A stretch of DNA of 64,000 nt from an uncultured Clostridia bacterium (lineage in GTDB: Bacteria; Bacillota; Clostridia; Christensenellales; Borkfalkiaceae). Where the stretch lies: positions 58,096 through 122,095 of the forward strand of contig CANRHB010000003.1 of NCBI GenBank assembly GCA_947630325.1, in the 5' to 3' direction. The position numbers were made by a program, and so were the translations under genes. How positions within the stretch are numbered: position 1 is the first letter of the stretch; the number at the start of each line of letters is the position of its first letter. Below, one piece after another: positions 1 to 64,000 of the stretch. The notes below the pieces were generated by a model. That model saw only the letters and a program-made list of their open reading frames with translations, searched no databases and was not told the DNA's origin.

Positions 1-1204
1 CCGCCGAAGTGTAGAGGGCGTTCCCCTCCGCTCCGTTGAGGGTAAGAAGGAGCATCCCCTCCCCCGTATAGCGCACCAGGAGCGTTTTTGCCGCCTGCGA
101 AAGAAGGGGCACGGAGGAAAGATCGAACGAACATTGCAGAGCGAAGGCGTTGAGAATGTCTCCGCTGCTGAGCGCGTCTCTCTTGAGCTTTAAGGTAAGG
201 TCGCCGCCGAGCGGAAGAGAGGCGCCGAACACGTCGACGTCGAGCGAGACGGGAAGGGTGAACGTGCCCTTTTCGTCCATCGCCGCGCCGACCGCGGAGG
301 CGAGTTTCATCATCGTGCTCGTCTCTCCCTGTACGGGTTTGACTTCAGAGGGAGTGGAGCCGAGTTTTTCGTTGAACTGCGCGACGCTCGGGATCTCCAC
401 TTCCCTGTTGATCCCCGAATAGGTGCATTTGAGCGTCTGCACGATGTTCATGGAGAACACCTTTTTGCAGGCATAGGAGCACTCCGAAGAATAGGAGACG
501 GGCGTCCAGTCCTTTTTGATGGTAAGGCGGAGGTCGACGTCCGAGAAGGAGGGCAGATTATCGAGGGACCCGTATGCCTTGGCTTGCAGACGCACGCCCG
601 TCGTCGCCGATTCGGTGGCGGAACCGCTCTCCTTGGAGAGATCGCCCGCCAGACGGTAATAATAGGTAAGGGTGTCGCCCTCCGTCTTTTCAAGCGCGGC
701 ATAGCGGAGGGTCTTTTCGTTGATGATGTAGCCGCCGAGGGTCACTTCGTCCGCCGTGAACCCATAGACTTTTTTATAATCTTCCTTTGTGGAGACCTGC
801 ACGTCTCCCTCGAACCCGTCGCGGTACACCACTTTGCCGTTCTTGGAGAAGGCTTGGTGCTTCATCTTGACGAGGAAGGAATCGGACTGCGCCTGGTTGA
901 GGAAATCTTCGCCGTTTTTATAGGTGATGTTGTGGATCTCCTGCTCGTACCCCGCAAGATCGGCGACCGCCTTGCCCTCGGTGGTGATCTTGTAGCTTGA
1001 AAGTTCGCTCTGCTTTTGCAGGAACGCATAGACGACGTTCTCGGGCGAGAGCTCCTCGGGCGATTTGCTCGTAACGAGGGTGGCGGAGGCCCCGCTTTGC
1101 AGGGTGGGGACTTCCTCCTCGCCGCACGCCGCAAGTCCTGCCGCCGTACAGGCGCACAGAACGCCCGCAAGCAAAATACCCATCTTTTTTGCGTATTTCT
1201 TCAT
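1..1204 (-). CDS. Lipoprotein of unknown function (3' end outside window)
   Basis: The reading frame is open from an ATG at 1204 to the left edge of the window (401 codons), so the C-terminus is missing. The N-terminus is basic, then hydrophobic, and ends in a lipobox Leu-Ala-Ala-Cys with the lipidated Cys at residue 27, so the mature protein should be anchored on the outer face of the membrane. The rest is soluble, rich in Ser, Thr, Lys and Glu, with no motif I recognise. AGGAG lies 8 nt before the ATG, and a TTGACA-17-TATACT promoter lies at 1249-1277, so it is transcribed on its own. The function is unknown; an LppX/LolA-like fold is possible but not shown. Confidence 0.8.
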   Translation of the reverse strand, partial: MKKYAKKMGILLAGVLCACTAAGLAACGEEEVPTLQSGASATLVTSKSPEELSPENVVYAFLQKQSELSSYKITTEGKAVADLAGYEQEIHNITYKNGEDFLNQAQSDSFLVKMKHQAFSKNGKVVYRDGFEGDVQVSTKEDYKKVYGFTADEVTLGGYIINEKTLRYAALEKTEGDTLTYYYRLAGDLSKESGSATESATTGVRLQAKAYGSLDNLPSFSDVDLRLTIKKDWTPVSYSSECSYACKKVFSMNIVQTLKCTYSGINREVEIPSVAQFNEKLGSTPSEVKPVQGETSTMMKLASAVGAAMDEKGTFTLPVSLDVDVFGASLPLGGDLTLKLKRDALSSGDILNAFALQCSFDLSSVPLLSQAAKTLLVRYTGEGMLLLTLNGAEGNALYTSA

Positions 1205-1248
1205 ACTCTTCGGCTCCTTTTGGTAAGTCTCTTAATTTTCTTTCTCAA

Positions 1249-1277
1249 AGTATAGCATCTTTATGACAAGCTGTCAA
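1249..1277 (-). promoter_or_regulatory. Promoter of the partial lipoprotein gene
   Basis: On the minus strand TTGACA (1272-1277) and TATACT (1249-1254) are separated by 17 bp. The expected start lies about 40 nt before the ATG. Confidence 0.7.
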
Positions 1278-1317
1278 TCATGTAACGTAAAATTATGACA
1301 AATTTTTGAAAAAGAGC

Positions 1318-1346
1318 AAAAAAATTCCTCCCCGCGCGGGGAGGAA
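1318..1346 (-). terminator. Rho-independent terminator of the rubredoxin gene
   Basis: A perfect GC-rich palindrome at 1325-1346 is followed on the minus strand by a run of seven T (A1318-1324). It lies 8 bp beyond the rubredoxin stop codon. Confidence 0.85.
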
Positions 1347-1353
1347 AGCAGGG

Positions 1354-1509
1354 TTATTCGGCGGAGAAATCTTCCTTGCCTACGCCGCAGAGCGGACAGG
1401 TGTAGTCGTCGGGAATGTCCTCCCACTTGGTGCCGGGCGCAATGCCGTTGTCGGGATCGCCCGCCTCTTCGTCGTAAGTGTAACCGCAGACGTTGCATAC
1501 ATACTTCAT
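1354..1509 (-). CDS. Rubredoxin
   Basis: This 51-residue protein is a one-iron electron carrier of the cytoplasm. Its two iron-binding knuckles are complete: Cys5-x2-Cys8-Gly and Cys38-Pro-Leu-Cys41-Gly, with the conserved Tyr-Thr-Tyr-Asp, Pro-Gly-Thr and Trp29 between them. The length is typical of clostridial rubredoxins. AAGGAG stands 8 nt before the ATG. It is encoded next to the flavodiiron protein and ferritin genes on the same strand, though a 0.5 kb repeat tract separates them. In known anaerobes rubredoxin passes electrons to flavodiiron proteins or rubrerythrins for oxygen or peroxide reduction; that role here is inferred from family and position. Confidence 0.97.
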
Positions 1510-1678
1510 GTTTTTATATCTCCTTTTTTGAATTTTTTTTGGAATAATGAGGGTGGTTTTACATACTCGCTTAAAACCCCTCAGTCGCGCGGAGCGCGAC
1601 AGCTCCCCTAAAGGGGCGCCGAGAGGCCCACCCCCTTGATCCCCCGAGGGTGGAGGTTCTGTTTGCCGTTCCTAATAT

Positions 1679-1924
1679 GTCATTTCGACCAAGCCGCTAT
1701 GCGGCGCGTGGAGAAATCTCGCCCTATTATAATTACGTCACCCTGAGCGAAGTCGAAGGGTGTCCGCATTGTAATAAGGACATGTTTCGACTTCGCTCAA
1801 CATGACGTATTTTAGAAATGCGGTAGAGATTTCAACTTCGTCGCAGGCTCCTCGTGCCGCCCTTAGACAACATAGAACGTGCGGGCGGGGCGACACGCCT
1901 CGTTCCTCGGCGGCTCGAAATGAC
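1679..1924. repeat. Family C element carrying a nested family D element
   Basis: The ends are the perfect inverted repeat GTCATTTCGA (1679-1688) and TCGAAATGAC (1915-1924). The interior has the family's GAGAAATCTC motif, the family D copy at 1735-1808, and a segment (about 1845-1905) shared with the C element at 4209-4365. Removing the D copy restores a typical C element. Confidence 0.8.
1735..1808 (+). repeat. Family D element, short form, inserted in a C element
   Basis: Core ends are ACGTCACCCTGAGC and GCTCAACATGACGT, imperfect inverted repeats of each other. The middle has the family signature GTCGAAGGGTGTCCGCATT followed by AAGGACATGT. It lacks the extra 60-bp insert seen in the copies at 32820 and 54092. 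Confidence 0.8.
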
Positions 1925-2040
1925 AATTGGGAAATGGTGCCCACCCCCTTAGTCCCCCGAGGGTGGTGGGGGTGAAATAAGGTACCCCCTCCCCTACCCC
2001 TCCCCCGCTGACGCGGGGGAGGGCGAGAAAAAGATAGGGC

Positions 2041-3243
2041 TTACTCGGAGAGAATATCCGCGGCGAGTTGGGCGGCGAGGGCGCGGAGTTCCTCCGCTTG
2101 CTCCTCCTTTACAGAGGAGAGAAGCGTCACCTTTTCGCCGATCTGCGTCATGTTCTTCCACTCGCCGATCAGATTCTTCATCAGCGTGCCCGCCTGCGGC
2201 GACCAACTGCCGTTTTCGACGAGCGCATACTTCCTGTTTTGGAAATTATGCGCCGCAAGGTCTTGCAAAAGCTGTTCCATGGGCAGGAAAATGCCGTTGT
2301 TGTACGTCGCCGAGACAAACGCAAGGTGGGAATAGCGGAACGCCTCCGCAACGAGTTGGGAAAGTTCGGTCTGCGAGACGTCGTACACCTTGACGGGCGC
2401 GCCGCTCTGCGCAATGGACGTTGCCAAAATTTCGGCGGCATTCCCCGTGTGGCCGTGAATGGTGCCGTAAAAGACGACCGCACCCTTCTCCTCGGGCTCG
2501 TACTTGCTCCAAGTATCGTATAGGCCGAGATAATAGCCTAAATCCTTCCGCCAAATGGGGCCGTGCAGGGGGCAGATCGTCTTGATGTCGAGCCCCGCCG
2601 CCTTTTTGAGAACGGACTGCACTTGTATCCCGTATTTGCCCACGATGTTGAAATAATATCTGCGGGCGTCGGACAAAAATTCCTCTTTGAAGTTCACCTC
2701 GTCTGCAAAGATACTGCCGCCCAGAGCCCCGAACGTGCCGAAGGCGTCCGCCGAGAAGAGGGTGCCCGTCGCGGTATCGAAGGAGAACAGCACTTCGGGC
2801 CAATGCACCATGGGCGCGGCGACAAAGGTGAAGCTGTGCTTGCCTGAGGAGAGGACGTCTCCCTCCTTGACGATCTTAACGTTCGCACCGTCGAAGGGGA
2901 AGAAGTTTTTCATCATCTGCGCCGCCTTCGCGCTCGTGACGATCGTCGCCTCGGGATAGCTCTTTACAAGGCGCAAAAATGTGGCCGAGTGGTCGGGCTC
3001 CATGTGGTGGACGACGAGATAGTCGAGCTTTCTTCCGCCGAGCGCCGCCGCAACGTTTTCGAGATAGAGGTCCGCAACGGAGGGGTCCACCGTGTCGAAA
3101 AGCACTGTCTTTTCGTCGAGCAGAAGATAGGAATTGTAGGAAACCCCGCGGGGCACGGGATAGACGTTTTCAAACAGCGAGAGACGCCTGTCGCTCCCGC
3201 CGACATAGTAGAGATCTTCGGTAATGGGAATGATGTTGTGCAT
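2041..3243 (-). CDS. fprA: Flavodiiron protein (A-type flavoprotein; O2/NO reductase)
   Basis: The 400-residue protein has the two expected domains: an N-terminal metallo-beta-lactamase-like di-iron domain and, from about residue 255, a flavodoxin domain with the FMN phosphate loop (Gly-Thr-Ile-His-Gly-His-Thr-Gly-Asn). The di-iron ligands match the family spacing: His80, Glu82, Asp84, His85, His147, Asp166 and the Leu-His-Gly histidine near 229. An earlier in-frame start at 3273 is less likely, because AAGGAG stands just before the ATG at 3243 and the protein then begins like its relatives. It reduces O2 or NO in the cytoplasm of anaerobes, probably with electrons from the rubredoxin encoded next to it. 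Confidence 0.95.
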   Translation of the reverse strand: MHNIIPITEDLYYVGGSDRRLSLFENVYPVPRGVSYNSYLLLDEKTVLFDTVDPSVADLYLENVAAALGGRKLDYLVVHHMEPDHSATFLRLVKSYPEATIVTSAKAAQMMKNFFPFDGANVKIVKEGDVLSSGKHSFTFVAAPMVHWPEVLFSFDTATGTLFSADAFGTFGALGGSIFADEVNFKEEFLSDARRYYFNIVGKYGIQVQSVLKKAAGLDIKTICPLHGPIWRKDLGYYLGLYDTWSKYEPEEKGAVVFYGTIHGHTGNAAEILATSIAQSGAPVKVYDVSQTELSQLVAEAFRYSHLAFVSATYNNGIFLPMEQLLQDLAAHNFQNRKYALVENGSWSPQAGTLMKNLIGEWKNMTQIGEKVTLLSSVKEEQAEELRALAAQLAADILSE

Positions 3244-3274
3244 AGTTGCTCCTTGCTTTTCAAAAGCAGTCAAT

Positions 3275-3303
3275 AGTGTACCACATTATGGACAAAAAGG
3301 CAA
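3275..3303 (-). promoter_or_regulatory. Promoter of the flavodiiron gene
   Basis: On the minus strand TTGCCT (3298-3303) and TACACT (3275-3280) are separated by 17 bp. I did not find a convincing PerR-type palindrome over it. Confidence 0.6.
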
Positions 3304-3322
3304 GCGGTAACGCAAAATAAGG

Positions 3323-3352
3323 AAAGATTTCTCGACTGCGCTCGAAATGACA
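3323..3352. repeat. Family C element fragment
   Basis: This short piece keeps GATTTCTCGA and the terminal TCGAAATGAC of family C. The opposite end is missing. Confidence 0.6.
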
Positions 3353-3405
3353 TATTGGAAGCGCGTCTCAAAATTGACAATTAAGAATGTACGGGGCGAA
3401 ATGAC

Positions 3406-3442
3406 AAAACGCCGCGCGAGGGCAGAATGCCCGCGCGCGGCG
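3406..3442 (-). terminator. Terminator of the ferritin gene
   Basis: A strong stem (CGCCGCGCG with CGCGCGGCG, extended by GGGC/GCCC) at 3410-3442 is followed by a short T run on the minus strand, 33 bp past the ferritin stop. Confidence 0.6.
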
Positions 3443-3474
3443 TATGCGTTGCTTTGTTTGTTACATAGGGTTCG

Positions 3475-3993
3475 TTACATAGCGGGACCGGTCGCGGAAG
3501 GCGTATAGACGCGGGCGGCAAGTTCCTGGTTGAGGGCGTAAAGTCCCTTCGCGTCCTGGCCGAAAAGTTTGTACTTCTTGACCATGTCGTCGGCGTTCGT
3601 CTCCTCTTCTCCCTGCTCCTTGATGAACCAATCGAGGAACTGCATGGTGCGGTAGTCCTTCTGCCCCGCGGCCTCGTGATAGATGTCCGTGATGAGAGAG
3701 GTGACGTACTGCTCGTGCTCGTAACCCGCTTTTAAGGGATCGATGTGCGCCTTGAAGGTCTTGTCGGGCTTTGCGACCGCCTCGAACACGACACGGTGGC
3801 CGTTGTTGATGAGGTAGCGGCGGAGCATCATCGCATGGTCGCGCTCCTCCTGCGCCTGCACTTCGTACCAATGCGCGAAGCCGTCTAAGCCTTCGTCGGC
3901 ATAGTAGTTGGCGAAATCGAGATAGAGATACGCCGAGTAGAGTTCCTTGTTGATCTGGTCGTTGAGCATTGCCGCGATCTTTTCGTTTAACAT
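3475..3993 (-). CDS. ftnA: Non-haem ferritin (iron storage, ferroxidase)
   Basis: A 172-residue four-helix ferritin of normal bacterial length. The ferroxidase ligands can be read: Glu17 in the Asn-Lys-Glu-Leu-Tyr-Ser-Ala motif, the Gln-Glu-Glu-Arg-Asp-His group near 48-53 (Glu50, His53), Glu94 in Tyr-Glu-His-Glu-Gln, and the Gln-Gly-Glu-Glu-Glu group near 127-131. It oxidises Fe(II) and stores Fe(III) in a 24-subunit shell. It follows the flavodiiron and rubredoxin genes, but each has its own terminator or promoter, so they are neighbours rather than a strict operon. Together they suggest a local set for oxygen and iron stress. Confidence 0.95.
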   Translation of the reverse strand: MLNEKIAAMLNDQINKELYSAYLYLDFANYYADEGLDGFAHWYEVQAQEERDHAMMLRRYLINNGHRVVFEAVAKPDKTFKAHIDPLKAGYEHEQYVTSLITDIYHEAAGQKDYRTMQFLDWFIKEQGEEETNADDMVKKYKLFGQDAKGLYALNQELAARVYTPSATGPAM

Positions 3994-4463
3994 TTTTTAT
4001 TTTTCTCCTTTTTTGGATTTTTTTGAAATGAGGTGGCCCCCTCCCCTACCCCTCCCCCGCTTTGCGGGGGAGGGCGAGTAAGAGGAGTTTCTTCCCAACA
4101 AGTTGGGGAAGCGAAGAAAAGGGGTTCTCAAAAAACCCTTTCCCCCGCTTCGCGGGTACTTTCCCTGTAAGGGACAGCAAGGGAAATACGCAAACACATT
4201 CCCCAAATGTCATTTCGAGCCGCCGAGGAACGAGGCGTGTCGAGAAATCTCTACCTCATTTTTATAATGTAAGATTTCTCCACTCCGCCTGCGGCTTGGT
4301 ACTTCGTCGCAGGCTCCTCGTGCCGCCCTTAGACAACATAGAACGTGCGGGCGGGGCGGAATGACGCACAGGCGGGGAGAGTTTGCCCACCCCCTTAGTC
4401 CCCCTCCAATGGAGGGGGTTTTGTTTGCCCCTCCGTGGGAGGGGGTAAAATGAGGTAAATGGG
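3994..4463. repeat. Intergenic repeat mosaic 2
   Basis: No gene is supported in this gap between ferritin and ntpD. It contains a family B hairpin (about 4027-4077), a family F hairpin (4132-4180), a family C element (4209-4365) and two family A hairpins (about 4380-4447). Confidence 0.8.
4209..4365. repeat. Family C element
   Basis: It starts with GTCATTTCGA and ends with GGAATGAC, so the right end is degraded. The interior has CGAGAAATCTC and AGATTTCTC, plus the segment about GGCTCCTCGTGCCGCCCTTAG that recurs in families D and E. Confidence 0.75.
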
Positions 4464-5084
4464 TTACGATTTGTTCTTTACTTTCATGAGGCGGATGATG
4501 GCGGCGCGCTCGTTTTCGTCGAGCTTGTCGCGGATGTACTTGATCGTCTCCTCAAGCTGCGGGATCATTACGTATTCGAGGGCGTTGACGCGGCGTTTGT
4601 TGCGCTCGATCTCATCGGCAAGCAGACGCACCGACTTCTCCACCGCCGCAAGTTTGACAAGCAACGGCAACACCGAAGAGATCTGCCGCACGCTCTCGTC
4701 CGCCTCGCTCGTGATCTCCGAATAGGCGTAAGGGAGACTGTCCGTCCGCGCCGAGGAGGTAAGTTCGATCTTGGGCACTTCCACCCCCATGACGCTCTCC
4801 ACCCCGCACTCCGCCGTGACCGCCGCGGTGGGCATACCGAACGCCGCCTCCACCGCATACTCGGGCGTAAGCGACCGCGCCACCGAAAACTGCCGCAACG
4901 TATTCGAGAGCGACTGCTCCACCTCGTCGCGGAGGCGTTTGTTTTCCCTGATGATCAGCGTAAAACGACGGATCATTTCGTCCGACTTGTCTTTTAAGAG
5001 CTTGTGCCCGCGCACGGCCGTTGCAAGCCGCGCTTTCAGCTTTTTTAGCTCCATTCGGGTTGGATTGACGTTGAGTCTTGTCAT
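4464..5084 (-). CDS. ntpD: V-type ATPase subunit D (central shaft)
   Basis: This 206-residue protein begins with the family signature Asn-Pro-Thr-Arg-Met-Glu-Leu and is predicted to be two long helices (about 1-75 and 130-200), which form the rotor shaft inside the A3B3 ring. Length and pattern fit V/A-ATPase subunit D. It is the last gene of the ntp operon, but is separated from ntpB by 157 bp of hairpin repeats, whereas the other genes overlap or nearly touch. No second terminator or promoter is obvious in that gap, so it is probably still cotranscribed. Confidence 0.95.
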   Translation of the reverse strand: MTRLNVNPTRMELKKLKARLATAVRGHKLLKDKSDEMIRRFTLIIRENKRLRDEVEQSLSNTLRQFSVARSLTPEYAVEAAFGMPTAAVTAECGVESVMGVEVPKIELTSSARTDSLPYAYSEITSEADESVRQISSVLPLLVKLAAVEKSVRLLADEIERNKRRVNALEYVMIPQLEETIKYIRDKLDENERAAIIRLMKVKNKS

Positions 5085-5241
5085 GGTGATTTAATAATAA
5101 GGCGACCCCCTCCCCTACCCCTCCCCCGCTTTGCGGGGGAGGGCGAGTTGACTATCCCCACAAGCGGGGGAGGGCGAGAGAGAAGAACCCCCACCACCCG
5201 TTGCGCGAGAGCCTCCCCCTAAAAGGGGTAGACCTTGCAAA
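5085..5241. repeat. Hairpin repeat tract inside the ATPase operon
   Basis: Family B hairpins (CCCCTCCCC...CCCCCGC...GCGGGGGAGGG, about 5103-5178) and a family A/G-like piece (about 5180-5228) fill the gap between ntpB and ntpD. Confidence 0.8.
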
Positions 5242-6612
5242 TTATTCGGGAAGGTATTTGGTAAGGTATTCCTCGCGGATGCGTTTGAGTTCGGTTTTGG
5301 GTAATATCTTCAAAAGTTTCCAGCCGATGTCGAGCGTTTCCTCGATGGTGCGGTCGGTTTCAAACCCTTGGTTGACGTACTCTTTTTCGAACTCCTCTGC
5401 AAACTTTGCGTAAAGTTTATCCACGTCCGAAAGAGCCGCCTCGCCCAAGATCGCCGAGAGTTCCTTGCTCTCCTTGCCCCGCGCATACGCTGCAAACAGC
5501 TGGTTCATGGTGTCCGCGTGGTCCTCGCGCGTCTTATTTTTGCCGATGCCCTTGTCCTTCAAACGGGAGAGGGAAGGAAGCACGTCGATGGGCGGGTTCA
5601 ACCCTTTTTTATAGAGGTCGCGGGAGAGAATGATCTGCCCCTCGGTGATGTAGCCCGTAAGGTCGGGAATGGGATGGGTCTTGTCGTCCTCGGGCATGGT
5701 CAGAATGGGGATCTGCGTGATGCTCCCCTCCTTGCCGCGGATACGCCCCGCGCGCTCGTACAGAGAGGCGAGGTCGGTGTAGAGATAGCCGGGATACCCG
5801 CGCCGCCCGGGGACTTCCCTCCTCGCCGCGGACACTTCGCGGAGCGCCTCGGCATAGTTGGTGATGTCCGTCATGATGACGAGCACGTGCATCCCGCATT
5901 CGAAGGCGAGATATTCTGCGCAGGTAAGCGCCATGCGGGGGGTTGCGATACGCTCGACCGCGGGATCGTTTGCGAGATTGGTGAACAGCACCGTGCGCTC
6001 GATGGCGCCCGTGCGCTTGAAGTCCTCTACAAAGTACTGCGCTTCCTCGAACGTGATGCCGATCGCCGCGAACACGACGGCGAACTTGCTGTCTCCCCCG
6101 CGCACCTTTGCCTGCCGCGCGATCTGCGCCGCCAGCTCGGCATGGGGAAGGCCGCTCATCGAAAACACGGGAAGTTTCTGCCCGCGCACGAGGGTGTTGA
6201 GCCCATCGATCGCAGACACGCCCGTTTGAATGAATTCGTTGGGATAGTCGCGCGCGGCGGGGTTGATGGGTTCGCCGTTGATGTCCGCCATCTTTTCGGG
6301 AATGACGGGAGCGCCGCCGTCGCGGGGGTTGCCCATACCGTCGAATACCCGACCGAGCATGTCGCGCGAGACGGCAAGTTCCTGGCTGTGCCCCAAAAAG
6401 CGGGCCTTGCTCGTGGCGATTTGCAGTCCTTGCGAGTTTTCGAAAAGCTGGACGACCGCCTTGTCGCGGTTGACTTCGAGCACCTTGCCGCGGCGGGTCT
6501 CCCCGTTTGCGCAGACGATGTCCACAAGTTCGTTGTATTTTACCCCCTCCACGCCCTCGACGAGCATAAGGGGCCCCACCACTTCGCGGATGGTCTTATA
6601 TTCTTTATACAT
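5242..6612 (-). CDS. ntpB: V-type ATPase subunit B (non-catalytic)
   Basis: A 456-residue regulatory B subunit that alternates with A in the soluble V1 ring. It has the conserved GxxxDG-like segment [12 protein letters not shown] and Phe-Ser-Met-Ser-Gly-Leu-Pro-His in place of a functional P-loop, then the family signature [13 protein letters not shown]. Length matches the family. Its start overlaps the end of ntpA by 8 bp, which suggests translational coupling. Na+ or H+ specificity is not set by this subunit. Confidence 0.97.
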
Positions 6613-8371
6613 CTTCGTTTCCTCCCTGTTCGAGCGCCTTTATCTCCGCGTTCATCGTGCGCAAAATTTCCTCGAACTCGGCGAGATCTTCCTCGGGAAT
6701 GTACTTCGCCCGACCGATTTTCTCCTTGAAGGAGCAGGCGAGAATGTCGTCGAGCGCAACATATTGCCCGAGCGCCTCCTCCGAAAGGCGGTAAAACTCG
6801 AAGATGAGCCTGAGCATGAGAAGCTGTTTTTGCATGGAGGTGTAGGTGTCCACCTCGTGGAAGGCGTTCTGGTGGAGGTAGTCCTCGCGCACCGTCTTTG
6901 CCGTCTCCATGACGAGGCGGTCGCGCGAAGAGAGGGCGTCCATGCCGACGAGACGGACGATCTCGTCGAGGGCGGCTTCCTCCTGCAAGATGGTCATGAC
7001 GAACTGCCTGTATTTGAGGAAGTCCTTGCCCACCTGCTCGTTGTACCAATCCTTCATCTTGTCCGCATAGAGGGAATAGCTGATGAGCCAATCGATGGCG
7101 GGGAAGTGCCGCTTATAGGCAAGGGAGGCAGAGAGGCCCCAGAACACTTTGACGATGCGCAGCGTCGCCTGCGAGACGGGCTCCGAAAGGTCGCCGCCGG
7201 GAGGAGAGACCGCGCCGATCGCGGAGACAGAGCCCACGCGGTTTTCGCTTCCGAGCAACTTTACGATGCCCGCGCGTTCATAGAACTCGGCAAGGCGGCT
7301 CGCAAGATAGGCGGGATAGCCCTCGTCGCCCGGCATCTCTTCGAGACGGCCGCTCATTTCGCGGAGCGCCTCCGCCCAACGGGAGGTGGAATCCGCCATG
7401 ATCGCCACACTGTACCCCATGTCTCGGAAGTACTCGGCGATCGTAATTCCCGTATAGATGGACGCTTCGCGCGCCGCAACGGGCATATCCGACGTGTTTG
7501 CGATGAGCACGGTGCGCTTCATCAGAGGTTCCCCCGTCTTGGGGTCCTTGAGTTCGGGAAATTCGTTCAAAACGTCCGTCATTTCGTTGCCGCGTTCGCC
7601 GCAGCCGACATAGACGATGATGTCCGCGTCCGCCCACTTTGCAAGCTGGTGCTGGACGACCGTTTTGCCGCTCCCGAAGGGCCCGGGCACCGCCGCGACG
7701 CCACCCTTTGCGATGGGAAACAGAGTATCGATGACCCGCTGGCCCGTTACCATGGGCTTATCGGGGTTGAGTTTTTCTTTATAAGGTCTGCCCTTACGGA
7801 CGGGCCACTTTTGAAGCATACAGACGGGGCGTTTGCCCGTTTCGGTTTCGATTTCGGCGATCTGCTCCTCGATGGTGAAGTCCCCTTCCCGGACGGAGAG
7901 GATCCTCCCCTTTACGCCGAAGGGCACGAGAATGCGGTGCTCGACGATCTCCGTCTCCTGCACCACTCCCAAAATATCGCCCGCCTCCACCGTATCTCCC
8001 GCCTTTTTGCGGGGGGTGAAATGCCACTTCTTCTCGCGGTCGAGTTTGTTGACGGAGACGCCGCGGGAGATGCGATCGCCATAGTTCCAATACAGCGTGG
8101 TAAGCGGGCGTTGGATGCCGTCGAAAATGCCCGTGATGAGCCCGGGCGCGAGTTCCGCAGAGAGAGGTTCGCCCGTGGACCAGACGTCCTCGCCCGGTCC
8201 GAGGCCCGACGTCTCTTCATACACCTGTATGGACGCCTTGTCCCCCCTCAGTTCGATGATCTCGCCGATGAGACCGAGCTCCGAGACCCGCACGACGTCG
8301 TACATCTTGCAGTCCGCCATATTCTCCGCCACGATCAGCGGCCCAGATACCTTAACTGTTTTTCCAACCAT
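6605..8371 (-). CDS. ntpA: V-type ATPase catalytic subunit A
   Basis: The 588-residue catalytic subunit has an intact P-loop Gly-Pro-Phe-Gly-Ser-Gly-Lys-Thr at about 230-237, the non-homologous bulge typical of A subunits before it, and the Glu-containing Gly-Glu-Arg-Gly-Asn-Glu-Met segment used in catalysis. It hydrolyses ATP in the A3B3 head on the cytoplasmic side. It starts 45 bp after ntpG ends and overlaps ntpB. Length and order are normal, with no sign of an intein, which this subunit carries in some lineages. Confidence 0.98.
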
Positions 8372-8416
8372 ATCTTGCTCCGTATGCGTTTTCTTGCGCT
8401 TATTTCACGCGCGAAC

Positions 8417-8734
8417 CTATTTTTGGAATAAAATGTCGACGCCGAGCGCACGTTCCATCGCGGATCTGAGCATCTCGTCGCCGTAGCCCGAAGCGCCCTT
8501 CCCCGAGGGAACGGTAAGCACGACGGGATAGGGCGTTTCGTCGAACCGTTTCAGAAAATCGCCCAATTTGCGGGAAAGCTCCTCCGTGACAAAGATCACC
8601 TGATATTCCTGTGCGACTTTGCGAAGAACATCCCGCGCCTTTTTGTCGTCCTCCGCGGGGAAGGTGGCGACCCCCGCCGCTTTGAACACCATGATGCTGT
8701 CGCCGTCGCCGACGATCGCAATTTTCCCTACCAT
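8417..8734 (-). CDS. ntpG: V-type ATPase subunit F (central stalk; NtpG)
   Basis: A 105-residue Rossmann-like protein that opens with Gly-Lys-Ile-Ala-Ile-Val-Gly-Asp-Gly-Asp-Ser, the usual start of archaeal/V-type subunit F. It docks on subunit D in the rotor. The ATG at 8734 overlaps the ntpC stop by 7 bp; longer in-frame readings to 9169 are only the shadow of ntpC. In E. hirae nomenclature this gene is ntpG and holds the same place between ntpC and ntpA. Confidence 0.93.
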   Translation of the reverse strand: MVGKIAIVGDGDSIMVFKAAGVATFPAEDDKKARDVLRKVAQEYQVIFVTEELSRKLGDFLKRFDETPYPVVLTVPSGKGASGYGDEMLRSAMERALGVDILFQK

Positions 8735-9639
8735 ATCGCTCTCAGTCTCTTTTTGATTTCTTGTTCGGAGAGCCCCGCGTTCAGGCAGACAAGCAAAATG
8801 CGCACGTCCGCGATCTCCGCCCTGCGGCGGAACACATAGTAGAGGAAGGGCTCCTTGCCCGCAAGCTCGTACTTGTGCTCTCCGAAATATTCCGCCTCGA
8901 ATCTGTCGAGGGCGCGCTCCGCCTCGGTGAAGGGTCTCCCCGCTTCCTTGGCCGAAAGCGCCGATTTGTAAAATGTTCCATACGGGGTGCGTTGAAGGCC
9001 CTCCCCGTTGCCGTCGAAAAGTTCGCCGAGCGTCTCCTTTTTGAGTTTGCCGCCCGCGAGGTATAAACTCTCCGCGAACTCCCTGTCCGAAGCGCGCAGA
9101 GCCGTTAAAATATTTAATCTGTCCACCCTGCCGATGAGCAGTTTTTTGAGGAGCGCGCTCCCCTTGCACGCCTTGAAGAGGTGGGCATACAGCGCCTTGT
9201 CGAGCGCCGCGCCGATCTCCGCCCCCGAAGCGTTTTCGGGAAGTTCGGAAATATACGCGCCGCTCTCGAGCAGGTTTCGGAGTTCTTCGACGGAGCGCAT
9301 TCCCTCCGCCGCAAGCATGGGCGCGGGGTCGGAGCCGAGCAGCTTCGCCTTGATGAGCGCTTTCAGATTGTGGAAATCGCGCGGGGCGAAGAGGTACTCT
9401 TTGATTGCCTGCGAGGGAGCGTATTCGCGGATAAATAAATCAAGCGTCGCTTCCTCCGCACGGCACAGAAGTTCGCCATCCGATGCGCTCTTTGCCTCCG
9501 AGCCGTTGCCGAAGCCGCTCTCCGAGAGGGCGCGGAAGACCTCCTCCGCACTCATTTCGGCAAAGCGGAGCAGTTTTTCGCCCAAAAGGGACTTCTCTTT
9601 GACGGCAATGACGCCGTTTGTGTAGACGGTTGCGATCAT
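8728..9639 (-). CDS. ntpC: V-type ATPase subunit C/d (rotor-ring adaptor)
   Basis: A mostly helical protein of 303 residues that fits V-type subunit d (NtpC), the funnel connecting the central stalk to the membrane ring. The conserved Asp-Phe-His-Asn-Leu-Lys-Ala-Leu-Ile-Lys-Ala-Lys segment is near residue 90. I place the start at 9639 (Met-Ile-Ala-Thr), because the ATG lies 4 bp beyond the ntpE stop; the 20 extra residues upstream would overlap ntpE and lack similarity. There is no good Shine-Dalgarno sequence, so translation may depend on coupling to ntpE. Confidence 0.88.
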   Translation of the reverse strand: MIATVYTNGVIAVKEKSLLGEKLLRFAEMSAEEVFRALSESGFGNGSEAKSASDGELLCRAEEATLDLFIREYAPSQAIKEYLFAPRDFHNLKALIKAKLLGSDPAPMLAAEGMRSVEELRNLLESGAYISELPENASGAEIGAALDKALYAHLFKACKGSALLKKLLIGRVDRLNILTALRASDREFAESLYLAGGKLKKETLGELFDGNGEGLQRTPYGTFYKSALSAKEAGRPFTEAERALDRFEAEYFGEHKYELAGKEPFLYYVFRRRAEIADVRILLVCLNAGLSEQEIKKRLRAIW

Positions 9640-9643
9640 TTGA

Positions 9644-10210
9644 TTATTTGAATAACCGTGCCGCAAGAGCGGGTTCGTTTTCCTCGCGGTCGAGCGCAAG
9701 GAGGGCGCGGAAGGTCACGTCCTTATCGCACGCCTTCCCCAAGAGCACAAAGCCGCCGCCCGTGCCCTGCGGTTTGCCGATTTTCAGCTTTTTCTCGGCG
9801 ACAACGGGAAGCCGCGCCGCCTTTAACGCATGGGGATAGTCCGTTGCAAACACGACCTCGTCCCCCTCTTCGGCATTCTCTTTTAAGAGCCGCCCGACAA
9901 GAACCAAACTCTCGTGTTCGCCCAAGGCAAGGAGCGCGCGCAAGGCGCGGGCATAGATTTCGTCGATGACCCGCCTCTTTTCGGCAAGCAGAAGTTTGGA
10001 AGAATCGAGCCGCGCCGCTGCCGCTTTCCCTTCCGAAATGCGCTTGGCGCACGCCGAAATTTCCTCTTCCGTCTCCGCTTTGAGGTTCTTTGCCCCTTCC
10101 TCCGCCTCGGCGATCCTGTCCGCGGCGTTTTTTTGCGCCGTCTCTACGATCCGCTCCGCTTCCGCTTCGGCGTCGGAGAGAATGCGCGCGATGATCTCTT
10201 CTTTTCCCAT
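9644..10210 (-). CDS. ntpE: V-type ATPase subunit E (peripheral stalk)
   Basis: A protein of 188 residues with a long charged N-terminal helix rich in Ala, Glu and Lys (about 1-95), followed by a globular C-terminal half, the architecture of V/A-type subunit E. It pairs with the small NtpF-type subunit as the stator stalk holding the A3B3 head. It is 3 bp from ntpK and 4 bp from ntpC. The assignment rests on operon position plus architecture, because sequence conservation in this family is low. Confidence 0.9.
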   Translation of the reverse strand: MGKEEIIARILSDAEAEAERIVETAQKNAADRIAEAEEGAKNLKAETEEEISACAKRISEGKAAAARLDSSKLLLAEKRRVIDEIYARALRALLALGEHESLVLVGRLLKENAEEGDEVVFATDYPHALKAARLPVVAEKKLKIGKPQGTGGGFVLLGKACDKDVTFRALLALDREENEPALAARLFK

Positions 10211-10213
10211 GGC

Positions 10214-10753
10214 TTAAAGAAGGCTGAGTGCCGCCGTTGCGTTTTCCACGGGCACGTAAGAGAGAACGGGCACCGCCGATACCAAAATGATGGAGATGAG
10301 CAGACCCAGAATCGCATAGAACTCGATCATGGCGGGATAGAGAACGAGCTTGCCGCCCAAACTCTCCTGCTTTCCGACCGCATAGATGCAGTTGACCGCC
10401 GCCTTGCCCTGGAAGAAGCCCGTGACAAGTCCGGAGACCGTCATGGGAAGCACCGCGCCGAAGATCGCCCAGCCCTGCGCCGCCATGCCGCCCGCACCCG
10501 CGACCGATGTGATCGCTTCATTGAGGGTGGAGAGCTGGCGGGAGGCGATGATGGCGATGATGAAACCGTAAATGCCCTGCGTTGCGGGAAGGAGCACGAG
10601 CACCATGACTTTGCCGAACAGCTTGGGGTTCTCTCCCAAGACGCCCGCCGCGGCGCTGCCCGTCTTGTAAAGACCGATCGCCGAACCTACGCCGCAGAGC
10701 AGGACGCAGAGCGCGATCCCCACCATTGCGATGACGTAACCTGTAGTGAACAT
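10214..10753 (-). CDS. ntpK: V-type ATPase proteolipid K (Na+-type rotor ring subunit)
   Basis: The protein (179 residues) has four membrane helices arranged as two fused hairpins. Only the second hairpin has the ion-carrying acid: Glu144 in Pro-Ala-Met-Ile-Glu-Phe-Tyr. The first has Leu55, Thr58 and Gln59 (Leu-Pro-Ala-Thr-Gln-Gly), and helix 3 has Gln115. These five match by residue and by spacing the Na+ ligands Leu61, Thr64, Gln65, Gln110 and Glu139 of E. hirae NtpK, so the pump probably moves Na+ rather than H+. It is 23 residues longer than the 156-residue E. hirae protein, with extra sequence at both the helix 2-3 loop and C-terminus. GAGGT-type ribosome site before the ATG. Confidence 0.96.
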   Translation of the reverse strand: MFTTGYVIAMVGIALCVLLCGVGSAIGLYKTGSAAAGVLGENPKLFGKVMVLVLLPATQGIYGFIIAIIASRQLSTLNEAITSVAGAGGMAAQGWAIFGAVLPMTVSGLVTGFFQGKAAVNCIYAVGKQESLGGKLVLYPAMIEFYAILGLLISIILVSAVPVLSYVPVENATAALSLL

Positions 10754-10790
10754 TGTTTACCTCCAAAAGTTTTCACTTTGTTTTTCGATG

Positions 10791-12746
10791 TTATATGACG
10801 CGCACGTATTTGCGCTTAGAACCGAGCGGGGCGAAGAGTTCTCCCTCCCCTTCGAAGAATCTGCCGTAGAATTCCACGTACTGCAATCTTGCGTCGTGAA
10901 TGTAGGCGCCGAGCAGGCTCATGGCGAGGTTGAAAAGGTGCCCCACCACCATGAGGACCGCGCCCAACATCATGAACGCGACGTTGCCGCCCGTTAAGAA
11001 CTGCACGCCGTACTGCGAGATGATCTGCGCGATAACCGCGCCCGAGAGCATGAGCCCGTATAAACGGGCGTAACTTAACACGTCTGAAATGTAGTTGATG
11101 ATGCCGTACAGCGCGCCGAACCCCTTGGTGAATTTGCCGAGAAATTTTTCGTGCCGCCCCGCCGTAAGGACGGACACCGCAAGCGCGGAGACGGCGACGA
11201 TGCCGCCCGCCATGGTAAGTTGGGAAAGCCCGAACTCTTCGGTAAGCCCGACAACGGCGAGCGCCATGCCCATCGAAAAGACCGCCCACGTAATGCCGTC
11301 GAACAAGCCGTCCCAAAAATGACCCCTTCTGCATTCCTGCCAGAACTTGCACAGGTACCCCGCGAAGATATGCGCGATGCCGATGAGCATACTGATAATG
11401 AGCATAGATGGAATGTCGATGCCGACGAACTTCCAATTCGAATGCTGGGCGTCGGGCATGACCGTGAAGGGCAAAAATGCAATTCCCAAAACCGAGTTGA
11501 ACAGAAAGCCCCAGATGACAGCGAAAATGCCGCCGATCGCAAACACGCCGGCAAGAGATTTGATGCCTCCCTTTTTGGCGCGGTTTTTGAAATAGAGGAA
11601 GCCGCCGCCGAGCATCATCAGAAGCCCATAGCCGACGTCCGCCATGATGAACCCCAAAAAGATGCTGTAAAAGAAGGACATGATCGTGTTGGGGTCGAAC
11701 TCCCGCGCGCTCGGCGGGGAGTACATATTGGTGATCGCCTCGAAATTTTCGACGACCTTGTTGTTCTTTGTAAGGGTGGGGACGAATTCGTCCTCGGCGG
11801 GATCCGAAAATTCGTAAAAGACGGTGATCCCGCTCCCGTCGAGCGCGGACTTTACCTTTTCCTCCTCCGCGGCGGGAACGAACGCCTCCAAGAGGAAGGT
11901 GCGCTCCGTCCCTCTGAGTTTTGCCGCCTGTTCGGCCTTTTCGAGTTCGAAACCGAGCACGTCGCAATACAGCCTGAGTTCCTTGACGACGGGCGCAAGG
12001 GAGAAGAGCGCCTTTTCGGCCTCCTCCTGCTTTTTCTTCTCCCCTTCGAGTTCTTCGTTCAAAGAGGCGAGAAGTTCCTCCCCCGTCTGCTCCCCCGTGT
12101 AGGGGCAGGAGACAAAGCCCGCGCCGCCCAAAATTTGTTCAAGCTGAGAGAGCGCGCTTCTATGTGCGGTGACGGAGAGAAGGACGCTCTCGCCCTCAAC
12201 CGCCTCGTAAGCCGAGAGGGAGAGTTCGCCCAGCTGCTGTTGGCAAGTTCCCCATGCGGCGGAGGGAACGAGCCCCAATTTCGTGACCGTGTGGCGGGTA
12301 TTTGTATAAGAAGAAAACGCCCCCGCTTCGCGGTAGGGACCCGCCGCCGAGAGAGCACGGGCAAGGCGCGCCTGTTCGGCGATCGCGCCGCTTTTACCGC
12401 TTGAAAGAGCGTTGATATTCTGTACGAGTTCGTCCGCCGCGGATAAATTTTCCCGCGCGGCGAGAAATTCACGGTAGCTGACCGTATCATCTTCGGGAAG
12501 GGTAAAGTCCTTGACCCCGTGCTCCTTGGCGTACTTTTCGGACTCCGAAAGGAGCAGAAAAAGGGCGTCCTCCCACAAAGCAAGGCGCGCGGAGAGTTCC
12601 CCGCCCTCCTCGGGCAGGGGCTGTGTGCCCTCCGTTTCGGCGTGCAGTTTGACTTCCGCCGCCCCCGTGCGTTCGAGGACGTCGAGGAGACGATCGCGCT
12701 CATAGGAAAGGGCGATGAGATTTAATTTTCTCATCCGCTCGATCAC
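10791..12746 (-). CDS. ntpI: V-type ATPase subunit I/a (membrane stator)
   Basis: A 651-residue protein with a cytoplasmic, coiled-coil-rich N-terminal half (about 1-320) and a membrane C-terminal half of seven or eight helices. This is the a/I subunit that forms the ion half-channels beside the K ring. The conserved segment Gly-Phe-Ile-Met-Ala-Asp-Val-Gly-Tyr-Gly and the later Ser-Asp-Val-Leu-Ser-Tyr-Ala-Arg-Leu-Tyr-Gly-Leu, whose Arg is essential for ion transport, are present. It overlaps ntpF by 4 bp and is followed by ntpK after 37 bp. Confidence 0.97.
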   Translation of the reverse strand: MIERMRKLNLIALSYERDRLLDVLERTGAAEVKLHAETEGTQPLPEEGGELSARLALWEDALFLLLSESEKYAKEHGVKDFTLPEDDTVSYREFLAARENLSAADELVQNINALSSGKSGAIAEQARLARALSAAGPYREAGAFSSYTNTRHTVTKLGLVPSAAWGTCQQQLGELSLSAYEAVEGESVLLSVTAHRSALSQLEQILGGAGFVSCPYTGEQTGEELLASLNEELEGEKKKQEEAEKALFSLAPVVKELRLYCDVLGFELEKAEQAAKLRGTERTFLLEAFVPAAEEEKVKSALDGSGITVFYEFSDPAEDEFVPTLTKNNKVVENFEAITNMYSPPSAREFDPNTIMSFFYSIFLGFIMADVGYGLLMMLGGGFLYFKNRAKKGGIKSLAGVFAIGGIFAVIWGFLFNSVLGIAFLPFTVMPDAQHSNWKFVGIDIPSMLIISMLIGIAHIFAGYLCKFWQECRRGHFWDGLFDGITWAVFSMGMALAVVGLTEEFGLSQLTMAGGIVAVSALAVSVLTAGRHEKFLGKFTKGFGALYGIINYISDVLSYARLYGLMLSGAVIAQIISQYGVQFLTGGNVAFMMLGAVLMVVGHLFNLAMSLLGAYIHDARLQYVEFYGRFFEGEGELFAPLGSKRKYVRVI

Positions 12747-13054
12747 TTGACGATCCTCCCCACGATCTCCGCAACGTACACCTCGGTGCGTGCGAGAATG
12801 CCGTCCGCGTACTCCTTCGCCTCTTTCGCGGCAAGGGAAAGCGTGCGTTCGTAAGCGGCCGAGGCCTGCGTTTCGGCCTCCTGTACGCCGTTTACGCGCA
12901 ACATGGCGCAGTCCGTCTCCGCATTTTTGAGAATTTCGGACGCGCGGTCCTCCGCTTCGGCAAGCAGAACGCGGGCGCGCGCTTCGCTCTCTTCCTTGCG
13001 CCTTGCGCCCTCTTCCTCCGCCTTTGCGATTTCACCGATGATCGTATTTTCCAT
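12743..13054 (-). CDS. ntpF: V-type ATPase small stalk subunit (G/H; NtpF)
   Basis: A 103-residue, almost entirely helical and highly charged protein (Glu-Ala-Lys-Arg heptads), the small partner of subunit E in the peripheral stalk. I place the start at 13054 (Met-Glu-Asn-Thr). An upstream ATG at 13108 is in frame, but it lies inside the promoter (-35 and -10 at 13080-13108), so it cannot be used from this transcript. It is the first gene of the operon, as ntpF is in E. hirae. Length and helical content are the main evidence, since this family varies widely. Confidence 0.85.
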   Translation of the reverse strand: MENTIIGEIAKAEEEGARRKEESEARARVLLAEAEDRASEILKNAETDCAMLRVNGVQEAETQASAAYERTLSLAAKEAKEYADGILARTEVYVAEIVGRIVK

Positions 13055-13079
13055 TTTGTTTTCCGCCGCTGTTTTCCCT

Positions 13080-13108
13080 ATTTTAGCATTTTGAAATGCC
13101 GAAAGCAA
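13080..13108 (-). promoter_or_regulatory. Promoter of the ntp (V-ATPase) operon
   Basis: On the minus strand TTGCTT (13103-13108) and TAAAAT (13080-13085) are separated by 17 bp. Transcription should start near 13073, 20 nt before the ntpF ATG. It is the only promoter I can see for the nine genes. Confidence 0.75.
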
Positions 13109-13126
13109 GCGTTTTGAACGGCTTAC

Positions 13127-13468
13127 TCAAAAATTCGAGCCGTCCCAGCCCCAATCCGAAATGCCGTGGTAAGTGACATAGACGGCGCTCCCCGGAATGC
13201 CGAGTTCCTCGCTCAAAATCGCGCAAATCCTGCCCGTCATCTTGTTGTAATCGGCGGGCGACGCCTTGCCGAAGAGGCTGACTTCCACATACGCCCCCTT
13301 CTCGAGTTTTTTGCCCGCAAAATAGAGGTCGTACCCGTCCGCAAAGCCGACCATGAGATAACTCTCCCCCTTATGAAGAAGGGAGACCGCCTTCCCGAGT
13401 TCGGCCTTTATGTGCTCCTTTTGCGTTTCCGTCATTTTGACCGTCACTTTGCTGTCGATAAAAGGCAT
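13127..13468 (-). CDS. MIF/tautomerase-superfamily protein
   Basis: At 113 residues this is the length of macrophage migration inhibitory factor. Pro2, which becomes the N-terminal catalytic base after Met removal, is followed by Phe-Ile. The C-terminal signature Val-Tyr-Val-Thr-Tyr...Trp-Gly-Trp-Asp-Gly-Ser-Asn-Phe is the MIF pattern rather than that of short 4-oxalocrotonate tautomerases. There is no signal peptide. Known bacterial members have keto-enol tautomerase activity with poorly known substrates. A clear AAGGAG precedes the ATG. It is 27 bp after rlmD, so it may be cotranscribed with that operon. Effects on an animal host are possible for the family but purely speculative here. Confidence 0.93.
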   Translation of the reverse strand: MPFIDSKVTVKMTETQKEHIKAELGKAVSLLHKGESYLMVGFADGYDLYFAGKKLEKGAYVEVSLFGKASPADYNKMTGRICAILSEELGIPGSAVYVTYHGISDWGWDGSNF

Positions 13469-13495
13469 ACTGTATTCTCCTTTTTGATATTTATT

Positions 13496-14881
13496 TTATT
13501 CCCTCGTAAGCAACACGAGGGTCTCCACCCATTTTGTCTGCGGGAACATGTCGAAGGGACGGACGGCCTCGATCCGATAGCGGAGATCGGGGGTTTCGGC
13601 CTTGACGAGTTCCCCCTTTTCGTTGGGCTGTAAACTCCCCGTAAGGAGCCCCAGATCGCGCGCAAGCGTCGCGGGGTTGCAACTGATGTAGAGAACTTTT
13701 TTCACCCCGTTTCGGACAATGGCGTCGATAACGCTGCGATCCACGCCCGCGCGGGGCGGGTCGAGCACGACGGTCGCAAGAGGCTCTTCTTCAAGCAGTT
13801 TGGGCAAGACGTCCTCCACCGCGCCGTTGATGTTCGTCATCCTCTCTTTGAGCCCGTTGCGCACCGCAAGCGCGTTGGCGCAGTCCGTTGCCTCGGGAAC
13901 GATCTCGATGCCGTAAACCCGCCCGCACTTCTGCGCGAACATGGCGGTAAGGAGCCCGCCGCCCGCATAGCAGTCGATGACCGTCTCCCCCTCTTCGACG
14001 AGGGACACGGTGCGGTCGTACAGCCTGATGCGCACCGACTCGTTCACCTGCACGAAGGTGTTCGGACCCGCCTCGAAGAAGATCCCCCCTTCCCAACAAT
14101 CGTAAAAGCCCTTCCCCTTGAGCAGGGTGAACTCCTTGCCGAACACGACGTTGGTATGATCGGGGTTGTAATTGAGATAAAAACTGTATTCGCGGAAAAT
14201 TTTGTCGAGCAAAAACAGAAGATAGTCCACGCCGTTCAAGGTGCGCTCCGTTGTGACGAGGGTGATGATGTACTTGCGCCGAAGCTCCCGCACGACGATG
14301 TGGCGCAAAGCGCCCGTGCCCGTCGTCTCGTCATAGCCGTCGAGCCCGCACGTCTCCATGAATTTATAGAGCGCGTCGATGAGTTTTTCGGACCACGCGG
14401 GGTGGATGGGACAGGCGGTGGTAGGCACGATGCGGTGCGAACGTTCGGCATAAAACCCGATGACGTTCTTGCCGTTTTGATGCCCGATGGGAAGCTGCAG
14501 TTTGTTGCGGTAGCCGTACTCCCTTTCCCCCCGTTCGGGGCGGGCGACGGGACAGTCGAGCCCGCCGATCTTTTTGAGCGTCTCCTTGACGAGTTCCTGC
14601 TTGATGCCGAGCTGGTAGCGGTATTTGATGTGTTGCAGTCTGCACCCGCCGCAACGCCCGAATACGGGGCAAGCGGGGCGGACGCGCTCCTCCGCAGGGG
14701 TGAAAATTTCCATCGCCTTGCCGTAAGCGATGTTGCCCTTGCAGTTGAGGATCTTGATGGAGGCGCGCTCTCCCGGCAATAAAAAAGGCACGAAGATAGT
14801 GACACCGTCCTTGCGGACGATCCCCTCTGCGTTCGTGCCGAGCGCTTCCGCGATGCCGATGATAACATCGTTCTTTTCCAT
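13496..14881 (-). CDS. rlmD: 23S rRNA (uracil-5-)-methyltransferase (RumA/RlmD family)
   Basis: A 461-residue class I SAM methyltransferase with a short N-terminal TRAM-like beta domain, an iron-sulfur cluster motif (Cys71-x5-Cys77-x2-Cys80 and a fourth Cys near 110), the SAM site around Asp-Cys-Tyr-Ala-Gly-Gly-Gly, and the active-site segment Ser-Cys-Asn-Pro-Ala-Thr-Leu-Ala-Arg-Asp that contains the nucleophilic Cys. It makes 5-methyluridine in 23S rRNA (U1939 for RlmD; the exact site in this lineage, which could also be the RlmCD dual type, is not fixed). It is 4 bp from the upstream membrane-protein gene, in the trpS operon. Confidence 0.93.
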   Translation of the reverse strand: MEKNDVIIGIAEALGTNAEGIVRKDGVTIFVPFLLPGERASIKILNCKGNIAYGKAMEIFTPAEERVRPACPVFGRCGGCRLQHIKYRYQLGIKQELVKETLKKIGGLDCPVARPERGEREYGYRNKLQLPIGHQNGKNVIGFYAERSHRIVPTTACPIHPAWSEKLIDALYKFMETCGLDGYDETTGTGALRHIVVRELRRKYIITLVTTERTLNGVDYLLFLLDKIFREYSFYLNYNPDHTNVVFGKEFTLLKGKGFYDCWEGGIFFEAGPNTFVQVNESVRIRLYDRTVSLVEEGETVIDCYAGGGLLTAMFAQKCGRVYGIEIVPEATDCANALAVRNGLKERMTNINGAVEDVLPKLLEEEPLATVVLDPPRAGVDRSVIDAIVRNGVKKVLYISCNPATLARDLGLLTGSLQPNEKGELVKAETPDLRYRIEAVRPFDMFPQTKWVETLVLLTRE

Positions 14882-14885
14882 AGTC

Positions 14886-15416
14886 TCACCTCCGGATACG
14901 GCGGACGGCGATATCCGCCGAACGCTGACAGAAGAATATCATAATATCGTACACGACGAAAAACAGCGTGCCGCCGAGGAAGATGATGTAATAGAGGAAA
15001 GCGGTGATATATTCGGAAAATTCCATTCCCGCCATGGCGGTAAGTACGAAAAAGGAGAGCCACATTGAAAGGTCGAACCACACCGCCTTTGCGATGAGGC
15101 ACAAAACCTTGAACGGGGTGCGTTTTACGTACTTCTTTTGCAGATAATTTACGATGGGATGGAGCCCGAAGAACACGGCGTATGGGACGATCTTCCACAG
15201 CCCCAAGGGTAGCGCGATAAGCCCCGCCGCAAGATAGGCGAGCGCGCTTCCCCACACAAAGTCCTTTGCAAGGGGGACCATGAGCGCAAACGTAGCGACA
15301 AGGTACCCCGCCGCAAGCAAAAAGGGGTTGAGCGTGCCGAGCATGAGAAAGCCCGCCGCAAACGCCGCCGCGATGGCGGACAGCGCGATCTCAAACGATT
15401 TCGTCGGCTTTTTCAT
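14886..15416 (-). CDS. Membrane protein, possible ECF-type substrate-binding component
   Basis: This 176-residue protein has five or six hydrophobic helices, short loops and a basic C-terminus. Size, helix count and the small Ala/Gly-rich helices resemble S components of energy-coupling factor transporters, but I cannot read a family-specific motif, so this is a guess. It lies between a Cys-rich J-like protein and rlmD with only a few bases on each side, in the trpS operon. No substrate can be inferred. Confidence 0.55.
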   Translation of the reverse strand: MKKPTKSFEIALSAIAAAFAAGFLMLGTLNPFLLAAGYLVATFALMVPLAKDFVWGSALAYLAAGLIALPLGLWKIVPYAVFFGLHPIVNYLQKKYVKRTPFKVLCLIAKAVWFDLSMWLSFFVLTAMAGMEFSEYITAFLYYIIFLGGTLFFVVYDIMIFFCQRSADIAVRRIRR

Positions 15417-15422
15417 GACCCT

Positions 15423-16019
15423 TTAACGGCAATTACAGCAGAGATTGAACAGACAGTTCACGCACAGGAACGTGTAGCAGAAACTTGCGCAGTTGGCGCA
15501 CCAATTTCCGCCCATCTGTTCGTCCGCCGTGGGGTTGGGGTTGGTATTCTCCGCCCCGCCCGTCTGGGCGCGGTAGTCGGCGCGGGCGCGCAGTTTTTCA
15601 TACGCGTCGCGGTATTTCTGGTTCGCGCCGTCGAGCTGCATGGCGATCTCGAGCTGTTTCTTGCTCTCATTGATCCAATTCTTTTTATAGAACACCACCG
15701 ATTGAAGATAGTGCCACTCCGCGGTGCGCTCGTTGAAGGAGTCGAGTTTTTCCTGCGCCTCGGCGATCCTGCCCTCGCGGATGAGCGTTGCGACCTCGTC
15801 GAGAGCGTTCGTCCCGCTCCCCCCGCTCTTTTCCTTGCGCTCGCGCATGATGTCCTCATAGGCGGCGTCGATTTTCCCGAGCATACGGGCGGCATGGTTG
15901 CCCGCCTCGCCGTCCAGCCAGCGCTCTTCGTTGTACTTCGCCTTGAGATTGCGGTAGGCTTCCTCGATCTCCTCGTCCGTCGCGTTTTCGCTCACTTGTA
16001 AAATTTCGTAATTCGTCAT
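15423..16019 (-). CDS. J-domain-like protein with Cys-rich tail
   Basis: The protein (198 residues) starts with a J-domain-like helical unit (Asn-Tyr-Glu-Ile-Leu...Glu-Glu-Ile-Glu-Glu-Ala-Tyr-Arg), but the His-Pro-Asp triad needed to stimulate DnaK is absent: the loop reads Lys-Tyr-Asn-Glu-Glu-Arg. The middle (about 85-145) looks like a TPR-type helical pair. The last 30 residues carry eight Cys, mostly in Cys-x2-Cys and Cys-Cys groups, suitable for metal or acylation. The start at 16019 is chosen because AAAGGA sits 6 nt before it. It is 19 bp from a DUF5685 gene, and both carry clustered Cys, so a joint role is plausible but unknown. Confidence 0.75.
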   Translation of the reverse strand: MTNYEILQVSENATDEEIEEAYRNLKAKYNEERWLDGEAGNHAARMLGKIDAAYEDIMRERKEKSGGSGTNALDEVATLIREGRIAEAQEKLDSFNERTAEWHYLQSVVFYKKNWINESKKQLEIAMQLDGANQKYRDAYEKLRARADYRAQTGGAENTNPNPTADEQMGGNWCANCASFCYTFLCVNCLFNLCCNCR

Positions 16020-16038
16020 ATCCATTCCTTTGGTCAAG

Positions 16039-16902
16039 TTAAATATTCACCGTCATCTTTTCGGGAGGATCCCCCCGCAAAACGCGCATCGTCTCGAGAG
16101 GGATGCCGCGCAGAATGACGTTGTCCGTAAGGTCGCGGTTAAAATAAAATTTACAGCCCGCAAGCCCCTCGCGCAGATCGTAAAACAGCGTGTCGAAGAG
16201 AAAATTCACCTCTTCGCCGTGCTCCTTTATCAGTTCCTCCTTGCTCTTTTTGCCGTACTCGTTGACAAACGGGTTGAAGTTTCCCCGCTTTTTGTCCTTG
16301 TCATAGTCGTCGAGGGCGTCGATGAGATATACCCATTTCCCGAGGGCGTAAAACAGTTCGTCCGAACCCGCGCCCGCCTTGTCCTTCAAAAAGAGGCGGG
16401 AAAGTTTTACCATCATATTCGCAGTGGGGTCGGCGGCGCGGTCCACGGAACTTTGCTCCTTTTCCGCTTTTGCCTGTTCCTTCATGAACGCTTCCACGGT
16501 GGCGGCGATCTCGGGATAGTCCCTCTTCGCCCGCTTGAATCCCTTTTTGAACCACAGCCGCTTGCCGCGCGCCCGCTCCCCGTCCTCGAAGTCGTCCGTC
16601 AGTTTGTAGTAGACGAGCACGGTGTTGAGCGCGCCGAGCGCCTTGGTAAGGTCGTCCACTTTGGCGATCGGCCGCTTTTTGATGGTGTGCTCGAAACAGT
16701 TCTGCTTTTCGATGACGACGTCCGTGCCCGTCATGTTGTGGAGAAGGGCGGAGAGAAAGGTCATATCATAGGAAAGCCCGATGCGCGCCGTCTGCCCGCA
16801 CGCGGCGCCGATGCTCTTGCACAGCCCGCAATAGAGGGCCTTGTAGAGCATCATGTCCTTGACGAACAGATTGGGCAGATCGTAACGAACGTAACCGAAC
16901 AT
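16039..16902 (-). CDS. DUF5685 family protein
   Basis: This 287-residue protein opens with Met-Phe-Gly-Tyr-Val and has the DUF5685 signature Leu-Tyr-Lys-Ala-Leu-Tyr-Cys-Gly-Leu-Cys-Lys near residue 20, followed by a mostly helical, charged region. The function of the family is unknown; the two Cys could bind metal. There is no signal peptide or clear membrane segment. It overlaps the trpS stop by one base and sits just before the J-like Cys-rich gene, which suggests cotranslation in one operon. Confidence 0.82.
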   Translation of the reverse strand: MFGYVRYDLPNLFVKDMMLYKALYCGLCKSIGAACGQTARIGLSYDMTFLSALLHNMTGTDVVIEKQNCFEHTIKKRPIAKVDDLTKALGALNTVLVYYKLTDDFEDGERARGKRLWFKKGFKRAKRDYPEIAATVEAFMKEQAKAEKEQSSVDRAADPTANMMVKLSRLFLKDKAGAGSDELFYALGKWVYLIDALDDYDKDKKRGNFNPFVNEYGKKSKEELIKEHGEEVNFLFDTLFYDLREGLAGCKFYFNRDLTDNVILRGIPLETMRVLRGDPPEKMTVNI

Positions 16903-17900
16903 TATTCCCCCTGATAAAAGCCCACTTTACGGTAGACTTTGGAGAGCGTTTTGCGGGCGGCCTTGAAGGCCCTTTCCGCGCCCAAGGCAAGCACGCCGCC
17001 CAAATACCCCTTGTCTTTGAGGATGCGCGCCTGTTCGGCCTGCACGGGGGCGAGTTTGTCCGCGACCGTCTCCCCCACCGCAAGTTTGAATTCGCCATAG
17101 CCCTTGCCCGCGAATTCCTTTTCCGCCTCCTCCACCGTCTTTCCCGCAAAGGCGGCGTAAATGGTAAGGAGGTTGGAGATCCCCGGCTTTTCGTCGGGAG
17201 CATAGCGGATCTCGCTCCCGCTGTCCGTGACGGCGCGCTTGAATTTGCGCACGATCGCGTCCTTATCGTCGGTAAGGTAGACGGAGGCGTTGGGGTTTTC
17301 GTCCGACTTGCTCATCTTTTTGGCGGGCTCCTGCAAAGAGCCGATCTTTGCGCCCTGCTTTAAGATGAGCGCCTTGGGCACGGTGAACGTTTCGCCGAAA
17401 CGGTTGTTGAAACGAATGGCAATGTCCCGCGTGATCTCCACATGCTGGGTCTGGTCCTGTCCGACGGGCACAAAGTCCGCCTGATAGAGGAGAATGTCCG
17501 CCGCCATCAGCACGGGGTAGTCCATGAGCCCCATGTTGATATTGTCGGCATGTTTTTGCGATTTATCCTTGAACTGCGTCATGCGCTCCATCTCGCCCAC
17601 ATAGGTGACGGTGTTGAGCACCCACGCTAGCTCGGCGTGCTGGGGCACCTGCGACTGCACATAGAGGGTGCACCTTTCGGGATCGATGCCGCAGGCGATG
17701 TAGAGCGCCGCAAGTTCGAGCGTTCTTCTCCTCAGTTCCGCAGGCTCCTGCCGCACGGTGATGGCGTGCATGTTCGCCATGGCGAAGAAACATTCGTATT
17801 CCTCTTGCATGGCAAGCCAATTACGGATGGAGCCGACATAGTTCCCGATGGTAAGATTTCCGCTCGGCTGGATCGCCGAATAGACAATTTTTCCTTCCAT
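16902..17900 (-). CDS. trpS: Tryptophanyl-tRNA synthetase
   Basis: A 332-residue class I synthetase of normal length that charges tRNA-Trp. The HIGH motif is present as Thr-Ile-Gly-Asn after Gln-Pro-Ser-Gly, and the KMSKS loop is exact (Lys-Lys-Met-Ser-Lys-Ser-Asp). It is the first gene of an apparent operon with DUF5685, J-like, membrane-protein and rlmD genes. Its promoter is at 17931-17959, and the leader is only about 25 nt, too short for a T-box. Confidence 0.98.
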   Translation of the reverse strand: MEGKIVYSAIQPSGNLTIGNYVGSIRNWLAMQEEYECFFAMANMHAITVRQEPAELRRRTLELAALYIACGIDPERCTLYVQSQVPQHAELAWVLNTVTYVGEMERMTQFKDKSQKHADNINMGLMDYPVLMAADILLYQADFVPVGQDQTQHVEITRDIAIRFNNRFGETFTVPKALILKQGAKIGSLQEPAKKMSKSDENPNASVYLTDDKDAIVRKFKRAVTDSGSEIRYAPDEKPGISNLLTIYAAFAGKTVEEAEKEFAGKGYGEFKLAVGETVADKLAPVQAEQARILKDKGYLGGVLALGAERAFKAARKTLSKVYRKVGFYQGE

Positions 17901-17930
17901 TTTTTCTCCGGAATGATGAACTTCGTTTCA

Positions 17931-17959
17931 ATTATAACAAATTCCGCGAAAAATTGCAA
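17931..17959 (-). promoter_or_regulatory. Promoter of the trpS operon
   Basis: On the minus strand TTGCAA (17954-17959) and TATAAT (17931-17936) are separated by 17 bp, about 30 nt before the trpS ATG. Confidence 0.75.
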
Positions 17960-17988
17960 TGCCTATCCGTTATGTTTCGGTGAAAATT

Positions 17989-20900
17989 TTATACACAATA
18001 GCGCGCTTGCGCCGCGTTCAACTCCGTTTTTTCGCCGACGCGGACGGTAAAGTAGTTCTCCGTTCCCTTTTCGAGGGCGACGAACCCTCCTTCCCCGCCG
18101 CAGACAAAGGTAAATTCTCTCTCTCCGAGGCGCGCGCCGTATCCGTCCACGACGAGAAGCCCCTCCTCCGTCTGGTAATTTCCCGCATACTTTGCAAGCG
18201 CGCCGCTGTAGACCGAATAGACGCTCCCTTTTTCCGTCTTTTGCACGCGGAAACGGAAACTTTCGCCATAGAGGGAGAAGGAAAATTCGTTTCCCTCGGC
18301 CGACTGATAAGAGCCGACCCGCCAGACGCCGTTTTTGCGGAAGTAGGCGACGCCGTCCCCCTGGAGGAAGAGTTCGCTCCCCTCTCCTTGGGGCGCATAC
18401 AAGCCGAACTCACGGCTCAGTTGTTCGAGCGCGCCCTTCTCTCCCTGTTTGAAGCCGACCATGCCCGAGGGCACGGGAAGTTCTTCGGAGGAGAACACGA
18501 TAAGCCCGACGTCGGTAAGGGTGACCTTGCCCGTATATTCGGTACCGTCCTGCAACGTGTAGACGCCGAGGCCGCATCCGTCCGCCTCGAGCCTGCTCCC
18601 GCCCGCGACCGAGTAGGTAAGCGCACGCTCCTTTTTGTACACGCGGAACACGTCTCCGTACAGACGGTAGGAGAATTCTCCCTGCTCGGTGACGAAGATC
18701 TGCGCCCCCGAATACATGCCCGTGTAGTCCTTCTCCGCGCGGTAGATGGCGAAGTTCCCGCCGTTTTGAAGGAGCAATTCTCCCTCCCCGTCGGCGGCGC
18801 GGTAGACGGAGTAGCGGGCGAGGGAATAATTCTCTCCCGAGAGGGTGAACCGCCACACCTCTCCGCCCCGCGAGAGCTCGGCGACGGAGCCGTACATGAG
18901 GTAGGGAGCGGTAAATTCGCCGTTTTCCTCGCGGTAGCGCGCCGTGCCGTATCCGTCGAGATCAAGGGCCCCCTTTCCGTCCGTAAAGACGCCGCACACG
19001 CCGCGCGCGATCAGGCTGCCCGACCCGTCTCTTGCCGCGCCGAAGCGGAAATACCGTTCCCCGCCGCCGAAGTCGCAGACGATCTCCTCGCCGTCCTGCA
19101 CATAGCTTCCCATCCGTTCGCTCTCGCCGCGCAAAATCGCGCCGCTCAGCCCGTCCAAGACGAGTTCCTCCCCCGTAACCACGCCGTTCTCCAGGACGGG
19201 ATATACCCCCGAGGAGAGGGTGGGGATCTCGGAAATCGTCTCCCCGCTTCTGCGGAAGGAAATGGTCTCCCCCTCGGCCGCAAGGACGATGAGCTCCCCG
19301 CCGCAATAGAGCGTTTCGACCTCGATGGGCTTTATCTCCTCCTTGGAAAAGCGTTGCAGATATTTCCCGCCGCCGTACCCATCGAGGAAGAGGGCGGGGC
19401 CGTAATAGGCGTTGAAGGTACCGAATTTTGTCTCATCGAAGAGAAGATAGCCGTCTCCGTCGAGGCGGAAGCGGAATTCCTGCTCCCCCTCGAAGATCCA
19501 ATCGTCCTCCCCGCGGGTGTAACTGCCGCGCGCAAGCACAAGACTGCCGCGCGAGAGGATCGCGCCGCCCGCGCCGTCGAGGGTAAGGGTCCCTTTCTCT
19601 CCCGCATAGGCGCCGCTCTCCTCCCCCGTCGCCGCAAACCCATTGCCGACAAGGGTGAAGCGAAGGGGCGTTTCGGACTGCACCGAAATGACGTTTCCCG
19701 TGCGGGTGAAGGGGCCGAATACCTCCTCTTCCCCGCTGCGGTAGACGGCCTTTAAGCCGTAACCGTCGAGTTCGAGCGTTCCCTGCGCCGATTCATACTT
19801 CCCCGCAAGGGCGGGGTCGCGGTAGAGAAAGGCATTTTCGCCCGCAAAATCTGCGCCGTCCGACCACACCCGTTCGCCGAGCAGGACGGTGAAGGGCGCG
19901 CCCTCCGCGGGAGTGAACTCCCACTCGCCCGTCCGCGCGCCGCCGCGGTATGCGCCGCTCAAAGAAGTCTCGTCCTTTTCCCATACGCCGCCGCCGTAAC
20001 CGTCGAGGGCGAGGGTGTCCGAAAGGAAGCGTCCCGCGGCTCTATCATACACGGTGTAGTTGTTTTTCTCCTCCCCCTGCCGCAAAAAGATGTTCTCTCC
20101 AAGGCGGAAACGGAAGGTAAGCGCGCCCGACGAAAAGACGTAATCGCCCGTATATTCGCCTGCCGCCTCGTCATAATCATAGACGTAATCGCCGCCGATC
20201 TCCGACTGCGCGAGAACATAGGTCGCCGCGCCGCGGTCGAAGTCGAGGGTAAGCACGCCGAATTGCTCCCCCGTTGCGTTTTTTGCAAGATCGGAGCCGA
20301 GATAGCGCCCCGAATCGTCGGGCAAAAAACCGCCGATCGCCAATCTGCCCCGATGCGCTCCCGCGACAAAGGTCTGCGTTCCGGAGAAGAACTGCCCCGT
20401 GACCTTCTCCTCCCCGAGAAGGTAATCGGCGCGGAGAATTTCGCCCTCCCCCACTTCCACGGCAAGCGTCCCCTCGCCGCGCAAATTGGGAGAGAGTTTT
20501 CCCCAGCCGCCCTTGAGTTCGGCGTTGGTTTTGAGGGTGTAGAGCGCGCCGCCCGCGTATTCCTCCTCGCCGTCCGACCAGCCGAAGAAGGTGTAGCCCT
20601 CGGGGCAGGGGAGTTCTTCGAGCCGAATGTGCGCGCCGTAACGGGAATCGACCGTCCCCTCCCGCGTCTCCCCGCCCGGAATTTGGGTGAAGTAGTGCAA
20701 TTTCATATTCTCCCTTGAAAAGCGGAGTTCGAATTTATTTTCCCCCGCGTGCAACTGCGCGGAGGCCGAAGAGCGGTCCGCATCGTAAAGGAAGTGATCG
20801 AGCGCGGGCGTCTTGACCGTGTAGGTCGCGCCCAGCCAATCCGCCCCCGTGTAGCTGAGTTCGGCGCTCTTTTCGTAAGAAAGAGGGTCGTCGGCGGACT

Positions 20901-21453
20901 GCAAAAAGACATTTACCTCATAACCCGCCTTGTAGCGCGCGGTCAGGCTCATATCCTCCTCCGTCATCTCCGCGCCGTCCGAAAGGAGGGTGCCGCCGAG
21001 CTCCCAGCCGCCGAAGAGTAGCCCCTCCTTTTGGGGGACAAAGTCCGAAAGATAACCCAAAAGATCGGTCCCCGGGCGGATGCGGTGCTCCGTCTCCGCA
21101 AGCAGGCCACCCTCCGTATCGAGGGTAAGCACGGGACATCGCAGATATTTTGCATAGTATGTAACGCTTTCCTTCGGCAGATAGTCGGGCAAAGTCAAAC
21201 TCTCTCCCGAAAAGGTGGGGTCGGCATACCAGCCGTCGAAGAAGTACCCCTCTTTTTCGGGGTCGCGCGGCTTTTGGTAACTGCTCCCCGCCGCACCCTC
21301 GATGGAAGCGACATAGGTGCCGTCCCCCGTTTCGAAACGGAGGGTGATCTTATTACTGCAAGCCGCCGCGATGAGCACGGTGAAAAGCAGTGCAAACGTC
21401 ACCGAGAATGCGGTGACAAAGAGTGTAAGAAACGTTTTGCGGACTGTTTTCAA
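17989..21453 (-). CDS. Giant lipoprotein with InlB-type and 'LDGYG' repeats
   Basis: I start this gene at a TTG (21453), 8 nt after AAGGAGG; that gives 1,154 residues, a hydrophobic signal and a lipobox (Ile-Ala-Ala-Ala-Cys, Cys about residue 32). Residues about 35-320 contain several InlB B (Listeria-Bacteroides) repeats, with Gly-Tyr-Phe-Phe-Asp-Gly-Trp-Tyr and Gly-Tyr-Thr-Phe-Phe-Gly-Trp as markers. From about 430 to the end, roughly ten units of 60-75 residues each contain Leu-x-Leu-Asp-Gly-Tyr-Gly or a decayed form (motifs encoded near 20000, 19757, 19573, 19376, 19149, 18950, 18576, 18354 and 18140). It is therefore a beta-rich, surface-attached protein, perhaps an adhesin or glycan binder; no catalytic motif is visible. 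Confidence 0.85.
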   Translation of the reverse strand: MKTVRKTFLTLFVTAFSVTFALLFTVLIAAACSNKITLRFETGDGTYVASIEGAAGSSYQKPRDPEKEGYFFDGWYADPTFSGESLTLPDYLPKESVTYYAKYLRCPVLTLDTEGGLLAETEHRIRPGTDLLGYLSDFVPQKEGLLFGGWELGGTLLSDGAEMTEEDMSLTARYKAGYEVNVFLQSADDPLSYEKSAELSYTGADWLGATYTVKTPALDHFLYDADRSSASAQLHAGENKFELRFSRENMKLHYFTQIPGGETREGTVDSRYGAHIRLEELPCPEGYTFFGWSDGEEEYAGGALYTLKTNAELKGGWGKLSPNLRGEGTLAVEVGEGEILRADYLLGEEKVTGQFFSGTQTFVAGAHRGRLAIGGFLPDDSGRYLGSDLAKNATGEQFGVLTLDFDRGAATYVLAQSEIGGDYVYDYDEAAGEYTGDYVFSSGALTFRFRLGENIFLRQGEEKNNYTVYDRAAGRFLSDTLALDGYGGGVWEKDETSLSGAYRGGARTGEWEFTPAEGAPFTVLLGERVWSDGADFAGENAFLYRDPALAGKYESAQGTLELDGYGLKAVYRSGEEEVFGPFTRTGNVISVQSETPLRFTLVGNGFAATGEESGAYAGEKGTLTLDGAGGAILSRGSLVLARGSYTRGEDDWIFEGEQEFRFRLDGDGYLLFDETKFGTFNAYYGPALFLDGYGGGKYLQRFSKEEIKPIEVETLYCGGELIVLAAEGETISFRRSGETISEIPTLSSGVYPVLENGVVTGEELVLDGLSGAILRGESERMGSYVQDGEEIVCDFGGGERYFRFGAARDGSGSLIARGVCGVFTDGKGALDLDGYGTARYREENGEFTAPYLMYGSVAELSRGGEVWRFTLSGENYSLARYSVYRAADGEGELLLQNGGNFAIYRAEKDYTGMYSGAQIFVTEQGEFSYRLYGDVFRVYKKERALTYSVAGGSRLEADGCGLGVYTLQDGTEYTGKVTLTDVGLIVFSSEELPVPSGMVGFKQGEKGALEQLSREFGLYAPQGEGSELFLQGDGVAYFRKNGVWRVGSYQSAEGNEFSFSLYGESFRFRVQKTEKGSVYSVYSGALAKYAGNYQTEEGLLVVDGYGARLGEREFTFVCGGEGGFVALEKGTENYFTVRVGEKTELNAAQARYCV

Positions 21454-21605
21454 AATGATTTCCTCCTTCCCTGCGCAAGAGGCGCGAGGTAAATTTGATT
21501 TTATCACGCCCTGCCCGCAAAAAAACGCCGATGTTGGCGAATGAACGCTTTCTTTATCGGTTTGATTTTTTCCGAAAATTTCCCCCGTGATTTATAAAAA
21601 CCCCC

Positions 21606-21634
21606 TTGCTTTTTTCAAAGAAAAGGGGTATAAT
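21606..21634 (+). promoter_or_regulatory. Promoter of fba
   Basis: TTGCTT (21606-21611) and TATAAT (21629-21634) are separated by 17 bp. Start of transcription is expected near 21641, about 20 nt before the ATG. Confidence 0.8.
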
Positions 21635-21661
21635 TGAAAAAAATTCAATCGGAGGGGAATT

Positions 21662-22597
21662 ATGCCTTTAGTAACAACCAAGGAAATGTTCGAAAAAGCG
21701 TATGCGGGCGGCTATGCGGTCGGCGCATTCAACGTGAACAATATGGAGATGATCCAAGCCATCGTGGAAGCGGCCAACGAATGCCGTTCTCCCGTCATTT
21801 TGCAGGTGTCCGCGGGCGCGAGAAAGTACGCCAACCCCACCTATCTTCGCCACCTTGTATATGCCGCGGCGGAGGAGACGGATATTCCCATCGCCCTTCA
21901 CCTCGACCACGGCGCGGACTTCGAGATCTGCAAGAGCTGTATCGAAAACAACTTTACGTCCGTCATGATCGACGCTTCCTCCAAGCCTTGGGAGGAGAAC
22001 ATCGCCCTCACCAAGCAGGTGGTGGAATACGCCCACGACCACGGCGTTGTCGTCGAGGCGGAGCTCGGCAAACTTGCGGGCATCGAGGACGACGTGCATG
22101 TGGAAGCGCATGACGCGATGTTCACCTCTCCCGACGAGGTGCAGGAATTCACCTCGAGAACGGGCATCGACTCCCTTGCGATCGCCATCGGCACCTCCCA
22201 CGGCGCCTATAAATTCAAGCCCGGTCAGGACCCCAAACTCCGCATCGACATTCTGGAAGAGATCGGCAGAAGGCTTCCCGGGTTCCCCATCGTCCTCCAC
22301 GGCGCGTCGAGCGTGCCGCAGGATCAGGTCGCCATCGTCAATGAGTTCGGCGGCTCCATGCCCAACGCGATCGGCATTCCCGAAAGCGAACTGAGAAAGG
22401 CCGCGAAGCTCGCCGTCTGCAAGATCAACATCGACTCCGACCTGCGCGTCGCCTTTACCGCCGCCGTCAGAAAGCACCTTGCGGAGAACCCTTCCCACTT
22501 CGACCCCCGCCAATATCTCGGCGACGCACGGGCGAACATGAAGGAAATGGTGAAACACAAGATCGTGGACGTGCTCGGAAGCGCAGGAAAAGCATAA
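21662..22597 (+). CDS. fba: Class II fructose-1,6-bisphosphate aldolase
   Basis: A 311-residue class IIB aldolase, zinc-dependent, that cleaves fructose-1,6-bisphosphate to glyceraldehyde-3-phosphate and dihydroxyacetone phosphate in glycolysis. Zinc ligands and catalytic Asp are visible in Ala-Leu-His-Leu-Asp-His-Gly-Ala-Asp near 80-88, and later in Gly-Thr-Ser-His-Gly and Val-Leu-His-Gly-Ala-Ser. GGAGGGG stands before the ATG. It has its own promoter and a strong terminator, so it is monocistronic. The related tagatose-bisphosphate aldolase shares the fold, but length and motif set favour Fba. Confidence 0.96.
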   Translation: MPLVTTKEMFEKAYAGGYAVGAFNVNNMEMIQAIVEAANECRSPVILQVSAGARKYANPTYLRHLVYAAAEETDIPIALHLDHGADFEICKSCIENNFTSVMIDASSKPWEENIALTKQVVEYAHDHGVVVEAELGKLAGIEDDVHVEAHDAMFTSPDEVQEFTSRTGIDSLAIAIGTSHGAYKFKPGQDPKLRIDILEEIGRRLPGFPIVLHGASSVPQDQVAIVNEFGGSMPNAIGIPESELRKAAKLAVCKINIDSDLRVAFTAAVRKHLAENPSHFDPRQYLGDARANMKEMVKHKIVDVLGSAGKA

Positions 22598-22629
22598 ATT
22601 ATATTGTTGAAAATATTGTGGAAAATTTC

Positions 22630-22665
22630 GCCGCCCGCGGACCCTCGTCCGCGGGCGGCTTTTTT
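22630..22665 (+). terminator. Rho-independent terminator of fba
   Basis: A 13-bp GC-rich stem with a CCTC loop (22630-22659) is followed by six T. Confidence 0.93.
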
Positions 22666-22692
22666 GAAAAATTTTTCCACATTGCTTGCAAT

Positions 22693-23193
22693 TCACTTCG
22701 GGGAGATCCCCTCGTCGGTCATTCCGTAAAAGGGCTTGTCCTTTTCATCGTATAGGTTGATAATCTGTAAGCCTTTTCGCTTAGCATAACGCATTGCGGC
22801 TTTCGCTCCGCTACGGTAAGCCTTTTCGTCCACATAGCAAATAAGGGTGTCGCAGGTGTCTATCATCTTCCTGTTGCTCAAAGTGATTCGTTGCTTATAA
22901 TGCGCTTCCTCGATGTCATATAGAACGGTTCTCACGTCGGAATATGGCACGCTATCCCATTTGTCGCTTTTTTGAATGGTATGCAGGCTGGTGAGAACAA
23001 CTTCAATTTGCAATTCTGGATATTTTTCACGCAACTGAAGGCAGGACCGTAAAGCGAGCCTGTCAAATTCGCCGTGCGTTCCCATCGTAAACGAGAAACA
23101 GCCGCTGGTTATTTTGGCCTTGATTGCGTCAATCAACCTCTGCGGCAGGGTTTTAGCGAATATCTGTCTATGTCCGATAAATGCCGTTTTCAT
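22693..23193 (-). CDS. SLOG-superfamily protein (Rossmann-like, possible nucleotide sensor)
   Basis: This 166-residue protein begins with Thr-Ala-Phe-Ile-Gly-His-Arg and continues with Gly-Thr-His-Gly-Glu-Phe-Asp-Arg-Leu-Ala, the two glycine-containing loops that mark SLOG/DprA-like Rossmann folds (YpsA, LOG, TIR-like sensors). A later Thr-Leu-Ile-Cys-Tyr-Val-Asp-Glu strand fits the fold. Such proteins bind or cleave nucleotide derivatives; the ligand here is unknown. It has its own promoter with a perfect palindrome just before the ribosome site (GGAG at 23201-23204) and is divergent from an XRE regulator. It is more AT-rich than the neighbours, suggesting acquisition. Confidence 0.72.
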   Translation of the reverse strand: MKTAFIGHRQIFAKTLPQRLIDAIKAKITSGCFSFTMGTHGEFDRLALRSCLQLREKYPELQIEVVLTSLHTIQKSDKWDSVPYSDVRTVLYDIEEAHYKQRITLSNRKMIDTCDTLICYVDEKAYRSGAKAAMRYAKRKGLQIINLYDEKDKPFYGMTDEGISPK

Positions 23194-23204
23194 CACGGTT
23201 CTCC

Positions 23205-23228
23205 AATATGTAGGTCTGCCTACATATT
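23205..23228. promoter_or_regulatory. Operator 1: perfect palindrome before the SLOG gene
   Basis: Arms AATATGTAGG and CCTACATATT match 10/10 around TCTG. It covers the expected transcription start of the SLOG gene. The same ATGTAG-N6-CTACAT core recurs at 23309-23330 before the XRE gene. Confidence 0.75.
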
Positions 23229-23257
23229 ATTATAGAGCAAACGGCGAAAATAAGCAA
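23229..23257 (-). promoter_or_regulatory. Promoter of the SLOG gene
   Basis: On the minus strand TTGCTT (23252-23257) and TATAAT (23229-23234) are separated by 17 bp; the -10 directly abuts operator 1. Confidence 0.8.
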
Positions 23258-23260
23258 ACG

Positions 23261-23282
23261 ATATGTAGGCATACCTTCGTAT
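23261..23282. promoter_or_regulatory. Operator 2: imperfect ATGTAG-type half-site pair
   Basis: TATGTAGG followed by CCTTCGTA matches the palindrome in 6 of 8 positions on the right arm. It lies between operators 1 and 3, just upstream of the -35 of the SLOG promoter. Confidence 0.5.
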
Positions 23283-23308
23283 TTTGTGAAGGGCGATGGC
23301 TTAAAATG

Positions 23309-23330
23309 TTATGTAGGTAGAACTACATAA
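23309..23330. promoter_or_regulatory. Operator 3: palindrome before the XRE gene
   Basis: TTATGTAG and CTACATAA match 8/8 around GTAGAA, with the same half-site spacing as operator 1. It ends in the ribosome site of the XRE gene and follows a possible -10 TAAAAT (23302-23307). Confidence 0.7.
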
Positions 23331-23341
23331 GGAGAGTCATT

Positions 23342-23584
23342 TTGACTGTAAGCGAAGCCGTTGCAAAACGAATAAGCAGATTGCTGATTGAGAAGGGAAT
23401 GACGCAATATCGGTTGGAGCAGGAATCCGGCATTCAGCATGGAAGTATGCAGTGTATTATGAATGGTCGGAATAAGACGGTAACGCTGAGTACGGTCATT
23501 ATGGTTGCCCGTGGTTTCGATATGACGCTCTTGGAATTTTTGAGCGATCCGGTGTTTACCTCGGAAGATTTGGAAGTCGAGTAA
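23342..23584 (+). CDS. XRE-family transcriptional regulator
   Basis: An 80-residue protein that is little more than an HTH domain: helices around Met-Thr-Gln-Tyr-Arg-Leu-Glu-Gln-Glu-Ser-Gly-Ile form the HTH. It starts at TTG (23342), with AAGGAG 7 nt before it. Palindromic sites overlap both its own ribosome site and the divergent SLOG promoter, so it most likely represses itself and the SLOG gene. It is AT-richer than neighbours, as is the SLOG gene, so the two probably moved together. Confidence 0.88.
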   Translation: MTVSEAVAKRISRLLIEKGMTQYRLEQESGIQHGSMQCIMNGRNKTVTLSTVIMVARGFDMTLLEFLSDPVFTSEDLEVE

Positions 23585-23609
23585 GAAATATTTATTGTCA
23601 TAAAAAAGC

Positions 23610-23662
23610 TCAGAATCCGTAAGGGCTCTGGGCTTTGACTTTTAGGGCTCCTTATTTTTTTG
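23610..23662 (+). terminator. Probable terminator of the XRE gene
   Basis: A stem of about 10 bp (AAAGCTCAGA with TCTGGGCTTT, one G-T pair) and a second run of T (about 23650-23659) lie behind the gene. Confidence 0.55.
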
Positions 23663-24272
23663 CAAGAGACACGCCCCTTTAGTCCCCCTCCAATGGAGGG
23701 GGTTTTGCTTGCCCTGCCTGCGCCATTCCGAGCCGCGTCGGCCATGCGTCATTCCGAGCCTTGGCACCCCTGTAGGGGAGCTGTCGCGCCCTGCGCGACT
23801 GAGGGGTTCTCCGAAAGCCTACTAAAACCCTTTCCCCCGCTTCGCGGGTACTTTCCCTAAAAGGGACAGCAAGCCCACCCCCTTAGTCCCCCTCCAATGG
23901 AGGGGGTTTTGCTTGCTCTTGACCGCAGGAGGGGGTTTTACTTGCCCTGCCTGCGCCATTCCGAGCCTTGGCGCCCCTGTAGGGGAGCTGTCGCGCCCCG
24001 CGCGACTGAGGGGTTCTCCGAAAGCCTATTAAAACCCTTTCCCCCGCTTCGCGGGTACTTTCCCTAAAAGGGACAGCAAGAGCCCCCACCTGTCTCGCTC
24101 CGCTCGCCACCCGCCCCCATAAGTGGGGGCAGGTCTGCCCACCCCCTTAGTCCCCCTCCAATGGAGGGGGTTTTGCTTGCTCTTGACCGCAGGAGGGGGT
24201 TTTGCTTGCCCCGCCGACGCGCGTTGCGCGTCGGCGGGGCATTTTTGGGAAGTTTTCCACATACAATCAAGC
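23663..24272. repeat. Intergenic repeat mosaic 4 with duplicated composite block
   Basis: No gene. Family A hairpins occur at about 23676-23712, 23873-23945 and 24138-24211. A composite of family G plus family F (CTGTAGGGGAGCTGTCGCGCC... to ...AAAAGGGACAGCAAG) is present twice in the same direction: about 23751-23872 and 23958-24080, nearly identical. The same composite occurs inverted at 54411-54522. The end (24210-24245) is a further GC stem. Confidence 0.85.
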
Positions 24273-24821
24273 GTGAACGGTATTTTTGCCATCGTCTTTC
24301 TCATCTCCACCGCCGCCCTGCTCTTTCTCGATCCCGACGGCTTCCTCTCCGCGCTCCTAAAAGGCGGGGAAAAGGCCGCGACCCTCTCCCTATCCCTCCT
24401 TGCCGTGTACTGCGTGTGGCTCGGCTTTTTTAAGGTGATGGAACAAAGCGGGCTCTCCCAAAAGCTCGCCCGTCTCCTCTTTCCCGCCGCCAAAAAACTC
24501 TTCCGCTCCCAAAACAAAGAGGCGGTGTACTATGCAAGCTGTAACCTCACCGCCAACTTTTTGGGGCTCCCCGGTGCGCCCACTCCCCTCGGCATAAAAG
24601 CCGCCGAAAAATTCTGCGCCGCCCGCGAACATTACGGCGCGGATATGCTCTTTGTTCTCAACGCCACAAGTTTACAACTTTTGCCCACCACCGTCATCGC
24701 CCTGCGCCTTGCCTATGGCTCTGCAAACAGTGTGGATATCTTTCTCCCCACCCTGCTTGCCACCCTTTTTTCCACATTGCTCGGTGGAATTCTCGTCTTT
24801 CTCACCCGCAAGCGATCATGA
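24273..24821 (+). CDS. spmA: Spore maturation protein A
   Basis: The 182-residue membrane protein has the nucleoside-recognition (Gate) domain of SpmA, with the family motif Asn-Leu-Thr-Ala-Asn-Phe-Leu-Gly-Leu-Pro-Gly-Ala-Pro-Thr-Pro-Leu-Gly and at least four hydrophobic helices. I start it at GTG 24273; the longer reading to 24123 would translate a repeat. No good Shine-Dalgarno is visible. With SpmB it is needed for dehydration of the spore core in Bacillus. Its stop overlaps the spmB ATG. Confidence 0.9.
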   Translation: MNGIFAIVFLISTAALLFLDPDGFLSALLKGGEKAATLSLSLLAVYCVWLGFFKVMEQSGLSQKLARLLFPAAKKLFRSQNKEAVYYASCNLTANFLGLPGAPTPLGIKAAEKFCAAREHYGADMLFVLNATSLQLLPTTVIALRLAYGSANSVDIFLPTLLATLFSTLLGGILVFLTRKRS

Positions 24822-25330
24822 AGTATCTCGCCCTCATCGTTCCCCTCCTCTTTCTCGCGCTGTTCGTGTATGCGCTCATAAAACGGGTGAAACTTTACGA
24901 CTGCTTTACGGACGGCATCAAAGAGGCGATCCCCCTGCTTTGCTCCCTCTTCCCCTACCTCGCCGCCATGCTCATGCTCTCCGAACTCTTCGAGGCAAGC
25001 GGGCTTGCGGCAAAACTTACCTCCCTGCTTGCGCCCGCCTTCCGCTTCCTCGGCATCCCGCCCGAGATCGCAAAACTCGTTCTTCTCAAACCCTTTTCGG
25101 GGAGCGGCTCCACCGCACTCCTCTCCGAAATTTTTTCTCTATACGGCGCGGACAGCTACATCGCCCGCTGTGCGTGCGTTGCATACGGTTCGAGCGAGAC
25201 GGTGTTCTACATCTCCGCCGTTTACTTTGCGGGCACGAAGCGAAAAAATTTGGCAAAACCCATTGTCATTGCCCTGTTTTCCAACTTTTGCGCCGTCATT
25301 TTGGGCTGTTTTCTCTGCCGATTTATTTGA
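24818..25330 (+). CDS. spmB: Spore maturation protein B
   Basis: A membrane protein of 170 residues, partner of SpmA. The motif Lys-Pro-Phe-Ser-Gly-Ser-Gly-Ser-Thr-Ala-Leu is typical, as is Tyr-Gly-Ser-Ser-Glu-Thr-Val-Phe-Tyr. It starts at an ATGA overlap with spmA, so the two are translationally coupled. The pair is a sign of endospore formation; in Bacillus it is expressed in the mother cell. No promoter is visible before spmA because that region is repeat. Confidence 0.93.
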   Translation: MKYLALIVPLLFLALFVYALIKRVKLYDCFTDGIKEAIPLLCSLFPYLAAMLMLSELFEASGLAAKLTSLLAPAFRFLGIPPEIAKLVLLKPFSGSGSTALLSEIFSLYGADSYIARCACVAYGSSETVFYISAVYFAGTKRKNLAKPIVIALFSNFCAVILGCFLCRFI

Positions 25331-25444
25331 GACAGTGAACAATGGTTAGAAAAATTCAGTTTTTCGGCTTTTTTTGAGAGAGTTTTTCAAAATGTGTCAA
25401 CCATGTTAAGAAAAATCTTTTTTCGAAAAATTCCGAAAATTTTA

Positions 25445-25473
25445 TTTACTTTTGTCGAATGACCGCATATAAT
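25445..25473 (+). promoter_or_regulatory. Promoter without a downstream gene
   Basis: TTTACT (25445-25450) and a perfect TATAAT (25468-25473) are separated by 17 bp. There is no ORF on this strand before the terminator at 25522-25562. Confidence 0.65.
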
Positions 25474-25479
25474 AAAGGC

Positions 25480-25562
25480 ACAAAAACAAATTGCTCATAA
25501 TTTTCCCCCTTATCATATAGGAAGCCCCTCCGAGACGCGAGTTTCGGAGGGGCTTTCGGTTA
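25480..25562 (+). ncRNA. Candidate small RNA of about 80 nt
   Basis: Bounded by the promoter at 25445-25473 and a terminator hairpin, AAGCCCCTCCGA with TCGGAGGGGCTT, at 25522-25555. The first 40 nt are A-rich and unstructured. It converges on the ligase gene, whose stop codon lies 20 bp beyond. I do not recognise an RNA family. Confidence 0.4.
25522..25562 (+). terminator. Strong hairpin terminator
   Basis: A 12-bp perfect stem with a 10-nt loop is followed by TTTCGGTTAT. It may also stop transcription of the converging ligase gene, although the T run is better on the plus strand. Confidence 0.75.
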
Positions 25563-25582
25563 TACCGTTATTTTAATTTTTT

Positions 25583-27064
25583 TCAGAGGGGGAGAAAACG
25601 GCCTCTCTTCCGCCTCGGCAGGCCCGCGCGTTTGCGGCCTCTCTCCGTGCATTCGGCAAAGGCAAGTGCGACGCCGTACAAAAGCCCGGGGCCGTAATTG
25701 AAGAAATGGCAGTCGAGCAGGCTTGTAAGGAGCAGGGCGGAGATGATGAGCGCGATGATCGTCTTTTCATAGGACGGCTCCCTCAGCCACAGCCAAACGG
25801 TTTGCGCGCGGTGGAAGGCGTAAGCAAGCAACGCCACGATGCCGCCGCTTGCCAGCAGTTGGAAAATAGTATTGTGCGCGCGCGGGGGAATGAGCAGACT
25901 GTCCTTGAGGTGGGCGTACCCCGCATTGTTCTCGCCGCCCAGATTGTGGAACCCGACGCCGAAAAGAGGGCGTTCCAAAAACTTTTCCCAGCAACCCTTA
26001 TATAACTTCAACCGACCCGAAGAGTCCATTCCCGACGAGGCGAACGCCGAGAAGATGCCTCCCAAGCGTTCGCGGAAGCACAAAAGCCCGACGAGCAGGA
26101 TGAGAAGGAGCGCGCCAAACACGCAGAAAATGCCGATACGGTTGCGCCCTTTTGCTTGAATAAGCACCGCGAGTGCGCACGCCGCATAGACGACCGCGCC
26201 GAACAAGATCGACCCGCGGCTCTGGGTGAAGGCGACGCCGATCATAAATAAACTCCCGAGGAGCGCATATGCCCAGCCCTGTTTTTCCTCTTTGGCGGCA
26301 AAATAGAAGGGCGCGGGAATGCACATCGCCATCATGCACCCGACATTGTTATACACCCCCCAACCCGTGCCGAGTTTGCCGCGGTTGACGGTTATGATGC
26401 CGCTTTCGTTGCGGGTGAATACCCCCTCGTGGGTGTACATTTCGGCGATCTCCGCAAGCAGTCCCACTCCGATCATGATGAACAGCATGAAGAGATAACT
26501 CTTATCGGTGTTCTTCCAATCGATGGTGAAATAAAAGTAGAAATACAGGCCGCAGAGGGACACTATTTGCAGCGCGCCGTAGATCAGCGCGTTGCGGGCG
26601 ACAAATTGGGAATAGCCCACCCCCGCAAGGAGATAGGCGACCCCGAGGACGAGGAATCCCGCCGTAAGGGAGGGCGTCTGCCGGCGGGGGTGCGTCATGA
26701 CGAAGGTGACGAGCCTCCCGATCAGCATGATCGCGGCGACGCCGACGATGAAGAAGAGTTGGAGAAGATGGGCGGGGTCGGAGAAAAAGGTCCCCTCGGG
26801 ATGAAGGTGGGCGCTGTTCACATAGGCGAAGGTCATGTACCCACAGCACCCGATGGGCATGATCCCCGTGGTGTCGTCCGCCAAAAGTAGGCAGAGACAG
26901 CCCAGCACGAGATAGATCCAATAGACGGCGAGTTCGAGTGCAAAGATCTCCGCAAACGCCATGAGCGCCGCGATGAGAAATGCGTAAAACGGAGAGCGAT
27001 AGAAATCGCACAAATACCGTATGTATTTTGATTCGCCCAATTTGGGGAAAGCCGCCGTCAACAT
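25583..27064 (-). CDS. O-antigen ligase-like polysaccharide polymerase/ligase
   Basis: A 493-residue membrane protein with about a dozen hydrophobic helices. Towards the C-terminus it has the Wzy/WaaL pattern: a large outside loop with Gly-Val-Gly-Phe-His-Asn-Leu and then Arg-Ala-His-Asn-Thr-Ile-Phe-Gln-Leu-Leu-Ala-Ser-Gly-Gly, where the His is essential in WaaL. In a Gram-positive cell this would join or polymerise surface glycan. It stands alone, with no glycosyltransferase nearby. The ATG is 7 nt from the -10 box and has no ribosome site, so the mRNA is probably leaderless. Confidence 0.85.
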   Translation of the reverse strand: MLTAAFPKLGESKYIRYLCDFYRSPFYAFLIAALMAFAEIFALELAVYWIYLVLGCLCLLLADDTTGIMPIGCCGYMTFAYVNSAHLHPEGTFFSDPAHLLQLFFIVGVAAIMLIGRLVTFVMTHPRRQTPSLTAGFLVLGVAYLLAGVGYSQFVARNALIYGALQIVSLCGLYFYFYFTIDWKNTDKSYLFMLFIMIGVGLLAEIAEMYTHEGVFTRNESGIITVNRGKLGTGWGVYNNVGCMMAMCIPAPFYFAAKEEKQGWAYALLGSLFMIGVAFTQSRGSILFGAVVYAACALAVLIQAKGRNRIGIFCVFGALLLILLVGLLCFRERLGGIFSAFASSGMDSSGRLKLYKGCWEKFLERPLFGVGFHNLGGENNAGYAHLKDSLLIPPRAHNTIFQLLASGGIVALLAYAFHRAQTVWLWLREPSYEKTIIALIISALLLTSLLDCHFFNYGPGLLYGVALAFAECTERGRKRAGLPRRKRGRFLPL

Positions 27065-27070
27065 AACTTT

Positions 27071-27099
27071 ATTATACCCTCTTCTGTGAAAGAATGCAA
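27071..27099 (-). promoter_or_regulatory. Promoter of the ligase-like gene, leaderless
   Basis: On the minus strand TTGCAT (27094-27099) and TATAAT (27071-27076) are separated by 17 bp. The A of the ATG (27064) is 7 nt downstream of the -10, where transcription should begin. Confidence 0.8.
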
Positions 27100-27126
27100 C
27101 TTATTTGATGTGTGAAATAACCGAGA

Positions 27127-27927
27127 TTATAGGTCGAGCGTCTCCTTGTAAAGTTCGCTCTTGGGGACCCCGCGGTCCTTGGCGGCGCGTTTGAGCGCCT
27201 CCTTTTTGTCGAGCCCCTCGTCCATATATTTTTTGACATGTTCCCTCGGAGAGAGCGAATTGAGGGGGTTCTCCTCCTTTGCGCCCTCCACGATGAGGAC
27301 GTATTCCCCCCGCTTTTCGCCCGCGAGCCCCTCAGAGAGCCGAAAGGAAATGCTCTCCTCGTGGATCTTGGAGATCTCCCGCACGGCGCACGCCCTTCTT
27401 TCGCCGAAAACCGCATACAGATCGGCAATATCCCGCTCCACGTCCTGCGGGGCGGAGTGAAAGACGAGCGTCTCCCCATACCCCTTGTACTTTGCAAGAA
27501 GTTCTTTCCGCTCCCCCGCTTTATCGGGCAGAAAGCCGATGAAGGTGAAGCGGTCGGAGGGAAGGGCGGAGAGGACGAGCGCGCAGACGAACGCGCACGC
27601 TCCCGGAAGGACGGTGTACGGCTCCCCCGCCTCGCGCAGGACGCCGCAGACGAGATTGCCGGGATCGGAGACGGCGGGCATTCCCACGTCCGAGACAACG
27701 GCGACCTCCTTCCCCTCGCGGGAAGCCGCCAAAATTTTTTCGGCCGCCTCGCGTTCGTTGAATTTATGGCAGGATAAAAGGGGCTTTTTGATGTTGTACG
27801 CCGTAAGCAGTTTTAGGGTGTGGCGGGTATCTTCGCAAAAGATGACGTCCGCCGCCCTCAGCGTTTCGAGGGCGCGCAGGGTGATGTCCTTGAGATTCCC
27901 GATGGGCGTTGCGACAAAACTTACCAT
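27127..27927 (-). CDS. rsmI: 16S rRNA (cytidine1402-2'-O)-methyltransferase
   Basis: The 266-residue RsmI has the tetrapyrrole-methylase fold: N-terminal Val-Ala-Thr-Pro-Ile-Gly-Asn-Leu-Lys-Asp-Ile, then Cys-Glu-Asp-Thr-Arg-His-Thr and Ser-Asp-Val-Gly-Met-Pro-Ala-Val-Ser-Asp-Pro-Gly, all diagnostic. It 2'-O-methylates C1402 of 16S rRNA. The start at 27927 is preceded by AAGGGGAG. It comes 11 bp after yabB/trmN6; the same neighbours occur in Bacillus (yabB-yazA-rsmI), though the GIY-YIG gene yazA is absent here. Confidence 0.97.
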   Translation of the reverse strand: MVSFVATPIGNLKDITLRALETLRAADVIFCEDTRHTLKLLTAYNIKKPLLSCHKFNEREAAEKILAASREGKEVAVVSDVGMPAVSDPGNLVCGVLREAGEPYTVLPGACAFVCALVLSALPSDRFTFIGFLPDKAGERKELLAKYKGYGETLVFHSAPQDVERDIADLYAVFGERRACAVREISKIHEESISFRLSEGLAGEKRGEYVLIVEGAKEENPLNSLSPREHVKKYMDEGLDKKEALKRAAKDRGVPKSELYKETLDL

Positions 27928-27938
27928 AAAACTCCCCT

Positions 27939-28601
27939 TTATGCGTTGATCTTTGTCGGAAGTACTTCGAGCCCCGCCTTGCCGCCCTTGACCGCCGCCA
28001 CCAAAACCGCATACGGTTTGGCGTTTTCCTTCCCCGCGACGAGTTGCAGTTTTTTGGGTTCGAGGTTCTCCGCGTGCAGGGCGCAAAGCACCTCCGAGAG
28101 CCTGTCCGCGCGGTGCACGAGCGCAAACCTGCCGCCGAATTTGAGACACCTGCTTGCGGCGCGCACGAGTTCTTGAAGGGTAAGCGAAAGTTCCTTGCGG
28201 CAGACTGCCTTTCCCCCGTCCGCCTTTTCGAATCCCTCCCTTTCATAGGGCGGGTTGCAGAGAATGAGGGAAAATTTTTCGGTGTACTCAGCGGGGATCT
28301 CCTGCAAACGGCAGTTCTCCACCGTGAAGGTATCTTCAAGCCCGTTGAGCGCGACGGTGCGGCGGCTCATTTCGGCAAGCTCTTTTTGCATTTCGAAGAG
28401 GGTGACGTGCTCCACCCCCTTGTTTTCGGCAAAAAAGTGGAGCCCCACAATGCCGCTCCCCGAACAGAAATCGGCGACGCGCTCCCCCTTCTTCGCCCTT
28501 AAAAAGCGCGCCAAAAGCACGCTGTCCGAAGTGAAACGGTAGAGGGAAGTGTCCTGTATGATGCGGTAATTGCCGATGAGAAGAGGTTCAATGACTTGCA
28601 T
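27939..28601 (-). CDS. trmN6: tRNA1(Val) adenine-37-N6-methyltransferase-like (YabB/TrmN6)
   Basis: A 220-residue SAM-dependent N6-adenine methyltransferase. Asp-Phe-Cys-Ser-Gly-Ser-Gly-Ile-Val-Gly forms the SAM loop and Cys-Asn-Pro-Pro-Tyr the catalytic NPPY motif. It starts with Leu-Leu-Ile-Gly-Asn-Tyr-Arg-Ile-Ile-Gln and ends around Lys-Thr, as YabB proteins do. The likely target is A37 of tRNA-Val, from the E. coli homologue. It follows a terminator for the ferredoxin gene by 17 bp, so its own promoter or readthrough drives it; none is clear. Confidence 0.88.
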   Translation of the reverse strand: MQVIEPLLIGNYRIIQDTSLYRFTSDSVLLARFLRAKKGERVADFCSGSGIVGLHFFAENKGVEHVTLFEMQKELAEMSRRTVALNGLEDTFTVENCRLQEIPAEYTEKFSLILCNPPYEREGFEKADGGKAVCRKELSLTLQELVRAASRCLKFGGRFALVHRADRLSEVLCALHAENLEPKKLQLVAGKENAKPYAVLVAAVKGGKAGLEVLPTKINA

Positions 28602-28618
28602 AAATTCTCTGAGCCAAG

Positions 28619-28642
28619 AAAAAAGGGCGCAAATGCGCGCCC
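28619..28642 (-). terminator. Terminator of the ferredoxin gene
   Basis: GGGCGC and GCGCCC with a 6-nt loop (28625-28642), followed by six T on the minus strand (A28619-28624). Confidence 0.75.
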
Positions 28643-28659
28643 GATTTTTTCTTCCGATG

Positions 28660-28830
28660 TTATTCGGCTTCGATCGCTCCGGTGGGGCAACCGTCCTCGC
28701 ACGCGCCGCAGTCGATGCAGGCGTCGGGATCGACAACATACGTCGTATCGCCGGGTGCGATGGCGCCTACGGGGCAAGTGTCTGCGCACGCGCCGCAGGA
28801 GACGCAAGCGTCGCTGATCTTGTGAGCCAT
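28660..28830 (-). CDS. 2[4Fe-4S] ferredoxin
   Basis: A 56-residue clostridial-type ferredoxin. Both cluster motifs Cys-x2-Cys-x2-Cys-x3-Cys-Pro are complete (Cys9, 12, 15, 19 and Cys38, 41, 44, 48), so it should carry two [4Fe-4S] clusters and act as the low-potential electron carrier of fermentation. It has its own promoter, terminator and a near-perfect ribosome site, GGAGGTG. It sits inside a block that in Bacillus is ricT-yabA-yabB, in place of yabA. Confidence 0.97.
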   Translation of the reverse strand: MAHKISDACVSCGACADTCPVGAIAPGDTTYVVDPDACIDCGACEDGCPTGAIEAE

Positions 28831-28859
28831 AATGACACCTCCATAAGAATCTTATCCGT

Positions 28860-28888
28860 ATTATAACACAAGATTTTTGTTTCGTAAA
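28860..28888 (-). promoter_or_regulatory. Promoter of the ferredoxin gene
   Basis: On the minus strand TTTACG (28883-28888) and TATAAT (28860-28865) are separated by 17 bp. Confidence 0.7.
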
Positions 28889-28907
28889 GTTTTTTCACCG
28901 AATTTTT

Positions 28908-29771
28908 TTATTCTTCGGGAATTTTGTCGCTGTCGCCGTCTTCGTCGTCGTCCTGCTCGTTCTTTTCGGGCGCGCGCTTGAACGCGAGCTGGTCGACGGG
29001 GAAGTCGCGGTAGAAGAGGCTCCCGTCCTTTTCGATCTTCACCCGCACCTGCATGTTGAGCATGTTGACGGTGATGACGAGCCCCTGCCCCTCGGGCGTG
29101 CCCACCATGGAGCCGATCTTGGGCATCTTTTTGAATGCGCCCGCGTAATAATCGTTCTCATAGGAGAGACAGCACATCAGCCGCCCGCACAGCCCGCTGA
29201 TCTTGGTGGGGTTGAGCGAGAGCCCCTGGTTCTTTGCCATTTTGATGCTGACTTTGCGGAAATCGGGCATACAGCTTGCGCAACAGCACTCCCTGCCGCA
29301 GGGAGCGACGCCGCCCAGAATGCGCGTTTCGTCGCGGATGCCCACCTGGCGAAGTTCGATGCGGATGTGGAAAACCGCCGCAAGGTCCTTGACGAGTTCG
29401 CGGAAGTCCACCCTCCCCTCCGCCGAGAAGTAGAAGATGACTTTGCTCCCGTCGAAGGTGAATTCGCAGGAGATGATCTTCATTTTGAGCCCGCGCGCCG
29501 CCGCCTTTTCCTTGCAGATCTTGAGCGCCTCGGCGCGGCGGCTCTCGTTATAGCGCACCGTTTCGAGGTCCTTCTCCGTTGCAACGCGCAAAACGGGCTT
29601 TAAGGGCGAAGTTGCCTCCGCCTCCCATTCGGGCTCCACCACCGTGCCGTACTCGGTGCCGCGGGAGGTCTCCACGATGACCCCCTGCCCTTTCTTGAGC
29701 GTAAGCCCGCCCGAGGTAAAATAGTAGGGTTTACAGTTCCCTTTGAATTTGATGACGACTACCTTTGCCAC
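28908..29771 (-). CDS. ricT: PSP1-domain protein RicT (YaaT)
   Basis: A 287-residue PSP1 protein. Its cluster of Cys (Pro-Cys-Gly-Arg-Glu-Cys-Cys-Cys-Ala-Ser-Cys near 150 and Cys-Gly-Arg-Leu-Met-Cys-Cys near 185) is the family's mark. In B. subtilis RicT with RicA and RicF forms an iron-sulfur complex that helps RNase Y and sporulation phosphorelay activity. It overlaps the end of holB by 13 bp, the same order as in Bacillus. The acidic C-terminal tail (Asp-Asp-Asp-Glu-Asp-Gly-Asp) is variable. Confidence 0.95.
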   Translation of the reverse strand: MAKVVVIKFKGNCKPYYFTSGGLTLKKGQGVIVETSRGTEYGTVVEPEWEAEATSPLKPVLRVATEKDLETVRYNESRRAEALKICKEKAAARGLKMKIISCEFTFDGSKVIFYFSAEGRVDFRELVKDLAAVFHIRIELRQVGIRDETRILGGVAPCGRECCCASCMPDFRKVSIKMAKNQGLSLNPTKISGLCGRLMCCLSYENDYYAGAFKKMPKIGSMVGTPEGQGLVITVNMLNMQVRVKIEKDGSLFYRDFPVDQLAFKRAPEKNEQDDDEDGDSDKIPEE

Positions 29772-30655
29772 TTTTCTTTCTCCTCTTTGATGCCGAGCGC
29801 AAGCGCATACAGACAGCTTGCAAAGTTTGCATTGAACTTGATTTGTTTTTCCGCCTCGCCCACGAGCTCGAGCGACGCGATGAGCGCGCCCGTCGGATAG
29901 CCTTCGTCGGGCGTTTCGGAGCGCACGTATTTCGTCTGCCCGACCGACTTCATGAGCATGTCCCGAAGCAGGCTTTTGAGGGCCGCGAAGAATTCCTCTC
30001 TGTCCTTCCGCTCCCCCAATTCGCGGCAGAAAAGTTCGGGCTCCTCAAGGGACAAAAACCGCCGCGCAAGCGCGAAGTTCTCCCCCGAAAGCAGGCTCTC
30101 CCCCACCGAGAAGATACCGCCGCTTGCGCCCGCCGCCTGCTTCACGTTTTCGGCGGGATATTTGTGGGCGAGCGCACGTTCCACCTCCTCCTCCGCAAAG
30201 GGAGGGACGACGTACTTCACCGTGCGGGAAAGAACGGTGGGGAGCACCGAAAATTCGGCGGACGCGCCGAGCAGGAAATACACCCCTTCGGGCGGCTCCT
30301 CCAAAATTTTTAACAGCTTGTTCTGCACGAGAGCGGGCGCGGTGTGGAAGGCGTCGAGTAAAAAGAGTTTCTTCGCTCCCTCCACGGGCGCGAGGAGACT
30401 TTCCTCCGAAATCTTTTCGCAGTCGTCCACCGTCCACTTTGCCCCCTCCTTGGGGAGAAGGAGACAGTCCGAGAAGTTCTCTCCGTCGATGAGCGTTGCG
30501 ACGCGGGAGCCGTCCTCCGCGCCGAAAAAGCGTTTGGCGCACTCCTTTAAGAGCGTCCGCAGATATTTTTCGTCGGGGAAGAGCACGAGAGCCGAGCGGA
30601 ACGCCCCCGCTTTCATTGCCTTGTATGCGGTTGTGGAGCGGAGCAACTGCTTCAT
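29759..30655 (-). CDS. holB: DNA polymerase III delta' subunit
   Basis: The protein (298 residues) fits the clamp-loader delta' subunit of Bacillus type: Lys-Leu-Leu-Lys-Ile-Leu-Glu-Glu-Pro-Pro-Glu-Gly-Val-Tyr-Phe-Leu-Leu and Pro-Thr-Val-Leu-Ser-Arg-Thr are the sensor and SRC-like region (Ser-Arg-Thr here). It lacks a functional P-loop, as expected of delta'. The ATG overlaps the stop of the PLP-enzyme gene by 4 bp, with GGGAGGG before it. The companion delta subunit, holA, is at 42175-43158. Confidence 0.9.
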   Translation of the reverse strand: MKQLLRSTTAYKAMKAGAFRSALVLFPDEKYLRTLLKECAKRFFGAEDGSRVATLIDGENFSDCLLLPKEGAKWTVDDCEKISEESLLAPVEGAKKLFLLDAFHTAPALVQNKLLKILEEPPEGVYFLLGASAEFSVLPTVLSRTVKYVVPPFAEEEVERALAHKYPAENVKQAAGASGGIFSVGESLLSGENFALARRFLSLEEPELFCRELGERKDREEFFAALKSLLRDMLMKSVGQTKYVRSETPDEGYPTGALIASLELVGEAEKQIKFNANFASCLYALALGIKEEKEKWQR

Positions 30656-31701
30656 AGTCCCTCCCGATACATGGAGATGACCCCCGCGGGCGCGTTTTCT
30701 TCCACCCCGCCGCGCGGCAGCTTTTTGAGAAGTCTCCCCAACTTTTTCAACTCCCCCGCCTTGGTGCAGGGAGAGAGATAGAACATTAAATAGTTTCCGT
30801 CGTTGAACTCGGGATATACCCCGCGGCCTTCGAGAAAGCGTTGCGCCTCGTTGCACTTTTCGCCGAAGGGGACGAGAAGTTTGGTCCAATCGGCGTTATT
30901 TACGCAACCGTATTGCGTTTTGAAGGCGTTTGCCGCGCGCTCGATGGGAAGGTTGCGCGGGAAGGTTACCGCGTATTCCACACTCGCCATGATGGGGTAG
31001 GAGGGCGAACTCGTGCGGAACATCTTTACTCCCTCTTCGAGGAGGGGCCCCCACTGCTCCGTCTTTGCCGAGACGACCGCCCCCTGCGTAAGCGCGGGAA
31101 GGGACTTGTGCACGCCGTCCACCCAGAGGTCGGCATAGCTCCCCGCATAGAGAGACGGGGTAAAGTGCAGATGTCCGCCGTGCGCGCCGTCGAGAAGGAG
31201 CGGCTTTTTCTCCCTCTTGCAGAGAGAGGAGAGAGCGGCAAGGTCGGGGAAATTTCCGTAATAATCGGGCGAGGTGCAAAAGAGGGCGTCCGCCTTTAAC
31301 AGCGCCTCCTCCGCCTCCTGGGGGGAGGGTTGAAGGGGAATGCCGAACTTCGTGCGAAGGGGAATGGGAACGGCCTCAAGTCCGAATACCTTGCAGGCGT
31401 TCAAAAAACTCGGATGCGAAAAGACGGGCGCGGCGACAAGGCGCGCTCCCGCCGATCTGAGCGCCCAAAGCATGGAAAATACGCCCGAAGTGCTTCCGTC
31501 CGTCAGAAGAAAACTGCGCTCTGCACCCAAAATAAGGGCGATTTGTTCCTGCGCCTCTTTGAGGATCCCTTGGGGGGAGAGCAGACAGTCCGAATAAGAG
31601 AGTTCGGTGATGTCCGCGCCCGCGCGCTTATGCCCCGGCGTGTGGAAGGAAATATGCTTTTTTTGGCCGCGGAGCATTGCCGCGATCGAACGCTCCTTCA
31701 T
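30652..31701 (-). CDS. Orn/Lys/Arg decarboxylase-family PLP enzyme (YaaO-like)
   Basis: A 349-residue fold-type I PLP enzyme. The start His-Thr-Pro-Gly-His-Lys and the active-site Val-Asp-Gly-Val-His-Lys199-Ser are hallmarks of the family, with Asp171 in Leu-Leu-Asp-Gly-Ala-His-Gly. It is shorter than typical members (about 480 residues), because it lacks the C-terminal domain of true decarboxylases, so substrate and activity are doubtful. In B. subtilis yaaO also lies upstream of holB and yaaT, but tmk, yaaQ and yaaR, which separate them there, are missing here. Confidence 0.88.
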   Translation of the reverse strand: MKERSIAAMLRGQKKHISFHTPGHKRAGADITELSYSDCLLSPQGILKEAQEQIALILGAERSFLLTDGSTSGVFSMLWALRSAGARLVAAPVFSHPSFLNACKVFGLEAVPIPLRTKFGIPLQPSPQEAEEALLKADALFCTSPDYYGNFPDLAALSSLCKREKKPLLLDGAHGGHLHFTPSLYAGSYADLWVDGVHKSLPALTQGAVVSAKTEQWGPLLEEGVKMFRTSSPSYPIMASVEYAVTFPRNLPIERAANAFKTQYGCVNNADWTKLLVPFGEKCNEAQRFLEGRGVYPEFNDGNYLMFYLSPCTKAGELKKLGRLLKKLPRGGVEENAPAGVISMYREGL

Positions 31702-32636
31702 GCGCCGAAACGCTCGACGAGCGCGCGCACATAGGAGAGCGGCTCATAGCGGAGGTCGTTTTCCACATACTTCGCCGATCTTCCCTCGTCCTCGTCGTTG
31801 CGGAAGAAGAAGAGGCAGACGTTCTCCGAGCTTGTGATAGTGGTCTCCTGCTTGCTCTCTTCGTCCGTCGTCGTGACCGTGTAGTAGTAATAACTGCGAA
31901 GCCCCGCGAGTTTCCCGAGCGCGAACGCCTTGTGGTGCACGACGTCCTTGTCGTCCGCAACGTCCACATAGGGGAGCGTTCCGTCGTCGATGAGGGCCTT
32001 GACATAGATATAGTCCTTTCGGAGCTGTTCGAGACGGTCGTATTCCTGCAAGACGCCCTCCGCCCTTTTCGCCTCGGAGCGATAGCGGCGGTCCTTGCTG
32101 TTGCGCGCCGTAAAACATGCCTCCGCCTCGGCTTTGTCGAGCGTGCCCGTCTCCCAATCTTCGCCGAAAAAGCGGATGAGATAGTTTTTGCAATCGTCCA
32201 TATAGACGTCGAGATCGAGCGCCATGGGGCAGTTCTCCCCGCCTAAAAGCTCGTTGATGACGGTGGCGGAGGGGTCGTCTTTATCGGTACGGTTGGTGGT
32301 GGTGAACATCACAGTTCCCTGCACAACGCTCCGGCGCGCCGTGAACGCCGCATCCGCATACTGCCCCGTGCCGAACGTCTCCTGCCCCGTCTCGAGAATG
32401 TCATAGGAAAAGACGCCGTTCTTTTTCAGATCCTCCGTGAACCCCTCGGCGGCTTCTCCCGCAAGCAATTCGCGGTAGCCGAACACCGTGAATACCTGAT
32501 GGGTCCCCGGGCGGGTGGACACCGTGGTGAAAAAGACGCAGATAAAAAGCACCGCGACCGCGATCGCCGCGATGATCTTGAGCCAATCATAGGAGAGCAT
32601 GTTGGCAAGTCTCTGTTTTGTGATCCGTGCGTCCAT
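31698..32636 (-). CDS. Membrane-anchored protein of unknown function
   Basis: This 312-residue protein has one membrane helix near residues 19-40 and a large, charged outer domain; no family motif is recognised. Two Tyr-rich stretches and many Asp, Glu and Lys are present. It overlaps the PLP-enzyme gene by 4 bp, so it is the first gene of the operon that continues into holB and ricT. No Shine-Dalgarno is clear before the chosen ATG, so the start may be wrong by a few residues. Confidence 0.65.
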   Translation of the reverse strand: MDARITKQRLANMLSYDWLKIIAAIAVAVLFICVFFTTVSTRPGTHQVFTVFGYRELLAGEAAEGFTEDLKKNGVFSYDILETGQETFGTGQYADAAFTARRSVVQGTVMFTTTNRTDKDDPSATVINELLGGENCPMALDLDVYMDDCKNYLIRFFGEDWETGTLDKAEAEACFTARNSKDRRYRSEAKRAEGVLQEYDRLEQLRKDYIYVKALIDDGTLPYVDVADDKDVVHHKAFALGKLAGLRSYYYYTVTTTDEESKQETTITSSENVCLFFFRNDEDEGRSAKYVENDLRYEPLSYVRALVERFGA

Positions 32637-33039
32637 AGTGTTTTTGTTTAATAAGGCGAGATTTCTCGATTCCGCTTCGCTCCACTCGAAATGACAATTA
32701 GAAGCGCGAGGTGAAATGACAAAATTAAGGGACAGCTAAGGAACCCTTTCCCCCTCGCTTCGCTCGGGTACTTTCCCTAAAAGGGACAGCAAGAGGAAGC
32801 GGAACATCGTTCTTAAATTACGTCACCCTGAGCTCCGTCGAAGGGTGTCCGCATTATAATGAGGACATGTTAACTTCGCTACGCTCGTGCCGCGCTTAGA
32901 GAAACAGAACTGCGCGCGGGGCGACTCCACTGCGTTCCGCTCAACATGACGTGATTTAAGGGACATCGCCGCCCCACCCCCTTGGTCCCCCTCCCACGGA
33001 GGGGGTTCCGTTGCACGCGGTTTCGCTAAGAAAGTAGGC
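32637..33039. repeat. Intergenic repeat mosaic 5
   Basis: No gene. Contents: a C-like fragment (about 32655-32697), a family F hairpin (about 32742-32792), a full family D element (32810-32962) and a family A hairpin (about 32972-33013). Confidence 0.8.
32810..32962 (+). repeat. Family D element, long form
   Basis: The core ends ACGTCACCCTGAGC and GCTCAACATGACGT are at 32820 and 32952. It carries a 60-bp insert (CTCGTGCCGCGCTTAGAG and CGCGCGGGGCG motifs), absent from the short D copy at 1735. Flanks TTAAATT and GATTTAA extend the inverted repeat. Confidence 0.8.
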
Positions 33040-34530
33040 TTACTTCTTCGGTTTCATGGTGGGGAAGAGGAGGACGTCGCGGATGGTGGGGCTGTCCGTA
33101 AGGAGCATGACAAGTCTGTCTACCCCAAGCCCCAGCCCGCCCGTGGGCGGCATTCCGTGCTCCAATGCGTCGATAAAGTCCTCGTCTACCTGCGCATTGA
33201 CGCCCTGCGCGCGCTTCTTCGCCGCCTGCGCCTCCATGCGCTTCTTTTGGTCGATGGGGTCGTTGAGCTCGGAGAAGGCGTTGCCCATCTCCATGCCCAT
33301 CATGAAATATTCGAACCGTTCGGTCATCGTGGGATCAGTGGGCTTGCGCTTTGCAAGCGGGGAGATCTCCACGGGATAATCATAGATGAATGTGGGTTGG
33401 ATCAGCTTGTCCTCGACGAATGCGTCGAAGAATTCCGCCAAAATATGCCCCTTGGTGTTCTTGTCCTTTTCGAATTCCACGCCCTTTTCGGCGGCGATCT
33501 TCTGCGCTTCCCCGTCCGAATGGATCTCGTCGAAGTCCACGCCCGAATACTTTTTCACCGCCTCCACCATGGTGAGGCGCTCCCACTTGGAAAAGTCGAG
33601 CTCCACCCCCTGGTAGGTCACTTGAAGGGAGCCGCACGCCTCTTGGACGACGTGACGGTGCAATTCTTCCACAAAGTCCATCACATCGTGATAGTCGGCA
33701 TACGCCTGATAAATTTCCACCGAAGTAAACTCGGGATTGTGCTTGGCGTCCATCCCCTCGTTGCGGAAGATGCGACCCATTTCGTATACCTTCTCAAAGC
33801 CGCCCACGATGAGCCGCTTTAAGTAGAGTTCGGTCTCGATGCGAAGGTACATATCGAGGTCGAGCGCGTTGTGGTGGGTCTTGAAAGGACGGGCGTCCGC
33901 GCCGATCTCGAGCGGGAGCAGAATGGGGGTGTCCGCCTCCAGAAAACCCTTCCCGTCGAGGAAATCGCGGATCGCTTTAATAATCTTGGCGCGCTTGAAG
34001 AAGGTGTCGCGCACGTCCTGGTTCATGATGAGATCGACGTGCCTCAAACGATACTTCATGTCCATATTCTGCAACCCGTTGTACTTTTCGGGCAGGGGCA
34101 GAAGGGCCTTCGAGAGCATTTCGAGGTGGGTGGCGTGGACGGTGATCTCCCCCGTCTGCGTCTTGAACACAAAGCCTTTCACACCGACGATGTCGCCGAT
34201 GTCGTAATCTTTTTTATAGGCGGCGTAAACGTCCTCCCCCACGTCCTGGCGGGTGATGTACACCTGCAAAAGTCCGTCGCGGTCGGAGATGTGCGAAAAA
34301 GACGCCTTCCCCATGATGCGGCGGGACATGAGCCGCCCCGCAACGGAGACTTCCTTCCCCTCGAGCGCTTCGAAATTCTCCTTGATGAGAGAGGAGCGCG
34401 AGGTGACGTCATACGTTGTCTTTTCGTAAGGGTTGTTGCCCTCCGAAATGAGCTTTTCGAGTTTTTCCCGACGGATGCGCGCCTGCTCGTGCAGTTCTTC
34501 CTCCGTGGCGGGGAGATTCTTCTCTTCCAT
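33040..34530 (-). CDS. lysS: Lysyl-tRNA synthetase, class II
   Basis: The 496-residue enzyme has the N-terminal OB anticodon-binding domain and the three class II motifs; motif 2 is Phe-Arg-Asn-Glu-Gly-Met-Asp-Ala-Lys-His-Asn-Pro-Glu-Phe-Thr, and motif 3 is Gly-Gly-Leu-Gly-Leu-Gly-Val-Asp-Arg-Leu. It charges tRNA-Lys. The gene is 10 bp after greA, an order common in Firmicutes. A ribosome site AGGA precedes the ATG. Confidence 0.98.
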   Translation of the reverse strand: MEEKNLPATEEELHEQARIRREKLEKLISEGNNPYEKTTYDVTSRSSLIKENFEALEGKEVSVAGRLMSRRIMGKASFSHISDRDGLLQVYITRQDVGEDVYAAYKKDYDIGDIVGVKGFVFKTQTGEITVHATHLEMLSKALLPLPEKYNGLQNMDMKYRLRHVDLIMNQDVRDTFFKRAKIIKAIRDFLDGKGFLEADTPILLPLEIGADARPFKTHHNALDLDMYLRIETELYLKRLIVGGFEKVYEMGRIFRNEGMDAKHNPEFTSVEIYQAYADYHDVMDFVEELHRHVVQEACGSLQVTYQGVELDFSKWERLTMVEAVKKYSGVDFDEIHSDGEAQKIAAEKGVEFEKDKNTKGHILAEFFDAFVEDKLIQPTFIYDYPVEISPLAKRKPTDPTMTERFEYFMMGMEMGNAFSELNDPIDQKKRMEAQAAKKRAQGVNAQVDEDFIDALEHGMPPTGGLGLGVDRLVMLLTDSPTIRDVLLFPTMKPKK

Positions 34531-34540
34531 GTCTGTTTCC

Positions 34541-35011
34541 TCAGTCGATCTTGCGGATCGTCAGTTGATATTCGAAATTATTGGGCGCCTTGACGGTGAC
34601 CTTGTCCCCCTTTTTGTGGCGAAGGAGGGCCGCCCCCACGGGAGACTCGTTGGAGATGATGTTCTTCATGGGGTCCACTTCGGTGGTGCCCATGATGGTA
34701 TAGGCGACCTCTTCTTCGAGGTCGTTGTCCCAAACGGTGACGGTGGAGCCGATGTGCACCACCGAATTGTCGTCCGTCTCCTCGATGATGACGGCGTTTT
34801 TCACCTTATATTCGAGTTCGGCGATCTCGCCCTCGTTTGCCGCCTGCTCGTTGCGCGCCGCGTCGTACTCGGCGTTTTCCGAAAGGTCGCCGTGACTGCG
34901 CGCCTCGGCAATGCGGTCGACGATTTCCTTGCGCTTGACCGTCTGGAGATATTCGAGCTCCTTCTTTGCCGCCTCATAACCTTCCTGCGTCATGTAAAAC
35001 TGTTCAGCCAT
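34541..35011 (-). CDS. greA: Transcription elongation factor GreA
   Basis: A normal 156-residue GreA. The N-terminal coiled coil carries the tip acids in Gly-Asp-Leu-Ser-Glu-Asn-Ala-Glu-Tyr (Asp and Glu needed to stimulate RNA cleavage by polymerase), and the C-terminal FKBP-like domain ends with Glu-Tyr-Gln-Leu-Thr-Ile. It rescues backtracked RNA polymerase. A consensus promoter sits 100 bp upstream (35114-35142), leaving a leader of about 95 nt with an ACCGTG/CACGGT stem. Confidence 0.98.
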   Translation of the reverse strand: MAEQFYMTQEGYEAAKKELEYLQTVKRKEIVDRIAEARSHGDLSENAEYDAARNEQAANEGEIAELEYKVKNAVIIEETDDNSVVHIGSTVTVWDNDLEEEVAYTIMGTTEVDPMKNIISNESPVGAALLRHKKGDKVTVKAPNNFEYQLTIRKID

Positions 35012-35113
35012 ACTTTTTGAACCCCTTTGCGCCTTTTTTGCGGCGCGCGATTTTATAAGACGACCGTGATCTCCTCAATGCGGAAACCACGGTATCCTCA
35101 CGATCCTGTCCTC

Positions 35114-35142
35114 ATTATATCCTTTTTATACCCTCTTGTCAA
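35114..35142 (-). promoter_or_regulatory. Consensus promoter of greA-lysS
   Basis: On the minus strand TTGACA (35137-35142) and TATAAT (35114-35119), with a 17-bp spacer, match the consensus 12/12. It begins 2 bp after the stop codon of the upstream aminotransferase gene. Confidence 0.9.
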
Positions 35143-35143
35143 C

Positions 35144-36328
35144 TCAGTTGCCCACATCTCGGGAAATTTTCCCGAGAAATCGTGCGATCCGTTCCACCGC
35201 TTCGGCAAGCTCCCCCATCCCCGTCGCATAAGAACAACGGATATGATATTTGCCGCATTCCCCGAACGCGCTTCCCGGGACGACAGCAACCTTTTCGGAG
35301 ACAAGCAAGGCGTCCGCAAATTCCTCCCCCGTAAGACCCGTTGCCTCTACCGAGGGAAAGACATAAAAAGCGCCGCGTGGTTCGAAACAGCTCAGCCCCG
35401 CCGCCCGCAACGCCTCCACGAGAAAACGCCGCCGCCTGTCGTATTCGGCGCGCATCTGCTCGACCGAGGCAAACCCGTCCTCGAACCCGCCCTTGAGCGC
35501 GGCGATCGCGGCATATTGGGAGACGCGCGGCGCGCAGAGCGTGGTATATTGATGGATCTTCAACATTGCGGCGTCGATCTCTTTCGGCGCACAGGCAAAG
35601 CCGATCCGCCAGCCCGTCATGGCGAAGGATTTGGAAAAGCCGCCGAGAAGGACGGTGCGCTCCCCCATCCCCGGAAGAGACGCGATCGAACAGTGCCGCG
35701 CACCGTAAGTAAGCTCGGCGTAAATTTCATCCGAGATGACGAGCAGGTCGTGTTTGATCAAAACGGGCGCAAGGGCAAGAAGCTGTTCCTTCGTCATCAC
35801 GCCGCCCGTCGGGTTGTTGGGATATGCAAGCACGATCGCCTTCGTCTTTTTGGTGATCTTTTCTTCCACCGCCTGCGGCGTCAAGGCGAAATTTTCTTCC
35901 GCGCGGCAGGAAACGCCGACGGGCGTCCCGCCGCAGAGCGTGACGATGGGAGCATAGGAGACGTATGCGGGATCGGGCAATAAGATCTCGTCTCCCGTAT
36001 CGCAGACTGCGCGCAGGGCAAGGTCGATCCCCTCGCTTGCGCCCACCGTGACGATAATTTGCCCGGGCGGATATTCGGCGCCGAAACGTTCGCCGAGATA
36101 GCGGGAGATAAGGTCCCTCAGCTCATCCATGCCCCGATTGCCCGTGTACTGCGTATATCCCTTGCGCAGAGAAAGGATCCCCGCGTTGCGCACATCCCAA
36201 GGCGTGCAGAAATCGGGCTCGCCTACCCCGAGGGAGATCGCGCCCTCCATACTGTTCACGAGATCGAAATATTTGCGTATCCCGCTTGGGGGAATACGCC
36301 GCACTTTTTCAGACAGAAAATCTCTCAC
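35144..36328 (-). CDS. Class I/II aminotransferase (PatA/AlaT-like)
   Basis: The 394-residue PLP enzyme has Tyr-Pro-Asn-Asn-Pro-Thr-Gly-Gly, Ser-Asp-Glu-Ile-Tyr and the PLP lysine in Gly-Gly-Phe-Ser-Lys-Ser-Phe-Ala-Met-Thr-Gly-Trp-Arg-Ile-Gly. It transfers amino groups between amino acids and 2-oxoacids; alanine or aromatic amino acids are likely substrates. The upstream Lrp-type gene overlaps it by 4 bp. The pairing matches alaR-alaT (yugG-yugH) of B. subtilis, where AlaR controls an alanine transaminase; that assignment is by analogy. Confidence 0.92.
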   Translation of the reverse strand: MRDFLSEKVRRIPPSGIRKYFDLVNSMEGAISLGVGEPDFCTPWDVRNAGILSLRKGYTQYTGNRGMDELRDLISRYLGERFGAEYPPGQIIVTVGASEGIDLALRAVCDTGDEILLPDPAYVSYAPIVTLCGGTPVGVSCRAEENFALTPQAVEEKITKKTKAIVLAYPNNPTGGVMTKEQLLALAPVLIKHDLLVISDEIYAELTYGARHCSIASLPGMGERTVLLGGFSKSFAMTGWRIGFACAPKEIDAAMLKIHQYTTLCAPRVSQYAAIAALKGGFEDGFASVEQMRAEYDRRRRFLVEALRAAGLSCFEPRGAFYVFPSVEATGLTGEEFADALLVSEKVAVVPGSAFGECGKYHIRCSYATGMGELAEAVERIARFLGKISRDVGN

Positions 36329-36813
36329 GGTTGAATGGGGAGCCTGCTCTTGGGCATTTTTTTCGTGGCGGCTCCCTCGATCTTATATTTTTTGAGAATG
36401 AAATGCGTCGCCGTGGAGAGCACGCAGTCGAAGGTTGAGATCTGCTCGGAGATGAACCGCGCCACCCCCTTGATCGAATTGGATTCCACGACCACCGCAA
36501 AATCGTAAGCCCCGCTCATCAGATACAAGCTCGTGACTTCCTCGTGCTGGGCGATTTCCTCGGCGATCCCGTCGAAACCCGAACCGCTCTGCGGCGAAAC
36601 TTTTACCTCGATGAGCGCCTGCACGCACTCGTCCTCCTCTTCGTCGAGATTGACGATGGCGGCGTATTTTACGATCAGCCCCCTCTTCTCCATTGCGGCG
36701 ATCGTGCGGCGCACGTTCTCCTCGCTCTCCCCGAGCATGACCGAAAGCTCTTGCGCGGTGCGGCGGCAGTCGCTTTGCAGGGCGGCAAGAATCTCCCTCT
36801 CCAAATGTTCCAT
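36325..36813 (-). CDS. Lrp/AsnC-family regulator
   Basis: A 162-residue Lrp/AsnC protein: N-terminal winged HTH (about 1-60), then an AsnC/RAM ligand-binding domain with the usual beta strands and a Gly-Ala-Tyr-Asp-Phe-Ala-Val segment. It probably senses an amino acid and controls itself plus the overlapping aminotransferase gene. AAGGAG precedes the ATG. A promoter with TTGACT and TAAAAT lies at 36837-36865. Confidence 0.93.
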   Translation of the reverse strand: MEHLEREILAALQSDCRRTAQELSVMLGESEENVRRTIAAMEKRGLIVKYAAIVNLDEEEDECVQALIEVKVSPQSGSGFDGIAEEIAQHEEVTSLYLMSGAYDFAVVVESNSIKGVARFISEQISTFDCVLSTATHFILKKYKIEGAATKKMPKSRLPIQP

Positions 36814-36836
36814 TTGAAACGCTCCTTTTTTTCTTT

Positions 36837-36865
36837 ATTTTAGGCGAACCGAAAAAGAAAGTCAA
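36837..36865 (-). promoter_or_regulatory. Promoter of the Lrp-aminotransferase operon
   Basis: On the minus strand TTGACT (36860-36865) and TAAAAT (36837-36842) are separated by 17 bp. It is back-to-back with the promoter at 36872-36900, only 6 bp away. Confidence 0.75.
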
Positions 36866-36871
36866 ATACAT

Positions 36872-36900
36872 TTGCTTTTTCGGCAAAAATTTTATATAAT
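36872..36900 (+). promoter_or_regulatory. Promoter of the 85-residue protein gene, leaderless
   Basis: TTGCTT (36872-36877) and TATAAT (36895-36900) are separated by 17 bp. The ATG at 36907 falls at the expected transcription start. Confidence 0.8.
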
Positions 36901-36906
36901 AGAGAC

Positions 36907-37164
36907 ATGTTCCGCATTTGGGCAAAAGTGTTGAAAGACGGGCACATTGTAAAACAGACGACTTACGAGCGCGAGGAAAAGTTTACCTATGCCGATTTTT
37001 TCGGCTATCTTGCGGAGATCTGCGACGCGCTCGACGTCCCCACGCCCGTACTGTTGAAACCGCATATCTTCAACTATGCGAAGTTCCGCCATGTCGTGTT
37101 CCGCCCCGCCGATTTTATGGAGACAGTGAATTTCGACCGATTGGTGTTGGAAAATATCGGGTAA
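36907..37164 (+). CDS. Small conserved-looking protein, unknown function
   Basis: An 85-residue soluble protein starting Met-Phe-Arg-Ile-Trp-Ala-Lys. It has alternating charged and aromatic residues and no Cys or membrane segment. Similar proteins of this length and start occur in other Clostridia as far as I recall, but I cannot name a family. The ATG lies 7 nt after the -10 box and has no ribosome site, so its mRNA should be leaderless. It is divergent from the Lrp gene and could share control with it. Confidence 0.75.
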   Translation: MFRIWAKVLKDGHIVKQTTYEREEKFTYADFFGYLAEICDALDVPTPVLLKPHIFNYAKFRHVVFRPADFMETVNFDRLVLENIG

Positions 37165-37842
37165 AAGTTCACGAAAAATCTTTTGCTGGCGCAAAATCTT
37201 TTTCCGTGAGGAAATTGGCGTTTGCGCCTTAACTTATAATTATCCTCTTATTCGTTTCATCGGACAAGAAGTTGCAAGTATGCAACAAATGTTGTCGCGC
37301 AGCGCAAAAGCGTGGTTTTGCTCGCGCACGTGATTTAGAACACGCCCCACCCCCCTACCCCCTCCCACGGAGGGGGCAAGAAAGAGGGAACTCCATGAAG
37401 GGGCGTAAACCCCGCGCCGACTGAACCCCCTCCACCGGAGGGGGACTAAGGGGGTGGGCAAACACCCGCGTGTGGGCGCGTCATTCCGCCCCGCCCGCAG
37501 TTCTTATTCTCTAAGGGCGGCACGAGGAGCGCCAGCGACGAAGTAGCCGTAACGGAAATAACGAAGTTCGATACGGCAATTCCCCGAGGGAATCTTGCTA
37601 CGTCCAAGTACGATTAAAACCAAACCCAAACGCACCAAGATGCCTTCGCGGACTTACTAACGGGACTGCGTAAGCACATTAACGGCTCAGCATGACGCTT
37701 TGAAGAAGCCCGTTTGCCGCCCCTACCCCCCCCTCCTAAGGAGGGGCAAGCGAACCCGAGATAACGGAACCCCCTCCTCGGGAGGGGGGCGGAAAAGAGC
37801 GACGGGCGAATAGGTTTATGAGGGATGCGCATACTGCGTTGT
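37165..37842. repeat. Intergenic repeat mosaic 6
   Basis: No credible gene. It contains a solitary D terminus (CACGTGATTTAGAA, about 37327-37342), family A hairpins (about 37343-37459 and 37713-37790) and a full family E element (37478-37698). Confidence 0.8.
37478..37698. repeat. Family E element
   Basis: It starts with GCGTCATTCCG and ends CTCAGCATGACGC, so the outer 7 bp are inverted repeats. Inside are GAGGGAATCTTG, an AACCAAACCCAAACG tract, CCAAGATGCCTTCGCGGAC and CTAACGGGACTG, all shared with 56889-57107 and 63530-63683. Confidence 0.75.
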
Positions 37843-38052
37843 ATGAAACTTACCACCCTCATCTGTTGCGGTTTTTTGATAGCGTTCGGCGTTTTTGCGG
37901 CGGTTTATGCCCTCTCCGGCTTCGACCTGCTGCTTTTTTTGTGCGCGGGAAACCGTGTTGTCTACCGCTCTCTCCTCTCCCTTGCGGGGATCGGCGCGCT
38001 GTGGCTCTTATTCTGGCTCATCGCCTTCCGCCCCACAAAACCCCTCTCTTGA
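37843..38052 (+). CDS. DUF378-family small membrane protein
   Basis: The 69-residue protein has two hydrophobic helices separated by a short loop (Ser-Gly-Phe-Asp-Leu-Leu-Leu-Phe-Leu-Cys-Ala-Gly-Asn-Arg-Val-Val-Tyr-Arg), which is the DUF378/YuzA pattern (Gly-Phe-Asp-Leu then Arg-x-Val-Tyr). Function unknown. I start it at the ATG giving Met-Lys-Leu-Thr-Thr; an ATG 6 codons earlier is possible. No ribosome site is strong. It is next to repeat DNA, so its promoter is unclear. Confidence 0.65.
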   Translation: MKLTTLICCGFLIAFGVFAAVYALSGFDLLLFLCAGNRVVYRSLLSLAGIGALWLLFWLIAFRPTKPLS

Positions 38053-38061
38053 AAAACATCT

Positions 38062-38265
38062 TTACCAATCTTGCTTTTTGAGCGATTTATCCTTTACGTC
38101 GTCGTAAAATTCAAAGTACTGCGCCTTCCATTCGCGGGGAGACAGAGGAGCCTCCTCCCTTTCGGCATATTTGAGATATTCCTCCAACTCCTCGGGGGTA
38201 AAATCGGACTCGGAGATCTCCCCGTCGTACTGTGAAAATAACTTCATCAGATCGTACTGCGACAT
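38062..38265 (-). CDS. Small acidic protein, unknown
   Basis: A 67-residue protein, rich in Glu and Asp (for example Thr-Pro-Glu-Glu-Leu-Glu-Glu-Tyr-Leu), likely helical, with no recognised family. Start 38265 is chosen because AGAGG lies 8 nt before; the longer reading to 38430 would run through the DnaA-like boxes and is rejected. Its 3' end faces the DUF378 gene. Confidence 0.6.
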   Translation of the reverse strand: MSQYDLMKLFSQYDGEISESDFTPEELEEYLKYAEREEAPLSPREWKAQYFEFYDDVKDKSLKKQDW

Positions 38266-38280
38266 TGTTAAACCTCTGTA

Positions 38281-38380
38281 TGACTTTCCACACGCTGTGT
38301 AAAACGCCGAAGTTATCCACATCTCCACTGTTGACATGTTGATAACTGTGTGATTTTTTGTCTGTTTCCACCGATTATAG
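38281..38380. promoter_or_regulatory. Cluster of DnaA-box-like sites
   Basis: A perfect TTATCCACA (38313-38321), TTATCAACA on the other strand (38337-38345) and a weaker CTTTCCACA (38284-38292) lie within 62 bp in the AT-rich gap before the MarR gene. Confidence 0.45.
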
Positions 38381-38411
38381 CAGAACAAATGGGAAAAATC
38401 AACGAAATCAC

Positions 38412-38440
38412 TTGACATTTTGAATGCCATTAACTATAAT
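38412..38440 (+). promoter_or_regulatory. Consensus promoter of the MarR gene with possible operator
   Basis: TTGACA (38412-38417), 17 bp, TATAAT (38435-38440). Inside and just after are CATTA-N4-TAATG and the outer pair TTGAATGC/GCGTTCAA, an imperfect palindrome suitable for MarR autoregulation. Confidence 0.8.
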
Positions 38441-38468
38441 GAATGCGTTCAACAATCGGGGGAAAGAT

Positions 38469-38909
38469 ATGGAAGAATTGGATGAATCGCTCATTACCGC
38501 ATGGGTGGCGCTGACAGGGGTACTCAAAAACAGCCGCATGACGCAGGGGCTCAACTACAACGAGGCGATCGTGATGAACATCGCCTACCACGAGTACCTA
38601 AACGGCGAGAGACTGACTTCGTTTAAGAGCATCGTTGCAAAGACGAGAATGCTCAAATCGCTCGTGAACCGCACGATTGATTCGCTCGTGCGCAAAAACC
38701 TGCTCGAACGGTACGACGGAGAGGACAAGCGCACGACCTTCGTCCGCCCCGTGAAGGAAAACCTCGACGTGTTTTTGAAAGTGCACGAACAGTCGCTCGC
38801 GCTTGCGCGGGCGGCGATCGGGATCATCGGCGAGGAGGACGCGCGGACGTTTGTGCGCATCTCCGACCGCATCGTCCGTTCGGACATTTTAAGCGACAAT
38901 AAGGAATAA
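38469..38909 (+). CDS. MarR-family regulator
   Basis: The protein of 146 residues is predicted to be a MarR dimer with a winged HTH: the recognition region is Lys-Thr-Arg-Met-Leu-Lys-Ser-Leu-Val-Asn-Arg-Thr, followed by the wing Asp-Gly-Glu-Asp-Lys-Arg-Thr-Thr. I start it at 38469, downstream of the promoter; the reading from 38424 is inside the promoter. No target gene is adjacent except lysC, which converges on it, so only self-control is suggested. Confidence 0.87.
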   Translation: MEELDESLITAWVALTGVLKNSRMTQGLNYNEAIVMNIAYHEYLNGERLTSFKSIVAKTRMLKSLVNRTIDSLVRKNLLERYDGEDKRTTFVRPVKENLDVFLKVHEQSLALARAAIGIIGEEDARTFVRISDRIVRSDILSDNKE

Positions 38910-38917
38910 AAAATTGT

Positions 38918-38952
38918 GCCCGCCGCGCACCTGCGCGGCGGGCTTTTCTTTT
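38918..38952. terminator. Bidirectional terminator between the MarR gene and lysC
   Basis: An 11-bp GC-rich stem with loop ACCT (38918-38943) has T runs on both strands: TTTTCTTTTTT on plus and TTTTTTATT on minus. Confidence 0.9.
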
Positions 38953-40266
38953 TTACTTGAAAAATTCTTCGTACACGGCGCGGAGGGTGCGCTCGTAATT
39001 CTCGTTGTCCACGCCGACGATGATGTTGAGCTCGGAAGAGCCCTGGTCGATCATGCGGACGTTGACCCCCGCGCGGGCGATCGCGTCGAAAAGGCGCGCC
39101 GAAGTACCCACGTTTTTGCTCATGCCGTGCCCCACGACCGCAAGCAGGGCGATGTCGGTAAGGGTCTTGCACTGGTCGGGGCGCACCTCCTCGCAGATCT
39201 CCCGCGTGATCTTTTCGAGCATTCCGTCGGGAAGTTCCGCCTCGTCGATGACAAAGGAGATGGTGTCGATGCCCGAGGGCATGTGTTCGAAACTGACGTG
39301 GTGCCTCTCGAGCACGGAGAGGATGCGGCGGGCAAAGCCGATCTCGGCGTTCATGAGCGATTTTTCGATAAAGACGACCGCGAAGTTCTTCTTGCCCGCA
39401 ATGCCCGTGACGGGGCGCGACGAGGGAATGTAGCCTGCGGCGGGCATGATACGGGTGCCCGCGTCCTCGGGACGGAAGGTATTTTTGATGAGAATGGGGA
39501 TATTCGCCTCGCGCACGGGGAAGATGCTCTCGCTGTGCAGAACGTTCGCCCCCATGTAAGAAAGCTCCCTCAGTTCGCGGTAGGAGAGCGTTTCGATGCG
39601 GGCGGGGCTGTCTACAATGCGGGGATCACAGGCGAAAAAGCCGCTGACGTCCGTCCAATTCTCATAGAGGTCCGCGCCCACGGCGCGCGCCACGATCGCG
39701 CCCGAGACGTCGCTCCCGCCGCGCGAGAAGGTGCGGATATGGCCCTCTTCGTCTGCGCCGTAAAAGCCCGAGACGACCGCCCGCTTCTTTCCTCTGAGCG
39801 CTTCTGCGGTAAGGGCAAACGTCCTCTCGTTGTCCAGCCTGCCGTCTCTTCCGAAGCGCACGACGTCCTTTGCGTCGATGAAGGGGATCCCGATGAGCGC
39901 CGCCATGACGACCCCCGCAAGATATTCCCCGCGGGAGGCGGTGAACTCTTCGCTCTTCTCGCGCACGATCGCCTCCTCGGTCTGAGATAAAATACTCTCG
40001 ATGTCGAAAGAGAGCCCGAGTTCCCGCACGATGCCCGAAAAGCGTTCCCGCACCTTGCAAAAGGGGGTAAGGGGGGCGCCGCTTACAAGGGCGCGGTGGG
40101 TCTCATATAAGAGGTCGGTGACTTTGACGTCCCCGCCGAACCGCTTGCCCGGCGCGGAGACGACGAGATACCGCCGCGCGGGATCGGCGGCGAAGATGTC
40201 GGCAACGCGACGGAAATTGGTGCCGTCCGACATGGACGTGCCCCCGAATTTACATACTTTAATCAT
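38953..40266 (-). CDS. lysC: Aspartate kinase
   Basis: The 437-residue monofunctional aspartokinase begins with Val-Cys-Lys-Phe-Gly-Gly-Thr-Ser, the ATP-binding signature, and has Phe-Ser-Arg-Gly-Gly-Ser-Asp in the middle. Two ACT domains fill the last 150 residues (Ile-Asp-Gln-Gly-Ser-Ser-Glu-Leu-Asn), so it is feedback-controlled by lysine or threonine. It makes aspartyl phosphate for lysine, methionine and threonine. It overlaps the DUF1015 gene by 8 bp and belongs to the cdaA operon. No lysine riboswitch is visible. Confidence 0.96.
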   Translation of the reverse strand: MIKVCKFGGTSMSDGTNFRRVADIFAADPARRYLVVSAPGKRFGGDVKVTDLLYETHRALVSGAPLTPFCKVRERFSGIVRELGLSFDIESILSQTEEAIVREKSEEFTASRGEYLAGVVMAALIGIPFIDAKDVVRFGRDGRLDNERTFALTAEALRGKKRAVVSGFYGADEEGHIRTFSRGGSDVSGAIVARAVGADLYENWTDVSGFFACDPRIVDSPARIETLSYRELRELSYMGANVLHSESIFPVREANIPILIKNTFRPEDAGTRIMPAAGYIPSSRPVTGIAGKKNFAVVFIEKSLMNAEIGFARRILSVLERHHVSFEHMPSGIDTISFVIDEAELPDGMLEKITREICEEVRPDQCKTLTDIALLAVVGHGMSKNVGTSARLFDAIARAGVNVRMIDQGSSELNIIVGVDNENYERTLRAVYEEFFK

Positions 40267-41161
40267 AGGAGATCTCTCTTCCTTCGAGACAGCATCTCTG
40301 CTCCCGCACGTTGCCGAGAAGGAGGCTCTTTGCGGGCAGTTTTTTGTTGGATTTGAACAGGGCGAGAAGATCGTCCTTCTTTACGGGCGCGCCGCTCTCC
40401 GCGTACACGGGGCGCACGGCAGGATCGCAAAGATTGACGAACTCCGCAAGCGTAAAGCGCGCGGGGTGGTTTTTGGCCTCTCCCGCCGAAATTTTTTCCT
40501 TGACCCTCTCCCAATGTAATTTTGCGGCGGCGAGGGAATGGTTCCCGTCGAGCACGCCGAAACAGGGGTCGGCATATTTCATGAGTTCGTGCAAGACTTC
40601 CTCGGCGAAGAAATCGTACACAAACTCCCCTTTCACGGACAGAAGGGGGGTGTGAAAATCGTAAACGGGCGCGAGTTCCTCCTCTTCAAGGTCGCGCATG
40701 AGACGGTCGCGCTTATCTTTATAGCAGAGCACGGTGTGCGGGAATTCGAGCACGGAACTCTCTCTGCAACGGGCGCGCCACGCAACGAGCGCGGGGTCGG
40801 TCTCGGTGGAGAGACGGACCGCGCCGCCTCCCTCGGGGGAAAATTCCTCGAGGTCGACGCACGCAAGGAGCCCCTTCCTCTCGCCGTAAGACGTCTCCCG
40901 CGTGACAAGCAGAAAGCCGCGCTCGAGCCGTTCGATCTCTCCCTTTTCAAGCGCGGCATACATATTTTCCCGCATTTTTTCAATCTGCGCCTCTTCGGCT
41001 CCTCCCCGCAAAAAGTCGGGAATGATACAATCGCGCGCGGTGATGTTCCCCTCCCCTTCAAGCGGCTGCCAGAGGTCGGCGGGCGCATCGCAGGCGGGCG
41101 CGACCCAGAGCTCGTGATCTTTGGGAACGAACAGCCGCGGGACGCGGACGCAACTTCTCAT
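40259..41161 (-). CDS. DUF1015 family protein
   Basis: A 300-residue protein with DUF1015 features: a start with Val-Pro-Arg-Leu...Val-Ala-Pro-Ala-Cys-Asp-Ala, an Arg-Glu-Thr-like segment, and a late Phe-Gly-Val-Leu-Asp-Gly-Asn-His-Ser-Leu-Ala-Ala-Ala, matching the 'DGHHR' ParB-like nucleotide-binding box (Asn replaces the first His). Shorter than most members (about 400). Function of the family is not established; a nucleotide-dependent kinase has been suggested for relatives. It overlaps the 35-residue peptide and lysC genes. Confidence 0.8.
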   Translation of the reverse strand: MRSCVRVPRLFVPKDHELWVAPACDAPADLWQPLEGEGNITARDCIIPDFLRGGAEEAQIEKMRENMYAALEKGEIERLERGFLLVTRETSYGERKGLLACVDLEEFSPEGGGAVRLSTETDPALVAWRARCRESSVLEFPHTVLCYKDKRDRLMRDLEEEELAPVYDFHTPLLSVKGEFVYDFFAEEVLHELMKYADPCFGVLDGNHSLAAAKLHWERVKEKISAGEAKNHPARFTLAEFVNLCDPAVRPVYAESGAPVKKDDLLALFKSNKKLPAKSLLLGNVREQRCCLEGREISYD

Positions 41162-41265
41162 AGCGCGTTGATGATGATGACGACCGCCACGGTAAGCGCG
41201 AGCGCCGCAAGTTTGAGAGGGATGTTTTGGGTAAACGCCTTCTTGAAAAATTCGAGAACTTTCAT
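41158..41265 (-). CDS. 35-residue membrane peptide, possible CdaR remnant
   Basis: An ATG-overlap ORF fits exactly between cdaA and the DUF1015 gene: its ATG overlaps the cdaA stop by 4 bp, and its TGA overlaps the DUF1015 ATG by 3-4 bp. It encodes an amphipathic N-terminus (Phe-Phe-Lys-Lys-Ala-Phe) and one hydrophobic helix (about residues 15-35). In many Firmicutes cdaR (ybbR), with a single N-terminal helix of this style and four outside YbbR domains, is the gene after cdaA. So this may be the relic, or a minimal form, of CdaR. The double overlap argues that it is translated. Confidence 0.7.
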   Translation of the reverse strand: MKVLEFFKKAFTQNIPLKLAALALTVAVVIIINAL

Positions 41266-42086
41266 GCCTTCTTGCCCTCCGCGTTAAATTCTTTCCAATA
41301 GTATTCGCGCAAAAATTTCTTCAGAAGTTCGGAATCGGCATAGCGGGTGATGTCCCCCCGCTTGACAACCGACACGATGCCCGTCTCTTCGGATACGATG
41401 ATCGTGGAGACGTCCGCGACCTCCGTGACGCCGATGCCCGCTCTGTGGCGGGTGCCGAAGTCCTTGGGGAAATCGCGCTGGGTGAGGGGCAAAAAGCAGC
41501 CCGCCGCCTGGATCTTATCGCCGTAAATGATCATCGCGCCGTCGTGCAGGGGCGCCTTGTTGATGAAGATGCCCTCGATGAGCTGGTTGGAGATATTCGC
41601 CCCGAGTTTTACGCCGCTGTCGACGATCTCCTTGGGCAGATTGCCGTTGGAGAGGACGATGAGCGCGCCCGTGTTGTTTTTGGAGAGGTTCTGCACCGCG
41701 CGCACGATGGAGGCGATGTATTCCTCCGCGCGGGCGGCGACGGCGCTCTTTGCCGTCATTTCTCCCTTCGTCTCCCCCATGCGCTTGCCCGTCCAGACGG
41801 AGCGCTTTATCTCCTGGCTAAAGAGAAGGAGGAAGAAGAGGGACAGGATCATCAAAAAGACGAGGAATACGGTGCTGTCGAGTTTTTGCGAGATGAGGCA
41901 GACGACCCCCATGACGACGATGAGCGCGACATAGATGCCGATGAGCTGTTTTGCGTTGTTCGCCCGGAGCGTGTGGAACACATAGTAGATGAGGAGGAAC
42001 AAAAAGATCCCCTCGGCGAAATAAGCGAGCCAATTCTCGCCGAACTTCAAAAACACATTCTCGATATTTTCCCAGACGTTTGCCAT
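41262..42086 (-). CDS. cdaA: Diadenylate cyclase CdaA (c-di-AMP synthase)
   Basis: A 274-residue protein with three N-terminal membrane helices (about 20-90) and a DAC domain. The catalytic motifs are His-Asp182-Gly-Ala and Gly-Thr-Arg-His-Arg (211-215). It makes c-di-AMP from two ATP, the signal for potassium, osmotic and wall control. The start at 42086 is preceded by AGGAG; the 18-residue longer reading is not. A -10 TATAAT is at 42124-42129. The usual partner genes cdaR and glmM are missing: instead comes the 35-residue peptide, then DUF1015 and lysC. Confidence 0.96.
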   Translation of the reverse strand: MANVWENIENVFLKFGENWLAYFAEGIFLFLLIYYVFHTLRANNAKQLIGIYVALIVVMGVVCLISQKLDSTVFLVFLMILSLFFLLLFSQEIKRSVWTGKRMGETKGEMTAKSAVAARAEEYIASIVRAVQNLSKNNTGALIVLSNGNLPKEIVDSGVKLGANISNQLIEGIFINKAPLHDGAMIIYGDKIQAAGCFLPLTQRDFPKDFGTRHRAGIGVTEVADVSTIIVSEETGIVSVVKRGDITRYADSELLKKFLREYYWKEFNAEGKKA

Positions 42087-42123
42087 GGCGCACTCCTGTT
42101 GATTTTGGCGTTTTCTCTCCCTT

Positions 42124-42129
42124 ATTATA
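42124..42129 (-). promoter_or_regulatory. -10 box of the cdaA operon
   Basis: TATAAT on the minus strand, 38 nt before the cdaA ATG. No convincing -35 stands 17 bp upstream (TTTTCT). Confidence 0.5.
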
Positions 42130-42174
42130 ACTTCCGTTTGCAAAAAAGAAAAGTATTTTTGCCTCTTTTTGCGG

Positions 42175-43158
42175 CTATTTTGCCTCCGAAAAGAAGATTT
42201 TTGCGATCGCCGCCTGCATTGCTCCCGTTTTTAAGTACATCCCGCCCCGCATTTGCGCGGTGAACGAGTAGAGGGCGCGGTAGAGTTCCTCCGTCCGTTT
42301 TTCCCCCAAACGGCGCGCAACTTCCCTGTTTGCCCGCACCGAATAGGGGTGCATCCCGAGTTTCTTGCCGACCGCCTCCTCCGTTCCCCGTACCCGCGAA
42401 ACTTCGAGAAGGGTCTTGAAATGGGAGGTAAGCGAAGAGAGCACGGCGTTTTCGTCGAACCCCTTTTGCATGAGGTCGGACAAGATCTCCGAAAACAGCG
42501 TATAGTTCCCCTTGGACGCCGCCTGCGTAAGTTCGAAAATTTTATATTCGGCGTCCTTTGCAATATACTCTTCCACGGCGGCGCAGGTGACTCTTCCCCC
42601 CTCGCCGAGCAGAAGGCGCAACTTTTCGGTCTCCTTCTTCATGCGGGCGGCGTCCTGCGCGCAGAACTTTACCATGAGTTCCATGGCGTCGCCGTCGGGC
42701 ACGAGCCCGCTCTTTTTCATGAGATGAAAGAGCCAGCGGGAGAGCGTATCCCTGTCCGCCCGCGAACAGTCCACATACGCGAGCCCCTTCTTCTTTTTGA
42801 GGTCCGTCCCCTTCTTCCCGCCGTTGACGATGACGAGTACGGTGGAGGGGCAGGGGGCATCGATATACTTTTGCAGTTGCTCCCACTCCCGCTCGGAGGG
42901 ATAGAACTCATACACGCGCACGAGCCGCTTTTCGTCGAAGAGGGGAAAAGAATACAGTCCGTCGCGGAAGGCGGAGAGTTTGTCCCCCTTGAGCGTCTCC
43001 CCCTCGAACCGCATGTCGTTTAAGAGGGGCTGGGAAATGTTGCACGCGGCGCGGATGCTCTCCACCGCATGGTCGCGGAAATAACTCTCCTCTCCCTCGA
43101 CGAGATAGACGGGGGCTATCCCCTCCTCTAAACTTTTGGCAAGCTGGGTAAATTTCAT
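42175..43158 (-). CDS. holA: DNA polymerase III delta subunit
   Basis: The 327-residue delta subunit starts Tyr-Leu-Val-Glu-Gly-Glu-Glu-Ser-Tyr-Phe (delta signature with a lid-like helix) and ends with a helical collar. It opens the sliding clamp. Its ATG overlaps the comEC stop by 4 bp; comEC-holA is a common order in Firmicutes. Together with holB in this window two of the clamp-loader subunits are present. Confidence 0.93.
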   Translation of the reverse strand: MKFTQLAKSLEEGIAPVYLVEGEESYFRDHAVESIRAACNISQPLLNDMRFEGETLKGDKLSAFRDGLYSFPLFDEKRLVRVYEFYPSEREWEQLQKYIDAPCPSTVLVIVNGGKKGTDLKKKKGLAYVDCSRADRDTLSRWLFHLMKKSGLVPDGDAMELMVKFCAQDAARMKKETEKLRLLLGEGGRVTCAAVEEYIAKDAEYKIFELTQAASKGNYTLFSEILSDLMQKGFDENAVLSSLTSHFKTLLEVSRVRGTEEAVGKKLGMHPYSVRANREVARRLGEKRTEELYRALYSFTAQMRGGMYLKTGAMQAAIAKIFFSEAK

Positions 43159-45143
43159 AACGTCTTTATTGTACCATTTCTCAGAGAATAATTCAAGCGT
43201 TTCGCGCCCTCCGTTTCGCCCACAAAGAGGTCGGCTCCGAGCGCTTCCCCCTCCTCGAAATCGAACTCCACCGCACAGCCCTCCGCAAACATGACGAGTT
43301 TGAAGGATGTCTCGAAACGGAAAGAAAGACTGCCCGCCGTAAACGTCTGCCCGAAGAGAAGGGGCGCGCGGCTAAGCCCCGTTTCGCACTCTTCGAAGAG
43401 GCACACCTTTTCTGCGGGAAGAAACGCCGCAACGTTCGCCCCCGCCACTTCGTCCTCGGAGAGCACAAAGACGGCGTTGAGCGTTCCGCCATAGGTGCGG
43501 TGCAAAAAGTCCTCGCATTCGCCGAGGGAAATTTCGCCGTCGATGAGAAGGACGCTCTCCTTTGAAGTGCGCACGAGAACAACGGTGTCTCCGTCGCGGG
43601 AGAAGGCGTCGATCCTGCACCCCGTGAACACGGTATTTTGAAGGAGGGAGGCAAACACCAACAGCACCGACAGTGCGGCGGCGATGACCGCTTTGCCCTT
43701 TACAGAGAGGCGGACCCTGCCCGAAAGCGCGGCGCACCCCGTGAAAAAGACGGCGCTCCCCGCCCCGAGCGAAAAGCCCGTGACAAGCAGGGTGACGTCC
43801 ACCACCGTAAGAACGTATAAAAACGCCGAGAACATTCCCTCGGGAAAGAGGAGAAAAAAGGACGCGGCGGGCGGAATGACGAGGGCGAGGACGGCGCAAA
43901 GGAGGGTCCCCAAAAAGAGGACGGGCAGAACGGGCAGAAGGAAGAAGTTGAAAAGAAGGGCGAGCGCAGAGACATAGCCGAACGATTCGAGCATGACGGG
44001 CAGGGTGAAGATCTGCACGGCAAGCGCCGCCGAGAGGTACTCCGCAAGAAAGCGGGGAAATTTGATGCGTTTGAAGAAATAGGTAAGGGGCGGGGAGAGC
44101 AGGGCAAGTCCGAGACACGCGCCATAGGAGAGCCGCATTCCCGCCGCAAACCACTGCTGGGGCAGAAAGAGGAGGGTGATGAGGGCGGCGAGGGAAATAG
44201 ATTCGAGGAAGTCGTACTTCTTGCCGAAGGAGCGCGTCGTGCCGAGCACGGCGCACATGATGAGGGCGCGCACCGAGGAGACAGTGAAATTGCACAGTCC
44301 GCAATAGAAAAGGCACAAAAGAAGGGGCGGCAGGAAGCGGTATTTTTTGAGGAAGGGAAATAAGGCGTAAGCCGCGGCATAGAGAATGCCGATGTGAAGT
44401 CCCGAAACGGCGAAGATGTGGGCGACGCCGCCCTGCCGCACGATCTCGGACACCTCCTCGTCGATACACCCCGAATTCCCCGTAAGCAGGGCAAAGGCAA
44501 GATCCGCCTCCTCCCTCCCCATGTGGGCGTGCAGACTGTCGTATAGGGCGGCGTTCAAAAGAAGGAAGGGGTTCTTCGACCGCCCGATCTTCTCCATTTT
44601 ATCGACGGACGCCGTGTAGCGGATATTCTTCGCAAAGTTGTTCTGCGTGTATGCGTCGTCCTTGAAATCGTCAAGCTCCGCCGCCTTCACCTTGGCGTCG
44701 AGAAGGAGAATGTCGGCGGGGCGGCACTCGTCGTTGCCCAAGATGACGCGGCACTTTCCGCTCTCCTCTTCGCCGTCGAAGCTCAAATCATTCAAGATGA
44801 CGACGGTGTACGTTTTGTGCACGGAGACCGTTTCCACCGTGCCCATGAGGCGGTATTCCCCCGCGGGAAGGGCGGACGTGAACGCCGACGTGTACAGGTG
44901 GAGCGCAAGCGCGCCCGCTCCCGCAAAGAGAAGGACGGAAAGAAGAAGCGCGGCGGTGCGCCTCTTTCCCAAAGGGTAAAGGGCGCAGACGAAAAAGAGG
45001 GCGAGGAAGAGAAAATCGGAGGGAGCGAGCCCCCCGAATTTTATTTTGCCATAGAGAAAGATCCCGAAGGCAAGCCCGAACGCGCAGAAAAGGACGGGAC
45101 GGAAATTGACGAGATTTTTTCTCTTTCGCTTCTCCTCTTCCAT
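43155..45143 (-). CDS. comEC: ComEC/Rec2-type DNA uptake channel
   Basis: A 662-residue protein with an OB-fold N-terminal domain, about ten membrane helices and the competence signature His-Ile-Phe-Ala-Val-Ser-Gly-Leu-His-Ile (about 225). The C-terminal part, from about 480, is where a metallo-beta-lactamase-like domain is found in full-length ComEC; here the His-x-His-x-Asp-His motif is absent, so nuclease function there is doubtful. It should move single-stranded DNA across the membrane, although no comEA or comFA is in the window. It follows the helicase by 27 bp. Confidence 0.9.
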   Translation of the reverse strand: MEEEKRKRKNLVNFRPVLFCAFGLAFGIFLYGKIKFGGLAPSDFLFLALFFVCALYPLGKRRTAALLLSVLLFAGAGALALHLYTSAFTSALPAGEYRLMGTVETVSVHKTYTVVILNDLSFDGEEESGKCRVILGNDECRPADILLLDAKVKAAELDDFKDDAYTQNNFAKNIRYTASVDKMEKIGRSKNPFLLLNAALYDSLHAHMGREEADLAFALLTGNSGCIDEEVSEIVRQGGVAHIFAVSGLHIGILYAAAYALFPFLKKYRFLPPLLLCLFYCGLCNFTVSSVRALIMCAVLGTTRSFGKKYDFLESISLAALITLLFLPQQWFAAGMRLSYGACLGLALLSPPLTYFFKRIKFPRFLAEYLSAALAVQIFTLPVMLESFGYVSALALLFNFFLLPVLPVLFLGTLLCAVLALVIPPAASFFLLFPEGMFSAFLYVLTVVDVTLLVTGFSLGAGSAVFFTGCAALSGRVRLSVKGKAVIAAALSVLLVFASLLQNTVFTGCRIDAFSRDGDTVVLVRTSKESVLLIDGEISLGECEDFLHRTYGGTLNAVFVLSEDEVAGANVAAFLPAEKVCLFEECETGLSRAPLLFGQTFTAGSLSFRFETSFKLVMFAEGCAVEFDFEEGEALGADLFVGETEGAKRLNYSLRNGTIKTL

Positions 45144-45170
45144 GGCTTTTTTCCTCTGTGAAACCCCCTT

Positions 45171-48100
45171 TTAAGCGAGGGTGATGCGGTCGGACACCGA
45201 GCGCACCAACGCCCCCTTCTGCTCCCCGTAAGCGATACAGCCTGCGACGAACGCCGTGAACTTTTCGCTCGGGCGCACGCGGCAATAGCCCGCAAGCACG
45301 CCGCAGAGTTCGTCGAGATAGAGGCTCACCTTCTCCTCGAGCAACCCCTTGATGAGGGAGACGATCTCGAAGGGGGTGAAGTCCTCCTCCCCCCTCAGCC
45401 CGCTCTCGTCGGTGCGGAACCGCCCGAGCCCGATGGCGCGGTCGGTCTTATAGAAATAATCTGTGCCGCCCACACGCTCCTTGCGGAAGGCGCAGGCGTC
45501 GATGAGCATATCGAGTTTTGCAAAGACGCGCGCCCCCGCCTTGGCGACGCCGAAGGTCGCAAGGCACCTCTTTTTGAGGAAGGCGCGGGAGATGGGCTCC
45601 TCCAAGGTGACGATCTCTTTGAGGCGGGAGAGGATCGCCCTGTCGTTTTCGCCGCTCGTGATAAAGGAAGCGGGCTCCGCCGCCCCCGCCTTGACGGCGC
45701 GGTAGGGTTTGAGATAGGAGGAGAGGGCGTTCCCGCTCTTCTTTTCGGCTCCCGTAAGCCTGTCGAGGAACTCCTTGATCCGCTTTATCTCCCGCTTGGG
45801 GTTGTTGTAATAGTTGACGCAGTTGACCCGAAGCACGTTCCAATTCGTGCGCTTCAAAGTCTGCACCTGCAGGATATTTCTGTCCTTTACGGAGAACTTC
45901 TCCGCGCCGTCGAAGAGGACGGCAAGGAGATATTTGTGCGGGTCCTTGGGGTCGAGCACGGCGACGTCGATCTTGAAGTCGGAGGCGCCCACGTCGACGC
46001 GGCAACGGTAGCCATAGTCCTCGAGTTCGGCGGCGAGGTACTTTCCGACGCCCGCGCCCTCCTTGACCGCGCCCGATCTGACGGCGAGCGTCGTTCTCCC
46101 CTTTTCGGCAAATTCGAGGAAGGCCTTTAACCCCGCCACCCCCTTTGCGGAGGTCTTGGAGAGGTCGATCATGCCCGAAGTCATCGAGGAATAGACGATC
46201 ATCTCCTCGCGGGCGCGGGATACGGCGACGTTGAGCCGCCGCCAGCCGCCCGTCTGGTTGAGGGGACCGAAGTTGAGAGAGAGCCGCCCCGAGGGGTCGG
46301 GCCCGTAACAGACGGAGAAGAGAATGACGTCCCGCTCGTCCCCCTGCACGTTTTCGAGGTTCTTGACAAAGAGGGGCTCCTCGCCGTCGAAGGCGTACCC
46401 TTCGAGCTTTTCCGAGACGATCGCCTTTTGCAAAAGGCGTTCGATGAAGTTCTGCTGTGCGCTCGAGAAGGTGACGACGCCCATGCTCGAACGGCGAAGG
46501 ACGGGATCTTTGAGCCGCCGCACCACCTCCGAAACGAGCGCCTCCGCCTCCTTTTTGTTGCACTTGGTAAAGCCGCGGTCATACGTCCCCTCGGTAAGGG
46601 CGAGGCGCACTTTGCTGTCCGCGTCGGGGGAGGGGAAGGTGCACAGCCTGTTGTCGTAATACATGCTGTTGGAAAAGGCGATGAGGCTCTCGTGCTTGCT
46701 CCGATAGTGCCAGATGAGGTGGCGTTCGGGCATACCGAGGGCGAGACAGTCGTCGAGAATGCTCTCAAGGTCCTCGTTTTCGAGGTTTTCCTCATCCACA
46801 TAGCCCGTGCGGAAGAAGGAGGTGGGCGGGAGCTGGCGGGGGTCGCCGACGACGATCGCCGACTTGGCGCGGGCGATCGCTCCCACCGCCTCCGCCGTCG
46901 TCATCTGCGAGGCCTCGTCGAAGATGACGAGGTCGAAAAGGTCGGCCTGCGGCTTCAAATATTGCGCCACCGTGGTGGGGCTCATGAGCATACAGGGCGC
47001 GAGAACGCCGAGAAGGTTGGGGATCTCGGCAAAGAGCCCCCTCAGGCCCACTCCCCTCAGGTTGCTCTTGACAAGGCGGCGGAAGGTGGAAACTTCGACA
47101 GAGAGGCTCCCCTCGCCGTCCTCCGCGGGCAAGCGGGAGATGAGGTCGCCCCTGATCTTTTCGCGGGTATCGCGGGTGAAATCTTCCCACGCGAGGCGGA
47201 ATTTTTCCACCGTGTCCTCCAAAGAGCCCACCGTCATGCGGGAGAGTTCGGGGTCGGCGGGAATGTTGATCTCGAGGAAATTTTTATAGACGTTCTTTTC
47301 GAATCCGCTTAAAATGTTCTCCGTGGTAAGTTTGCCGCTCTCGAGCGCCTCGGTGACGAAGTTGCACCCAAGCGATTTGAGTTCCTCCTCCGTGCGCTTG
47401 TACATGCACCAATTCGAGAGCATATCCACGTTGTCGATGAGGGCGCTCGCCTTCGACGAAAATTCGTCCAAGATGTCCTCTTCGGGGAGCTTGTTGCGGT
47501 CCGCCCGCGTGACGGTAAGGAAGCTGTCGAGGGCGCGGGAAAAGGCGTCCGCCGCCTTCAAATACCCTTCGAGCACCGGTTTTGTGTACCCGTTCTGCGC
47601 CCTGAGGCACATGCCGTTGAAGGTGTCGGGGTCGTAATCGAGGAAGGTGGAGGCGCAGAGGTCATGCAGGGCATACAGATCGCCGAGGAATTCGCTCCTC
47701 TTTTTGAACACGATGTCCCCGCCGCGGTCGAGGAAGTTTTTGGAAAGCGAGACGCTCTTGACCCTGTCCGTGGCTTCGCGGATGTCCACGAGCGTCTGCA
47801 AGAATTTGGTGATGTCCTCCTCGGTAAGGGGATGGAGCGCGACGCGGGAGAGCCGCTTTGCCGCCGCCGTCGCCGCCTTGCTCCTCTTGTAGCCGCCGTT
47901 TTCGAGCGCGTCTTTGACCTCGGAATAGTTCTTGCCGAGGTCGACGAACGCCTTAAAGTGGCTGTTGTAGAAGTGGAACCGCTCGTCCAGCCTGCGGTTG
48001 GAATGATAAAAGACATAGAACTCCTCCTCCGAGACGGAGGCGAAGTATTTTGCGTAAATATCCGCCGAAAAGTTCCGCGCAAGCGTGCAGAGATTTTCGA

Positions 48101-50723
48101 GCTTTTTGCGGGTGACGGTGGAGAGTTTTTGGCGGTAGAATTCGAGGAAGAGCCCCAAAAAGGACTTGAGGTGCCTGATCTCCGCGATGAGCACCTCGGA
48201 GGCGCAGTAGAGTTTATCGCGCAGACCCTGCGAGTATTCGGTAAGGTTGACGTTCTCGAAGGGGGAATTCACCACCCCGCCGCACTCCTTGGCGGCCGCC
48301 GCCGCAGAGAGGATGCGGTTCTTGCAGTCGGCGAGTTTTTGTTCGCTCAAAGTGTCGTAAAAGGCGCTTCCGATGTCGAGAACGTCGGGGGCGTCCTTGT
48401 TTTTGAGGTAGAGCAGGATCCCCTCGTACACCGAGATGCCGAGCCGTCTCTTCTTGTGGAGGGCGAGCATGGGCGCTTTGAGTTCGGCGGTAAGATGTTT
48501 GATCTCCTCCGCGCGCGCCGCAAAACTCCCCTCCTCTTCCGCCGCGGGAAGCACGAGGGTGTCCTCGAGTTTTTTGAGGGCGTCCGCCTTATCCGCCTTG
48601 CCCGCGTGGAGCTCGAGGCAGAAGTCCCCCACCCCGATCGCGTCGAGCCGCTTCTTGACGACGTCGAGCGCCGCCTTCTTCTCGGCGACAAAGAGCACCC
48701 GCTTGCCGTCCTCGAGGGCGTTTGCGATGATGTTCGTGATCGTCTGGCTCTTGCCCGTGCCGGGAGGGCCGTGCAGGACGAAACTCACGCCTGCACGGGA
48801 GAGCGCGACCGCCGAATATTGGGAACTGTCCGCGGGCAGAGGAATGAGCGCGCCCTCCCCCTCGTCCTCCTCTTTGGGGGGAGCGTACACCTGCTTTTCC
48901 ATGCGGTTTTCGAGGAGCGCGGAGACGATGGCGTTCTTTTTGAGGTCCTCGAAGCGGGAATGGAGGTCGTTCCACATGAGGTAGCGGCGGAAGGAAAAGA
49001 CGGCGATGTAGATGTCCTTGACCACCCGCCAGCCCTTCATGCCCGCCGTTTCGGCAAGCACCATGGCGAAAATTTCGCTCATCTTGAGCGCGGAGACGTC
49101 GCCGCCAAGCCCCCGCACGTCGATGTTGAATTCCTGTTTGAGAAATTCGAGGAGGGTGCTGTTGACAAAGTATTCCCCCTCGGCGATGTGCACCGAGAAA
49201 TCTTCGTTGCCCTTTGCCCGCGCGATGTCCACGGGGACGAGCACGAGGGGCGCGCGCTTGGGCTTTGCGTCCTCTTTGGAGACGTATTCGAGGAAGCCGA
49301 GGGCAAGATAGAGAATTTTCGCGCCCGATTCCTCGTCCGCCTCGCGGTTCTTGCGTTGCAGAAGGCGGGCGGCCTCCGAAAGTTCCTCCCCCTTTGCGGG
49401 CGAGACGCGGAGCAGTCCCTTTTGCTGTTCGAGGGCAAGAAGCTGCCGCTCCGCCGCCGTGATCGCCCCGCCGTTCTCCCCCGAGACGAGTTTCATCCCC
49501 TCCGATGAGAGAAGGGTCGCATACAATCCGTCGGCGTCGTCCGAGCGGACTTTGAGGCTCCCCCGCCCGTTGAAGTTGAGGAGGGCGTTGCGGTTGGTAA
49601 GGTCGAGGAGCCGCCTCTCCCAGATTTTGTTCTTGGTGAGTTTCCCCTCGATGCCCGCGCTCTTGAGTTCGCGCAAAGGGGCGGGAGCGGACTCGGGGGA
49701 CATCTCGTCGTGCCCGATGAGTTCGAGCCCTTTTAGCCCGTATTCCCGCAAGGGGAGCACGGGAATGCCCGCCATGCGGCAACGCTTGACGTCGATGAAA
49801 TATTCGTAATCGTTCACCGACTGCGCAAAGTGCTTTTCGGCGGTGGTGAAGTTCACGCTCTTGTCGGCGAAGAGGTCGTCTGCGTCGAAAAAGCTGAGGT
49901 TGTTGATGCCGTCCGAGATATATTTGCCGACGATCTCCGCGTCGTCCGTGACGGTGTCGAGGAAACAGCTGTTATACAGCCACACGCCGACGCCCACGCC
50001 CCCCTTTCCGACGGCGATGACGGGGTTGAGTTTCGCCCCTTCGAGGCAGGCCGCGACAAAGAGAGCGACTTCGAGCGCGCTCCCCTTCCTGCCGCGGACG
50101 AGCTCCTCCGAAAAGGCGCGCACGGGGCGGGTAAGATCGCAGGGTTCCCGCTCGATGTTGAGCGCTTTCACGGCGGCGAAGATCGCGGCGGAGGTCATGC
50201 GGACGGCGTTTTTGTCCGCGCCCGTGTAGCCGTACACGTCCGCGCTCGACGTCCATTTGCGAAGCCGCCTGCCCGCCTCTTCGAGCATCCGCCCGCAGTC
50301 GGATAGGCGGGGGCGCACAAAGGCGGCGAGACGTTCGGGGTTCCCCCCGAGCCCCTCCCACCAATCGAAGGGAAGAGCGGTCAAAGTGCGGCTGTCGCGG
50401 CAAACCTCCTTTCCCTCCATGGAGACGGCGGCGGTGACGGTAAGCGTGCAGGGAAGTTTGTTCTCCACGAGAAAGACGGGCGAAAACACGCCGCTTGCGA
50501 CGTGTTCCACCCTGCTCTCGAAGGGAGCAACGCAGTCCCCCTCATAGGGAATGAGCAGTCCTTCCTCCCCGTATAGGGCGATCTTGAGTTCGTGGGCCTC
50601 GCCGTCGCGGTTGTCGATGTGCACCTTGAGCGGCGTTTGGAGGAGACAATCCGAATATCCCACATATCCCGGCGGTTCGAGCGTGACGCCGATGGGTTTG
50701 ATTTCCTTTTTTTGCTTGGGCAT
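45171..50723 (-). CDS. Giant DUF4011-type SF1 helicase with nuclease-like and DUF3320 domains
   Basis: The 1,850-residue protein has, in order: a transglutaminase-like region (about 205-330), whose usual catalytic Cys is replaced (Gly-Ser-Ala-Leu-Glu-Val-Ala); DUF4011 with Arg-Arg-Leu-Leu-Asp-Leu-Thr-Asn-Arg-Asn (about 370); helicase Walker A Gly-Pro-Pro-Gly-Thr-Gly-Lys-Ser (652-659); a long helical insert (about 700-1220); Asp-Glu-Ala-Ser-Gln (1269-1273) and Gly-Asp-Pro-Arg-Gln-Leu (1293-1298); motif VI Val-Ala-Val-Ser-Arg-Ala-Arg-Glu (about 1499-1506); a Vsr/MTES_1575-like nuclease (about 1555-1655) that keeps Ile-Asp but has Leu-Phe-Asp-Gly where Glu-Cys-Asp-Gly is usual; and DUF3320 (about 1700-1740). 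Such proteins occur in defence islands, but here neighbours are housekeeping genes. It is cotranscribed with comEC. Confidence 0.88.
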   Translation of the reverse strand: MPKQKKEIKPIGVTLEPPGYVGYSDCLLQTPLKVHIDNRDGEAHELKIALYGEEGLLIPYEGDCVAPFESRVEHVASGVFSPVFLVENKLPCTLTVTAAVSMEGKEVCRDSRTLTALPFDWWEGLGGNPERLAAFVRPRLSDCGRMLEEAGRRLRKWTSSADVYGYTGADKNAVRMTSAAIFAAVKALNIEREPCDLTRPVRAFSEELVRGRKGSALEVALFVAACLEGAKLNPVIAVGKGGVGVGVWLYNSCFLDTVTDDAEIVGKYISDGINNLSFFDADDLFADKSVNFTTAEKHFAQSVNDYEYFIDVKRCRMAGIPVLPLREYGLKGLELIGHDEMSPESAPAPLRELKSAGIEGKLTKNKIWERRLLDLTNRNALLNFNGRGSLKVRSDDADGLYATLLSSEGMKLVSGENGGAITAAERQLLALEQQKGLLRVSPAKGEELSEAARLLQRKNREADEESGAKILYLALGFLEYVSKEDAKPKRAPLVLVPVDIARAKGNEDFSVHIAEGEYFVNSTLLEFLKQEFNIDVRGLGGDVSALKMSEIFAMVLAETAGMKGWRVVKDIYIAVFSFRRYLMWNDLHSRFEDLKKNAIVSALLENRMEKQVYAPPKEEDEGEGALIPLPADSSQYSAVALSRAGVSFVLHGPPGTGKSQTITNIIANALEDGKRVLFVAEKKAALDVVKKRLDAIGVGDFCLELHAGKADKADALKKLEDTLVLPAAEEEGSFAARAEEIKHLTAELKAPMLALHKKRRLGISVYEGILLYLKNKDAPDVLDIGSAFYDTLSEQKLADCKNRILSAAAAAKECGGVVNSPFENVNLTEYSQGLRDKLYCASEVLIAEIRHLKSFLGLFLEFYRQKLSTVTRKKLENLCTLARNFSADIYAKYFASVSEEEFYVFYHSNRRLDERFHFYNSHFKAFVDLGKNYSEVKDALENGGYKRSKAATAAAKRLSRVALHPLTEEDITKFLQTLVDIREATDRVKSVSLSKNFLDRGGDIVFKKRSEFLGDLYALHDLCASTFLDYDPDTFNGMCLRAQNGYTKPVLEGYLKAADAFSRALDSFLTVTRADRNKLPEEDILDEFSSKASALIDNVDMLSNWCMYKRTEEELKSLGCNFVTEALESGKLTTENILSGFEKNVYKNFLEINIPADPELSRMTVGSLEDTVEKFRLAWEDFTRDTREKIRGDLISRLPAEDGEGSLSVEVSTFRRLVKSNLRGVGLRGLFAEIPNLLGVLAPCMLMSPTTVAQYLKPQADLFDLVIFDEASQMTTAEAVGAIARAKSAIVVGDPRQLPPTSFFRTGYVDEENLENEDLESILDDCLALGMPERHLIWHYRSKHESLIAFSNSMYYDNRLCTFPSPDADSKVRLALTEGTYDRGFTKCNKKEAEALVSEVVRRLKDPVLRRSSMGVVTFSSAQQNFIERLLQKAIVSEKLEGYAFDGEEPLFVKNLENVQGDERDVILFSVCYGPDPSGRLSLNFGPLNQTGGWRRLNVAVSRAREEMIVYSSMTSGMIDLSKTSAKGVAGLKAFLEFAEKGRTTLAVRSGAVKEGAGVGKYLAAELEDYGYRCRVDVGASDFKIDVAVLDPKDPHKYLLAVLFDGAEKFSVKDRNILQVQTLKRTNWNVLRVNCVNYYNNPKREIKRIKEFLDRLTGAEKKSGNALSSYLKPYRAVKAGAAEPASFITSGENDRAILSRLKEIVTLEEPISRAFLKKRCLATFGVAKAGARVFAKLDMLIDACAFRKERVGGTDYFYKTDRAIGLGRFRTDESGLRGEEDFTPFEIVSLIKGLLEEKVSLYLDELCGVLAGYCRVRPSEKFTAFVAGCIAYGEQKGALVRSVSDRITLA

Positions 50724-50774
50724 GATTCTCCGTCAGTCGGCATGAACCGACCGTTTTCTTTGTTTTGTGCTATG

Positions 50775-50803
50775 ATTATACCATTTTCTTCCGAGAAATG
50801 CAA
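50775..50803 (-). promoter_or_regulatory. Promoter of the helicase-comEC-holA operon
   Basis: On the minus strand TTGCAT (50798-50803) and TATAAT (50775-50780) are separated by 17 bp. The 45-nt leader has a GTCGG/CCGAC stem just before the ribosome site. Confidence 0.8.
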
Positions 50804-50843
50804 GTTTCGCAAGCCTTTTCCCGCCGCAGGAAAAAAATTTCAC

Positions 50844-50872
50844 AAAAAAAGAGCGCGGGGGATGCGCTCTTT
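50844..50872 (-). terminator. Terminator of the M23 gene
   Basis: AAAGAGCGC and GCGCTCTTT around a 7-nt loop (50848-50872), followed by seven T on the minus strand. Confidence 0.85.
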
Positions 50873-50878
50873 ACGTCT

Positions 50879-51613
50879 TTACTTCTCCTCGAGCGTGACG
50901 TCGATATAGTCCGTCGGGTCCACCGACTTGCCGTTGAGCGTCATTTCGAGGTGAAGATGGGTGCCGTCGTTCGCCTCGGTGCCGTATGCCTCCGCCACCT
51001 TGGCGATCACCTCTCCCTGCTTCACCGTGTCTCCCTCCTTGAGAGAGTCGACGGGTTCCACAAAGCGGTAGGTGCTTTGAACGCCGTTTTCATGCTGTAC
51101 CACGATGAGATTGCCGAGCCGCTCGGAGATGCTGACGGAGATCACCTCGCCGTCCGCCATCGCCCTTACTTCGGTGCCTGCGGGAGCGGAATAGTCCACC
51201 GCCTTGTGGTAATACCACTTGTCGAGGGTGGTGTTCTGATAGATCTTGAAGTACTCCACCGAACATGTCTTGACGTTTTCGAGCGGGGAAACGAACGCCA
51301 CCTTCTCGCCGTCCGTGGGCTTGTCGTCTACGGGAGGAGTTTCGCCGCCCGTGGGCTCATCGTCAACAGGGGGAGTTTCGCCGCCTGTAGGAGGGTCCTG
51401 TTCGCCACTCGTGGGAGGGTCCTGTTCGCCGCTTGCGGGGGGATCTCCGCTATCGATGGGCGGGTTCTCCACCACTTCACGTCCGCTGTTTGTCACGAAG
51501 TAGGCGGTAAGCACGATCGCCGTGACAAGAAGGATCGCGCAGACCGCAAGCACAATGGAATAGATAATTCTCTTTTTTCTTGAGGTAGGTACGGTATTTT
51601 CCTTTTCTTTCAT
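50879..51613 (-). CDS. Membrane-anchored M23 peptidase, SpoIIQ-like
   Basis: A 244-residue protein with one membrane helix (about 15-40), a Pro/Asp/Gly-rich repeat linker (about 45-103) and a C-terminal LytM/M23 domain. The zinc ligands are present: His136-x3-Asp140 and His219-x-His221, so it may be an active endopeptidase against peptidoglycan. The topology and size fit SpoIIQ, which in Clostridia keeps its zinc site; sporulation genes elsewhere in the window support this. The next gene upstream is a single-pass protein which could be cotranscribed. A wall hydrolase for growth or division is the alternative. Confidence 0.8.
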   Translation of the reverse strand: MKEKENTVPTSRKKRIIYSIVLAVCAILLVTAIVLTAYFVTNSGREVVENPPIDSGDPPASGEQDPPTSGEQDPPTGGETPPVDDEPTGGETPPVDDKPTDGEKVAFVSPLENVKTCSVEYFKIYQNTTLDKWYYHKAVDYSAPAGTEVRAMADGEVISVSISERLGNLIVVQHENGVQSTYRFVEPVDSLKEGDTVKQGEVIAKVAEAYGTEANDGTHLHLEMTLNGKSVDPTDYIDVTLEEK

Positions 51614-51684
51614 GGGAATCCTCCGAAAATTTATGTAGATGATTGACGGCAGAGCCGCCCTTTATACCTACCGTTTGGAAAATT

Positions 51685-52110
51685 TTACCAACTGCCGAAG
51701 ATGAGCGGGGTGCCCACGACCGTCTGTCCGCCGCCGACTGCGATCTGCAAATTGACCTTTTCCCCTTTGAGAGAAACGCCGCCGCCGAGTGCGGGGGAGT
51801 AGAGATAGTAACTCGTTGCGCCGTCAACTTGTTCGGTGAAGAGAAGTTTTGCTCCGAATTTTTGCGAAAATTCTGTGTAGCGGTCGCCCCGATAGACCGC
51901 GCTCTCCCCCTTCACGTCCCCCAAAAACAGCTTTGCAAGCGGAGCCTTAGCGGAAACTGCGGGCGCGGAGGAACTTTCCCCCAAATAAAAGGTGTGGTTC
52001 TCGCCCTCTTTGAGCATGGGAGAGTGCAAAACCGCAAAGAGAAAGAACGCGCACGCCGCAACGAGCGCAACGCACAGCAGATTGCCTACCACCCCGAAAA
52101 ATCGTCTCAT
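51685..52110 (-). CDS. Single-pass membrane protein, possibly YwmB-like
   Basis: The 141-residue protein has one membrane segment (about 8-28) and a small outer domain with Ala-Thr-Ser-Tyr-Tyr-Leu-Tyr-Ser-Pro and Gly-Glu-Lys-Val-Asn-Leu-Gln-Ile-Ala-Val. The pattern vaguely recalls YwmB, which lies near spoIID and spoIIQ in spore formers, but I cannot confirm it. Its ribosome site GAGGGGGTG is inside the stem of the terminator for the previous gene. It ends 72 bp before the M23 gene. Confidence 0.6.
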   Translation of the reverse strand: MRRFFGVVGNLLCVALVAACAFFLFAVLHSPMLKEGENHTFYLGESSSAPAVSAKAPLAKLFLGDVKGESAVYRGDRYTEFSQKFGAKLLFTEQVDGATSYYLYSPALGGGVSLKGEKVNLQIAVGGGQTVVGTPLIFGSW

Positions 52111-52111
52111 G

Positions 52112-52144
52112 AAAAAACACCCCCTCGGGAATTCGAGAGGATGT
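52112..52144 (-). terminator. Terminator that also buries the next ribosome site
   Basis: An 11-bp stem (52117-52127 with 52134-52144, two G-T pairs) and six T on the minus strand end the coiled-coil gene. The 3' arm contains the Shine-Dalgarno of the 141-residue protein. Confidence 0.7.
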
Positions 52145-52163
52145 TTGACACGTTTTTGAAATT

Positions 52164-53492
52164 TTATACAGGAATGTGGTGGACGAGTTTCATCTGCTTG
52201 TCCATATCTTGGGCAAGTTGCGTGCTCGATACATTGATCTTTGCAAGCAGGGCATTTGTCATCGCTTGGTTTGCCGCCTGCACCCTTGCCTGCGCCTCTG
52301 CGGAAAGGCGCAATTCTTCCGTCTGTTCGTTTAACTTCGCCAACCGTTCATTCTGCGCTTCGAGTTTTTCGCCGAGCCTTGCGTTTTCTTCCAAAGATTC
52401 TTGATGTTGAAATTCGAGTTGTACCGAAAGTTTTCTGAAAGAATTATCGAGTGTTTGCTCCAACGCGCCGACCGATCGTTGAATGGTTTTTGCGATCATC
52501 TTCGTCGCCATTCCGACTGCTTCGATAAGCACCTCGTTTTGCCGTTGACGGTCTACCTGTTGCAGGGCTTCCTTCATGGTGTCGGCGCGCCCTGTTTCGT
52601 AATAAAAAATGATAAGATCGACGTTCTCCCAATCGCGGAAATCGATGACGGGATAGAGTTTTTGCGCGTTGTTGATGATTTCTTGCGATTCTTTGGCGAG
52701 TTGAACGATTTTTAGTTGTCTCACGACTATAGCTTGCATTTCTGTTTTTTTAGACGGAATAAGATCCTCCGCGTATTGTCTTTGTGCTTCTCGCATCTTC
52801 TCAACAGCTTCGTCGTCGAAATAAATTTCCCCTTTCCTTTGTAAAAGCAGTAACTGCTTTTTTTCCTGTTCCAATTTCTCCAATTCGTCTCTAAGCGGTT
52901 GTAAGTTGTTCATACGTTCTGTGACATTTTGCAAATATCTGTCATTCCAATATTGTTGCCACTTGAGTTTCTTCGTTTGTCTTATCAAAGCATATACACC
53001 CGTAATTACAAACGAAATACCACAACCGCTTAATATTCCAAAGGGAATCGCTTTGCTGTAGGGCAACTCAAGAGCCAACCGCATTACCAAAAAAGTCATT
53101 GCAAGGCTGAGAAAAATTCCGAAGATAATAAAGCAAATAATCAGCGGGGATTTTCTCGTATATTCCTCATCCCAAGATCTTCGATTGTTTGAAATGTTTT
53201 CCTTCGCATCTCTTATCGGTTTTTCCTTTTCTGCAATTTCTCGCCCTAAAGGCTCCATTCTCTTTTCGATTTCACGCAGACGGGTCGCAACCCCGTATTG
53301 TTTTTCGGCTTCCTGCATACTCTCAGCCCTATGCTTTACGATTGCAATGTCAGAGCTTTTGATCTTGTCGTTACTTGAGGCAATTTTGCGTTCTTCGCGC
53401 CGCGTCACGTCCGTTTTTTGCGACACAAGTGACATTGTCGCGCGAATCGCGTATAAATCGCTTAAAATTTCTTCCTTCGACCGTTCTTCCAT
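52164..53492 (-). CDS. Two-helix membrane protein with long coiled coils, unknown
   Basis: This 442-residue protein is AT-richer than its surroundings. Residues 1-105 form a charged coiled coil, two membrane helices are at about 115-140 and 150-170, and the rest is coiled coil apart from Tyr-Pro-Val-Ile-Asp-Phe-Arg-Asp-Trp-Glu-Asn-Val-Asp-Leu-Ile-Ile-Phe-Tyr-Tyr-Glu-Thr-Gly-Arg-Ala-Asp (near 285-310), a segment I recall from unnamed Firmicutes proteins. Function unknown. GAGGAG precedes the ATG and a consensus promoter overlaps that of a divergent XRE gene, so repression by it is likely. Confidence 0.8.
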   Translation of the reverse strand: MEERSKEEILSDLYAIRATMSLVSQKTDVTRREERKIASSNDKIKSSDIAIVKHRAESMQEAEKQYGVATRLREIEKRMEPLGREIAEKEKPIRDAKENISNNRRSWDEEYTRKSPLIICFIIFGIFLSLAMTFLVMRLALELPYSKAIPFGILSGCGISFVITGVYALIRQTKKLKWQQYWNDRYLQNVTERMNNLQPLRDELEKLEQEKKQLLLLQRKGEIYFDDEAVEKMREAQRQYAEDLIPSKKTEMQAIVVRQLKIVQLAKESQEIINNAQKLYPVIDFRDWENVDLIIFYYETGRADTMKEALQQVDRQRQNEVLIEAVGMATKMIAKTIQRSVGALEQTLDNSFRKLSVQLEFQHQESLEENARLGEKLEAQNERLAKLNEQTEELRLSAEAQARVQAANQAMTNALLAKINVSSTQLAQDMDKQMKLVHHIPV

Positions 53493-53530
53493 TTTTTTGC
53501 TCCTCTTTACTAATATTCTGGTATGATGAT

Positions 53531-53559
53531 ATTATAATTGCAGATTTTTGGTTTGTCAA
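53531..53559 (-). promoter_or_regulatory. Consensus promoter of the coiled-coil protein gene
   Basis: On the minus strand TTGACA (53554-53559) and TATAAT (53531-53536) with a 17-bp spacer: 12/12 matches. Its -35 overlaps that of the divergent XRE promoter. Confidence 0.9.
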
Positions 53560-53581
53560 TATAAAATAGAAAATTTATAGT
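53553..53581 (+). promoter_or_regulatory. Promoter of the XRE gene (second module)
   Basis: TTGTCA (53553-53558), 17 bp, TATAGT (53576-53581). The ATG at 53594 is 12 nt past the -10, so the leader is about 6 nt and has no ribosome site. Confidence 0.75.
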
Positions 53582-53593
53582 AAAATATAGTTT

Positions 53594-53893
53594 ATGGGGA
53601 AAGAAATTTCTAAGAACCGAATAAAAGAACTGCGAGAAGATAGAGATTTGCGACAAATTGACGTGGCTCATGCGACAGGAATTGACCAGCGATCCCTTTC
53701 CAACTACGAAACGGGAAAGACCTTGCCCGACAGCTATGCGATCATTCGTCTTGCCGAATTTTTCGGCGTCACCTGCGATTATCTGCTCGGCGTGAGCGAG
53801 CGCGACTTAAAAGACACGACCGCCGTGATAGATGAGTTGGAGGAAGTGAGAAACAGGCTAAGCGAAATACAGAAATTCCTCAACAAAAAATAA
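53594..53893 (+). CDS. XRE-family transcriptional regulator
   Basis: A 99-residue protein: HTH domain (about 8-65) with Arg-Gln-Ile-Asp-Val-Ala-His-Ala-Thr-Gly-Ile-Asp-Gln-Arg-Ser-Leu-Ser-Asn-Tyr-Glu as the recognition part, then a short helical tail with Leu-Glu-Glu-Val-Arg-Asn-Arg-Leu for dimers. It is the prophage/ICE repressor type. Its mRNA is nearly leaderless, and its promoter is interlocked with that of the coiled-coil gene. Followed by a strong terminator. Confidence 0.92.
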   Translation: MGKEISKNRIKELREDRDLRQIDVAHATGIDQRSLSNYETGKTLPDSYAIIRLAEFFGVTCDYLLGVSERDLKDTTAVIDELEEVRNRLSEIQKFLNKK

Positions 53894-53897
53894 TCAT

Positions 53898-53945
53898 AAA
53901 CGCCGCGCCGCCGAAAATTTCGGCGGCGCGGCGTTTTGTTTTAGA
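53898..53945 (+). terminator. Terminator of the second XRE gene
   Basis: A stem of about 18 bp (AAACGCCGCGCCGCCGAAA with its complement, 53898-53937), then TTTTGTTTT. Confidence 0.9.
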
Positions 53946-54082
53946 AATGTGTAGGTTTAGTAAGCCCACCCCCTTAATCCCCCTCCAATGGAGGGGGTTC
54001 CGTTGAGAGCGGGGTTCGCTCCTTCCGTGGAAGTGCCGCTTACATGCCCCCTCCGTGGGAGGGGGTAGGGGGGTGGGGCGTG

Positions 54083-54236
54083 TTCTAAATCACGTCATGT
54101 TGAGCGGAACGCAGTGGATTCGCCCCGCGCGCTGTTCTGTTTCTCTAAGCGCGGCACGAGCCACAAGGCGAAGTTAACATGTCCTTATTATAATGCGGAC
54201 ACCCTTCGACGGAGCTCAGGGTGACGTAATTTAGAA
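54083..54236 (-). repeat. Family D element, long form, inverted
   Basis: Its ends, TTCTAAATCACGTCA and TGACGTAATTTAGAA, are inverted repeats in 14 of 15 positions, the best defined copy. The interior matches 32820-32952 on the opposite strand. Confidence 0.88.
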
Positions 54237-54269
54237 CGGCGTTCCGTTCTCCCTTACTGTTCTGATTAT

Positions 54270-54351
54270 GTCATTTCGACCAAGCGTAGCGCGTGGAGAA
54301 ATCTCACATTGTTGTAATAAGGTAGAGATTTCTCGACAAGCTCGAAATGAC
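54270..54351. repeat. Family C element, minimal
   Basis: An 82-bp unit bounded by GTCATTTCGA and TCGAAATGAC, with inner inverted GAGAAATCTC and GAGATTTCTC. The whole copy can fold on itself. It is the shortest complete C copy. Confidence 0.85.
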
Positions 54352-54410
54352 ATTTAAGAATGTTGCCCACCCCCTTAGTCCCCCTCCAATTGAGGGGGTT
54401 TCTCTTTCCT

Positions 54411-54522
54411 CTTGCTGTCCCTTTTAGGGAAAGTACCCGCGAAGCGGGGGAAAGGGTTTTAATAGGCTCTCGGAGAACCCTTCAGTCACCTGCGGTGACA
54501 GCTCCCCTACAAGGGGAGCCAA
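54411..54522 (-). repeat. Composite F+G repeat, inverted copy
   Basis: It matches, on the other strand, the two direct copies at about 23751-23872 and 23958-24080, including the linker around GGTTCTCCGA...AGCCTATTAAAACCC. Confidence 0.8.
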
Positions 54523-54584
54523 GGGGTTAACCAACAATGCCCCCTAAAAGGGGTGCCAAGGATCCACTGCGCTCCCGATTAAAA

Positions 54585-54923
54585 TTACTTCCCCCAGGGG
54601 AGGGGTTCGCCGCCGAGAATGTGAATGTGCAAATGGTGCACCGTCTGCCCCGCGTTCTCCCCTTGGTTGATGACGAGACGGTACCCCTCGCTCAGCCCGA
54701 GACGGTCCTTCATCTTTCCGATTTTTTCAAGCGTTCTCCCCAATAGGTCGGCGCGTGCGGCGTTCATTTCGCTCAGATAGGCGAAATGCTCCTTGGGCAC
54801 GCAGAGAAGATGAATTTTCGCAACGGGCGAAATGTCCTTGAAGATGACGATCTCGTCGTCCTCATACACCTTTGCCGAAGGGATCTCCCCCGCGATGATC
54901 TTACAAAAAATACAGTCGTTCAT
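54585..54923 (-). CDS. hinT: HIT-family nucleotide hydrolase (HinT)
   Basis: A 112-residue histidine-triad protein: Cys-Ile-Phe-Cys-Lys-Ile-Ile-Ala-Gly-Glu-Ile-Pro at the start and the triad Val-His-His-Leu-His-Ile-His-Ile-Leu near 97-105. It hydrolyses AMP-linked phosphoramidates. It overlaps mtaB by 4 bp and is the last gene of rsmE-mtaB-hinT. The next DNA is repeat. Confidence 0.96.
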   Translation of the reverse strand: MNDCIFCKIIAGEIPSAKVYEDDEIVIFKDISPVAKIHLLCVPKEHFAYLSEMNAARADLLGRTLEKIGKMKDRLGLSEGYRLVINQGENAGQTVHHLHIHILGGEPLPWGK

Positions 54924-56146
54924 TTGATTTCCTCCGTGATCTCGGCAAATGCGCCGTCTCGATATAAATTCACAAGTTTGACGCGGGCAAGCGTCCCCTC
55001 TTTTGCGCCGTTTGCATATATGCGGATATAATTCTCGCTGTATCCGCCTTCTTCTTCAAAGAGAACAGTGCGCTCCGTCCCCAAAAAACGCGATACGTAT
55101 GCGATTTCGGCGCGTTTTGCGGCCTCTGTGATGCGCGCCATGCGCTCCTTTTTGACAGAGGCGGACAGGTCCTTCTTCTTTGCCGCCGCCGTTCCCGGGC
55201 GGGAGGAGAAGGGAAAACAGTGCACCCGCGCAAACCCCGCTTCGCCGATGATGGAAAGGCTCTCCTTGAAGTCCTCCTCCGTTTCGGTGGGGAAGCCGAC
55301 GATGATGTCCGTCGTGATGGCGGCGTCCGGAAAGAATTCGTAAATTTTTTTGCAACAGGCAAGATATTCTTCCCGCGTGTAGCGGCGGTTCATGGCTTTG
55401 AGCACCGCCGAGGAGCCGCTCTGCAACGACAGGTGGAAGTGCGGCGCGACGTTGCCCGCCTCCCTCATCTGCAAAAGGAATTTTTCGTCGACGATCCCCT
55501 CCTCGAGGGAGCCCAGACGGATGCGCGCGGGGACGTCTTTCAATAAAAGCAACAATTCGCCCAAACCGATGTCGCCGTCGCGGTAGGAGGAGACGTCGAT
55601 GCCCGTGAGCACGATCTCCCTTGCACCGCAATTTTCGGCTTCGCGCAAAACGCTCTCCGCGCTCCGCGAACGGGTCCTGCCGCGAAGATAGGGAATGAGG
55701 CAATAGGAGCAGAAGCGGTTGCAGCCGTCCTGGATGCGCAAAAAGGCGCGGGTCTTGGTTTGTTTGGGGGAAGGAAGTTCGCAGAAAACCTGCTCCGTTT
55801 CGCGGAAAATGCCCCTATTTTGCAATACGTTTAGCACTTTGCCCTTGTTTTGCGCGCCGAGAACGAGGACGACCCCCTCTTTTTCGAGAAAGGCCTCCGC
55901 GTTCTGTTCGGATGCGCAACCACATACCACCACAGGGGCGTTGGGGTTATATTTGCGCATACGCGCGACCGCCTGACGGGACTTGCGCTCCGCCTCCGCC
56001 GTCACCGCGCAGGTGTTGAGGAGGTACAGATCGGCATAGCCGAGCTCGTCCGTCACCTCGTAGCCGCGCTCTTCGAGCCCCCTCATCAAAGAGGCGCTCT
56101 CCACTTCGTTCAGCTTGCACCCGAGGGTGAACACACATGCCTTCAT
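54920..56146 (-). CDS. mtaB: tRNA t6A37 methylthiotransferase
   Basis: The 408-residue radical-SAM enzyme has the N-terminal UPF0004 domain with three cluster Cys (Phe-Thr-Leu-Gly-Cys-Lys-Leu-Asn, then Asn-Thr-Cys-Ala-Val-Thr and Val-Cys-Gly-Cys-Ala), and the radical-SAM motif Cys-Asn-Arg-Phe-Cys-Ser-Tyr-Cys. A TRAM domain is at the C-terminus. It converts t6A37 to ms2t6A37 in tRNA decoding ANN codons. It overlaps both rsmE and hinT by 4 bp. MtaB is favoured over MiaB/RimO by size and start. Confidence 0.95.
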   Translation of the reverse strand: MKACVFTLGCKLNEVESASLMRGLEERGYEVTDELGYADLYLLNTCAVTAEAERKSRQAVARMRKYNPNAPVVVCGCASEQNAEAFLEKEGVVLVLGAQNKGKVLNVLQNRGIFRETEQVFCELPSPKQTKTRAFLRIQDGCNRFCSYCLIPYLRGRTRSRSAESVLREAENCGAREIVLTGIDVSSYRDGDIGLGELLLLLKDVPARIRLGSLEEGIVDEKFLLQMREAGNVAPHFHLSLQSGSSAVLKAMNRRYTREEYLACCKKIYEFFPDAAITTDIIVGFPTETEEDFKESLSIIGEAGFARVHCFPFSSRPGTAAAKKKDLSASVKKERMARITEAAKRAEIAYVSRFLGTERTVLFEEEGGYSENYIRIYANGAKEGTLARVKLVNLYRDGAFAEITEEIK

Positions 56147-56856
56147 CTGAGTTCCCCCGCTTCGTACATGACGACGGACAGAAGCGCGATCGCCGCCGTC
56201 TCCGCCCGCAAAATGCGCTTGCCCAAAGAGACGCCCGTAAACCCGTAAGACTTTGCAAGCGCGAACTCCTCCTCCGAGAAGCCGCCCTCGCTCCCCACGA
56301 CGAGCGCGACGGAGCCCGAGATCCCTTTTATATCGCCCTCGCTCTTTTCCAAAAATTCGCAGGCGAACAGCTTATTTTGATACCCGTTTGCGCTTTTTAA
56401 GGCTTCTTCGAAGGTTTCGAAGTACACGACCTCGGGCGCGACGGAGCGCATACACTGCTTTGCCGCCTCGCGGGAGACGCGGTTCAAACGCTCCAACTTG
56501 TTTTCGTTCATGTACGCCGCGCAGTAGCGGGAGGAGAACACGCCGATCTTGGACGCGCCGAGTTCCACCGCCTTTTGCACGACGAGTTCGGTTTTATCTC
56601 CTTTGAGCGCGCCGATGAAAAGACAGACGTTGGTGTGCGGTTCGCGGTCCCCCGCCTTTTTTTCGAGCACGTGGACGAGCATTCGATCGCGCTCCACCTT
56701 GGCGACGACGGCCGAATACTCCGCGCCGCTCCCGTCGAGGAGGGAGAGTTCGCTCCCCTCGCGGAGACGCAATACGTTTTTGGCATGGCGGAATTCGTCG
56801 CCCGTGAGCGCGACTTCCTCTTGAATATGGTCGATGAAAAAACGGTTACGTGCCAT
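56143..56856 (-). CDS. rsmE: 16S rRNA (uracil1498-N3)-methyltransferase
   Basis: At 237 residues it has the normal RsmE build: N-terminal PUA-like domain, then a SPOUT knot with Val-Val-Gly-Ser-Glu-Gly-Gly-Phe-Ser-Glu-Glu-Glu and Leu-Gly-Lys-Arg-Ile-Leu-Arg-Ala-Glu-Thr-Ala at the end. It methylates U1498 of 16S rRNA. The start at 56856 is fixed by similarity; no ribosome site precedes it, and the longer in-frame reading to 57138 runs into repeat E. prmA upstream is usually in the same operon but here a repeat separates them. Confidence 0.95.
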   Translation of the reverse strand: MARNRFFIDHIQEEVALTGDEFRHAKNVLRLREGSELSLLDGSGAEYSAVVAKVERDRMLVHVLEKKAGDREPHTNVCLFIGALKGDKTELVVQKAVELGASKIGVFSSRYCAAYMNENKLERLNRVSREAAKQCMRSVAPEVVYFETFEEALKSANGYQNKLFACEFLEKSEGDIKGISGSVALVVGSEGGFSEEEFALAKSYGFTGVSLGKRILRAETAAIALLSVVMYEAGELR

Positions 56857-57150
56857 GGTTGTTTTTGTTTTTTTTGGGGGGAGTGGGGGCGTCATGCTGC
56901 CCCGCGCGCAGTTCTGATTCTCTAAGCGCGGCACGAGGAGCCTGCGACGAAGTAGCCGAAATGTATTTACGCAGTTCGTGAAAGAAAGTCTGCGAAGGCA
57001 TCTTGGTACGTTTGGGTTTGGTTTTGAACGTACCTTAACGTAACAAGATTCCCTCGGGAAATTGCCGTGTCGGACTTCGTTATTCCCTTTACGGCTCGGA
57101 ATGACGCGATTCGCGCGGGAAGGAATGACGCAGGGCAAAGCGGGGAAAAA
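56857..57150. repeat. Intergenic repeat mosaic 8, between prmA and rsmE
   Basis: Nearly the entire gap is a family E element (56889-57107). It splits the usual prmA-rsmE pair. Confidence 0.8.
56889..57107. repeat. Family E element, inverted relative to 37478
   Basis: Ends GCGTCATGCTG and CGGAATGACGC are inverted in the outer 7 bp. The inside includes GGCATCTTGGTACG, an AACGT-rich middle and GATTCCCTCGG. Confidence 0.75.
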
Positions 57151-58086
57151 TTACTTCCTGTATGCGAGGGCGAGCCATTCGCCGTCGCGGCGTTCTTCCA
57201 ACAAGAGAAAGCCGAGCGAGGCATAGGTCTGCTTGACAAATTCAAGCCGCTCCTTGATGATGCCGCTCAAAAGAAGCACTCCTCCCTCTTTGAGAGCATT
57301 CTTCGCCGAGGGAGCAAGCAACGCCAACACCTCCGCGGTGATGTTCGCAACAATCAAGTCGGCCTTAAAATCCGACCCGTCTAACAAATTCGCCTCCGAA
57401 ACGATGACCTTTTCCGAAACGCCGCTTTTGAAAGCGTTGTGCTTTGCGCTCTTGACGGCGATGGGGTCGAGGTCCGAAAGATAGCACCGTTTTGCACCGA
57501 GTTTGACTGCAGAAATGCCCAAAATGCCGCTCCCGCAACCCACGTCGAGCACGACGTCCCCCTCTTTGACGTACTCCTGCAAGAGTTCCACGCACATGCG
57601 GGTCGTCTCATGTTCCCCCGTGCCGAACGCCATGCTCGAATCCAAAGAGACGATCTCCTCGTTCTCCTCTTTTTGATAGGAGAGCCACTCGGGCACGACG
57701 ACGATTTTGCCGATATGGATGGGGCGGAAGTGCTTTTTCCAGACGTCGATCCAATCGTCCCCCTCGATCTCGCGCTTGGTGTCCTCGAGGGTGCCGAAGT
57801 CGATCGCGCCCCCGCTCAGTTCGCGGCGGCGATAGATCTCCTCCATGACGGACGAAATTTTTTCCGTCTCCGCAGGCTCGAAATAGCACTTGACGAGGAC
57901 GTCCTGCTTTGGCTCCGAAACGCTGTCGTCCATGTAGTCCCAAAAGACGGTGGAATCTCTTTGCAGAGCCAAAATGTCGTTGTGGTCACACACGGTGACG
58001 CCGAAGGAGGTGTATTCCCACATGACGTCGGAGACGAGTTCACTCGCCTCGCTGGTGGTGTGGACGGTAAGTTCGATAAATTTCAT
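57151..58086 (-). CDS. prmA: Ribosomal protein L11 methyltransferase
   Basis: The 311-residue protein has an N-terminal substrate-binding domain, then the SAM domain with Val-Leu-Asp-Val-Gly-Cys-Gly-Ser-Gly-Ile-Leu-Gly and Asn-Ile-Thr-Ala-Glu-Val-Leu (NxxxE-type acceptor motif, from PrmA's Asn-Ile-Leu-Ala). It trimethylates L11. It is 16 bp after the rng gene. Confidence 0.95.
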   Translation of the reverse strand: MKFIELTVHTTSEASELVSDVMWEYTSFGVTVCDHNDILALQRDSTVFWDYMDDSVSEPKQDVLVKCYFEPAETEKISSVMEEIYRRRELSGGAIDFGTLEDTKREIEGDDWIDVWKKHFRPIHIGKIVVVPEWLSYQKEENEEIVSLDSSMAFGTGEHETTRMCVELLQEYVKEGDVVLDVGCGSGILGISAVKLGAKRCYLSDLDPIAVKSAKHNAFKSGVSEKVIVSEANLLDGSDFKADLIVANITAEVLALLAPSAKNALKEGGVLLLSGIIKERLEFVKQTYASLGFLLLEERRDGEWLALAYRK

Positions 58087-58102
58087 ACCTTTCTCTTAAA
58101 AA

Positions 58103-59596
58103 TCAATATAATATCTGCGCCGTGTCGGGCAGGGTAAGGACCTTTGCGTTGTCGCCGCGCACCGAAAATTTTTCCTCGGGGAAGGAGGTGTGCGGAATGA
58201 AATACACCCGCTTTTCCCGCCACGCCCCTTTGACTTCGTCCGCAAAATAGCGCTCGGAGAGAATTTTGTTCATGAGGGCGCGATCAAGTTCCACGATCGC
58301 CGCGCTGTACCCGTCCGCAAAACAGCCCAGAATTGCGGAGCGGACGCGCATTGCCATGTAGATATCCGAAAGAACATACCCCTGCCGCGTGCAATGGGTG
58401 CAGGGTTTTAAGAGGAAGGAGCCGAGTTCGCCCGACATCCGCTTGCGGGTAAAGAGGGTGACGCACAGATCGCTCATGGGGAGCACCCTGCTCTTTGCGC
58501 GGTCCTTGGAAAGCGCCTCCTCGAGCGCGGCGGTGACGGCGAGGCGGTGTTCCTCCTCAGCCATGTCGATGAAGTCCACCGCGACGATCCCGCCGATGTT
58601 GCGGATGCGGACCTGACGCGCGATCTCCTGCGCCGCAAGCAGATTTGTTTTGAGCACCGTGCTCTCGAGGTCGCTGTCCCCCGTATATTTGCCCGTATTC
58701 ACGTCGAATACCGTCATCGCCTCGGTGCGGTCGATGATGAGATAGGCGCCGTTTTTGAGTTTGATCTGCGGGTCGGTAAGGGACAATATCTGCTCATCCA
58801 CGCCATAGAAGGAGAACATGCTCCGCTCCCCCGTATAGCGGATGATGCGCTTTTCGCCGAGGTCGGCGCGCAGGCGCGCGAGACGCAAGACCTTTTCGTA
58901 CAGTTCCCCGTCGCCGACGTACACCTTCGTGTCGCCGTCGCCGAGTGAATCGCGCATCACCTTGACGGGCAGGTCGTACTCCTTATACACCGCCGCCCCC
59001 ACGGGCGCGGTCTTTGCCGCCTCGAGGGTCGCGCGGGAAACTCTCTTCAAATATTCCGACTCGATTTTAAGAGCGCGCTTTGTTGCTCCCGTCGCCGCCG
59101 TGCGAACGATGAAGCCCTGCCCCGCCTCGCGGAGTTTGTCCGCCTCTTTTAAGAGTTCTTCCCGCGCCTTTTCGTCCGTGATCTTTCTCGAGATCCCCAA
59201 AAAGTCCGTGCGCGGCAGAAAAATGAGATTTTTTCCGACAAAAGAGAGTTCGGCGGAGACTTTCGCTCCCTTGCTCCCGCGGGGCGTTTTGACGACTTGC
59301 ACCAAAATTTCGTCCCCCGCTTTGAGCGGAGAGGAGGTGAATTTTCCGCTTCCGTCATAGCTTGAAAAGATCTCGGCTCCCTCGTTGAGGGGGAGATAGC
59401 AGTTGCGCTCCATGCCGCAGGAGACAAACGCCGCCTGCATTCCCTGCACGATGTTCGCCACTCTCCCCTTGTAGATGTTGCCGAGGACGTCGCCCTCTTT
59501 TTCGTTCTCGACGCCGACCTCGACAATCTTGCCGTCCTCCGCATAAACCGCGATCTGCTCTCCGCAGAAGCGGTCGAAAAACCATTCCTTTTTCAT
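58103..59596 (-). CDS. rng: Ribonuclease G/E
   Basis: A 497-residue RNase G. It has an S1 domain near the N-terminus (Asn-Ile-Tyr-Lys-Gly-Arg-Val), the catalytic Asp region Val-Phe-Asp-Val-Asn-Thr-Gly-Lys-Tyr and Val-Asp-Phe-Ile-Asp-Met (two Mg-binding Asp), and the zinc link Cys-Thr-His-Cys in Lys-Pro-Cys-Thr-His-Cys-Thr. It cleaves AU-rich single-stranded RNA and 5' ends of 16S rRNA. It lacks the C-terminal scaffold of RNase E. Promoter at 59624-59652; no clear ribosome site. Confidence 0.95.
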   Translation of the reverse strand: MKKEWFFDRFCGEQIAVYAEDGKIVEVGVENEKEGDVLGNIYKGRVANIVQGMQAAFVSCGMERNCYLPLNEGAEIFSSYDGSGKFTSSPLKAGDEILVQVVKTPRGSKGAKVSAELSFVGKNLIFLPRTDFLGISRKITDEKAREELLKEADKLREAGQGFIVRTAATGATKRALKIESEYLKRVSRATLEAAKTAPVGAAVYKEYDLPVKVMRDSLGDGDTKVYVGDGELYEKVLRLARLRADLGEKRIIRYTGERSMFSFYGVDEQILSLTDPQIKLKNGAYLIIDRTEAMTVFDVNTGKYTGDSDLESTVLKTNLLAAQEIARQVRIRNIGGIVAVDFIDMAEEEHRLAVTAALEEALSKDRAKSRVLPMSDLCVTLFTRKRMSGELGSFLLKPCTHCTRQGYVLSDIYMAMRVRSAILGCFADGYSAAIVELDRALMNKILSERYFADEVKGAWREKRVYFIPHTSFPEEKFSVRGDNAKVLTLPDTAQILY

Positions 59597-59623
59597 AAAC
59601 CGACCAAAAAAGAAGTTTTCCTT

Positions 59624-59652
59624 ATTGTATCATACATTTTGCATTTAAGCAA
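59624..59652 (-). promoter_or_regulatory. Promoter of rng-prmA
   Basis: On the minus strand TTGCTT (59647-59652) and TACAAT (59624-59629) are separated by 17 bp. Confidence 0.75.
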
Positions 59653-59681
59653 CTTTTTTTTAAGCGCGAAAAGCCCCCTCC

Positions 59682-60515
59682 TCACGGAGAGAGGCAATCT
59701 TTGAGTTTTCGCCCATAGCCGCCCTCTTGCAGAATAAGAAGGAGCTCCTCTTCGGAAAGTTCGCCCGCGAATTCCCCCTCTTCAAAAAGCAGAAGAGTAA
59801 GATATTTGTCCTCGCGCAGATAGCGCATGGCCTCGCCCGCCGTCTTTTCGGCGGAGAGGGCGATCCTTTTCTCCTCGATCCCGCGGGAAAAATCCTTGGG
59901 CGCAAATGCGAGACGGGTGTACTTTCCGCCGCCGAACCCGCCCGCAAAGAGGAGCACGGCAAAAAACAGCGCGCCGAAACCGGGCTTTGCGATACAGCAC
60001 GTATAGACAAAATATCCCAAAATGCCCGCCGCCGTGACAAGGCTTAAAATGCGGCAGACGAGCGCGGACTTCCTCTCCCCGAGCGGGCGCAAAAGTACCC
60101 GCACGATCCTGCCGCCGTCGAGCGGAAAGGCGGGGAGCAGATTGACGAGAAAGAGGGAAAGGGAGATGTATGCCGCGACGTCGGTATAGGGATAGGTCTC
60201 GGGATAGAGCCACCAGAGCGCGGCAAAGCCGAGCGCAGTGATGGCGTTTATCAGCGGCCCCGCAAGGCACACCCAAATTTCCTGCAAGGGCGAGATCCCG
60301 CGGATGTCCCCCGAAATGACCGCGCCGTATGGCATGAGCACGATCTTATCGAGGGAAAAGCCCATTCTCCGCGCGGCGGCCGCGTGGGCGAGTTCGTGTT
60401 CGAGGGCGGCAAATACCGCCGCAAGAAGGAGAAGAAGCTGACCCGTGAACGCGGAAAGGAGGAGCGCGGCCGCAAACAGCGGGTGGACGCGCAGGGAGAG
60501 TTTAGCTCCACGCAA
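59682..60515 (-). CDS. spoIVFB: Site-2-type metalloprotease SpoIVFB-like
   Basis: A 277-residue intramembrane protease with about six helices. The zinc motif His-Glu-Leu-Ala-His is in the second helix, and the third ligand is Asn-Leu-Leu-Pro-Ala-Phe-Pro-Leu-Asp-Gly-Gly. A CBS-like tail (about 215-275) follows, as in SpoIVFB, which binds ATP. In Bacillus it cleaves pro-sigma-K. It overlaps the upstream M23-like SpoIVFA gene by 14 bp, the usual order. This pairing makes a sporulation role more likely than a generic M50 protease. Confidence 0.9.
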   Translation of the reverse strand: MRGAKLSLRVHPLFAAALLLSAFTGQLLLLLAAVFAALEHELAHAAAARRMGFSLDKIVLMPYGAVISGDIRGISPLQEIWVCLAGPLINAITALGFAALWWLYPETYPYTDVAAYISLSLFLVNLLPAFPLDGGRIVRVLLRPLGERKSALVCRILSLVTAAGILGYFVYTCCIAKPGFGALFFAVLLFAGGFGGGKYTRLAFAPKDFSRGIEEKRIALSAEKTAGEAMRYLREDKYLTLLLFEEGEFAGELSEEELLLILQEGGYGRKLKDCLSP

Positions 60516-61230
60516 GCGTGTTTTCGTCCACTTTGAGACAGTTGAGAAGGGCGCCGTCCTCGTAGAACATGACGCGGACCTCCCCCTCTCCGTCCGACCA
60601 GCCGAGAGGAATGTTGCTCCTTATTTCGTCTCCCTCGCCGCTGTAAACATAGTCGAGCCCGCTGATGATGGAGGAGAAGCGTTCGGAGTGTTTGACTTCC
60701 ACCGTGTATCCCGTTTCGGCATTGCCGTTGACAGAGGAGAGCGTTCCCGCGCAGGGGGAGTAGACGCTGCACTGCGACGTGAAGGAGAGCACCCCCGTCT
60801 CGGAGACGGCGAGTTCCGCCTCTACCGTGTCGTTGACGACGGGCGAGAGGGTGAATTCGGAATAGGTGCGCGTATCCGCCTGTTCGGTATTGTTGTTCCC
60901 GAACAGTCCGCGCACGAAGGTGTTGATGGCGCTGTTGGGCAAAAAGATGTTGGTAAGGAAGATGGCGGCGCAGAGGGCGCAGACGGCGATGAATTCTCCC
61001 ACGATCACCCGCCGCGCCGTCTTGTTCTTCTTTCCTTCATAGGCGTTCCGCGCGATGGGAGTGCTCTCCGCATAGGAGGGATCCTCCGATTCGAGCTTTT
61101 CGTTCACCTCCTCCACGAGCCGCTCTTGAAGGTCGGGTTCCTTCTCCCGTTTTTTGCGCTCCTTCCGCCGCACGGTGACCGTCTCGACGGGGATCTCAAG
61201 CATTTCGGCATATTCGAGTTCTTCATTCAT
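60502..61230 (-). CDS. spoIVFA: SpoIVFA-like inhibitor of SpoIVFB
   Basis: A 242-residue protein with a charged N-terminal part, one membrane helix (about 72-95) and a degenerate LytM domain at the C-terminus without zinc His. This matches SpoIVFA, which holds SpoIVFB inactive until the forespore signal. AGAGGTG lies 5 nt before the ATG at 61230; the longer reading to 61260 lacks a ribosome site. The identification relies much on the neighbouring protease. Confidence 0.8.
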   Translation of the reverse strand: MNEELEYAEMLEIPVETVTVRRKERKKREKEPDLQERLVEEVNEKLESEDPSYAESTPIARNAYEGKKNKTARRVIVGEFIAVCALCAAIFLTNIFLPNSAINTFVRGLFGNNNTEQADTRTYSEFTLSPVVNDTVEAELAVSETGVLSFTSQCSVYSPCAGTLSSVNGNAETGYTVEVKHSERFSSIISGLDYVYSGEGDEIRSNIPLGWSDGEGEVRVMFYEDGALLNCLKVDENTLAWS

Positions 61231-61290
61231 GATGACACCTCTTGAAATTCTTTGTGTCATAGTTTATGCGGCTTTTTTCCCGTTTAGAAG

Positions 61291-61325
61291 AAAAAATCTC
61301 TGTCGAAGTCACACGACAGAGATCA
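61291..61325 (-). terminator. Terminator of the cysteine desulfurase gene
   Basis: ATCTCTGTCG and CGACAGAGAT around an 8-nt loop (61296-61323), with six T on the minus strand (A61291-61296). Confidence 0.85.
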
Positions 61326-61348
61326 TTTTTCATATCATGAAGGCGAAT

Positions 61349-62443
61349 TTATTTGCGGAGAATTTTTACGACCGTTTGTGCGGCGAAGCGGACTTCCTCC
61401 TCCGTCGTCTCCGCGACGAAGGAAAAACGCACCCCCCTTTTCGCCTCTTCGGGGGTCCTGCCCATGGCGAGCATGACGTGGGAGGGAAGGGACGCATGAG
61501 CCGAGCACGCCGCCCCGCCCGACGCCGCCACGCCGTTGAGATCGAGCACGTTCAAAAACGCCTCGCCCCCTCTTACAAAAGTAAGATGGGAGATGTTCGG
61601 CGCACGGTTTTCGCCGTCCCTCTTGACCTTATCGCCGAGAGCCGAAAAAATTATTTCTTCGAAGAGGTCGCGCAGTTTCCCCGTGTGCGCGCAGAATTCT
61701 TCCCTCTGTTGCTGTGCAAGTCCGAGCGCCGAAGCAAAGCCGACGATCCCCGCCACGTTCAAGGTGCCGCCGCGAAGAGAGCGTTCCTGCTCCCCGCCGA
61801 CGATGAGGGGAGAGAGTTTTGCGCCTTTTTTTACAATGAGCGCGCCCACCCCTTTCGGCCCTCCCAATTTGTGCGCCGAGAGGGAGATCCCGTCCGCAAA
61901 ACGCAATACGTCCTGCAAATTCAAAGTGCAAGCCGCCTGCACGCAGTCCGAAAAAAAGAGGGCGCCGCGGGCATGGGCGGCCTTTGCAAGTTCCTCCACG
62001 GGTTGGATGCACCCCGTTTCGTTGTTGACCGCCATCACACAGACGAGCCCCGTGTCCTCCCTCATCCCGCCGCAAATGTGTTCGGGCGTGACAATTCCCC
62101 CTTCGGAAACGGCGCAGGCGTTTCCCCCCGCTTTTCGCAAGGAGAGGGCGGAGAGCGCGGCGGCGTGTTCGATGGGAGAAAGGAGGGCAGTCCCCTCCCC
62201 CATTTGGCGCACCGCCCAATTATCCGCTTCTGTGCCGCCCGAGGTGAAGTAGACTTCGCCCGGCTTGACCCCGAGGACTTCGGCGATCTTGTCGCGCGCC
62301 GAAGTGACGGCATAAGCCGCCTCCCTGCCGAAGGAATGCAGGGAGTCGGGATTGCCGAAGACGCCCGTAAGATAGGGCGTCATCTTTTCGAGCGTTTGCG
62401 GCTTGAGCGGCGAGGTCGCCGCATAGTCGAGATAGACGTTCAT
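61349..62443 (-). CDS. Cysteine desulfurase (NifS/IscS family)
   Basis: The 364-residue PLP enzyme begins Val-Tyr-Leu-Asp-Tyr-Ala-Ala-Thr-Ser-Pro and has the PLP lysine in Leu-Ser-Ala-His-Lys-Leu-Gly-Gly-Pro-Lys-Gly. The mobile loop has Ala-Ala-Ser-Gly-Gly-Ala-Ala-Cys-Ser-Ala-His, with the catalytic Cys near 320. It supplies sulfur for Fe-S clusters or thio-tRNA. No iscU or mnmA is adjacent, so its partner is unknown. It is 10 bp behind the APH-like gene. Confidence 0.94.
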   Translation of the reverse strand: MNVYLDYAATSPLKPQTLEKMTPYLTGVFGNPDSLHSFGREAAYAVTSARDKIAEVLGVKPGEVYFTSGGTEADNWAVRQMGEGTALLSPIEHAAALSALSLRKAGGNACAVSEGGIVTPEHICGGMREDTGLVCVMAVNNETGCIQPVEELAKAAHARGALFFSDCVQAACTLNLQDVLRFADGISLSAHKLGGPKGVGALIVKKGAKLSPLIVGGEQERSLRGGTLNVAGIVGFASALGLAQQQREEFCAHTGKLRDLFEEIIFSALGDKVKRDGENRAPNISHLTFVRGGEAFLNVLDLNGVAASGGAACSAHASLPSHVMLAMGRTPEEAKRGVRFSFVAETTEEEVRFAAQTVVKILRK

Positions 62444-62453
62444 GTCAAAAGCG

Positions 62454-63194
62454 TTACTGCCAATCGCAGACGTTCACCCATTTGGAGAGGAATTCGGCCT
62501 CCTCGGGCTTGTTCTTAACCGACTGCGACGCCGCAACGATGGGCAATACCCGCTGGACATATTGAATGGCGGTGTCCGTCTTTAAGCAATATTTTTTCAG
62601 ATATTTTTCGGCGACGTCGGGCTGGCCGTGCAGGTGGAACAGAAGATAGGTGCGCGCGGCGTCCGCCGAGCCGTTGCCCTGCGTGGCGTGCGCCCAGTCG
62701 ATGATGTAGGGAGTGCCGTCCTTGGCGATGATGATGTTGCTCGGCTGGAAATCGCCGTGGCAGAGTTTTTTATGGCGGGGCAGACCGTCCAGCCGCACAT
62801 GCAGGTCATAGCGCACGGTGGCGGGGAAGGAACTCGCCGAAATTTTGGCGTGCATCTTGTCCCTGAGGTGCCCCAAAAGAGGGACCTTTTCCTTGCTCAT
62901 GCGGACCTGCAGATCGACGAAGAAGTCGAGATATTCGTCGAGCTTTTCGGGGTTCTTTTTCATGAGACTGTCAAGCGTTTCGCCCTCGATAAATTCCCAC
63001 GTAAGCGACCAGTTTCCGTCGATCACGGAGACTTCGAGTATCTTGGGGATATTGAGGGAAGTCTCCTCGACGCGCGCCTGGTTGAGCGCCTCGTTCAAGA
63101 TCCCCGCCTTGGAATAGGTCTCGTCGAAGGACTTGATGAGTTTGTTCCCGTCGCGGTATACCTTTTTCCCGATCCCCGTGTAGATGAGTTCCAT
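62454..63194 (-). CDS. APH/choline kinase-fold phosphotransferase
   Basis: This 246-residue kinase-like protein has the APH catalytic loop Leu-Cys-His-Gly-Asp-Phe-Gln-Pro-Ser-Asn (Asp and Asn) and the metal-binding Ile-Ile-Asp-Trp. Such proteins phosphorylate small alcohols, sugars or antibiotics; the substrate cannot be told. It begins at 63194, where AGGAGG stands 6 nt upstream, 6 codons inside the longest reading. It may share a transcript with the cysteine desulfurase gene. Confidence 0.88.
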   Translation of the reverse strand: MELIYTGIGKKVYRDGNKLIKSFDETYSKAGILNEALNQARVEETSLNIPKILEVSVIDGNWSLTWEFIEGETLDSLMKKNPEKLDEYLDFFVDLQVRMSKEKVPLLGHLRDKMHAKISASSFPATVRYDLHVRLDGLPRHKKLCHGDFQPSNIIIAKDGTPYIIDWAHATQGNGSADAARTYLLFHLHGQPDVAEKYLKKYCLKTDTAIQYVQRVLPIVAASQSVKNKPEEAEFLSKWVNVCDWQ

Positions 63195-63441
63195 TCTTTT
63201 CCTCCTTATCATGCGGAAACAGTCCGCTCCCTGTGCCGTTATTATAGCGCAAAAACCCGAAATTGTAAATAGACTTCCGAAAAATATTTTTCAGAGCCCT
63301 CGGCGCGGAGCGAATGACAAATTAGAACAAAGAACACCACCCCCCCCCTACCCCCTTCCTAAGGAGGGGGCACGTAAACGGGATCCGCGCAAAACCCCCG
63401 CCATTGGAGGGGAACTAAGGGGGTGGGCGCATTTCTAAAAC

Positions 63442-63510
63442 ACGTCTTAGCGAAGTTGAGGAATGTCCTGTTTATAATGCGGACACCCTTCGACAAGCTC
63501 AGGGTGACGT
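63442..63510 (-). repeat. Family D element, short, damaged left end
   Basis: The right end is intact (GGGTGACGTATTTAGAA); the left end has ACGTCT instead of ACGTCA. It has the signature TATAATGCGGACACCCTTCG. Confidence 0.7.
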
Positions 63511-63529
63511 ATTTAGAATACACCGTCCC

Positions 63530-63683
63530 GCGTCATTCCGAGCCGCACAAGCGGTTACGAAGTCCGAAATGGAAAGTCTCCGAGGGAATCTTGTTGCGTT
63601 CAAAACCAAACATAAACGTACCAAGATGCCTTCGCGGACTTTCTAACGGGACTGTGTAAACACATTTCGGCTCAGCATGACGC
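63530..63683. repeat. Family E element, 154 bp, with partial second copy
   Basis: Ends GCGTCATTCCG and CAGCATGACGC. It is followed immediately by a second partial copy to 63832 sharing CCAAGATGCCTTCGCGGAC and ending again in CAGCATGACGC. Confidence 0.75.
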
Positions 63684-64000
63684 AGGGCATACGTTCAAAA
63701 CCAAACCCAAACGTACCAAGATGCCTTCGCGGACTTTCTAACGGGACTGTGTAAACACATTTCGGCTACTTCGTCGCAGGCTCCTCGTGCCGCGCTTAGA
63801 GAATCAGAACTGCGCGCGGGGCAGCATGACGCTTAAAAGAGCCTTATCGCCGCCCCACACCCCTACCCCTCTCCCACGGAGAGGGTAAATAGAACCCCCT
63901 CCTGCGGAGGGGGTTGAATGAGATTGGGTGAATTATACTAACAAGTGCAACGGGTGGGATAAAAAAAGTAGTTCAAACGGAAGTCTGTGATATAATAGAG

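Follow-up and report, generated by a model that had tools for sequence, protein, structure and literature searches.

Family D, a set of short palindromic repeats in an uncultured Clostridia genome, is probably a non-autonomous member of the REP class of repeats. Each D copy would represent a heterodimer of CGTC hairpins with the tags directed outward, a conserved core and an end repeat of about 15 bp, and would spread by the steps proposed below. The copies described are from the window, which is the whole 64,000-nt stretch of DNA analysed, from the remainder of the genome that contains it (the own genome) and from related genomes.

Copies of D in the window and the own genome

The original prediction gave four copies of a MITE-like element with 15-bp terminal inverted repeats. 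The four copies are real, but with corrected bounds of 1726–1817, 32811–32961, 54083–54236 and 63433–63519. The copy at 1726–1817 (forward strand) has no insert and consists of a CCCT arm at 1739–1762, a core at 1763–1780 and a TGTT arm at 1781–1804; it scores 109.8 bits with model R1. The copy at 32811–32961, also on the forward strand, has its CCCT arm at 32824–32847, its core at 32848–32865 and its TGTT arm at 32866–32948, and this last arm carries a 50-bp module, termed T, at 32872–32921 (forward strand). The copy at 54083–54236 is on the reverse strand, with the CCCT arm on the right side (54200–54223), the core at 54182–54199 and a TGTT arm at 54096–54181 that carries a 53-bp T at 54123–54175 (reverse strand). 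Both of its 15-bp ends are intact and it is the sole copy in which both are free of mismatches; the predicted terminal repeats are correct for this copy, and elsewhere the outermost bases vary. The copy at 63433–63519 (reverse strand) is decayed. Its CCCT arm (63484–63506) and core (63466–63483) are present, and part of the other arm is lost, leaving a truncated TTCC arm that ends GGAATG at 63460–63465. The lone end predicted near 37327–37342 was found at 37326–37340 on the reverse strand in an end search that allowed mismatches; it has 2 mismatches and is joined to a C-rich module.

The D end TTCTAAATnACGTCA, with up to 2 mismatches, is found 6 times in the window vs 0.31 expected by shuffling. 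The 1.97-Mb draft genome has 97 occurrences vs 7 for a reversed control. A search of the own genome with a covariance model built from 33 D copies gave 122 matches at E ≤ 0.001 (150 candidates scored). Merged by hand, these correspond to 85 separate places, of which 57 reach E ≤ 1e-11; the weaker matches include a sister family, E. D is therefore more abundant than the four copies of the prediction. A Pfam scan of nine window proteins showed no transposase. Beside the copy at 54083, a 99-aa open reading frame (53594–53893) resembles, by eye, an XRE-type helix-turn-helix regulator.

Anatomy and predicted fold

A D copy consists of two hairpin arms tagged CGTC, tags outward, around a short core. 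Starting on the CCCT side, the order in a short copy is end (TTCTAAATn), ACGTC, arm 1, core, arm 2, GACGT, end. Arm 1 is A CCCT, the loop GAGCnnnGTCGA and AGGG T; the core is GTCC, GCATTATAATAA and GGAC; arm 2 is A TGTT or A TTCC, the loop TCGACnnnGCTC and then the complement. The arm stem is 5 bp and the loop 11–12 nt, and the core stem follows the arm directly with no CCA tail.

A wider alignment comprises 26 D copies from 13 genomes (own, G023, G006, G003, G013, G025, G032, G064, G066, G067, G073, G083 and G193). Columns 11–14, the CGTC tag ahead of arm 1, and 80–83, the complement of the tag following arm 2, are invariant in 26/26 rows. Stem position 1 is A-T in all 26 rows in both arms, and position 2 of arm 1 is C-G in 21 rows and T-A in 5. 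The outer bases are the least conserved part of D, while the inner arms covary. The tags do not pair with their own arms; they pair with each other in the proposed outer stem.

The fold tested is a four-way junction of 23 pairs, in which this outer stem and three arms meet and no base is left unpaired at the crossing. Standard pairs are present in 96.3% of 598 cells of the 26-copy set, and sliding the partner by 1–3 columns reduces pairing to 25–47%. Both sides change in 11 of the 23 pairs vs 7.0 in shuffled alignments (1/500 as high), and the covariation score is 0.327 vs 0.123 (0/500 as high). In all, 60 cells are changed on both sides vs 17.1 shuffled, although these represent fewer events than cells, as the paired changes are those of a few stem types common to many copies. 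A closer group of 33 copies, for which the same fold was drawn slightly differently, is 97.4% paired and has 40 both-side cells vs 12.9 shuffled, but displays no excess of pairs changed on both sides (5 vs 4.1, 110/500 as high) or of further pair types (9 vs 10.8), and it is the wider set that carries the covariation test. Local pairing within each arm is kept through paired changes.

Folding D as one long hairpin leaves 86.4% paired in the 33-copy set, with the unpaired positions mostly at the arm stems. The covariation alignment supports the predicted four-way junction, whereas the energy model prefers one long hairpin: as DNA, four copies give −20.3 to −25.8 kcal/mol for the long bubbled hairpin vs −9.4 to −13.8 kcal/mol for the junction, and the long hairpin is likewise preferred as RNA. 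Single-stranded D could form a junction of outer stem ACGTC/GACGT, arm 1 (A+CCCT), core GTCC..GGAC and arm 2 (A+TGTT or TTCC) with no unpaired base at the crossing.

Unequal arms

The two arms of D differ in every copy examined. Among 33 copies found by their ends, equal stems are present in none vs 8.8 expected. A search on the CCCT arm and core that left the second arm free gave 72 distinct copies; CCCT is never the second arm (0/72), which is TGTT in 42, TTCC in 24 and another stem in 6. The cross-species set has ten arm-stem combinations with equal arms in 0/26, and here TCCT is the first arm in some copies and the second in others. The 72-, 33- and 26-copy sets overlap in part, and the CCCT arm is nearly fixed in the group of the own genome, G023 and G006, where the absence of equal arms partly reflects subfamily structure.

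Unequal arms are not universal among such pairs, since a copy of sister family E, at 54260–54360 on the reverse strand, has a TTTC stem on both arms with different loops (stems assigned by eye). This copy has a TGTC tag and is a weak match to the D model (E = 0.00036). When the arms of four D copies were made equal in silico, all four became near-perfect palindromes, with −36.6 to −44.1 kcal/mol as DNA, compared with −20.3 to −25.8 for the natural copies. Unequal arms may keep D from becoming a near-perfect long palindrome, which would be open to removal by replication or by SbcCD-type nucleases.

The T module

The two long copies in the window were predicted to share a 60-bp insert. The inserts are of the same kind and in the same arm, but measure 50 and 53 bp and are copies of T, which is a separate repeat of about 50–57 bp found in hairpins. 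The common form starts ACTTCG and ends GCGGGG, and sits between T and C (T^C) at the stem-loop border. In a set of 50 occurrences, many of them in sequences chosen for nearness to D and with flanks inspected for 41, 42 are assigned by rule, from their flanks, to an arm or a related hairpin, with five classes represented; the remaining 8 look by eye like altered arms. The hosts include arms of several stem types, family E and a different family with arms ending GCATGACGC. T-related sequence is also found elsewhere in the window, at 1835–1892, 4301–4358 and 63768–63825.

An orthologous D shows the arm with and without T. In Lapin-020__bin18 (CANQWX) L201 and Lapin-030__bin27 (CANRND) L230, the arm lacks T in one genome and carries it in the other, where a T of 57 bp is flanked by GCGCT and CAGGG. 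The T-bearing site also contains a repeated 24-nt stretch of the neighbouring end, and is thus not a perfectly clean filled site.

Gene context and distribution

The location of D relative to genes was determined with gene calls from a home-made codon-bias script. Of the 72 copies, 43 could be placed between called genes, 35 unidirectional, 8 convergent and 0 divergent; 28 others are unplaced and 1 overlaps a weak gene call. By comparison, 16 of 81 gaps of at least 100 bp in 262 kb of own contigs are divergent. By simple arithmetic, with the background from the own genome only, the chance of 0/43 is about 1e-4.

An exact search of a species-genome collection for the 19-base core gave at least 80 loci. 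Of those listed, from which the own genome is possibly absent, 79 are from uncultured Clostridia MAGs named 'Lapin', rabbit going by the name, and the D-bearing genus is apparently gut-dwelling. A match in an Actinobacteria MAG (L254) has no D anatomy and was rejected. The exact core pattern is absent from viral contigs, and carriage of D by phage was set aside on this result.

In the genus, D-model matches are found in 36 of 65 genomes, own included: 27 have at least 15 matches (termed D-rich), 9 have 1–12 and 29 have none. These counts are rough, with at most 66 candidates scored per genome and both strands counted. Across the order, matches at E ≤ 1e-6 are present in 9 of 200 genomes, with 21 candidates scored each. 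Four of these, own included, are in the genus; the five outside it have 1–6 matches with E-values of 3e-11 to 5e-7, and their core looks different by eye.

D content shifts fast between related species. G003 has 62 matches beside G007 with 1 and G019 with none. A one-protein tree of 30 rows (from 41 genomes; 11 rows D-rich) requires 8 changes vs a shuffled mean of 9.1 (149/500 as low), with at least 4 D-rich changes forced by well-supported branches alone.

Orthologous places

Twenty D loci whose left and right flanks both had matches gave 33 comparisons, one overlapping duplicate having been removed from 34 rows; a few of them are the same pair seen from both sides. All are between species, and movement itself is unseen. 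Counting model matches down to about E = 2e-6, a D-type match is present in the other genome in 15 comparisons and lacking in 18; one of the 18, own C2:87242 vs G023 L228, shows two weaker matches of about 1e-5. At nine of the 20 loci, one relative or more has no D. In some relatives the island is missing: at C2:87242 there are 508 bp between the matched flanks vs 0 bp in Lapin-023__bin67 L208, and at the window locus 32811 there are 440 bp vs 88 in G064. In other relatives a different mosaic occupies the same gap.

Some D copies are old, since a copy is common to Lapin-020__bin18 L190 and G023 L223 at the same place and in the same direction. At two orthologous places (own C3:112178 vs G023 C34; own C2:117158 vs G023 L196) the polarity of D is opposite, which may represent inversion or independent insertion. 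Inversion in situ was suspected at these loci but was not retained, as independent insertion of a common subfamily also fits and, by eye, polarity is preserved in most orthologous pairs.

Candidate movers and alternative explanations

Bacterial MITEs are short, non-coding and patchy, with a terminal inverted repeat and a target duplication. D is likewise short, non-coding, dispersed and patchy in the genus, has a terminal inverted repeat and commonly shows D-free orthologous gaps. The predicted look of a non-autonomous mobile element is retained to this extent, but not as the usual MITE. A target duplication, sought in the flanks as the original prediction suggested, gave no signal in 71 copies, where the mean direct flank repeat is 2.65 vs 2.64 shuffled; five of these copies have direct flank repeats of 5 to 8 nt. 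By eye, most facing D ends in the own genome are separated by about 80–330 bp. Wider pairs of D-like ends are found at C7:44907/47636 (2.7 kb) and C8:32148/37440 (5.3 kb), the C7:44907 end starting a short repeat of its own. These two pairs aside, no autonomous element with D ends was recognised by eye among end pairs of the own genome, a draft assembly. D has the anatomy of a pair of inverted REP hairpins around a core, with the structured interior as the conserved part, rather than that of transposase-binding ends around filler. A classical MITE, with ends bound by the DDE transposase of an IS that has the same terminal repeat, is thus judged very unlikely, given the lack of target duplications and the anatomy.

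The search for movers covered the presence of three families, Y1, IS110 and RVT_1, in drafts that are 63–99% complete. Y1 transposases are the family of the RAYT and IS200 enzymes. D could be a REPIN mobilised by such an enzyme, with the transposase lost or in unassembled parts, and Y1 genes are present in 15 of 61 genomes of the genus. The layout of two inverted REPs and a spacer also fits what is given for REPINs in the accessible parts of Bertels and Rainey (2011; PMC3116915). However, the own genome has no Y1, the tags are CGTC and not GTAG, and the association is in the wrong direction: 3 of 23 D-rich genomes carry Y1, which is absent from the other 20, vs 12 of 38 others. A Y1-moved REPIN is unlikely on these counts, as is a RAYT/IS200 enzyme as the mover in all carriers. 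IS110 was considered because the Neisseria repeat dRS3 is a target of phage integrase. It passes the cut-off in 4 of 65 genomes (1 of 27 D-rich, 3 of 38 others), with weak matches below the cut-off in 8 more, none D-rich, and was rejected as mover with a single D-rich genome over the cut-off. Reverse transcriptase (RVT_1) is present in 5 of 26 genomes, 3 of 13 D-rich and 2 of 13 D-poor, and was rejected as it shows no link to D content.

D may have no enzyme of its own, the copying and arm exchange arising from replication template switching or from recombination between palindromes of intergenic islands. Nested partial units such as repeated TTCTAAATTACGTCACCCTGCCCCGCC runs, the recurrence of arms, T and neighbouring modules across several families, and the opposite polarity at two orthologous places are in keeping with this. 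Complete copies with full ends at many unrelated loci are not, nor is the polarity kept in most D/D orthologous pairs compared by eye, and this explanation, although conceivable, is doubtful. The copies might instead be conserved RNA structures under host selection, as stabilisers of mRNA 3′ ends or terminators, given the covarying stems and the lack of copies between divergent genes. Yet copies are often not kept at orthologous places and 29 of 65 genus genomes have no match. Rfam yields no family at gathering scores in the window, by which a known RNA family was rejected, and two sub-threshold matches in 53900–54500. An RNA function of this kind appears highly improbable.

The favoured explanation, the heterodimeric REP-class repeat, would have D spreading without target duplication into DNA between unidirectional or convergent genes, where its copies are located. 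The spreading activity probably acts on single strands. No Y1, IS110 or RT enzyme widespread among these drafts is expected to be the mover, the presence of each family having been tested. The arms would also house the second repeat, T, at T^C on the stem-loop border. We put forward tentatively, as a possibility, that these are four-way-junction DNA elements that spread without RAYT/Y1 and whose arms are kept unequal while the stems change between species. They could depend on an undescribed junction- or hairpin-specific enzyme or replication process and serve as a landing pad for a hairpin-seeking T.

Relation to known repeats

The accessible parts of Di Nocera et al. (2013; PMC3733652) describe REPs tagged CGTC or TGTC that are mostly head-head dimers, often heterodimers, are situated downstream of genes and apparently lack a dedicated transposase. 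The stem there is 8–9 bp with A-T in positions 1 and 2, the loop is 4–5 nt and the unpaired tail is mostly CCA. D similarly has a CGTC tag next to the stem, an A-T first stem pair, a head-head heterodimeric form (equal stems 0/72 and 0/26), a conserved spacer with complementary ends as in their head-head dimers, and a location between unidirectional and convergent genes; D may also lack a dedicated transposase, so far as the three families searched for presence show. In contrast to those REPs as described in these parts, D has a 5-bp stem, an 11–12-nt loop, C-G or T-A at stem position 2 of arm 1, no CCA tail and an outer conserved end, TTCTAAATnA. D is classed here as working like a CGTC REP heterodimer and not as a member of families CGTC-1 to 4, because stem and loop length and the CCA tail differ.

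Neisseria dRS3 is filed as CGTC-1 in the same accessible parts. The portions of PMC3898611 available describe dRS3/NIME arrays in intergenic mosaics with other repeats, and the dRS3 units as 20 bp, ATTCCC(N8)GGGAAT. D resembles dRS3, so far as these portions describe it, in having short CGTC-type inverted repeats amid other repeats in intergenic mosaics, and differs in forming heterodimers with a core and many stem types. In the available text of Bertels and Rainey, REPINs go with RAYT genes and have spacings of 71 or 110 bp. D is also extragenic and composed of two inverted REPs and a spacer, but its arms differ in the stem and most D carriers have no Y1.

The word 'Firmicutes' does not occur in PMC3733652, and the RepRanger paper of 2025 (PMC12306157), in its accessible parts, gives putative REP counts for three Bacillota species and contains no 'clostridi' string. 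A literature search that included parts of these two papers, with subscription papers mostly out of reach, did not find family D in print. The heterodimer preference of most REP families had 'no obvious explanation' in the accessible parts of the 2013 paper. Within the D genus, the copy number reaches dozens per genome in some species, with a wide range of stem types, and falls to few or zero in related ones. Both the heterodimer rule and the identity of the mover of these repeats become testable there.

Neighbouring repeat modules

Truncated ends TTCTAAATnACGTCACCCTGCCCCGCC are found ahead of full D copies at L026 1501–1561, L162 566–720 and L037 1501–1540. They join near the word TTCTA, which is also present in T, and are possible template-switch products.

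A C-rich palindromic module (CCCACCCCCTTAGTCCCCCTCCAATGGAGGGGGTT) is present in the window as 9 copies in register, at 1624–1986, 4383–4432, 23667–24184, 32970–33019, 53962–54011 and 54363–54412. It is joined several times to a D end, with ...GGGGCGTG|TTCTAAAT as the junction. Another palindromic family (GCGTCATTCCGAGCC ... GGCTCAGCATGACGC), at 37545–37658, 56983–57108 and 63529–63767, also carries T in its arms. Two further hairpin modules, CCCTTTCCCCCGC..GGGACAGCAAG and CCCCTCAGTC..GACAGCTCCCC, are situated at 4132–4186, 23797–24082, 32744–32793 and 54406–54487, and one copy of the latter carries T at T^CGAC. The region 23745–24087 is a mosaic repeated at 207-bp spacing, with two 136-nt copies that are 95% identical.
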